In this document: one piece after another, positions 1-34,713 of the stretch
Layout: every line of letters begins with the position of its first letter
How positions within the stretch are numbered: position 1 is the stretch's first letter
Assembly (NCBI GenBank): GCA_027314665.1
Contig: DAHVAK010000270.1
Span: 1-34,713, forward strand
Length of the DNA stretch: 34,713 bases
Direction: 5' to 3'
Source of the DNA: Spirochaetales bacterium
Lineage (GTDB): Bacteria > Spirochaetota > Spirochaetia > DAHUYW01
Notes under the pieces: generated by a model
Told to the model about the DNA's origin: nothing
What the model saw: only the letters and a program-made list of their open reading frames with translations
Databases searched by the model: none
Made by a program: the position numbers and the translations under genes

Positions 1-501
1 CGCGTCGCATCGCGCGCACAGCACCTCGGTGCGAGTCATGAAAAACGAGCGGTCGGTTTCAGTGCGCACGTTCTGCTTGGCGATCGGCTGGTAGAAGCTC
101 GGCCATCCGGTGCCCGAGTCGAACTTGTCCTTCGAGCTGAAGAGGGACTGGCCGGTCGCCGCGGAATAGTAGGTCCCTGCGGCGTGGTTGTTCCAGTATT
201 CGCCGGTAAAGGGCGCCTCGGTGCCCTGCTCCCGGAGAATGTAGTACTGCTCGCGGGTGAGGCGGGCGCGCCACTGCGCCTTGCTCAAGACGATCGGAAA
301 CCTGAAGTGCGGCCCGACCAGCTGAGGCGAGCCGGGCGAGGCATTCGCCGGGCCGAGGGATTCTGACTGCGCGGAAGTCGTCCGGACGCCCTCGGCCGAG
401 ACGGTTCCCGTACGCCCGACGACTACCGCGAAAACGACGAGCGCGCCGATGGCTATCGCACCCATCAGCCTTGCGGCATAGGGGCTTTTCTGCGTCTTCA
501 T
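1..501 (-). CDS. msrB: Peptide-methionine (R)-S-oxide reductase MsrB, N-terminal signal/TM segment, truncated by window edge
   Basis: Own translation of the minus strand from CAT 499-501 gives [29 protein letters not shown]...[95 protein letters not shown]; GTExPF, Y.C-like and [10 protein letters not shown] are MsrB hallmarks. Missing from the ORF track because it runs off the window. Confidence 0.93.
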
Positions 502-510
502 GATGCGACT

Positions 511-614
511 ATTCTACTCGCCAATCGTCACGAAAGTGTCACGGGGCCCGAGAGGTTCCCGCCCCCGCAAGGTGAATCTTTCGTGATACTTTCGTGATCG
601 TCTAGCTTTATATT
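511..614. promoter_or_regulatory. Divergent promoter region with matched 16-bp elements (CGTGAyACTTTCGTGA) in inverted orientation
   Basis: Plus element 582-597 CGTGATACTTTCGTGA, 11 nt gap, TATATT 609-614; minus element 543-528 CGTGACACTTTCGTGA, 11 nt gap, TAGAAT 516-511. 15/16 identity and identical spacing. Confidence 0.55.
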
Positions 615-640
615 CAGGTACAAGGCTACAGGAGGGGGAG

Positions 641-1834
641 GTGCAGATGAGCACAAAGAGCCTCGCTCGCGCAGTCGAGCGAATCGTGAAAGCGGGAGAT
701 CGTGAGCTCTATCCCGGGGCGAAGCTGGTCGCCTGGCTTGAAGGGGCGAAGGAGGCGGACCTCTATCGCATCAACACTTTCAAGGTTGCCGAGGAGCTTG
801 GGGTTGACCGCGCGCGGCTCCTGGAGACCTGCATCCGGCTCGTGGACGACAAGGCGTTCGAGCTGAATTGGGATTTCCACTGCACCGAGTGCAACGCCGT
901 CGCAGGATCTCACCGTCATCTCCAAGAGGCGACCGCGAGCGATCACTGTCCGCTCTGCAACGTCGACTTCCGCAACCAGCTCGACCGCAACGTCGAGGTG
1001 ACCTTCACCCCCTCGCCGAATCTCTACCAGGTAGGCAAGAGGTTCCTCGACGAGCAGACGCGCATCATCGTCGCGCTGCACAAGGAAAAGAAGATCCGCC
1101 TTCCCGAAATCTACGTCTCGGGGCTGGACTGCCTGCAGGTGCCCCTCTTCCGGCAGATCTTCGAGACCGAGACCCTCTCCCTGCGGGAGAGCCTGCGCAT
1201 CGGCCAAGTCTGCATCATGTTCACCGACATCAAGGGCTCGACCGCCCTCTACGATCGCTTCGGGGATTCGGCGGCCTACGGCCTGGTCAGGGATCACTTT
1301 GACCTTCTCTTTCGCAGCATCGAGGAGCACGACGGGGTAGTCGTGAAGACCATCGGGGATTCGGTGATGGCCTCCTTCAAGCGTCCCGCCGACGGAGTGG
1401 CCGCGGCGCTCGCCATCCAGGAGGCCTTCGCGGAGTTCAACCGCCGCGAGAATCTGCGCAACGAGATCCTGGTCAAGGTTGGGCTCCACGCAGGGAGCAC
1501 GATCATGGTCAACCTCAATAACCGTCTCGATTACTTCGGTCAGACCGTGAACATGGCGGCCCGCATCCAGAACACGGCCGAAGGGGGCGAGGTCGTCATC
1601 TCGGAGGCAATCCGAAGCGATCAGGATGTCGTCGAGCGGCTGAGGGGAAGGGTCGCGAATCTCACGAAGAGGCTCGTCGAGCTCAAGGGGATAAGCGGCT
1701 CTCACGCGGTGTACCGCCTCAATTTCGCCGACCGGATTGCGCGAGGCGCGGGGGAGCAGGCGCATCCGGCTCCCGGTGGCAGGGGCCAAGACGCATCGGC
1801 CCGACCCGCCGCGCTGGGCGAGAGGGCTCGATGA
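641..1834 (+). CDS. Class III adenylate/guanylate cyclase (predicted adenylate cyclase) with Cys-rich N-terminal region
   Basis: MFTDIKGSTALYDRFGD, VVKTIGDSVMASF, RLDYFGQTVNMAARI: both metal Asp, substrate Lys/Asp and transition-state Asn/Arg are present. N-terminal CTEC...CPLC pair. SD AGGAGG at 630-635; GTG 641 or ATG 647 start. Confidence 0.9.
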   Translation: MQMSTKSLARAVERIVKAGDRELYPGAKLVAWLEGAKEADLYRINTFKVAEELGVDRARLLETCIRLVDDKAFELNWDFHCTECNAVAGSHRHLQEATASDHCPLCNVDFRNQLDRNVEVTFTPSPNLYQVGKRFLDEQTRIIVALHKEKKIRLPEIYVSGLDCLQVPLFRQIFETETLSLRESLRIGQVCIMFTDIKGSTALYDRFGDSAAYGLVRDHFDLLFRSIEEHDGVVVKTIGDSVMASFKRPADGVAAALAIQEAFAEFNRRENLRNEILVKVGLHAGSTIMVNLNNRLDYFGQTVNMAARIQNTAEGGEVVISEAIRSDQDVVERLRGRVANLTKRLVELKGISGSHAVYRLNFADRIARGAGEQAHPAPGGRGQDASARPAALGERAR

Positions 1835-2556
1835 AAACCCTGCTGTGCGGAGCGCGGAGTGTTCTCCTCGCAGGGCTTTTCTCGGTTCTTTTCGTGGCCT
1901 GCGCCCGAGCCTCCGGGCCCTTTCCCGATGCCCCGGCCCTACCGACCCCCGCGGCGGAGAGCTCCTCTCCGCAAACCGCGGTCCTCGCCGGCGGCTGTTT
2001 CTGGGGGATGGAGGGGCTCTTCGAGCGGGTGAAGGGGGTGCTCAACGTGGTTTCGGGCTACTCCGGCGGAAGCGCCGCGACCGCCCACTACGAGATGGTG
2101 AGCACGGGCACCACCGGTCACGCCGAATCGATCGAGATCACCTATGACCCGGGGGTGGTCGGATTTGGGACGCTTCTCAAGATCTTTTTCTCGATCGCCG
2201 AGAACCCGACCGAGCTCAACTATCAAGGACCCGACTACGGCACCCAGTACCGCTCAGGCATCTTCTATCAGAGCGCGTACCAAAAGCGATTGGCCGAGGA
2301 CTATATCCGCGCCCTCGAGAGGGCGAAGTACTATTCCAAGCCGATCGTGACCGAGGTGGTTCCCCTCGAGGCCTTCTATCCGGCGGAAGCTTATCACCAG
2401 CACTTCCTCGACAAGCACCCCAACGATCCCTACATCGTGATGTGGGATATCCCCAAGCTCAAGACCCTCGCGCGGGTCTATCCGACCCTCGTCGCCGAGC
2501 GCTACCGCTCCGGAGGGCTCATCCCGGGCGACTGGCGGGGCGCCGCCGGGCTGTAG
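1831..2556 (+). CDS. msrA: Peptide-methionine (S)-S-oxide reductase MsrA, predicted exported/lipoprotein
   Basis: GCFWGMEGLFERVKGVLNVVSGYSGG, GHAESIEITYDP, NPTELNYQGPDYGTQYRS; N-terminal hydrophobic segment ending FVAC. ATGA overlap with the cyclase stop. Confidence 0.95.
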   Translation: MKTLLCGARSVLLAGLFSVLFVACARASGPFPDAPALPTPAAESSSPQTAVLAGGCFWGMEGLFERVKGVLNVVSGYSGGSAATAHYEMVSTGTTGHAESIEITYDPGVVGFGTLLKIFFSIAENPTELNYQGPDYGTQYRSGIFYQSAYQKRLAEDYIRALERAKYYSKPIVTEVVPLEAFYPAEAYHQHFLDKHPNDPYIVMWDIPKLKTLARVYPTLVAERYRSGGLIPGDWRGAAGL

Positions 2557-2576
2557 GCGGCCGCGCGCCCCTTTTT
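2537..2576 (+). terminator. Intrinsic terminator of the cyclase-msrA unit
   Basis: GGGGCGC (2537-2543) pairs with GCGCCCC (2565-2571), further GC pairing inside, followed by TTTTT 2572-2576, overlapping the msrA 3' end. Confidence 0.5.
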
Positions 2577-3594
2577 CAGCCGACGAAGTGACAGGCGACG
2601 CGGTGGCCCGAGGCCACCTCCGTAAGCGGCGGCTTCTCCCGCCGACAGAGTTCCTGGACAAGCGGACACCTTCCCGCGAAGGGACAGCCGACCGGGAGGG
2701 AGGTGGCGCTGAAGGGGGCGCCGAGGGCGCCGCTTCGCTGGGGAAGGGGTCGATCCCATCGGGGGATCGAGTTGTAGAGGAGCTGGGAGTAGGGGTGGAG
2801 GGGGCGCTCCATGAGGTTGCGCGAGGGCGCCTCCTCCATGAGGCTCCCCCCATAGAGAACCCCGATTCGATCGGCCATGTAGGAGACGACCGTCAGGTCG
2901 TGCGCGATGAAGAGGATTGTGAGATTGAAGCGCCTCTTCAAGTCCACCAGTAGGTTGAGGATCTGCCCCTGAATGGAGACGTCGAGGGCGCTCACTACCT
3001 CGTCGCAGATGAGGGCCACCGGGCGGTAGACCAGAGCCCGGGCGAGGGAGATGCGCTGCCGCGGCCCGCCGGAGAACTCCGCCGGGCGCCGGGCGAGGTC
3101 GCCCTCGCGCAGGCCCACCGCCGCGAGGACCTCTCGCACGCGAGCCTCGAGCTCCTCGCGGCTCATCGCCCGCGGGCCGTAGGGCACCCCCGCAGTGAGG
3201 ATCCGGGAGACGCTCATGCGCGGATCCAGCGAGGCGGCGGGGTCTTGAAAGACGTACTTGACCTCGGAGCGGAAGTGACGGAGGAGCGAGGGATCGGCTC
3301 GGCTGATCTCCCAGACCTCCGGGAAACCCTCCCCGGAATGCCCGCCGCCGGGCGTGTAGACGATCCTGCCCGAGGTGTGGGGCACCAGCTGCACGATGGT
3401 GCGCGCGACCGTCGTCTTTCCCGAGCCCGACTCGCCTACCAGTCCGTAGGTCTCCCCGCGTCGGATCTCGAGGCTTACCCCGTTCACCGCCCAGACGTGA
3501 CGCCCCGCCGAGGCAAAAAGCCCCGCCTCGAGGTTGAAGACCTTCGTGACCTCGTGCAGGCGGATGAGGGCCTCATCGCCGGCCGCGCGCGGGC

Positions 3595-3598
<4 letters not shown>
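2576..3598 (-). CDS. oppF: Oligopeptide ABC transporter ATP-binding protein (OppF-like)
   Basis: Walker A GESGSGKTT, FSGGPRQR signature, Walker B ALICDE, C-terminal oligo_HPY-like GCPFAGRCPL. Confidence 0.88.
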
Positions 3599-4786
<1,188 letters not shown>

Positions 4787-4794
<8 letters not shown>

Positions 4795-5869
4795 GGCGGC
4801 GCTCCCTCCAGTTCGGATCGAAGGCGTCGCGCAGGAGCTCGCCGAGGAAGTTGAAGGAGACCGCGACGAGGATGAGGAAGATCCCGGGGATGAAGAGCCA
4901 AGGGAAGGAGACGAGGTTCGTGAGGGTAGTCGCGTCGCGGCTGATCATGCTCCCCCAGCTCACCGCCGGGGCGGAGATCCCGAGCCCCAGGTAGGAGAGG
5001 ATGGTCTCCCCGAGGATGAAGCCGGGAATCCCCAGGGTAACGCTCACGATCAGGATCGACGAGATCTGCGGAATGATGTGCTTGAACAGGATCGGCAGGG
5101 CCGGCATCGACTCAAGCTCGGCGTTGGCGACGAAATCGTTGCGCTTCACCGCGTGGACCATCCCGCGGATCATGCGGGCGGTGCCCGGCCAGCCGACGAA
5201 GGAAAGGATCACCGTGATGAGGGCGTAGGTCTGGCCCGGGTCGAGGTTGGTGCTCAGGATCGAGCGCAGGAAGAGGATGAGGTAGAGCCCGGGGATGAGG
5301 ATGATGAACTCGCACAGGCGCATGATGAGCCAGTCCCACAGCCCTCCGAAGTAACCGGCCAGGCCCCCGAAGATGAGGGCGAGGGTGAGCGAGATCGCCA
5401 CCCCCACGAACCCGATCGTGAGGGAGATGCGCGAGCCGTAGAGGATGCGGCTGAAGATGTCGCGCCCCAAGTTGTCGGTTCCGAACAGGAAGACCGGCGA
5501 GGCCCCGCTCGCAGGATCCCTGATATAGTCGGTACCGAAGAGGTGGGTCCGCATCGGGATGAGATTCCAGAGCCTGACCTCGGGGCCGACGGCTAAGAGG
5601 CCCACGCGAGCGACCTCGCCCTTCACGCGGACATAGGTGCGCGCAACCGGATTCAGCATCACCATCGTCGCGGCCTGGGGCCCGAAGCCCAGCTTCTGCG
5701 AGTACCACACCACGTTGGGCGGCTGATCGGAGTGGCCGACGAATTGCTCATTCGGGCCGTAGGGGGCGATGAACTCGCAGAAGACCATCCCCAGGTAGAG
5801 GAGGACCAGGATGATGAAGGAGGCGAGCGCGATCGGCCTTCCGGGTAGGAGCTTCCAGAAGCGCTTCAT
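4787..5869 (-). CDS. oppC: Oligopeptide ABC transporter permease (OppC-like)
   Basis: LFGTDNLGRDIFSRILYGSRISLTIG and EAA-like loop; overlaps neighbours. Confidence 0.88.
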
Positions 5870-6996
5870 GCCGCCGCGTACCTGATCCGCGGATCCACCA
5901 GGGCGAGTGCGATGTCGGAGATGAGCATCCCGAGGAGGATCAGGAAGCTTATGAACATGATGTTCGTCATCACGAGATTGATGTCCTTCTGGAGCACCGC
6001 TTGGTACATCAGCCGCCCGATGCCCGGATAGGAAAAGATGATCTCGAGGATAAGCGAGCCGGAGAAGAGGTCCGCAAGGAGGTTGGAGGAGCTCGTGATG
6101 AAGGGGTTCATCGTGTTGCGGAAGGCGTGGTTGAAGTAGATGCGCGGCTCGGCGATCCCCCGCGAGCGCAGGGCGACGATGTAGGGAGCCCCGAGCTGAT
6201 CGAGCATGGTGGCGCGGATGAGCCGCAAGGATCCCCCGATCCCTCCGAGGAAGGCCCCGATGAGGGGCAGGAAGATGTGGTAGAGGTAGGAGGTGAAGAA
6301 GGCGAAGGCGTTCCCGCCGAAGTCCTGGGAGGGGTAGGCGGTCACGGGAAACCAGCCGGTCGAGGCGGCGAACATCTGCAGGAGCAGGAGCATGAGGATC
6401 CCTGGAAAGGCGTTCAGGAAGAGGCTCACGAAGGCAACCGCCGGGTCGACCTTGGTTCCCGCCTTCGAGGAGAAGTAGATCCCCAGACCGAATGAAAAAA
6501 CCGTGAGGAAGACCAGCGAGATCAGGTTCAGGATTATCGAGTTTTCCATCCGCGTCGAGACGAGAAAGAGCACGGGAGCCCGGGAGATGAGCGATCGCCC
6601 GAGATCGTGCTTCACCACGACCTGGTGCAGCCAGTGAAAGTACTGCAGGTAGAAGGGGCGGTCGAGCCAGAGGCGATGCTTCGCTTCGGCGATCTGCTGG
6701 GCGGTCCAGAGGTTGTTGGTCGACTGGAAGCCCCGCATGCTCACCATCTGAGCGCGCACGTACTCGTCGACGATGTCGCCGGGAGCGAGGGACATGAGCC
6801 CGAAGACCGCCAGCCCGAGGAGAAGAAGAACCGTGATCATCGTGAGGAGGCGCCCGGTGAGGAAGGTCGCGAGGGGATGGCGCCGCCGCAAGGCAAAGAG
6901 GAGGTCGCCCGCGGCGAAAAAGGGGTTGGCCCTGAGGCCGGCAGACGGAGTAGGGGAGCCGTCCGGCTGCGAGGCGCTCGTGTGCTCTCTCGACAC
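5866..6996 (-). CDS. oppB: Oligopeptide ABC transporter permease (OppB-like)
   Basis: BPD-type permease: LRLIRATMLDQLGAPYIVALRSRGIAEPRIYFNHAFRNTMNPFITSSS; operon context. Confidence 0.88.
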   Translation of the reverse strand: MSREHTSASQPDGSPTPSAGLRANPFFAAGDLLFALRRRHPLATFLTGRLLTMITVLLLLGLAVFGLMSLAPGDIVDEYVRAQMVSMRGFQSTNNLWTAQQIAEAKHRLWLDRPFYLQYFHWLHQVVVKHDLGRSLISRAPVLFLVSTRMENSIILNLISLVFLTVFSFGLGIYFSSKAGTKVDPAVAFVSLFLNAFPGILMLLLLQMFAASTGWFPVTAYPSQDFGGNAFAFFTSYLYHIFLPLIGAFLGGIGGSLRLIRATMLDQLGAPYIVALRSRGIAEPRIYFNHAFRNTMNPFITSSSNLLADLFSGSLILEIIFSYPGIGRLMYQAVLQKDINLVMTNIMFISFLILLGMLISDIALALVDPRIRYAAA

Positions 6997-7001
6997 CGTA
7001 T

Positions 7002-8816
7002 CTAGTCCTTTAAGTAGACATAGTTCATATCGGGAGCGCCCAAGGTGTCAACTCGGATGTTGCCCCAGCGGTTGCGGTAGGCGACGAAGGAATCGGGGTA
7101 GACGATGTACATCAGGGGGAGCTCGTCGAGGATGATGCGCTGGTAGCGGTCCCAGATCGCCTTCGCCTTGACCGCATCGAGCTCCGAGAAGCCCTTCCAG
7201 TACAGCTCGTCGATCTCGGCCTCCCACGGGGTGGCGGGCTTCGACTCGAGAGGATGCCAGAGGTGCAGGTTTCCCGAGGAGAGCCAGACGTTGCCGCCGT
7301 CAATCGGGAAGATGCTCGAGGTGAGCCCGATCAGGACCGCCTGCCAGTCGTAGGTCTTCATCAGGCCGTCGACCATCGTCTGGAAGGGAACGGCGTGGAC
7401 CCGGATCGTGATGCCGACTCGCTTCATCTCGTCGGCAAAGACGTTGGCGATATCGTTTGAGACATTGTTCTCGGCCGGGACGTCCAGATCGTACTCGACG
7501 ATGTTCCCTTCCGAGTCCTGCATGAGGCCCTCATTGTTCGGGCGAATGCCGATCTCGGCGAGGAGCTTCCGCCCGCGCGCGGGGTCGTAGGTGTACTGCT
7601 CCTTTATGGAGGGGTCGAAGAAGGGGTTGGCCCGCGCAAAGGCGTAGAGGGCCGGCTCCGCCAGCCCGCGATAGACCTCGTTGATGATCCGGCTTCGATC
7701 GAAGAAGCAGCTCATGGCCTGGCGGAACTTGGTGTTGGTGAACCACCGGACGTACTTGGGGGCGAGGTTCTTCGGGTTTTCGTTCCAGGCGATGAAGGCT
7801 GCGCTCAAGGCCGGGCCGGCGTAGTAGACCGTGTAGTCCTTCGGGCTCCTATTCACCATGTCCTCGAGGTCCTCGGGCCGCAGGGTGAAGCTGTCGAGCT
7901 CGCCGGCGAGGAACTTCAGCTTCTCGGTTTCGCGGTTGGGAACAATCTTGATGTCGATCTGATGGATGTAGGGAACCGATTGACCGTAGGCGTCCCTCTT
8001 CCAGTAGCTGGGATTGCGCACGAGGGTCACGTCGACCCCCGGATGGTAGCTGTCGATGTAGTAGGGCCCGAGCGAGGGGATGGTCTTCGGGTTCGTGTCG
8101 ACCGACCAGAGATTCAAGACCCCGTCGACCCCCTTTGCCTTCTTGAGCGGTTCGAAGACGTAGCGCGGCCCGAAGTTCATGTTGCTCGCCTCCTCGGGCT
8201 CGGCGACGATGCGCGGATAGAGGAGCTCGAAGCTGCGGTCATCGATCTTCTTGATGTCGATGTGTTTTTTGCTGCCGTCGGGCATCTGCACGAACTCGTT
8301 CGCGTAGCCCGACTGCTGAAGGGCGGGATCCCCGACGATGTCGTTGTACCAGTAGATGACGTCGTCGGAGGTGACCTTCACTCGCTTGCCCGGATCGGCA
8401 AGGGTGGTCCAGTAGAGGTCGTCCCGCAGCGTGAAGATCACCGCCATGGTGCCGGTCTTCTCGTCGACCTGGATCTCGTAGGAGGCGAGCTCCGGCTTCC
8501 ACTCCTTCGTGTAGACGTCGTAGTTGAGGAGATAGTCGTAGAGCCCGCTTACGACGGCGTCGGTCTGGGTATCCTGGTCGTGGAGGAGGTTGAAGGATTT
8601 TGGGTCGTCGGTGATATCGGTGGTCCAGGTGCTGCCGGGCTTGCCCTTTGCGTAGGGCTCGCTGCTCCCGGGCCTATCGACGGTCTTTGCAACGACGCTG
8701 TTCTGGTCCTTCTTCTGGAGGTAGGCGATCCGCTCGGTGGTGAGCTCCGGCACGGCGCTCCCGCAGGCGACAAGCGCCATCCCAGCGAGGATCCACGCCG
8801 CAACCAGTCTCTTCAT
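7002..8816 (-). CDS. oppA: Family 5 extracellular solute-binding lipoprotein (OppA-like)
   Basis: Lipobox MALVAC; SBP_bac_5-type body (e.g. LAEIGIRPNNEGLMQDSEGNIVEYDLDV, LGPYYIDSYHPGVDVTLVRNPSYWKRD); 5' gene of the opp operon. Confidence 0.88.
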   Translation of the reverse strand: MKRLVAAWILAGMALVACGSAVPELTTERIAYLQKKDQNSVVAKTVDRPGSSEPYAKGKPGSTWTTDITDDPKSFNLLHDQDTQTDAVVSGLYDYLLNYDVYTKEWKPELASYEIQVDEKTGTMAVIFTLRDDLYWTTLADPGKRVKVTSDDVIYWYNDIVGDPALQQSGYANEFVQMPDGSKKHIDIKKIDDRSFELLYPRIVAEPEEASNMNFGPRYVFEPLKKAKGVDGVLNLWSVDTNPKTIPSLGPYYIDSYHPGVDVTLVRNPSYWKRDAYGQSVPYIHQIDIKIVPNRETEKLKFLAGELDSFTLRPEDLEDMVNRSPKDYTVYYAGPALSAAFIAWNENPKNLAPKYVRWFTNTKFRQAMSCFFDRSRIINEVYRGLAEPALYAFARANPFFDPSIKEQYTYDPARGRKLLAEIGIRPNNEGLMQDSEGNIVEYDLDVPAENNVSNDIANVFADEMKRVGITIRVHAVPFQTMVDGLMKTYDWQAVLIGLTSSIFPIDGGNVWLSSGNLHLWHPLESKPATPWEAEIDELYWKGFSELDAVKAKAIWDRYQRIILDELPLMYIVYPDSFVAYRNRWGNIRVDTLGAPDMNYVYLKD

Positions 8817-8886
8817 GAGTCCTCCCGCGCCCCCACACGACTATTGCAGCCCGAAGCGCTCGGCGCGTCAAGCACTGCGGCGGCGC

Positions 8887-11001
8887 CTACGGGCGAGCGA
8901 CGCGCCCACGAACGCTCGGGGAGTAGGAGACGAACAGGAGAATCGCGAAGAGGAGAAGCGCGAGCTTCGGGAACCAGTCGCCGTAGCGGGTGTAGATGGT
9001 CTCCCGGTCGCGATAGAGGGGAACCTTGGCGATGAGATAGGCGGGCTTGTAGAAGGGCAGGCGCTCGACGAGACGCCCGGAGGTGTCGACGTAGGCCGTG
9101 ACCCCGGAGGCGGTTGCCGAAAGGAGGGGCCTGCGGTTCTCCACCGCGCGGAAGAGGGCGTTGACGTAGTGCTGCATCCCCTCGACGGGGGTGAGCGACC
9201 AGTAGTCGTTCGAGATGTTGAGGATGATCTTCGCACCCGCGCGCACGAACTCCCGCACGTCGTTGGGGAAGGCGTCCTCGAAGCAGATGGGGGTGGAGAA
9301 GGTGACCTTCGGGGTCCAGAAGACCGTGCGCTCGGTGCCGGGCTCCCAAAGGTAGACGTCAAAGTGGGTGAGCATGTCGTAGACGAAGGGGAGCTGCTTT
9401 CGGTAGGGGAAGTATTCGGTGAAGGGGACCAGATGGATCTTGTGGTAGGTCTGCATCCGCTGCCCCTGCGGGGAAAAGAGGACCGCCGCGTTGTAGTCCT
9501 TGCGCTTCTCGGTCCCGTTCGGCCCGGGGGTCAAGGTGTAGTCGTCGTTTCCGGTGAGGAGCCAGGTGCCGAGAGAGCGCTGGTAGGCCTCGAACTCGCG
9601 CACCAGCTTGGCGAGGGGATACTTCTCGGGGTCGAGCGTGCTCCATCTGCGGATATTCGGCACGAAGGCGGTTTCCGACCAGACCACCAGATCGGGGCGG
9701 TAGAAGAGGGCGTTGTCCGTGAGGCGCTTCAGGACATCGAAGGTGTGGGTGTAGTCGGTTTTCCGCGGGTCGGTGTTCTGCTGGATGAGGGCGATCGTCA
9801 CCGTGCGGGCTACCGGCTGCACCCCTTGGGCGAGGGAGGCGATGTTCCCTTCCACGAGCAGGGCAAGGAGGAGGATGAGGTAGCCGGCGGCCGGCGCAAG
9901 CGCCCTGCGAGGCTGCGCGAAGGGCCGGGACAGGATGTGGGCGATGACGGCGTTCGCAAGGGTAACGACGAAGGTGACCCCCCAGACTCCGGTAACCGCG
10001 GCAATCTGGATGAGCGAGGTGAACCGGTACTGGGTTACCCCGAGCATGCCCCAGGGAAAGCCGAGGAAGCCGTCGGACCTGAGGAGGTCGAAGCCCACCC
10101 AGGCGATCGGGACGATCAGGTAGCCGAAGGCCTTGAGGCGGCGGAAGAGCCAAAGGAGGAGGGTCATGAACAGGGCGAACTCGAGGATCATGACCCCGGT
10201 CACGAACTGCAGCGACACCAGGCTGAAGGTTCCGAGCCAGAAATTCGTGAGCATCGTCTCGAGCACGCCGAAGGCCGTTCCGTAGAAGATACCCCATCCG
10301 AAGGGAACCCGATAGAGGACGATCAGGAGCGGGACCAGGCAGACGAAGCCGAGCGCGCCGATCCCCGCAAGATCGAGGAAGGACGGGAAGGCGAGGACGT
10401 AGAGAAAGGCGCCGATGAGGACGAGGGGCAGCGCCCACACCGCGGGGAAATCGCCGAGGGCAGGACGAGCCGTGAGCCGCTGAGGCACCCGCGCGAGCGA
10501 CCGCTTTCGAGCCCAATCCGTGCCGCCGCGCGCCCGCCGTCCGGTCGTCACCACGACGGCGGTGCGCGGGTAGCGGATGCGATAGTAGGCGATCATCCAT
10601 GCCTGGATGAGCAGCAGGGGAAGGAAGCGCAAGGCCGAGTTGAGCCGCTCGACCGTCGAGTCGGGGGCGAGCCGGATGTTGCCGTGGGTCGCGGCGAAGC
10701 GCTGGACGTAGCTCATGTTGGCGTTGGAGGCGAAGATATAGGAAAGAAGAAAGAGCACGAGCGTCAGCGCCATGAGCACCTCGGGGGTGCGAAAGAGGGC
10801 GCGCAGGAGGAGCCGGCGCTCGGCGGTCGCTATCCGATAGGCCCAAATCGCGTGCAAGAGCACAAGGAGCATGAAGAGGTAGTCGCTCGGGGTCTTCCCC
10901 GACTGCATTCCGAAGGGGCCGAAGAGAAAGACGATGAACTCCAGAAGGGAGAGCGCCCCGATCAGCAGGGTGGGAGTGCGCCGTTCGATGCCGCTTCGCA
11001 T
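8887..11001 (-). CDS. lnt: Apolipoprotein N-acyltransferase
   Basis: Multi-TM N-terminus plus C-terminal nitrilase/CN-hydrolase domain: DLVVWSETAF, KIHLVPFTEYFP, TPICFEDAFPNDVREFVRAGAKIILNISNDYW. Confidence 0.92.
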   Translation of the reverse strand: MRSGIERRTPTLLIGALSLLEFIVFLFGPFGMQSGKTPSDYLFMLLVLLHAIWAYRIATAERRLLLRALFRTPEVLMALTLVLFLLSYIFASNANMSYVQRFAATHGNIRLAPDSTVERLNSALRFLPLLLIQAWMIAYYRIRYPRTAVVVTTGRRARGGTDWARKRSLARVPQRLTARPALGDFPAVWALPLVLIGAFLYVLAFPSFLDLAGIGALGFVCLVPLLIVLYRVPFGWGIFYGTAFGVLETMLTNFWLGTFSLVSLQFVTGVMILEFALFMTLLLWLFRRLKAFGYLIVPIAWVGFDLLRSDGFLGFPWGMLGVTQYRFTSLIQIAAVTGVWGVTFVVTLANAVIAHILSRPFAQPRRALAPAAGYLILLLALLVEGNIASLAQGVQPVARTVTIALIQQNTDPRKTDYTHTFDVLKRLTDNALFYRPDLVVWSETAFVPNIRRWSTLDPEKYPLAKLVREFEAYQRSLGTWLLTGNDDYTLTPGPNGTEKRKDYNAAVLFSPQGQRMQTYHKIHLVPFTEYFPYRKQLPFVYDMLTHFDVYLWEPGTERTVFWTPKVTFSTPICFEDAFPNDVREFVRAGAKIILNISNDYWSLTPVEGMQHYVNALFRAVENRRPLLSATASGVTAYVDTSGRLVERLPFYKPAYLIAKVPLYRDRETIYTRYGDWFPKLALLLFAILLFVSYSPSVRGRVARP

Positions 11002-11368
11002 GGCATGAGCTTAGCCTGCGCTCTCATGCGCTTCAAGGCGGGACGCAGGGAGCGAGGAGCGCCCCTTTCTCCGCAAATCCGCGCGGAGGGGTAATCGCAG
11101 GAGACGGAGGAGTCGCCGGGAGCGGAGAAGGTGACCCGGGTCGGGAACGTCGCATGGGGTCCGAACCTGTCGGAGACGACGGTAGTCCCGTCGGCTTCGG
11201 GGGGCCCGTACAGGCGCTCGGACCCCCCTTCGCAGGCAATCGCCGCGTCTTCGAGGAAGCGGCCCTTGGGTTTGGACCTTCCCCTCGGTTCTGCGCGGCC
11301 CGCGTTCGCGGAGAGGACCGTGGCTCAGACCGCTTCCCGTTGACATCGCACCTTTACGTGCACCAGGA

Positions 11369-12775
11369 TTGTCCATGCGCAAAGTCTTCGTCATGGTCTG
11401 CGCGGTCGCGCTCACGGGGGTTGCCTTTCGGGTGGAAGCCGGGCCGCAGGATTGGCCGACCTTCGGATGGGACGTCGGGCGCTCGAGCGCGCCGACGCTC
11501 TCGATGGGGATCACGGCGGCGAACGTCGGCACGATGGTGCGCCAGCGGGTCGCGCTTGACGGGACCGTGGATTCCTCGGCGATCTACCTTCGCGGCGTGA
11601 GCGTGGAGGGAGAGATCCGCGATGTCTTCTTCGTCACCACCACCTACGGCAAGACCATCGCCGTCGACGCCGACTCGGGGGCGGTGCTCTGGGAGTACAC
11701 CCCGTCGAGCTACGAGGCCCTCGCGGGAAGCTACCGGATCACGAACGCGACTCCGGTCGCCGATCCGGACCGGAGGTACCTCTACGCGGCCGCTCCCGAC
11801 GGGATGATCCGCAAGCTCTCGATCTCCGACGGGCGCCCGGTGTGGGCCACCGCGATCACGCGCCTTCCCGAGCGCGAGAAGATCGCATCGCCCTTGAGCT
11901 TTTTCAACGGAAAGGTCATCGCCGCTACCAACGGCTACATCGGCGACCAGCCGCCCTACCAGGGTCACGTTGCGATCCTCGATGCGGCAAACGGCGCGCT
12001 CCTTTCGGTCTGGAACTCCCTGTGCAGCGACCGGCACGAGCTCCTCGAGCCGGCCTCCTGCCGAGAGAGCGATTCCGGGATCTGGGGGCGCGCCGGGGTG
12101 GTCATCGATGCGGCAACCGGCAATCTCTACCTCGCGACCGGCAATGGGCCGTGGGACGGCGTCACGAGCTGGGGCGATGCGGTGATCGAGCTCGATCCCG
12201 GGGCGACCCGCGTGCTGGGCAACTACACGCCGGCCAACACCGAGCAGCTCAACGAGGATGATCTCGACATCGGCTCGACCTCGCCGGTGCTTCTCGGCGC
12301 AGGCCTCCTCGCGCAGGGCGGAAAGGATGGGCTGATCCGGCTGCTCGATTGGAGTGCGATGCGAGGAGTTGCCCCGCACCAAGGGGGTGCGATCGATCGC
12401 GTCGAAACTCCTTCCGGGGCGCCCCTCTTCACGGCTCCCGCGGTGATGCACGAGGGCGCGATCACCTGGCTCTTTGCAGCGGACAATCGGGGCACCTCGG
12501 CGTGGACGGTCGACGGCAGGCGCCTGGTGCTGCGCTGGCGCAGCGACTACGCCGGGACGAGCCCGGTAGCCGCCGACGGCCTGCTCTTCATCTATGACCC
12601 TCGCGGGGGACTCCGCGTCTCCGAGGCAACGAGCGGGCGGCTCGTGGCAACCCTCGCGTGCGGGGGCGGGCACTGGAACAGCCCGATCGTCGCCGACGGG
12701 CGCATCGCGCTCCCGGAAGGCAGCGCGAACTGGCGTCGAACGAGCGGGGTGCTCGACATCTGGCGATTGCCATGA
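11369..12775 (+). CDS. Exported PQQ-type beta-propeller protein (polyvinyl-alcohol-dehydrogenase-like)
   Basis: Signal peptide MRKVFVMVCAVALTGVAFRVEA; repeated propeller blades (TIAVDADSGAVLWEYTP, GHVAILDAANGALLSVW, SGIWGRAGVVIDAATGNLYLATGNG). TTG 11369 or more likely ATG 11375 start. Confidence 0.8.
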   Translation: MSMRKVFVMVCAVALTGVAFRVEAGPQDWPTFGWDVGRSSAPTLSMGITAANVGTMVRQRVALDGTVDSSAIYLRGVSVEGEIRDVFFVTTTYGKTIAVDADSGAVLWEYTPSSYEALAGSYRITNATPVADPDRRYLYAAAPDGMIRKLSISDGRPVWATAITRLPEREKIASPLSFFNGKVIAATNGYIGDQPPYQGHVAILDAANGALLSVWNSLCSDRHELLEPASCRESDSGIWGRAGVVIDAATGNLYLATGNGPWDGVTSWGDAVIELDPGATRVLGNYTPANTEQLNEDDLDIGSTSPVLLGAGLLAQGGKDGLIRLLDWSAMRGVAPHQGGAIDRVETPSGAPLFTAPAVMHEGAITWLFAADNRGTSAWTVDGRRLVLRWRSDYAGTSPVAADGLLFIYDPRGGLRVSEATSGRLVATLACGGGHWNSPIVADGRIALPEGSANWRRTSGVLDIWRLP

Positions 12776-12822
12776 AGGCCGACGGCCTGCTCGTCTCGCC
12801 GGACGGGAGCGCCCCAACAACC

Positions 12823-12851
12823 TTGCCGCCGACCGGGATTCGTAGTATATT
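12823..12851 (+). promoter_or_regulatory. Sigma70-like promoter of the tetR operon
   Basis: TTGCCG (12823-12828) - 17 nt - TATATT (12846-12851). Confidence 0.6.
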
Positions 12852-12854
12852 CTG

Positions 12855-12882
12855 TATGACCATTTAAGCGCTTTCGGTCATA
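12855..12882. promoter_or_regulatory. Candidate TetR-family autoregulatory operator
   Basis: Perfect inverted repeat TATGACC (12855-12861) - 14 nt - GGTCATA (12876-12882), immediately downstream of the -10 and 8 nt before the tetR start codon. Confidence 0.6.
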
Positions 12883-12890
12883 GAGGTTAC

Positions 12891-13514
12891 ATGCCGCGCG
12901 CATTCAATGATGCCGAGCGGGAGCGGATCCGGGAGCGGCTGATCGCGTCCGGGAAGCGCCTCATCAACCGCGTGGGGCTCCGCCTCCTCGCGGTCGAGGA
13001 GGTCGCGCGGGAGGCGGGGATCTCCAAGGGGAGCTTCTACTCCTTCTTCCCCTCCCGGGAAGAGCTCATCCTCTCGGTCTTCGAGTCGTGGGAGGCGGAG
13101 TACCGCGGCGCGCTCATCCGGGAGATCTCGGAGGGCAAGGGCACCCCTCGCGAGCGGATCGAGCGCTTCTTCCTGGGGGCCTTCGAGATGCTCGAGCGGG
13201 AGCCGGGGCTTGCTCGCCTCGGAGTGCGGGAGATGCAGACGATCGTCGACCGGCTCCCGCCGGAGCGGCTCGCGGCTCATCAGGCCGAGGACAACCGGGT
13301 CCTTGGGGAGACCTTCGGGCGTTGGATCAGGGAGGGGCTCCTCGCCCCGGAGCTCCTGGACGCCCTTCGGGGGCTCGTGCCGGCTCTCTTCTCGATCGCT
13401 CTCCATCAGGAGGATTTCCCGCCGGGGAGCTACCGCCCGGCGGTGAAGTTGATCGCCGAGGCGCTCGCGATGCGCATCGCCTCGAGCGCGGGCGGCACAG
13501 GAGGGAAAACATGA
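12891..13514 (+). CDS. TetR/AcrR family transcriptional regulator
   Basis: N-terminal HTH: LLAVEEVAREAGISKGSFYSFFPSREELILSVFE. Confidence 0.93.
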   Translation: MPRAFNDAERERIRERLIASGKRLINRVGLRLLAVEEVAREAGISKGSFYSFFPSREELILSVFESWEAEYRGALIREISEGKGTPRERIERFFLGAFEMLEREPGLARLGVREMQTIVDRLPPERLAAHQAEDNRVLGETFGRWIREGLLAPELLDALRGLVPALFSIALHQEDFPPGSYRPAVKLIAEALAMRIASSAGGTGGKT

Positions 13515-14464
13515 CGAGCAGGCTTTCCGCCCGCGGCGGCGCGGGAAGCAGGGGCAACTTGGCCATCAGCGCGCAGGGCCTCGCGAAAAGCTACGGCCCG
13601 GTGAAGGCCGTGGTGAAAGTCGACCTCGAGCTCCGCTGCGGCGAGATCTACGGCTTCCTCGGACGAAACGGAGCCGGCAAGACCACGACCATCCGAATGC
13701 TCCTCGGTCTCATCCGTCCCAGCGCCGGGAAGATCTCGATTCTCGGCGCCTCGCTCGGAGAGGATCGCGAAGGCGTGCTTTCGCGGGTCGGCTATCTTGT
13801 CGAATCGCCGACTGCCTATCCGAACCTCACCGTGAGGGAGAATCTCGAGATCCAGCGACGCCTCCTAGGGGCAAGAGCCTCCGCGGTCGACGAGATCATT
13901 CGCCTCCTCAAGCTTGATGAATACACAGTTAGGCTGGCGGGGCGACTCTCGCTCGGCAACAAGCAGCGCCTCTCCCTCGCCCGGGCGCTCCTTCACGACC
14001 CCGAGCTTCTCATCCTCGACGAGCCGGCAAACGGGCTCGATCCAGCCGGGATCGTCGAGATCCGATCCCTGCTCCGCCGCCTCGCCGACGAGCGGGGAAC
14101 GACTGTCTTCATGTCGAGCCACCTGCTCGACGAGGTCGAGCACCTCGCCGATCGGGTCGGAATCGTTCACGAGGGGAGGCTCATCGAGGAGGTCGACTTC
14201 TCCGAGCTTCGCGAGAACGGAAGACTCGCGATCGAGATCGGGGTCGACGACGTCGAGCGGGCCGAGCGGGTGCTTCGCGACGAGCTTGGCCTCGTCGGGC
14301 TCTCACGCTCGGGAGAGGCCTCCCTGCGCGTGACCGACCGAGCTGCCAAGCCTGCACCGATCGCCCGCGCGCTCGTCGGCGCCGGCATCGCCCTCGAGCG
14401 TCTCGTCCCTATGGAAGAGGACCTCGAGCAGCACTTCATGCGCTTGACCGGAGGGCTATCATGA
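13511..14464 (+). CDS. ABC-2 type transporter ATP-binding protein
   Basis: GLAKSYGPVKAV, GRNGAGKTTT, LSLGNKQRLSLARAL, LLILDEPANGLDP; ATGA overlap with tetR (the ORF-track start at 13088 is out-of-frame read-in). Confidence 0.93.
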   Translation: MTSRLSARGGAGSRGNLAISAQGLAKSYGPVKAVVKVDLELRCGEIYGFLGRNGAGKTTTIRMLLGLIRPSAGKISILGASLGEDREGVLSRVGYLVESPTAYPNLTVRENLEIQRRLLGARASAVDEIIRLLKLDEYTVRLAGRLSLGNKQRLSLARALLHDPELLILDEPANGLDPAGIVEIRSLLRRLADERGTTVFMSSHLLDEVEHLADRVGIVHEGRLIEEVDFSELRENGRLAIEIGVDDVERAERVLRDELGLVGLSRSGEASLRVTDRAAKPAPIARALVGAGIALERLVPMEEDLEQHFMRLTGGLS

Positions 14465-15003
14465 AATTCCCAACTCTCGTCGCGACCGAGCTCATCAAGC
14501 TTCGCCGGAGCAGGGTGACCTGGCTCTCTTTCGCCGCGTACACCTTCATGGTGGCGATTGCCGGGCTCTTTCTCTGGATGGCGGGAAACCCGCGCGCCGC
14601 CGCGAGCCTCGGGCTCCTCGGCCAAAAAGCCAATTTCGCCTTCGGCGGTCAGAACCTCGACTGGCCGACCTTCCTCACCTTCATCGTGGAGATGGGAGGG
14701 GTGGGCGGGCTCGTGATCTGCTCCATCGTCACAGCCTACGTGTTCGGTCGGGAGTACGCCGAGGGAACGGCGAAGAATCTCCTGGCCCTTCCGATCGCGC
14801 GGAGCCGCTTCGTGCTCGCCTCGATCTTCGGGCACACCGGCTGGGCTCCGTGGGTCCCCTGGTCCATCCTCGGTCTCTATTCCGGCGTGGCCGGGGCTGC
14901 CGTCGATCCCGGATGGGGAAGCATCCTGGTCATCCTGGCCACCTTTGTGCTGGGGACTGGACTCACCATCCGCCACGAGGTTCGCGCCGACAACGGGCAG
15001 TAG
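14461..15003 (+). CDS. ABC-2 type permease, apparently internally deleted/shortened
   Basis: N-terminus MKFPTLVATELIKLRRSRVTWLSF and AYVFGREYAEGTAKNLLALPIARSRFVLA, followed directly by a C-terminal-like GHTGWAPWVPWSILGLYSG; only 180 aa. ATGA overlap with the ATPase gene. Confidence 0.75.
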   Translation: MKFPTLVATELIKLRRSRVTWLSFAAYTFMVAIAGLFLWMAGNPRAAASLGLLGQKANFAFGGQNLDWPTFLTFIVEMGGVGGLVICSIVTAYVFGREYAEGTAKNLLALPIARSRFVLASIFGHTGWAPWVPWSILGLYSGVAGAAVDPGWGSILVILATFVLGTGLTIRHEVRADNGQ

Positions 15004-15041
15004 CGCGAGCGATCCCGCCGGCAGCGGCGCAGTTCATGGGC

Positions 15042-15596
15042 CTACGTCCGATTCTCGCCCGCCTTCTGCCTGGGGGAGCGACCGAAGCTCATGCGCGCGA
15101 AGAGATGGTCGCGGCGGATGAGCTGATGGTAGAGGGCCGCCCCAACGTGCACCACCACGAGGACTCCCAGCAGCAAGAAGAGGAGGAAATGGAGACGCTC
15201 GTTAAACTCGCCGTGGTGAAGCGCCCACCGCCCAATGACCGCCCCGAGGATGTTTGCCTGGAGGGCCGAGAGCACCGCGGTTGCCGTCAGCGCGAAGACG
15301 AAGAGGTAGAGCAGGGCGTGGGTCGTCTTGCCGAGGAAATCGAGGAACGGGCTTCCCGTGGTTGCGGCAGGGGGCTTCGGCGTGAAGAGGCGGACTGCGA
15401 CGCGGACCAGGACCGCCGCGAGGGTCGCGATGCCGAGGATCATGTGGATCTGGATTTCGCTGCGCAGGGGGGCCCAGAGTAGCTCGAAGTGAAAGGCAAG
15501 ACCGATGACGGCCTGCGTTAGGACGAGGAGCGCGATCAGCCAGTGGAGCACGACGAGCGCGGCATGATAGCGCTGCGGGGGATTTTGCATCTTCAT
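15042..15596 (-). CDS. Cytochrome b561-family protein
   Basis: RYHAALVVLHWLIALLVLTQAVIG, EIQIHMILGIATLAAVLVRVAVRL, THALLYLFVFALTATAV, VVVHVGAALYHQLIRRDHLFARM: conserved heme His pattern of the b561 family. Confidence 0.9.
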   Translation of the reverse strand: MKMQNPPQRYHAALVVLHWLIALLVLTQAVIGLAFHFELLWAPLRSEIQIHMILGIATLAAVLVRVAVRLFTPKPPAATTGSPFLDFLGKTTHALLYLFVFALTATAVLSALQANILGAVIGRWALHHGEFNERLHFLLFLLLGVLVVVHVGAALYHQLIRRDHLFARMSFGRSPRQKAGENRT

Positions 15597-15674
15597 TGTT
15601 CCCTATTCTAACCCAAATTTCTAAGAATTCGGTGAAGTCGCCGCCTGCTCCGGAGCGGCGCCAAGCGGGTGTCC

Positions 15675-18254
15675 TTAGGGTTCGAGGCGCACCTCCACCG
15701 GCGAGGCCACCCGAGGGAGCGACACCCAGGTGAGGTGTTGCCCCGCGAATCGCCAGCCCGCACGGGTAGGGCTCGTCGCGCCGCCGCGCGCGGTGCCCTG
15801 TCTATCGCGACCCGGCCCGCGGCGCTCCGCGGCTGGGTCGCCGGCGCTTGACGCCCCTCCATCAGTCCGCTCGATTCGCGCGCCGTTGACCGAGACACGC
15901 TCGGGGGCTCGCTCGCTCCAGATGCGGATCTCATAACCCTTGGGCCGTCGGGCGTCGCGGTAGCCCCCTGTCGGGGCGCCGATCGAGAGGCTAACCGTCC
16001 CATCCGGGCTGCGGCGGCATCGGTAGCGGGTAAGGGCGCACGCGCCGGCGAGGTAGTCGTAGGACTCACCGTCATCCTCGTAGAGCAGGCCTTCCGAACC
16101 CTCCCCGGGGTAGACCAGAAGGGTGATCGGGTCGCACCGCTTTTCGGCGACGTACTGCATCTCCGGCCCGGTGGGGATGATCGCGCCCTCGCGCACGAAA
16201 ACCGGGAGGGTCGCGAGGTCGACCGGAAGGGAGAGCCTTCGCCCGCCCTCATGGCGCTCGTGCGACCAGAAATCGTACCAGGCACCGGGCGGGAGGTAGA
16301 GCTCCCTGCTCGTTGCTCCCTCGGCAAGGACCGGGGCGACCAGGAGCGCGGGGCCGAAGAGGTACTCAGTCGCGAGGCCGGCCGCCTCGGGGTCGTTCGG
16401 GAAGTCCATGACGAGGGGACGCATGAAGGGCTCCCCGTGCGCGCACGCGCGATACGCGCAGGTGTAGATGTAGGGCAGCAGCCGGTAGCGGAGGCGAATG
16501 TAGCGCGCGGCGATCTCCTCGACCTCGGGTCCGCGGATCCAGGGGAGCTTGCTCCGCTCGGGGTGGCCGTGCGCCCACATGATCGAGCTGAAGGCGCAGT
16601 ACTGGGTCCAGCGGAGGAAGACCTCGTCGGAGCGGGTGTCGCCGCCCGAGTAGGCATGCGAGCCAAGGAGGGTCCCGCCGTCGCTGGTGATCTGGGAGTA
16701 GTGGCCCCCCATGTCGGGGGCGCGGAAGGGGTTTCCCGAGAGGGCGGAGCTCAAGGACTTCTCGATCTGCGCGGCGAGGACGTCGAGCCCGGAGTCCATG
16801 TCGCCCGGCTGCACGATCACCCCGTAGCGGTGGAGCCCCGCGTAGCCGCTTCGGCAGCGCTGGACGACGCGGCTGCGCGGGAAGTCCCGGCGGTGGTTGT
16901 CGAAGAGGGTCCGCTGCCGGAACAGATCGAAGACGTTGTGGCACCGCAGGTAGGATCCGGCGAGGAGCTCGCCCTCCTCCGGCCCCTCTCCCCCGTCGTT
17001 CCACCAGGAGCTCACTCCCTTTTCGTAAATCCGCTTCAGCAGGGCCCACCACCACGCGCGCGCCTCGGGGTTCGTGAAATCGATGAAGATGGTGCCCCAG
17101 GCAGGGTTGTAGGCGAGGGGCGAGCCGTCCTTGGCGCGCACGAAGAGACCCCGCTCGAGGAGCTCCCGGTAGCCGGGGGTGTCCGCGCTCGCCTGGGGAT
17201 ACTGGTGGGCCATGAGGGTGAAATGCTGCGCGCGAAGGCGCTTGAGCGTCTTCGCCCCGCCGGGAAAGAGGTAGGAATTGAGCTCGTAGGAAGCGATCGG
17301 CTTGTCCCAGCCCTGCTCGCGCATGAAGGTGCGGCTGTAGCTCGAGAGGAAGGTGAGGTGATCGCAGGGGATCCTTCGCTCGCGCAAGGAGCGCGCGAGA
17401 TCGAGAACCTCCTGGGAGTTCATGAAATGGCGGCTCGACTGCTGATAGCCGAAGGCCCATCGCGGGAGCATCATCGGAAAGCCCGTCAGCTCGTAGTATC
17501 TCCTCACGATCTCGTCCATGGTCGGGCCGTAGAGGAGGTAGAGATCGAGCGTCCCGTGGGCCGCCCGGTACTCAAGGAGCCTTCCCGGAGCCGCCTCGAT
17601 GGAGCCCTCATAGGGGTTGTGAAAGAAGAGCCCGTAGCCGGCGCTGCTCAAGAGGAAGGGGGAGGGGATCTCCGAGCCGACGTGGGCGGTGTGACGGGTC
17701 CAGATCCGATGCACCCGGCCCGAGCGCTCGAAGCCCTCGCCCCCGTCCCCCATGCCGTAGAGCCGCTCCCCCTCAGCGAGCGCGAAGCGCGCCGCCACGG
17801 GACGAAGGCCCTCTGCGGCAGCCCCGATGTGGCCTGCCTCCGACCCGCCCGCCGCCGCGTCATCCGCGGCCCCGCCGAGGCCGACCGCACGCCCGGGATC
17901 CGTGCGCAACAGCCGCCGCCCGCCGGCGTCCGCGAACTCCACTGCGAAGGGCGAGGCCGCCACGGCGATGCTGAGCCGCTCGGTCTCGATGACCAGCCTC
18001 CCGGGAAGCTCCTCGCGGCGAACGCGGACCGCGCAGGGTTCCCATGGCCCGTGATCGAGGATGATCCGCTCGGCCTCTCCGTATGCCTCGCCGGAAGCGA
18101 GCCGCAGGTTGATGATCCCCGGCGAGCAGACCGCGATCTCGACGGTCCCAACCGCGCCGTGAGCGCTCACGGATCGCTCCCCGAGCGAAAGTCTGTCCGC
18201 CCTGTCTATCCATTCCATGGCCGGTAGCTTCGCGGAGGCGAGGCCGGCTGTCAA
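15675..18254 (-). CDS. Glycoside hydrolase family 31 (alpha-glucosidase/alpha-xylosidase-like)
   Basis: SSWWNDGGEGP nucleophile region, VVQRCRSGYAGLHRYG...PGDMDS, SGNPFRAPDMGGH, C-terminal VREGAIIPTGPEMQYV. Start is TTG 18254 (GGGAG SD) or ATG 18218 (MEWIDRAD). Confidence 0.9.
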   Translation of the reverse strand: MTAGLASAKLPAMEWIDRADRLSLGERSVSAHGAVGTVEIAVCSPGIINLRLASGEAYGEAERIILDHGPWEPCAVRVRREELPGRLVIETERLSIAVAASPFAVEFADAGGRRLLRTDPGRAVGLGGAADDAAAGGSEAGHIGAAAEGLRPVAARFALAEGERLYGMGDGGEGFERSGRVHRIWTRHTAHVGSEIPSPFLLSSAGYGLFFHNPYEGSIEAAPGRLLEYRAAHGTLDLYLLYGPTMDEIVRRYYELTGFPMMLPRWAFGYQQSSRHFMNSQEVLDLARSLRERRIPCDHLTFLSSYSRTFMREQGWDKPIASYELNSYLFPGGAKTLKRLRAQHFTLMAHQYPQASADTPGYRELLERGLFVRAKDGSPLAYNPAWGTIFIDFTNPEARAWWWALLKRIYEKGVSSWWNDGGEGPEEGELLAGSYLRCHNVFDLFRQRTLFDNHRRDFPRSRVVQRCRSGYAGLHRYGVIVQPGDMDSGLDVLAAQIEKSLSSALSGNPFRAPDMGGHYSQITSDGGTLLGSHAYSGGDTRSDEVFLRWTQYCAFSSIMWAHGHPERSKLPWIRGPEVEEIAARYIRLRYRLLPYIYTCAYRACAHGEPFMRPLVMDFPNDPEAAGLATEYLFGPALLVAPVLAEGATSRELYLPPGAWYDFWSHERHEGGRRLSLPVDLATLPVFVREGAIIPTGPEMQYVAEKRCDPITLLVYPGEGSEGLLYEDDGESYDYLAGACALTRYRCRRSPDGTVSLSIGAPTGGYRDARRPKGYEIRIWSERAPERVSVNGARIERTDGGASSAGDPAAERRGPGRDRQGTARGGATSPTRAGWRFAGQHLTWVSLPRVASPVEVRLEP

Positions 18255-18385
18255 TGAGGGCTCCCAGGCGGGCTGGCCGCGGCAGCCGCGGGCGGGTGCC
18301 GACTCTCTTTCCCATCCTCGCGGCCGCCTGTATGATTCGACATGAATACCGCCGCGACCGGAACGTGCTCGAGAAGGGGCCGAGG

Positions 18386-19780
18386 ATGAGCGAAGTACAG
18401 TTTCCGGATGACTTCTCCTTTGGAGCCGCCACCGCGGCCTACCAGATCGAAGGGGCTTGGAACGAGGACGGCAAGGGCCCGTCGGTCTGGGACACCTTTG
18501 TCCGCCGCAGGGGCAGGATATGGCAGGCTCAGCGCGGCGACGTCGCGGTTGACCACTATCACCGCTACCGAGAGGACGTAGCGCTTCTCGCGGGGCTCGG
18601 GGCGAACGCCTACCGCTTCTCAGTGAGCTGGCCGCGAGTGCTTCCCGAGGGCAGGGGCGCGCTCAACGAGCGCGGCCTCGACTTCTATCGTCGGCTCGTC
18701 GACGAGCTCTTGAGCGCGGGGATCACCCCCTTCGTCACCCTCTACCATTGGGACCTCCCTCAAACCCTTCAGGAGCGAGGGGGCTTCGCCGAGCGGGACT
18801 GCATCGGCTGGTATGCCGACTACGTTCGCATCGTGGTGGACGCCCTCGGGGATCGGGTGAAGCACTGGATCACCCTGAACGAGCCCTGGGTGAATGCGGT
18901 GAGCGGCTTCCTGTTCGGCGATCATGCCCCGGGGATCCGCAACCCCTGGACCGCGCTCCGCGTCGCGCACAACTTTCTCCTCGCCAACGCCGCGGGTTAC
19001 GAGGTCATCAAGGGCCGCACTTCGGGAAGCTCGGTCGGGGTGACCTTGAGCCTCATCCCGGTCTACCCGATGCGCCAAAACGATCGCGACCGAGCGGCGG
19101 CCCGGATGGCGAATCAATTCGCCAACGATCTGTTTCTCGATCCCCTCTGCCACGGGAGCTTCCCCGAGCCGCTCTGGAGGAGGCTCGGAGTCCTTCGGCC
19201 CCGGGTGCGGCCAGGCGACATGGAGGCCATCAAGGGCAGGTTCGATTTCATCGGGGTGAACAACTACACCCGCGAGCGCGCCTTCTCCGCGCCCTGGATT
19301 CCCTTCATCGGGGTCTGGATGACCGGACGCAACCCTGACGGACACGAGCATGTTGACCAGGGGGTCCAATTCACCTCGATGGGGTGGGAGGTCTTCCCTC
19401 ATGGTATGTACGAAGCGCTCATGCTCATCAAGGAGCGCTACGGCAATCCCCCGATCTACGTCACGGAGAACGGGGCGGCCTTCGAGGACCGGCTCGAGGA
19501 CGGGAGGGTGCGCGATTCGAAGCGCCTCTCCTATCTTCACGACTACCTAGTCGAAGTGCGCCGGGCGATGGACGAGGGCGCGGACGTGAGGGGCTACTTC
19601 GTGTGGTCGCTCATGGACAACTTCGAGTGGGCCTTCGGCTACAGCAAGCGCTTCGGCCTCGTTCACGTCGACTTCCCGAGCCAGCGAAGGACGGTCAAAG
19701 AGAGCGGCCACTGGTTCCGGGAGCTTGCTACGAGCCGGAGGCTGCCGTCGGTAGACTATCGAGGTAACGGTCGAGGATAG
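18386..19780 (+). CDS. Glycoside hydrolase family 1 (beta-glucosidase-like)
   Basis: FPDDFSFGAATAAYQIEGAWNEDGKGPSVWDTF, TLNEPWV acid/base, YVTENGAAF nucleophile, VWSLMDNFEWAFGYSKRFGLVHVDF. ATG 18386 chosen over the longer track ORF. Confidence 0.95.
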   Translation: MSEVQFPDDFSFGAATAAYQIEGAWNEDGKGPSVWDTFVRRRGRIWQAQRGDVAVDHYHRYREDVALLAGLGANAYRFSVSWPRVLPEGRGALNERGLDFYRRLVDELLSAGITPFVTLYHWDLPQTLQERGGFAERDCIGWYADYVRIVVDALGDRVKHWITLNEPWVNAVSGFLFGDHAPGIRNPWTALRVAHNFLLANAAGYEVIKGRTSGSSVGVTLSLIPVYPMRQNDRDRAAARMANQFANDLFLDPLCHGSFPEPLWRRLGVLRPRVRPGDMEAIKGRFDFIGVNNYTRERAFSAPWIPFIGVWMTGRNPDGHEHVDQGVQFTSMGWEVFPHGMYEALMLIKERYGNPPIYVTENGAAFEDRLEDGRVRDSKRLSYLHDYLVEVRRAMDEGADVRGYFVWSLMDNFEWAFGYSKRFGLVHVDFPSQRRTVKESGHWFRELATSRRLPSVDYRGNGRG

Positions 19781-21227
19781 CGAGAAGGGCTCTGCCTGCA
19801 ACGAGATAAGGAAAGAGGGCGCGCAGAGCGCTTCGGGCGACGGCACGCTTGCGGGCGGAGGCGAAGCGCTCGATCGCGAGATCATAGGCGAGGGGAGGCC
19901 GAGGAAGCCCGCTTCTCGACTGATCGCCCGTGCGCAGGGCTCTTCTCACGGGGCGGAGAAGCGAGCGAAGGTCCTGCTCCTCGAGCGGGAGCCCGTCGCT
20001 TAGCACGCGATCCCGGGCCGCGCGGATCTCGGCCAGGAGCTCCGAGAGCGTATAGGGGCGCACCCGCTCGATGTCGAGGGTGAGCGCCGCGCACTCCAGA
20101 AGCGGCAGGCTGATGTCGCGGTACTCCCGCATGTCGCGCGGCAGATGCTCGCGCAGCCGATGGAGAAGGGAATCCCCCGACACGGCGCCCGCAGATCTCA
20201 ACAGCGAGGCAAGGGAGGGCGCGGCGCTCGGCTCGCGTATGAGGCGGTCGAGCTCGGCGAAGAGGGCTGGGTCCGGCGCGATGAAGTAGCGGATCCCCTC
20301 GTAGCGAGCGAAAATCCGCATCGTGTCGAGATAGCCGAGCTCCATGAAGCGGCGGATGAACTCCTGGTCGAGCTCGAAGATGCTTCCCATCTCGATTGAG
20401 TTTTTGATGTAGACCGTTTCCGTGCCCACCACATCAGGCTTGCGGTTGACCCCCAGCCCGGAGATGTCCACCACGATGATCCTCCGGTAGCCGCGGCTGC
20501 GCGCCATGCGGAAGGGAATGTTGTCAAAGATCCCCCCGTCGGCGAAGCGTTTGCCTTGGATCTCGGCCATGCGAAAGGCCGGGAAGGAGGCGCTTGCGAG
20601 GAGGTAGTCCGCGAGAAGCCCATGTGGGATCTCCTCCAGGAAGATGGAAAGGGCCTTTAGATCGGTCAGCTCGTAGGTCGTGATTCCGAAATCGACTCCA
20701 GAGGCGCGGATGAGGCGCTCATCGACAGAGCGGCGGATGAGGTCGCGCAGGGGCTGGGTGTCGAGGCCGTGGTTGCGAAGGATGACGCGGTTCAGCTCGG
20801 CGAAGGAGGCGAAGGGATTGTGCGAAAGGCCGCGTGGAACGGTGACGATTCGGTCGATCGAGATGGTGCGCCACAGCTCGATCGCCGCCTCGTAGGCCCC
20901 CTGCGCCATGAGGGCCCCATTCAGGGCCCCGACCGACGCGCCCACGATGGCGTGGAAGCGCAGGCCGAGCTCCCGGAAGGCGCGCCAGGCGCCGATCTGG
21001 TAGGCGCCCTTCGTGCCCCCGCCACCGAGCACCAGCGCGAAGGAGCGGTCGTCGGCTATCTCCCGCACTCGCTCGTTATACCGGAAAGCCTGGCGGTTGT
21101 ACAGCCGCGGGAGGCCCCCGCGGCAGGCCTTCGCGAAAGGCGGAGAACCCCCGTGCGAAGCGCGGGGCCGACGGTTGTATAGGGCACGCGCGCCGCGGTA
21201 GAATAGCGGACGGTTTTTTTTATCCAT
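19728..21227 (-). CDS. Patatin-like phospholipase
   Basis: GGGGTKGAYQIGAW, GASVG (GxSxG), FADGGIFDNIPF (DGG). Start uncertain: ATG 21227 has no evident SD and adds a low-complexity extension; GTG 21068 (VREIADDRSFALVLGGGG) is an alternative. Confidence 0.88.
   Translation of the reverse strand: MDKKNRPLFYRGARALYNRRPRASHGGSPPFAKACRGGLPRLYNRQAFRYNERVREIADDRSFALVLGGGGTKGAYQIGAWRAFRELGLRFHAIVGASVGALNGALMAQGAYEAAIELWRTISIDRIVTVPRGLSHNPFASFAELNRVILRNHGLDTQPLRDLIRRSVDERLIRASGVDFGITTYELTDLKALSIFLEEIPHGLLADYLLASASFPAFRMAEIQGKRFADGGIFDNIPFRMARSRGYRRIIVVDISGLGVNRKPDVVGTETVYIKNSIEMGSIFELDQEFIRRFMELGYLDTMRIFARYEGIRYFIAPDPALFAELDRLIREPSAAPSLASLLRSAGAVSGDSLLHRLREHLPRDMREYRDISLPLLECAALTLDIERVRPYTLSELLAEIRAARDRVLSDGLPLEEQDLRSLLRPVRRALRTGDQSRSGLPRPPLAYDLAIERFASARKRAVARSALRALFPYLVAGRALLAILDRYLDSLPTAASGS
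21094..21206. repeat. Structured repeat: three consecutive stem-loops bracketed by CGGTTGTAyAG copies
   Basis: CGGTTGTACAG 21094-21104; stem 21104-21111/21117-21124; stem 21127-21131/21137-21141; stem 21149-21156/21160-21167; CGGTTGTATAG 21172-21182; degenerate CGGTAGAATAG 21196-21206. Confidence 0.45.
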
Positions 21228-21253
21228 AATGACGTGAATAGCGGAGAGCAGGG

Positions 21254-22465
21254 GTGAACAGGCGGTTCGTGTCCGAGGGCCATCTCATCGATTCCAATAT
21301 CCTTCCGCGGATCCTCAACCTCATCGTCGAGGAGGGAGCGGAGTATCGCATCGCAACCTTCCAGATCGGCCAGACGAACCTCGATCCCTCCCATCTCGAG
21401 TTCGACCTGATCTCGAAGAGCGATGAGCAGTGCGCCGCGATCACGAAGAAGCTCGTCCAGCTCGGCTGCTACGAGGAAAGCGCCTCGGAGAGCGTCGTTC
21501 GAGCGGCCGAGCGGGACGGCGCGGTCCCGGATGATTTCTATTCGACGACCAACCACCGCACGGAGATCTACCTTGCCGGCAGGTGGCAGGAGGTCGCCAA
21601 TCAGCGCATGGATGGGGTGGTCGTCATAACGGAGAGGGGGCCCGTCTGCAAGCTGCTGCGCGAGGTCCGGGCCGGCGACCGCATCCTGTGCTCCTCGGAG
21701 TCGGTTCGGGTCTTCCCCCCGGCGCGCGATCGGGAGGCGGACATCTTCAGCTTCATGACCGGCGATGTCTCCTCGGAGCGGAGCGTCGACGTCGCCGTCG
21801 AGCAGATCGCCGAGGATCTCGCCGAATACCGAGATGCGCGCCGCAAGGTGATCGTCGTCGCCGGGCCCGTGGTGGTGCACACCGGCGGGGGACCCTCCCT
21901 TGCCGCCCTTATCCGCGACAACTACGTCCACGGGCTTCTTGCGGGGAACGCCCTCGCGGTCCACGACATCGAGTCGGTTCTCTTTGGAAGCTCCCTGGGG
22001 ATCGACCTCGCGACCGGTCGGCCCATCCACGAGGGGCACCGCAACCACCTGCGCGCGATCAACCGCATCGCTTCCTGCGGCTCGATCGCGGAGGCCGCGC
22101 GCAGGGGAGAGATCACCCGGGGGATCATGTACGAGGTCGTGCGCACCGGAATACCCTGCTGTCTCGCCGGCTCGATCCGCGACGACGGCCCCCTGCCCGA
22201 GACGGAGACGGACATGATCCGCGCCCAGGCCCGCTACGCCGAGATCCTGAAAGGGGCCTCGATGGTTCTCATGCTCGGCTCGATGCTCCATTCCATCGGC
22301 ACGGGGAACATGCTTCCCTCTTGGGTGCGGACGGTCTGCGTCGACATCAACCCCGCCGTGGTCACCAAGCTTGCCGATCGGGGATCGAGCCAGGCCCTGG
22401 GGATCGTGAGCGATGTCGGCTTTTTCCTGCGCACCCTGGCCGACAGGCTTCAGGCGCGGGTCTGA
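21254..22465 (+). CDS. LOR/SDH bifunctional-enzyme-like protein (TIGR00300-type; archaeal-type ornithine cyclodeaminase-like)
   Basis: GHLIDSNILPRILNLIVEEGAEYRIATFQIGQTNLDPSHLEF; VVVHTGGGPSLAALIRDNYVHGLLAGNALAVHDIESVLFGSSLGIDL; family recognised from motif recall. GTG start with upstream GGAG. Confidence 0.75.
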   Translation: MNRRFVSEGHLIDSNILPRILNLIVEEGAEYRIATFQIGQTNLDPSHLEFDLISKSDEQCAAITKKLVQLGCYEESASESVVRAAERDGAVPDDFYSTTNHRTEIYLAGRWQEVANQRMDGVVVITERGPVCKLLREVRAGDRILCSSESVRVFPPARDREADIFSFMTGDVSSERSVDVAVEQIAEDLAEYRDARRKVIVVAGPVVVHTGGGPSLAALIRDNYVHGLLAGNALAVHDIESVLFGSSLGIDLATGRPIHEGHRNHLRAINRIASCGSIAEAARRGEITRGIMYEVVRTGIPCCLAGSIRDDGPLPETETDMIRAQARYAEILKGASMVLMLGSMLHSIGTGNMLPSWVRTVCVDINPAVVTKLADRGSSQALGIVSDVGFFLRTLADRLQARV

Positions 22466-22540
22466 GCGGAGCTGCAGCCGATCGGGAGCTCAGGGAATGA
22501 ATTGGAAATACGGATCCGTTAGCAGCGAGGAGTCTTCGAG

Positions 22541-24076
22541 ATGAGCATCGATGTGAAGAATCTGCATCCCCTTGAGATCAAGCTCTTGCGCTACGCGCAA
22601 GGAGAGCTGCGCGCCGAGCGCGCGACCGCCGACCTCGGCATGAATGTCGGCCAATTCAACCAGGCGACAAGCTGGCTGCTCGGCAAGGAGCTCATCCGCG
22701 AAAGCCAGCGCTCGGCCCGAACCCTCTACGAGCTCACCGACTTGGGGCATCAGTACCGCGCAAGCGGCGCTCCGGACGAGCTTGTCCTGCGCGTCGTGGG
22801 GGAGCGCGGTCCGCTCACCCTTCCGGAGATCGCCGAGGCTGCGCGGATCGAGGCGAAGGAGATCGGCTCGGCCTTCGGCCAGCTCGCGAAGGAGGGGCTC
22901 GTGGCGATGGATGAGGCGAAGCGGGTGACCGTGAGGGGGGGGCAGCCCTCCCGGCGAATGGCGGTAATCCGAAGCCTTCTCGATCGCGCGGCCAAGGTCG
23001 GAATGCTCGAGGAGGAGTCGCTCGGCGAAGAGGAGCGGCAGGTGGTAGCCGCCGTCGCCCGCAAGCGGGGGGCGGGAAGCGCCCCCTTCAAGGTCGTCGA
23101 GCGAGAGGAGGTGGTCTATCGCCTCACCCCGGAGGGCGAGTGGACCCGCAAGGAGCTCCTTGCCACGGGAGCAATGGGGGATGAGATCGGCCAGCTCACC
23201 CCCGCCGCGCTTGCCTCGGGCTCCTGGAAGGGCAAGAGCTTCCGGGAGTACAACATCGCCACTCCGCCGGCGCGGGTCGCGCTCGGACGGCGCAACCCCT
23301 ATGCGGAGTTCCTCCAGTGGGTGAAGGACAAGCTGGTCTCGCTCGGCTTCGAGGAGTTCGACGGCCCCCTCGTCGAGACCGAGTTTTGGAACGGCGACGC
23401 CCTCTTCATGCCGCAGTTTCACTCGGCGCGGGACATCCACGACGTCTACTACATCAAGGAGCCGACTCACGCCCGCGAGATCGAGCAGCCGTGGCTCGAC
23501 CGGGTCGCCGCCGCCCACGAGAATGGAGGCGCGACCGGCAGCCGCGGATGGGGATACGCCTTCGACCGGGACTTCACGCGCAAGCTCCTCCTGCGCAGCC
23601 AAGGCACAGTTCTCTCGGCGAAGCAGCTTCCCAAGGCGAAGATCCCCGGGAAATACTTCGGGATCGTTCGCTGCTTCCGCTACGATCAGGTCGACGCAAC
23701 CCACGGAGCCGACTTCTACCAGACAGAGGGCATCGTCCTCGGCGAGGAGGTCAACCTGCGGACCCTCCTCGGGCTCCTGAAGATGTTCGCCGAGGAGGTA
23801 GCCGGCGCAAGCGAGGTCAAGTACGTCCCAGGCTACTTCCCCTTCACCGAGCCCTCGATCGAGGTTCACATCAAGCACCCGAAGCTCGGCTGGTTCGAGC
23901 TGGGAGGGAGCGGGATCTTCCGCCCCGAGGTGACCGAGCCCCTCGGGATCAAGGTCCCGGTGCTTGCCTGGGGGCTGGGGATCGACCGGATGGCCTTGAT
24001 GCAGCTCGGGCTCTCCGACCTGCGCGAGCTTTTTACCGGCAACCTTGAGAGTGTGCGCCTGCGGAGGAGGAGTTAG
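22541..24076 (+). CDS. pheS: Phenylalanyl-tRNA synthetase alpha subunit, archaeal/eukaryotic type
   Basis: Winged-helix N-terminus MSIDVKNLHPLEIKLLRYAQ; LVETEFWNGDALFMPQFHSARDIHDVYYIKEP; GWFELGGSGIFRPEV; LAWGLGIDRMALMQLGLSDLREL. Confidence 0.95.
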   Translation: MSIDVKNLHPLEIKLLRYAQGELRAERATADLGMNVGQFNQATSWLLGKELIRESQRSARTLYELTDLGHQYRASGAPDELVLRVVGERGPLTLPEIAEAARIEAKEIGSAFGQLAKEGLVAMDEAKRVTVRGGQPSRRMAVIRSLLDRAAKVGMLEEESLGEEERQVVAAVARKRGAGSAPFKVVEREEVVYRLTPEGEWTRKELLATGAMGDEIGQLTPAALASGSWKGKSFREYNIATPPARVALGRRNPYAEFLQWVKDKLVSLGFEEFDGPLVETEFWNGDALFMPQFHSARDIHDVYYIKEPTHAREIEQPWLDRVAAAHENGGATGSRGWGYAFDRDFTRKLLLRSQGTVLSAKQLPKAKIPGKYFGIVRCFRYDQVDATHGADFYQTEGIVLGEEVNLRTLLGLLKMFAEEVAGASEVKYVPGYFPFTEPSIEVHIKHPKLGWFELGGSGIFRPEVTEPLGIKVPVLAWGLGIDRMALMQLGLSDLRELFTGNLESVRLRRRS

Positions 24077-24078
24077 TC

Positions 24079-25773
24079 ATGCCGAAGATCGAAGTCTCCG
24101 AACAGTCCCTGAGCAGGCTCCTGGGGCGCTCGATCGCGCCCGAGGAGCTCGAGGGGCTCCTCACGGTCGCAAAGGGAGAGCTCGACGGGCGCGAGGGCGA
24201 TCTGCTGAAAGTGGAGCTGAACGACACCAACCGCCCGGACCTTTGGTCGACGGCGGGGCTGGCCCGGGCGCTTCGCGTCTACCTCGGCGGGCCGACCCCG
24301 CGCTACGACTTCTTCTCGACCCCGACGACGGCGAAAGACTCCGGCGAGCGGATCATCGAGGTCGATCCGGCCCTTCGCGAGATCCGGCCCTACATTGCGG
24401 GGTTCGTCGCTTCGGGTTGCGCTCTCGACGAGCCGGCCCTCAAAGACCTCATCCAGACCCAGGAGAAGCTCTGCTGGAACTTCGGGCGCAAGCGCCAGTC
24501 GATCGCAATGGGGGTCTACCGCAGCGACGCGATCGTCTACCCGGTCCGCTACCGCGCGGCCAACCCGGAGAGCACCCGCTTTGTTCCCCTGGGGGCCGAG
24601 CCTCCCCGTCCGATGAGCCTGCGCGAGATTCTCCGCGACCATCCGAAGGGCCAGGAGTTCGGCTCGATCGTCGCTTCCTTCCCTCGCTTTCCCTACCTGG
24701 AGGACGCGCGGGGAGCCACCCTCTCCTTTCCGCCCGTCATCAACAGCGCCGACGTGGGCGCCGTCAAGGCGGGCGACTCCAGCCTCTTCATCGAGCTCAC
24801 CGGAACCGATCTCTCCACCCTGCTCCTCGCCGCCTCGATCGTGGCCTGCGATCTAGCCGACCAGGGTTTCACGATTCTTCCTGTGGCGGTGCGCTATCCC
24901 TTCGACACCCCTTACGGGCGCGAGGTAATCACCCCTCTCTACTTTCAAAACGAGATCTCAGTGGAGATTGACTACGCCAACAAGCTTCTCGGAGCCCGCC
25001 TTTCGGTCGAGGAGGCGGCAGCCGCCGTGCGGCAGATGGGCTGCCCGGCCAAGGTCGCCGGAAGCAGGCTCACGGTTACCGTTCCGGAGTATCGAAACGA
25101 CTTCCTCCATCCGGTCGACATCATTGAGGATGTCATGATGGCCCGGGGGGTGGAGAGCTTCGAGCCGCTCCCGCCGAGCGACTTCACGGTGGGTCGCCTC
25201 TCGGAGGCCGAAGGCCTCGCGCGGCGGGTCAAGGATGTCATGGTCGGCCTCGGCTACCAGGAGATGATCTTCAACTACCTCGGCTCCGGGCGCGATTTCG
25301 TCGAGCGTATGGGCATCTCCCCCGAGGGGATGGTGCGAATCGCGAACCCCATGAGCGAGAACTACGAGTACCTGCGCTCCTCAATCCTTCCCTCTCTCCT
25401 CGAGGCGGAGGCGGTCTCGGCTCACGCCGTCTATCCCCACCTGCTCTTCGAGGTGGGAAAGGTTTCCTACCTGGATGCGAGCGACGCCTCGGGAACGGTG
25501 ACGCGCGACTACCTCGGTCTCATGATCGCCGACAAGGAGGCCAGCTTCAATCAGGTGCGTGCACACCTCTCGGTCTTGTTCTATTATTTGTCCTTGGAGC
25601 ATGCGCTGGAGGCGGCGAGCGATTTGCGCTTCATTCCGGGGCGCTGCGCGGCGGTGATCGTCGGAGGAAAGCGAATCGGCCTCTTTGGCGAGATCCACCC
25701 GCAGGTGCTCGAGAATTGGGGCATCCAGATGCCCTGTGCTGGGGGGGAGATCGATCTGGGCCTGCTCCCGTGA
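24079..25773 (+). CDS. pheT: Phenylalanyl-tRNA synthetase beta subunit, archaeal/eukaryotic type
   Basis: LKVELNDTNRPDLWSTAGLARALRVYLG; FPPVINSADVGAVKAGDSSLFIELTGTD; DIIEDVMMARGVESFEP; about 564 aa, shorter than the bacterial PheT. Confidence 0.95.
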   Translation: MPKIEVSEQSLSRLLGRSIAPEELEGLLTVAKGELDGREGDLLKVELNDTNRPDLWSTAGLARALRVYLGGPTPRYDFFSTPTTAKDSGERIIEVDPALREIRPYIAGFVASGCALDEPALKDLIQTQEKLCWNFGRKRQSIAMGVYRSDAIVYPVRYRAANPESTRFVPLGAEPPRPMSLREILRDHPKGQEFGSIVASFPRFPYLEDARGATLSFPPVINSADVGAVKAGDSSLFIELTGTDLSTLLLAASIVACDLADQGFTILPVAVRYPFDTPYGREVITPLYFQNEISVEIDYANKLLGARLSVEEAAAAVRQMGCPAKVAGSRLTVTVPEYRNDFLHPVDIIEDVMMARGVESFEPLPPSDFTVGRLSEAEGLARRVKDVMVGLGYQEMIFNYLGSGRDFVERMGISPEGMVRIANPMSENYEYLRSSILPSLLEAEAVSAHAVYPHLLFEVGKVSYLDASDASGTVTRDYLGLMIADKEASFNQVRAHLSVLFYYLSLEHALEAASDLRFIPGRCAAVIVGGKRIGLFGEIHPQVLENWGIQMPCAGGEIDLGLLP

Positions 25774-25797
25774 TCCCCGCCTGAACGGAGGAAAGCC

Positions 25798-26292
25798 ATG
25801 GAGATCAAGCTTCACGCGGTACAGCTTGCCTGGGAGGAGGGCTGCAACATCATCGTGGGCCAAACCCACTTCATAAAGAGCGTCGAAGACATCGCCGAGA
25901 TCGTCGTCGGCTCGGTCCCCGGAATAGAGTACGGGCTCGCCTTCTGCGAGGCCTCGGGGCCCAGTCTTATCCGCACCGAGGGCAACAACGCGAAGCTCGT
26001 CGGAGAGGCGACCGAGTGCGCGCGCGCCGTCGGTGCAGGCCACACCTTTTATCTCATTATCAAGAACGCCTTCCCGATCAACATCCTCAATCAGCTAAAA
26101 GGGTGCGCCGAAGTGGCGAGCATCTACGCGGCGACGGCGAATCCGCTGCAGATCGCCGTTGCCGAAAGCCCCCAAGGCAGAGGGATTATGGGAGTCATCG
26201 ACGGCTCGTCGCCGAAGGGGGTGGAGACCGAAGCTGACAAGCGCGCGCGAAAGGAGCTCTTGCGGAGGTTCGGCTACAAGTTCTCTGTATAG
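25798..26292 (+). CDS. Adenosine-specific kinase (PF04008-like)
   Basis: NIIVGQTHFIKSVEDIAEIVVGSVPGIEYGLAFCEASGPSLIRTEGN; HTFYLIIKNAFPINILNQLKGCAEVASIYAATANPLQIAV; GIMGVIDG. Confidence 0.88.
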   Translation: MEIKLHAVQLAWEEGCNIIVGQTHFIKSVEDIAEIVVGSVPGIEYGLAFCEASGPSLIRTEGNNAKLVGEATECARAVGAGHTFYLIIKNAFPINILNQLKGCAEVASIYAATANPLQIAVAESPQGRGIMGVIDGSSPKGVETEADKRARKELLRRFGYKFSV

Positions 26293-26321
26293 AGTGCAGG
26301 GCGATCGCGAGGGGGACGGAA

Positions 26322-27578
26322 GTGAAGAAGATACTTATTGTCGACGAGTCTCCGCTTTTTCGAGACTACCTGGCGAAGAAGCTCGTCGAGAAGGGGTTCA
26401 ACGTGGTCCAAGGATTGAACGGGCTCGACGGCGCCATCAAGATGCGCAGAGAGGTGCCCGATCTCGTGATCATGGACTACTACCTTACGCGCAAGAACTC
26501 ACTCGAGCTGCTTCAGGAGAAGAAGGAGAACCCGAACGTCTCCGGAAAGCCGGTGATCATGGTCTCCTCCAAGATCGACAAGGAGAAGCTCGTCGAGCTG
26601 AAGCCCTTCAACGTGAAAAAGATCTTCACGAAGCCGCTCAAGATCGACGTCCTCCTGAAGTCGGTGGCCGAGCTCCTCGGCGAGAGCATCGAGATGGATG
26701 ATACCCCGTGCATCATGGAGGCGCACTTCAACGACGAGATCCTGTTCATCGAGATTGCCCTGGGTTTGAACGCGGAGAAGATCGAGCTACTCCAATACAA
26801 GATCACGGAGCTGCTCGATCTCTATCAGGTGCGCATCCCCAAGGTGCTCCTGATGCTCGCGAACCTGCCGCTGAAGGTCGGCGACTCGGGCAAGCTCCAG
26901 GCGCTTCTCCGAGCGGTTCTCGACTACGGCGGCGCCAATGCCCGCAACGTGAAGATCCTCACCAACGACGATTTCGTAAAAGGCTATGTCTCCTCCCACC
27001 CCGACTTTGCCGCGATCGAGGTCGTGAACTCGCTGGAGAAGGCGATGGACTCCCTCCTCATCGCCAAGCCGGAAGGCAGCGGACGGGATCCGATCGCGCG
27101 CGAGCGCCTCCTCAAGAGCCTCACCCCGAAGTCCGACAAGGAGGAGACGGTCGAGATGCGCTTCGCAGCCGAGGCGGCCTCGCCTCAGGAGAGCCTCGGC
27201 CAGCTCGGAAAGGACGTGACGATCGGGGTGGTCGACGACGACGAGATCATTCGCGAGCTGGTGAAGACGGTGTTTTCCGACACCGGGTGGTCGATCCGCA
27301 CCTACGTGAACGGCAAGGAGTTCGTGAACGACCCGCTTTCGAGCTCCCTCGATCTCATCTTTCTCGATCTGATGATGCCGGAGATGGACGGCTTCCAGGT
27401 GCTCGAGCACCTGAGGCAGCACTCTCTGCGCCTGCCCATCATCATCCTTTCGGCTCTCTCGCAGAAGGAGACGGTCGTGCGGGCGGTGAGCTACGGGGTG
27501 TCCAGCTACATGATAAAGCCGCTGCGCCCCGACCGGATTCTCATGAAGGCGGCGGAGATCCTCAAAACCAATTTCTAA
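26322..27578 (+). CDS. Dual-receiver response regulator (REC - middle domain - REC)
   Basis: REC1: KKILIVDESPLFRDYLAKKL...LVIMDYYL...FTKPL; middle STAS-like region FNDEILFIEIALGLNAEKIELLQYKITELL; REC2: TIGVVDDDEIIRELV...LIFLDLMMPEMDGF...IKPLRP. No DNA-binding output domain. Confidence 0.85.
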   Translation: MKKILIVDESPLFRDYLAKKLVEKGFNVVQGLNGLDGAIKMRREVPDLVIMDYYLTRKNSLELLQEKKENPNVSGKPVIMVSSKIDKEKLVELKPFNVKKIFTKPLKIDVLLKSVAELLGESIEMDDTPCIMEAHFNDEILFIEIALGLNAEKIELLQYKITELLDLYQVRIPKVLLMLANLPLKVGDSGKLQALLRAVLDYGGANARNVKILTNDDFVKGYVSSHPDFAAIEVVNSLEKAMDSLLIAKPEGSGRDPIARERLLKSLTPKSDKEETVEMRFAAEAASPQESLGQLGKDVTIGVVDDDEIIRELVKTVFSDTGWSIRTYVNGKEFVNDPLSSSLDLIFLDLMMPEMDGFQVLEHLRQHSLRLPIIILSALSQKETVVRAVSYGVSSYMIKPLRPDRILMKAAEILKTNF

Positions 27579-27592
27579 AAGGAGAACCGGCG

Positions 27593-30121
27593 ACGAACAA
27601 CCTGGAGATCTACCGGAGCATCTTCCGCGATTCGTCGGTTGGGGTCGTGCTCTTCGGAAAAAGCGGGGCGATTCTCCTGACGAACGAGGCCTTTCGCCGC
27701 ATGGTCGCCAAGAGCGAGGCGGGGCTCGAAAAGATCCTGCTGCTCGATCTGGTGCACCCCGACGACCGCGACTACTGCCTCGGGGCGATCGCGCGCCTGT
27801 CCGGAGGGAAGGCGCGCCATGAGACCGTCGACCTTCGCTACCTCGGCGGGAAAGGGCGCACGGCATGGTGTCGGATCCACTTCTCTCTCGCCGCCCTCCC
27901 CGATCGGCCAGGGCGTTTCATGATCGGCTTGGTCGAAGACATCAGCCAGCAGAAGATCAACGAGGAGCGGATCATCGCTTCCCGGTCGGCGGCGGAGGAG
28001 GCTTTCCGCCAGGCGCACGAGGAGCGAGAGAACGCCGAGCGCGCCCGGCTTGTGTCGCAGAACGCGGCTCAGACGAAGTCCGACTTCCTCGCGAACATGA
28101 GCCACGAGATCCGCACCCCGATCCACACCGTCATCGGCATGAGCGATCTCCTCGCCGAGACTCGCCTCGACGCCGAGCAGCAGGAGTACACCGCGCAGAT
28201 CCAGTTCGCGGCGGAGGTTCTGCTCGGGCTTGTCAACGATGTGCTGGATTTCTCCAAGATCGAGGCGGGGAAGCTCGTCCTTGAATCGATCGATTTCGAT
28301 CTCTACAAGATGGCGGGGGAGGCCGTGGATCTCGTCGCGCTGGAGGCGCACAAGAAGGGCCTGGAGGTGATTCTCTTCATCGAGAACGACGTCCCCCGCT
28401 TCGTTCGCGGCGACCCGGTGAGACTCCGACAGATCGTCATCAACCTGTTCAACAACGCGGTGAAGTTCACCCACGAGGGGGAGATCGTCGTCTCGATCAT
28501 GAAGATTCTCGAGACCGAGACGAGCGTGAAGCTTCATCTCTTCGTGAAGGACACCGGGGTCGGGATCCCCGCCGAGAAGCGCTCGCGCCTCTTCCAGGTC
28601 TTCTCCCAGGTCGATTCTTCGACGACGAGGAAGTACGGCGGCTCGGGGCTCGGGCTCTCGATCTCGAAGAGCCTCGTGGAGCTCATGCAGGGCGAGATCG
28701 GGGTGGAAAGCAAGGAGGGGGTCGGATCCACCTTCTGGTTCAGCATCGAGTTCGGCAAGAGCCTGACGGCGCCGGTCCCCGAATGGGACGACCTCGAGCT
28801 GCTCGCAGGGAAGAAGGCGCTCATCGTCGACGACATCGCCTCCGCCCGAATCGTGGTCGCGCGCTATCTGGAGGGGTGGGGCTGCAGGGTCGTTCAGATC
28901 AACGGCGGGAACGAGGCCCTCGCTGCGATGCGCTCGAGCGCCGAATCCGGCGCGCCCTACGACCTGTGCCTCATCGACCTGCTCATGCCCGGGATGGACG
29001 GCTGGCAGCTCGCGAGCGAGATCAACGCCGACAGGCGGATCAACGGAGCGAAGCTCTTCCTCCTGAGTCCGGCGGGCAAGAGCGGCGAGGAAGCCAAGAT
29101 GAAGCTCCTTGGCTGGTACGACGGATACTTGAGCAAGCCCGTGAAGAAGGGGCTCCTCTTCGACACCCTGCTCCGCGAGTACCGCGATAAGCACGAGCTG
29201 GAGGCCCCTGAGGAGCTCGCGCCGCTTGAGCCGGAGAGTCCGGCGGAGGGACGAGAGTCGGAGCTTCCGAAGGCGCGGCTCCTGGTGGCGGAGGATCACG
29301 AGGTGAACCGCCGCCTTTTTGAGACGATCCTCACGAGCCTGGGCTTCCCGGTCGAGCTTGCGACGAACGGGCGCGAGGCGGTCGCGGCCGTGACCGCGAG
29401 GCCCGCAGGCTACTTTGGGCTCATCTTCATGGACGTTCAGATGCCCGAGATGAACGGCTACGAGGCCGCGACGCGGATTCGCGCGGCGGGCTTCGACATC
29501 CCCATCATCGCCGTGACCGCAAGCGTCACCGAGAGCGAGCGGGAGAGATGCCGTGAGGCGGGCATGTCCGATTTTCTCGGAAAGCCCTTCAAGAAGGGCG
29601 ACCTCGTGCCGGTGCTAGCCGAGTGGCTGAGAGGCTCAAGCGGCGCGTCGCCGCAAGGATCGGCGCCTCCCGGCGCTCCGAGCGCGGGGCAGCCCTTTGC
29701 AGAGGGCAGCGCCCCCGCACGGGGCGCGTCCGACGAGCCGCCGGACCCTGCTTCCGCCGACGGAGATCTCGCGGGCGTCGATCCGGCAATCTTCGACTAT
29801 CGCGAGGCGGTCTCGATCTTCATGGGAAAGTCGGAGGTCGTCGTGCGAATGCTCCATGCCTTCGTGGAGAGGGTGGAGGGACAGCTGCCGAAGATTCGAA
29901 GCGCCCTGTCCTCGGGGGATCTTGCCTCCGCGAAGGCCGAGGCTCACTCGATCAAGGGTGGCGGATGGAACCTGCAGATCCGTCGGGTCGGCGACGCCGC
30001 GGCGAAGCTCGAAGCCGCAGCGGCCGATCAGAACTCGGCCTTCGCCGTGCGGGCCCTCGACCGCCTCGAAGCCGCCTACGCCGAGCTCAAGGCTGCCGTC
30101 GGCGGCCCCCTGCCGGTGTAG
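27593..30121 (+). CDS. Hybrid sensor histidine kinase: PAS - HisKA - HATPase - REC - REC - Hpt
   Basis: PAS-like EIYRSIFRDSSVGVVLFGKSGAILLTNEAF; KSDFLANMSHEIRTPIHTVIGMSDLL; INLFNNAVKFTHEGE; GGSGLGLSISKSLVELM; two RECs (CLIDLLMPGMDGW, IFMDVQMPEMNGY); Hpt AHSIKGGGWNLQ. Start placed at ACG 27593 (see findings); the track start 26708 is read-in. Confidence 0.88.
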   Translation, partial: TNNLEIYRSIFRDSSVGVVLFGKSGAILLTNEAFRRMVAKSEAGLEKILLLDLVHPDDRDYCLGAIARLSGGKARHETVDLRYLGGKGRTAWCRIHFSLAALPDRPGRFMIGLVEDISQQKINEERIIASRSAAEEAFRQAHEERENAERARLVSQNAAQTKSDFLANMSHEIRTPIHTVIGMSDLLAETRLDAEQQEYTAQIQFAAEVLLGLVNDVLDFSKIEAGKLVLESIDFDLYKMAGEAVDLVALEAHKKGLEVILFIENDVPRFVRGDPVRLRQIVINLFNNAVKFTHEGEIVVSIMKILETETSVKLHLFVKDTGVGIPAEKRSRLFQVFSQVDSSTTRKYGGSGLGLSISKSLVELMQGEIGVESKEGVGSTFWFSIEFGKSLTAPVPEWDDLELLAGKKALIVDDIASARIVVARYLEGWGCRVVQINGGNEALAAMRSSAESGAPYDLCLIDLLMPGMDGWQLASEINADRRINGAKLFLLSPAGKSGEEAKMKLLGWYDGYLSKPVKKGLLFDTLLREYRDKHELEAPEELAPLEPESPAEGRESELPKARLLVAEDHEVNRRLFETILTSLGFPVELATNGREAVAAVTARPAGYFGLIFMDVQMPEMNGYEAATRIRAAGFDIPIIAVTASVTESERERCREAGMSDFLGKPFKKGDLVPVLAEWLRGSSGASPQGSAPPGAPSAGQPFAEGSAPARGASDEPPDPASADGDLAGVDPAIFDYREAVSIFMGKSEVVVRMLHAFVERVEGQLPKIRSALSSGDLASAKAEAHSIKGGGWNLQIRRVGDAAAKLEAAAADQNSAFAVRALDRLEAAYAELKAAVGGPLPV

Positions 30122-30136
30122 GGCCCGGCGATCGCT

Positions 30137-30161
30137 CCGCCGGAGACTTCCTCTCCGGCGG
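30137..30161 (+). terminator. Strong hairpin after the hybrid kinase gene (terminator-like, no U-tract)
   Basis: CCGCCGGAGA (30137-30146) CTTCC TCTCCGGCGG (30152-30161), perfect 10-bp stem, 16 nt after the stop; a second perfect stem GGCGAGG TCCG CCTCGCC lies at 30201-30218. Confidence 0.45.
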
Positions 30162-30276
30162 CATTCGTCCGCGGTAGCCCTCTTCAATTCGATGGAACAA
30201 GGCGAGGTCCGCCTCGCCGCTGCGCCTCAGCAGGCGGCGTCAAGGGGGAGCGACCGCGAAGGCCCGGCGGACCTGG

Positions 30277-31101
30277 CTACTGGGCCTGCCCCTGGAGCGC
30301 CACCGGGACATAGACCCAGCCGTAGGGCGTCCCGCAGGTGATCGAGCCGCCGAGGGTGAAGGAGACGGCCTGAGCCTGGATGGCATTCAGGATCATGCTC
30401 AAGGTCTTCCCGGTCGAGTTCTCCATCTGGAGGGTCACCGTCGCGATCTCGCCTGGTTGGATTGCGGTGGACCGCTCGGTGTGCAGGAGCCGGTACCTCT
30501 CCTGATTCAGCACCAGGTAGGTGTCGATCCGGTCGACCGAGATGGGAAAGCTGTTTGTATTCTTGACGTTGAGCCTGATGCGAAAAAGATCCTGCGTGGG
30601 CAGTCCAACTGCGCCCGCAAAGCTGACCTCCGGAATGCGCGGAATCGGAAGCTCCACCGTGCGGCTGAAGGCAATCGGCTCGAAGCCGAAGGAGGCCTGC
30701 GGATACACCATGCCGTCGAAGGTCACCCGCAGCTTCCCTTCGGCGAGAAGATTCGGCGCCGACTTGAGGATGTCCTGCATGGAGATCTGAAACGGGAAGG
30801 TGACGTACTCATCCCCGTTTCCATCCATCCTCTTCAGATCGGTGAAGCTGGAGGTGAAGAGCTGCTTGTCGAACAGGGCGCTTCCATAGTCAATCTTGTC
30901 GAGACCGAGCGACTGGCGCATCGTATTGTGAACCGTGACCCTCGCTTCGAACTTGATCACATCGGGGGTAATGACGGTGGAGGATAGCCGGCTTACCTGT
31001 ACTGTGGGGGGCTGCGGAGTTTCGGGTCCTTGGCTCGCGCAGGCGGCGAGCAACGCGACGGCTGCTATGCCTGCAAGGAACAGACGTACGGTTTTTTTCA
31101 T
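30277..31101 (-). CDS. LEA type 2 family lipoprotein
   Basis: Lipobox VALLAAC; two LEA2-like units: FEARVTVHNTMRQSLGLDKIDYGSALFDKQL and FRIRLNVKNTNSFPISVDRIDTYLVLNQERY. Confidence 0.82.
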   Translation of the reverse strand: MKKTVRLFLAGIAAVALLAACASQGPETPQPPTVQVSRLSSTVITPDVIKFEARVTVHNTMRQSLGLDKIDYGSALFDKQLFTSSFTDLKRMDGNGDEYVTFPFQISMQDILKSAPNLLAEGKLRVTFDGMVYPQASFGFEPIAFSRTVELPIPRIPEVSFAGAVGLPTQDLFRIRLNVKNTNSFPISVDRIDTYLVLNQERYRLLHTERSTAIQPGEIATVTLQMENSTGKTLSMILNAIQAQAVSFTLGGSITCGTPYGWVYVPVALQGQAQ

Positions 31102-31165
31102 GACGACCTCTGGGGCGCATTGTACCGGGCGCTCCGCCCCGCGGTCAAGGCGAAGTTTTCCCTCC

Positions 31166-32068
31166 TCATGCGGTGAGCCTGCCGCTCCCGTGTCCCTCGG
31201 GAGAGGGATCGCTTAGGTAGGGCAGTCCGCTCACCCGCTCGCTCAAGGTCCAAAGCCGTCGAGCCGCCCGCTCATCATAGGTGCGCATGGCCGACGATCG
31301 GGGCTCGTCCATGTACCAGTACCCTCCGGCCTCATTGGCAACCAGGGGATTCGTCGCGAGGAAGACGATCGAGGCCGCGGACTGCGCCGCGCTGATGCCG
31401 TGTCGGGCATGCCAGCGCCAGAGACGGCGAATAAGCAGGCCGGTCTCCTTTTCGCCGAACTTCGTGTCGACGAGGCCCGGATCGGCGGCAAAGGTCGCGA
31501 TCGTGGCCTCGCGGCTGCCGGCCGGATAGGCAGCAAGGCGCCTCGCGAGCTCGTGGGTGAAGAGGACTGTCGCGAGCTTCGATTGGGCGTAGGCTGAAAG
31601 ACCGTTGTACCAGCGGCGCATGCCGACGTCTCGCCAGTGGATCCGCCCGAAGGCGTGGGAATCGGAGCTGACCGTGATGACGCGCGCCCCCGGCGCCAGG
31701 TGAGGCAGGAGGAGCCCCGTGAGCAGGAAGGCGGCGAGATAGTTGACCGCAAACTGGATCTCGATTCCGTCGACGCTCTCTTTTCTGCGCCAGGTGAACA
31801 ATCCGGCATTGTTGATGAGGATGTCGATCGGCGCGTTTCGGGCCGCAATCCGTTGCGCGAGCGCCCTGACCTCCGCCTGCGACGAGAGGTCCGCCAGCTC
31901 GCATTCTCCTCCGCTGCCTGCGCTGCGGATGCGGCTGAGCGCCTGGGCGCAGCGGGCGCCGTCCCTCCCGACCCCGATGACTCTCGCCCCGAGGGAGGCG
32001 AGGCTGCAGGCGATCTCGAGGCCGATCCCCGAGGTCGCTCCCGTGACGACACACACCTTACCGTTCAT
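31166..32068 (-). CDS. Short-chain dehydrogenase/reductase (retinol dehydrogenase-like SDR)
   Basis: MNGKVCVVTGATSGIGLEIACSLASLGARVIGVGR; DILINNAG; SSDSHAFG; YAQSKLATVLF. ATG 32068 has a good SD (GGAG), preferred over TTG 32134. Confidence 0.92.
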   Translation of the reverse strand: MNGKVCVVTGATSGIGLEIACSLASLGARVIGVGRDGARCAQALSRIRSAGSGGECELADLSSQAEVRALAQRIAARNAPIDILINNAGLFTWRRKESVDGIEIQFAVNYLAAFLLTGLLLPHLAPGARVITVSSDSHAFGRIHWRDVGMRRWYNGLSAYAQSKLATVLFTHELARRLAAYPAGSREATIATFAADPGLVDTKFGEKETGLLIRRLWRWHARHGISAAQSAASIVFLATNPLVANEAGGYWYMDEPRSSAMRTYDERAARRLWTLSERVSGLPYLSDPSPEGHGSGRLTA

Positions 32069-32280
32069 GGAGCTCTTCTCCTCACTGCAAGTGTATCGCG
32101 ATTTCTCCCGAGGACAGGGTCGCCGGGCGCGCAAGCCGCGCGGGCAGGGAATCGCCGCCGCGCGCCTCGCCGCCGCCGGGCTTGTTTTCCCCTGAACGGG
32201 GCGGGGTGGTGGATGCCCCCGCGCCCTCTGTTTACACGGCGGCGTCGGACGGGTAAGCTTTTCGACCGAAGAGGTGCACG

Positions 32281-33042
32281 ATGCAGATTGAGGTGCTATC
32301 GTCCAAGGGCGCCGCGGGGGCCGCCGCCGCCGAGCGGGGAGCCGCGATTCTCAAAGAGGCCTTGGGGGCCTCGCACACCCGAAAGGGAGCCGCCGATGCG
32401 CTCGTGCGCTTCATTGCCGCGACCGGTGCTTCGCAGTTCGAGATGCTCGAGCACCTGACCTCCCTCTCCGGAATCGACTGGGCGCGCACCGAGATGTTCC
32501 ACCTCGACGAGTATGTGGGGATTTCCGCCGATCACCCGGCGAGCTTTCGCCGCTATCTCTCCGAGCGGCTGATCGAGCGGGTCCATCCCGGGAGGGTGCA
32601 CCTCATCGAGGGCGATCGCCCGGACCCGGAGGGCGAGGCGCGCAGGCTCGGCGGGCTCCTCGCCGAAGCGCCGGTGACGGTTGCGTTTGTCGGGATCGGA
32701 GAGAACGGCCACCTCGCCTTCAACGATCCGCCGGCGGATTTCGAGAGCGAAGAGCCCTACCTCGTGATGCGGCTCGACGCCGCCTGCCGGATGCAGCAGG
32801 TGGGCGAAGGGTGGTTCGCTTCGCTCGGGGAGGTGCCCGAGCGTGCGATCTCGATGTCGATTCGCCAGATCATGAAGGCCCACGCGATCGTCTGTACGGT
32901 CCCCGATCGTCGCAAGGCGCAGGCGGTGCGCGACTGTCTCTCCGAAGGGGCTCCGGTCAGCCCCCTCCACCCCGCCTCGATCCTGAAGCGTCACCCGAAC
33001 GCCTTCATCTTCCTCGATCGCGATTCGGCCGCCCTCCTGTAG
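32281..33042 (+). CDS. nagB: Glucosamine-6-phosphate deaminase
   Basis: [55 protein letters not shown]; NagB/isomerase-like signature. Confidence 0.9.
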
Positions 33043-33048
33043 CGGCCC

Positions 33049-33135
33049 GGCTCCCGCGCTCTCGTTACGCCCTCCGCCTTGCATCCGGAAGACCGGATCC
33101 AAGGCGCCCGCTCCCTCGTTACGCCCTCCGCCTTG
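33049..33135. repeat. 54-bp-period direct repeat with internal hairpin
   Basis: 33049-33081 vs 33103-33135 match 30/33, with a 21-bp perfect core CTCGTTACGCCCTCCGCCTTG at 33061-33081 and 33115-33135; perfect hairpin ATCCGG AAGA CCGGAT 33083-33098 between them. Confidence 0.75.
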
Positions 33136-33161
33136 ACTTTCAAAATCCCCCATATTAGGTT
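33133..33161 (+). promoter_or_regulatory. Candidate hemA promoter
   Basis: TTGACT (33133-33138) - 17 nt - TAGGTT (33156-33161); the -35 overlaps the end of the second repeat copy. Confidence 0.4.
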
Positions 33162-33294
33162 GTACGGGTAAGTCTTAGCACCGCAGTAGGAAACCAGATC
33201 CCTGCAATGAACACGCGGACACAAGGGCTTGTGCGCTCGGCGACCCTGCAACCCATTCCATCCCATCGCTTCTCGCTACCCATCGAGGCGCGCC

Positions 33295-34617
33295 ATGCCT
33301 CCTGATAGGATTCCGGTGGTATGCGTCGGCCTAAGCTACCGAAATGCCACGGTCGAGCTGCTCGAGCGAGTCTCCGTGCCGACGGAGGCTCTAGCGGAGG
33401 CGCTTCGCGAGCTCTCCGACACCCAAGGCGAAGAGCACCGAGAGCTCGTGGTTCTCTCGACCTGCAACCGGGTGGAGATCTACGGGATTCGCCCTGAGCT
33501 CGTCTCGACCGCGAGCGCCTACCTCGCCCGCCGGAGCGGGCTTCCCTCTGCGGCGATCGAGCGGACTCTCACGGTCTACTCGGGCCAGGAGGCGGCGCGC
33601 CACCTCTTTCGCGTGGCGTGCGGCCTCGATTCCCTGGTGATGGGGGAGTCCCAGATCCTCGGCCAGGTCGAAAGCGCCTATGCGGCCGCTCAAGGCTTCG
33701 GATGTGCGGGGTCGATCATGACCGCGCTTTTTCAGACCGCGATTCGCTGCGGGAAGCGGGCTCGCAATGAGACGGGAATCGGGCGGAGCGCCGAAAACAT
33801 CAGCTCTGCGGCGGTTCGCCTCGCCGAGAGCTACGTCGGGGATCTCGCGGCGGCGAGGGTCCTCGTGGTCGGAAGCGGGGAGATGGGGCGCCTCGCCGTG
33901 CGGACGCTGCATACCCGCGGCGCGGAGCGAATCGATCTCGTCAACCGCCACTACGAGCATGCAGCCAAGGTAGCCAGGCGCTGGGGAGCGAAGGCTCACC
34001 TCTTCCAGAACCTTCCCTGCCTCCTTGCGACAAGCGACGTGGTCGTGAGCTCGACGAGCGCCCCCCACCCGATCATCTCTGCCGAGATGGTGCGCCGGGC
34101 GATCGAGGAGCGGCAGGGGCGTCCCCTCGTGCTCATCGACATCGCGGTGCCCCGGGACATTGACCCCGAATCCGCCAGTATCCCCGGGGTACACCTCTTC
34201 GACGTCGATGCGCTGAAGTCGCTCGAGACCGCCGAGGAGGGACCGACGACGGCGGAGGTTCCCGCGGTGGAGGGGATCATCGGCGAGGAGCTTGCCGCTG
34301 CGCAGGTGAAGATGGCGGAGATCGCCCTTCGCCCCGTGATCGCCGAGCTCTGGCAGCGGGCGGGCGCGATCCGCAGCGAGGTGCTTGCGCATACCCGCAG
34401 TCGCCTGCCGGGACTCGACGAGGAGGGCTGGGCGCAGGTCGAAGGCCTCGCGCAGGCACTCGTCAACAAGCTCCTGCACGCCCCGGCGACCCGCCTCCGC
34501 TCGGAAGCGGCGAACGGCCACGCTTCGGACTACGCCGAAGCCCTGCGCTATCTCTTCGATCTTCACGCTCCCGAGAGCTCAGGAGCGCCCGCGGGTGACA
34601 AGGCCGAAGGACGATGA
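33295..34617 (+). CDS. hemA: Glutamyl-tRNA reductase
   Basis: VGLSYRNATVELLERVSV, LSTCNRVEIYG, GLDSLVMGESQILGQVESAY, GSGEMGRLAVRTL, LIDIAVPRDIDP. ATG 33295 chosen. Confidence 0.95.
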   Translation: MPPDRIPVVCVGLSYRNATVELLERVSVPTEALAEALRELSDTQGEEHRELVVLSTCNRVEIYGIRPELVSTASAYLARRSGLPSAAIERTLTVYSGQEAARHLFRVACGLDSLVMGESQILGQVESAYAAAQGFGCAGSIMTALFQTAIRCGKRARNETGIGRSAENISSAAVRLAESYVGDLAAARVLVVGSGEMGRLAVRTLHTRGAERIDLVNRHYEHAAKVARRWGAKAHLFQNLPCLLATSDVVVSSTSAPHPIISAEMVRRAIEERQGRPLVLIDIAVPRDIDPESASIPGVHLFDVDALKSLETAEEGPTTAEVPAVEGIIGEELAAAQVKMAEIALRPVIAELWQRAGAIRSEVLAHTRSRLPGLDEEGWAQVEGLAQALVNKLLHAPATRLRSEAANGHASDYAEALRYLFDLHAPESSGAPAGDKAEGR

Positions 34618-34713
34618 CGATTCGGGTCGGAACCCGCGCGTCGAAGCTCGCCCTCTGGCAAACCGAGCTCGTGAAGGAGAGACTCCTCGGGGCGCACCCC
34701 GGCCTCGAATGCC
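34614..34713 (+). CDS. hemC: Porphobilinogen deaminase (hydroxymethylbilane synthase), truncated by window edge
   Basis: Own translation from ATG 34614: MTIRVGTRASKLALWQTELVKERLLGAHPGLEC; ATGA overlap with the hemA stop. Confidence 0.92.
   Translation, partial: MTIRVGTRASKLALWQTELVKERLLGAHPGLEC

What the first reader, a model, noticed from the sequence alone, without database searches (positions are those of the whole stretch)
511..614. Mirror-image promoters: the same 16-bp element sits exactly 11 nt upstream of a -10-like hexamer on both sides of msrB | cyclase-msrA
Seen directly: CGTGAyACTTTCGTGA (582-597, +) then 11 nt then TATATT; CGTGACACTTTCGTGA (543-528, -) then 11 nt then TAGAAT. 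Each element itself contains two direct CGTGA half-sites 11 bp apart, about one helical turn. The positions where a sigma70 -35 would sit read ATACTT/ACACTT, not TTGACA, so an activator or alternative sigma factor is plausible. Inference: a common regulator, perhaps responding to oxidants, co-controls both Msr enzymes and the cyclase. The msrB -10 lies only 9 nt from its start codon, so msrB mRNA would be nearly leaderless or its true start is internal.
Basis: partly seen in the sequence, partly recalled or inferred. Interest (0 to 1): 0.62.

Follow-up and report, generated by a model that had tools for sequence, protein, structure and literature searches.

The report
Shared switch for methionine-repair genes
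Two mirror-image promoters beside a methionine-repair gene pair carry the same DNA switch, and that switch recurs across spirochaete bacteria next to one particular sensor-and-regulator gene pair, so it is most likely the site where that regulator turns on repair of oxidised proteins outside the cell.

Summary
CGTGAYACTTTCGTGA-N11-TAnnnT lies on both sides of msrB | cyclase-msrA, and exact copies in the 3.6 Mb genome occur only here and in one diverged copy of the same locus (about 0.003 expected by chance). A congener has the same layout, with a changed core, at its cyclase, one exported msrB, and a Met-rich lipoprotein-thioredoxin-ccdA operon. An OmpR/PhoB-type response regulator and a histidine kinase are encoded between two of those sites. 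The kinase was then sought in 297 Spirochaetia genomes and found in 35. At most of these loci the element follows the kinase gene and precedes thioredoxin/ccdA/msrB/msrA genes. In 27 loci not used to find it, the locus-wide best match lies at the kinase stop codon in 21. By genome, 29 of 35 with the kinase have a site, against 2 of 33 without it (P = 4e-11). The layout (11-bp direct repeats in place of the -35, then N11 and the -10) matches the E. coli phoA promoter. Best reading: operator of a two-component activator of extracytoplasmic methionine-sulfoxide repair; here unlinked from its regulator, doubled head-to-head, and also on a nucleotide cyclase. Nearest known: Fusobacterium ModRS, whose operator I did not find described.

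The parts
582..597 (+). Operator for the cyclase-msrA promoter: two CGTGA half-sites 11 bp apart
   Evidence: Sequence; identical in C20; same layout in the congener and in other families
571..575 (+). Third half-site GGTGA, one helical turn upstream of the cyclase-side operator
   Evidence: Sequence; extra half-sites one or two turns upstream also seen in relatives
609..614 (+). -10 hexamer TATATT of the cyclase-msrA promoter, 11 nt after the operator
   Evidence: Sequence; identical in C20; TAnnnT at N11 in 37 of the 38 aligned sites, though sites were partly selected by it
528..543 (-). Operator for the msrB promoter: two CGTGA half-sites 11 bp apart
   Evidence: Sequence; identical in C20; CGTGACCTTTCCGTGA at an exported msrB of the congener
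511..516 (-). -10 hexamer TAGAAT of the msrB promoter, 9 nt before the ATG
   Evidence: Sequence; identical in C20
1..501 (-). Exported MsrB (SelR domain), cut by the contig end
   Evidence: Pfam PF01641, E 3e-34
631..641 (+). Shine-Dalgarno-like stretch of the cyclase
   Evidence: Sequence
647..1834 (+). Class III nucleotide cyclase with N-terminal DUF5939 (cysteine-rich)
   Evidence: Pfam PF00211 and PF19363; start supported by C20 and G001 orthologues
1831..2556 (+). MsrA with an N-terminal signal-like stretch
   Evidence: Pfam PF01625, E 8e-57

Best explanation
The two elements are operators for one OmpR/PhoB-family response regulator (in this genome the 264-aa protein on contig C6, next to a HAMP histidine kinase). 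A dimer of the phosphorylated regulator binds the head-to-tail 11-bp repeats where a -35 would be, recruits sigma70-type polymerase to the TAnnnT 11 nt downstream, and switches on msrB in one direction and cyclase-msrA in the other. The regulon repairs oxidised methionine outside the cytoplasm; in relatives it also holds a Met-rich thioredoxin-like lipoprotein and the electron carrier CcdA. Shown by sequence: site, geometry, conservation, linkage to the regulator, gene content. Inferred: binding, activation, the oxidant signal, and the role of the cyclase (a nucleotide signal made when the envelope is oxidised).
For: Same layout in the C20 copy, with operators and -10s unchanged while cyclase third positions are 67% identical. 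In congener G001 the sites flank a response regulator and kinase and precede the cyclase and a Met-rich lipoprotein/thioredoxin/CcdA operon; an exported msrB has one too. G000 has a 73% regulator orthologue; all other regulators in the two genomes are 43% or less. Kinase found in 35 of 297 class genomes. With a matrix trained only on this genus, the top hit of 21 of 27 independent loci lies at the kinase stop. Sites in 29/35 kinase-bearing versus 2/33 other genomes, P = 4e-11. Downstream genes are Trx, CcdA, MsrB, MsrA; 28 of 36 loci show an Msr. Off-locus sites precede another Met-rich thioredoxin protein; in another class a perfect site precedes ccdA. The regulator's DNA-binding segment HTVN(T/S)HINRLR is nearly invariant. 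Layout equals the E. coli phoA promoter.
Against: No binding, expression or start-site data. In the window's own genome the regulator is unlinked and its locus has no site. Six of 27 independent loci deviate (G216, G198, G231, G163, G101, G207). The matrix used scored the -10, so the N11 spacing is partly selected for. The oxidant signal is inferred only.
Confidence: 0.85

Rival explanations
1. An alternative (ECF-type) sigma factor recognises the element as its -35 and the TAnnnT as its -10.
For: No TTGACA-like -35; fixed distance to the -10.
Against: The linked regulator is a two-component pair; two to four tandem half-sites at 11 bp and a sigma70-like TAnnnT. Sigma genes were not sought with a profile.
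Confidence: 0.05
2. The element is a pho box and the system is the phosphate regulon (PhoB/PhoR).
For: Same architecture as phoA; nearest solved relative of the regulator is RegX3.
Against: Targets are Trx/CcdA/MsrA/MsrB, no phosphate-uptake genes were seen among the recognised or inspected targets, and most genomes have only one or two sites. The kinase has HAMP-HisKA-HATPase and no PAS domain was reported.
Confidence: 0.05
3. The same operator is bound but as a repressor, or by a second regulator, with the two-component system only a neighbour.
For: In G000 the regulator is unlinked from the sites; ModS deletion raises trx/ccdA in Fusobacterium, so signs can be complex (PMC9239216).
Against: The site replaces the -35, an activator position; presence of kinase and site co-varies across the class.
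Confidence: 0.04
4. Chance resemblance, or a recent inverted duplication of one promoter without function.
For: The two window copies are nearly identical.
Against: Unchanged in C20 while flanks and third codon positions diverged; recurrence in other families and in another class.
Confidence: 0.01

Closest known systems
Fusobacterium nucleatum ModRS with MsrAB, Trx and CcdA (PMC9239216; PMC12288474)
   Same: A two-component system encoded beside Trx-like, CcdA and Msr genes; its regulator activates trx and ccdA; locus induced by H2O2.
   Different: Other phylum; gene order differs (regulator pair downstream of a fused msrAB); no operator was found in the passages read; no cyclase. Orthology could not be tested.
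OrhK/OrhR of uropathogenic E. coli (PMC8550376)
   Same: Two-component system that directly activates a methionine sulfoxide reductase system with a small Met-rich peptide, in response to H2O2.
   Different: Proposed operator is an inverted repeat TCACA-N15-TGTGA upstream of a -35 box, not direct repeats in place of it.
PhoB pho box, E. coli phoA promoter
   Same: TGTCA-N6-TGTCA-N11-TATAGT: same period, orientation and distance to the -10; a 22-bp site of two 11-bp direct repeats (PMC3978041).
   Different: Half-site TGTCA rather than TGTGA/TGTTA; phosphate genes rather than redox repair genes.
ArcA box (PMC3798270)
   Same: Direct repeats 11 bp centre to centre with extra repeats one or two turns away.
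   Different: No fixed position or orientation relative to the promoter; global carbon-oxidation regulon.

Membership tests
OmpR/PhoB-family direct-repeat operator at an activator (-35) position | Two or more direct-repeat half-sites about 11 bp apart | tested here: met
OmpR/PhoB-family direct-repeat operator at an activator (-35) position | Replaces the -35 at a fixed distance from a sigma70-like -10 | tested here: met
   N11-TAnnnT on both sides here and in most relatives; same in phoA
OmpR/PhoB-family direct-repeat operator at an activator (-35) position | Linked or co-occurring regulator with receiver and winged-helix Trans_reg_C domains | tested here: met
   PF00072 + PF00486; co-occurrence of its kinase with sites
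OmpR/PhoB-family direct-repeat operator at an activator (-35) position | Protein binds the site and activates transcription | not testable with these tools
   Needs footprinting and reporter assays
ModRS-type two-component control of Msr/Trx/CcdA | Two-component genes in one locus with Trx-like, CcdA and Msr genes | tested here: met
   Most of 36 loci; in the window's own genome the pair is unlinked
ModRS-type two-component control of Msr/Trx/CcdA | Common descent with F. nucleatum ModR/ModS | not tested
ModRS-type two-component control of Msr/Trx/CcdA | Induced by H2O2 or a related oxidant | not testable with these tools
   Needs expression data
Phosphate (Pho) regulon | Sites upstream of phosphate uptake or scavenging genes | tested here: not met
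   Recognised and inspected targets are Trx, CcdA, MsrB, MsrA, cyclase
ECF sigma-factor promoter | Linked sigma/anti-sigma genes | tested here: inconclusive
   Linked regulators are a two-component pair, but sigma genes were not searched with a profile

The most novel reading that the evidence does not exclude
A spirochaete-wide two-component regulon for extracytoplasmic methionine-sulfoxide repair, with its operator now defined, in which one lineage has put a class III nucleotide cyclase with a cysteine-rich domain under the same switch, so that envelope oxidation is converted into a cAMP or cGMP signal.
Probability: 0.4. Interest if true: 0.75.

Novelty: new variant of a known kind. Interest (0 to 1): 0.62.

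Why it matters
It gives a sequence-level operator for a two-component system controlling methionine-sulfoxide repair across spirochaetes, a group for which my literature search returned no description of such control. It makes a ModRS-type system directly testable: site, regulator and targets are named. It also shows a rewired case, with the regulator gone from the locus, the operator doubled head to head and a cyclase added, which may link oxidative damage outside the cell to a second messenger.

Tried and rejected
Exact 16-mer as the regulon signature: too narrow; the 2-3 mismatch hits elsewhere in G000 and G001 (C181, C189, C226 and others) lack a convincing -10 at N11 and look like chance. 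DUF5939 cyclase orthologues in G038 and G024: neighbouring genes are unrelated and no element was seen. Cytoplasmic-type msrA/msrB copies of G000 and G001, and the second exported msrB (C175) and the msrA (C22) of G001, have no element. Malic-enzyme test of C20: no near-identical second copy, so contaminant versus true duplicate is unresolved. Papers on DUF5939 cyclases: none found.

Full report
Observation. Both 16-bp elements, both 11-nt spacers and both TAnnnT hexamers are present. In the 3.6 Mb bin the exact 16-mer occurs four times: twice here and twice in contig C20. C20 carries a diverged copy of the same divergent locus. Its cyclase is 83% identical in protein and 67% at third codon positions, yet both elements and both -10 hexamers are unchanged. 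About 0.003 exact matches are expected by chance (own arithmetic).

Genus. The only congener held (G001; deposited as Spirochaetia bacterium JOPF006) has the layout three times, with a changed core. CGTGACCTTTCCGTTA-N11-TACATT precedes the orthologous cyclase. CGTGACGGTTGCGTGA-N11-TACCTT precedes a Met-rich lipoprotein, a thioredoxin-type protein and CcdA. CGTGACCTTTCCGTGA-N11-TATCCT precedes an exported MsrB on another contig. Between the first two sites lie an OmpR/PhoB-type response regulator and a HAMP histidine kinase. The window's genome has a 73% regulator orthologue next to its own kinase on contig C6, not linked to the msr locus and without a site there. Every other regulator in these two genomes is 43% identical or less.

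Class. A looser pattern turned up sites in other families, several between an orthologous kinase and a Met-rich thioredoxin/CcdA operon. The kinase profile (A2) was then used without reference to the motif. It occurs in 35 of 297 Spirochaetia genomes, and the loci were fetched. A weight matrix trained only on the seven sites of the window's genus was run over both strands of each locus. In the 27 loci that had not supplied seed kinases, the best hit of the whole locus lies within -60 to +150 nt of the kinase stop in 21. The shuffled maximum was 17.0 (median 8.7); the best scores of those 21 were 15.8 to 33.1. The six others: G216 and G198 have the site further downstream, directly before thioredoxin or ccdA; G231 has repeats before a divergent msrA, without TAnnnT at N11; G163 has one site before msrA and one divergent from the regulator; G101 has the repeats with a TATATT 22 nt away; G207 has none.

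Co-occurrence. With the pattern YGTGAYAnTTYYGTGA-N11-TAnnnT at up to one mismatch, 29 of 35 genomes with the kinase have a site and 2 of 33 without it; Fisher P = 4e-11, or 1e-9 after dropping genomes that supplied seed sites. One of the two exceptions (G015) is again a thioredoxin/CcdA operon, on a short contig.

Gene content. The usual order is regulator, kinase, [site], Met-rich thioredoxin-like lipoprotein, CcdA, MsrB, MsrA; 28 of 36 loci show MsrA and/or MsrB. G101, G163 and G217 have Msr genes directly after the site. Off-locus sites in G111, G078 and G198 precede another Met-rich thioredoxin protein. In a different class (G299) a perfect site lies before ccdA, divergent from the regulator. 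So the site follows the redox genes, not the end of the kinase gene.

Site anatomy. In 38 aligned sites the G, T and A of both half-sites are invariant, TT is strong before each half-site, a GTTTA or YGTGA often lies two turns upstream, and the -10 consensus is TACCTT. These sites were partly selected by pattern, so the invariance is somewhat inflated. The first target gene usually starts about 19 nt after the -10 with a good ribosome site; in the window's msrB, C20 msrB, G082 and G163 the gap is 6-9 nt, so those messages would be leaderless or nearly so. The E. coli phoA promoter has TGTCA-N6-TGTCA-N11-TATAGT: the same period, orientation and distance. ArcA shows that extra repeats one or two turns away are normal in this regulator family (PMC3798270).

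Mechanism. Shown here: site, geometry, conservation, linkage to one regulator/kinase pair, target genes. Inferred: the phosphorylated regulator binds head-to-tail repeats in place of the -35 and recruits polymerase; the signal is oxidation in the envelope; the cyclase adds a nucleotide signal in this lineage. The cyclase was not recognised at any fetched kinase locus outside the genus.

Relation to known systems. It works like ModRS of Fusobacterium, where the regulator activates trx and ccdA and the locus responds to H2O2 (PMC9239216), and like OrhKR of uropathogenic E. coli, which controls an Msr system with a Met-rich peptide (PMC8550376). Orthology to ModRS could not be tested. It is not a pho regulon by target genes, and a sigma-factor promoter is unlikely from the linked regulator and the -10.

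Limits. No binding or expression data exist. The MAG is 91% complete and 6% contaminated. Whether C20 is a second locus in the same cell is open. The matrix includes the -10; what was not scored is the position of the hit at the kinase stop, and that is the independent part of the result.

Noticed in passing
G000:C20 (L065:1-1761): A second, diverged copy of the whole divergent unit (cyclase, both elements, exported msrB) in the same bin; either a duplicate locus or a sister-strain contig. Its malic enzyme has no near-identical second copy in the bin.
   Followed up: partly
window 502-516; also L065, G082 and G163 loci: The -10 ends only 6-9 nt before the start codon at several of these promoters, suggesting leaderless or nearly leaderless messages in some high-GC spirochaetes.
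   Followed up: partly
L069:6781-9003 (minus strand), G001:C97: A second DUF5939-like cyclase in the congener, with an extra N-terminal part.
   Followed up: no
L066:3096-3330 (minus strand), G001:C77: Small Met-rich lipoprotein (repeats of M every 5-10 residues) directly under an element; resembles a sacrificial methionine sink such as MrpX (resemblance recalled via PMC8550376).
   Followed up: partly
window 27219-27563 and 29273-29650: Receiver-domain stretches inside longer open frames (446 and 1139 aa), unrelated to the finding.
   Followed up: no
window 2576-6996 (minus strand): Four consecutive ORFs that read as an oligopeptide-type ABC transporter (two ATPases, two permeases), convergent with msrA.
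   Followed up: no
L066:5763-6830 (minus strand), G001:C77: In the congener the gene divergent from the cyclase is a DUF1223 protein leading into the regulator-kinase genes, instead of msrB.
   Followed up: no
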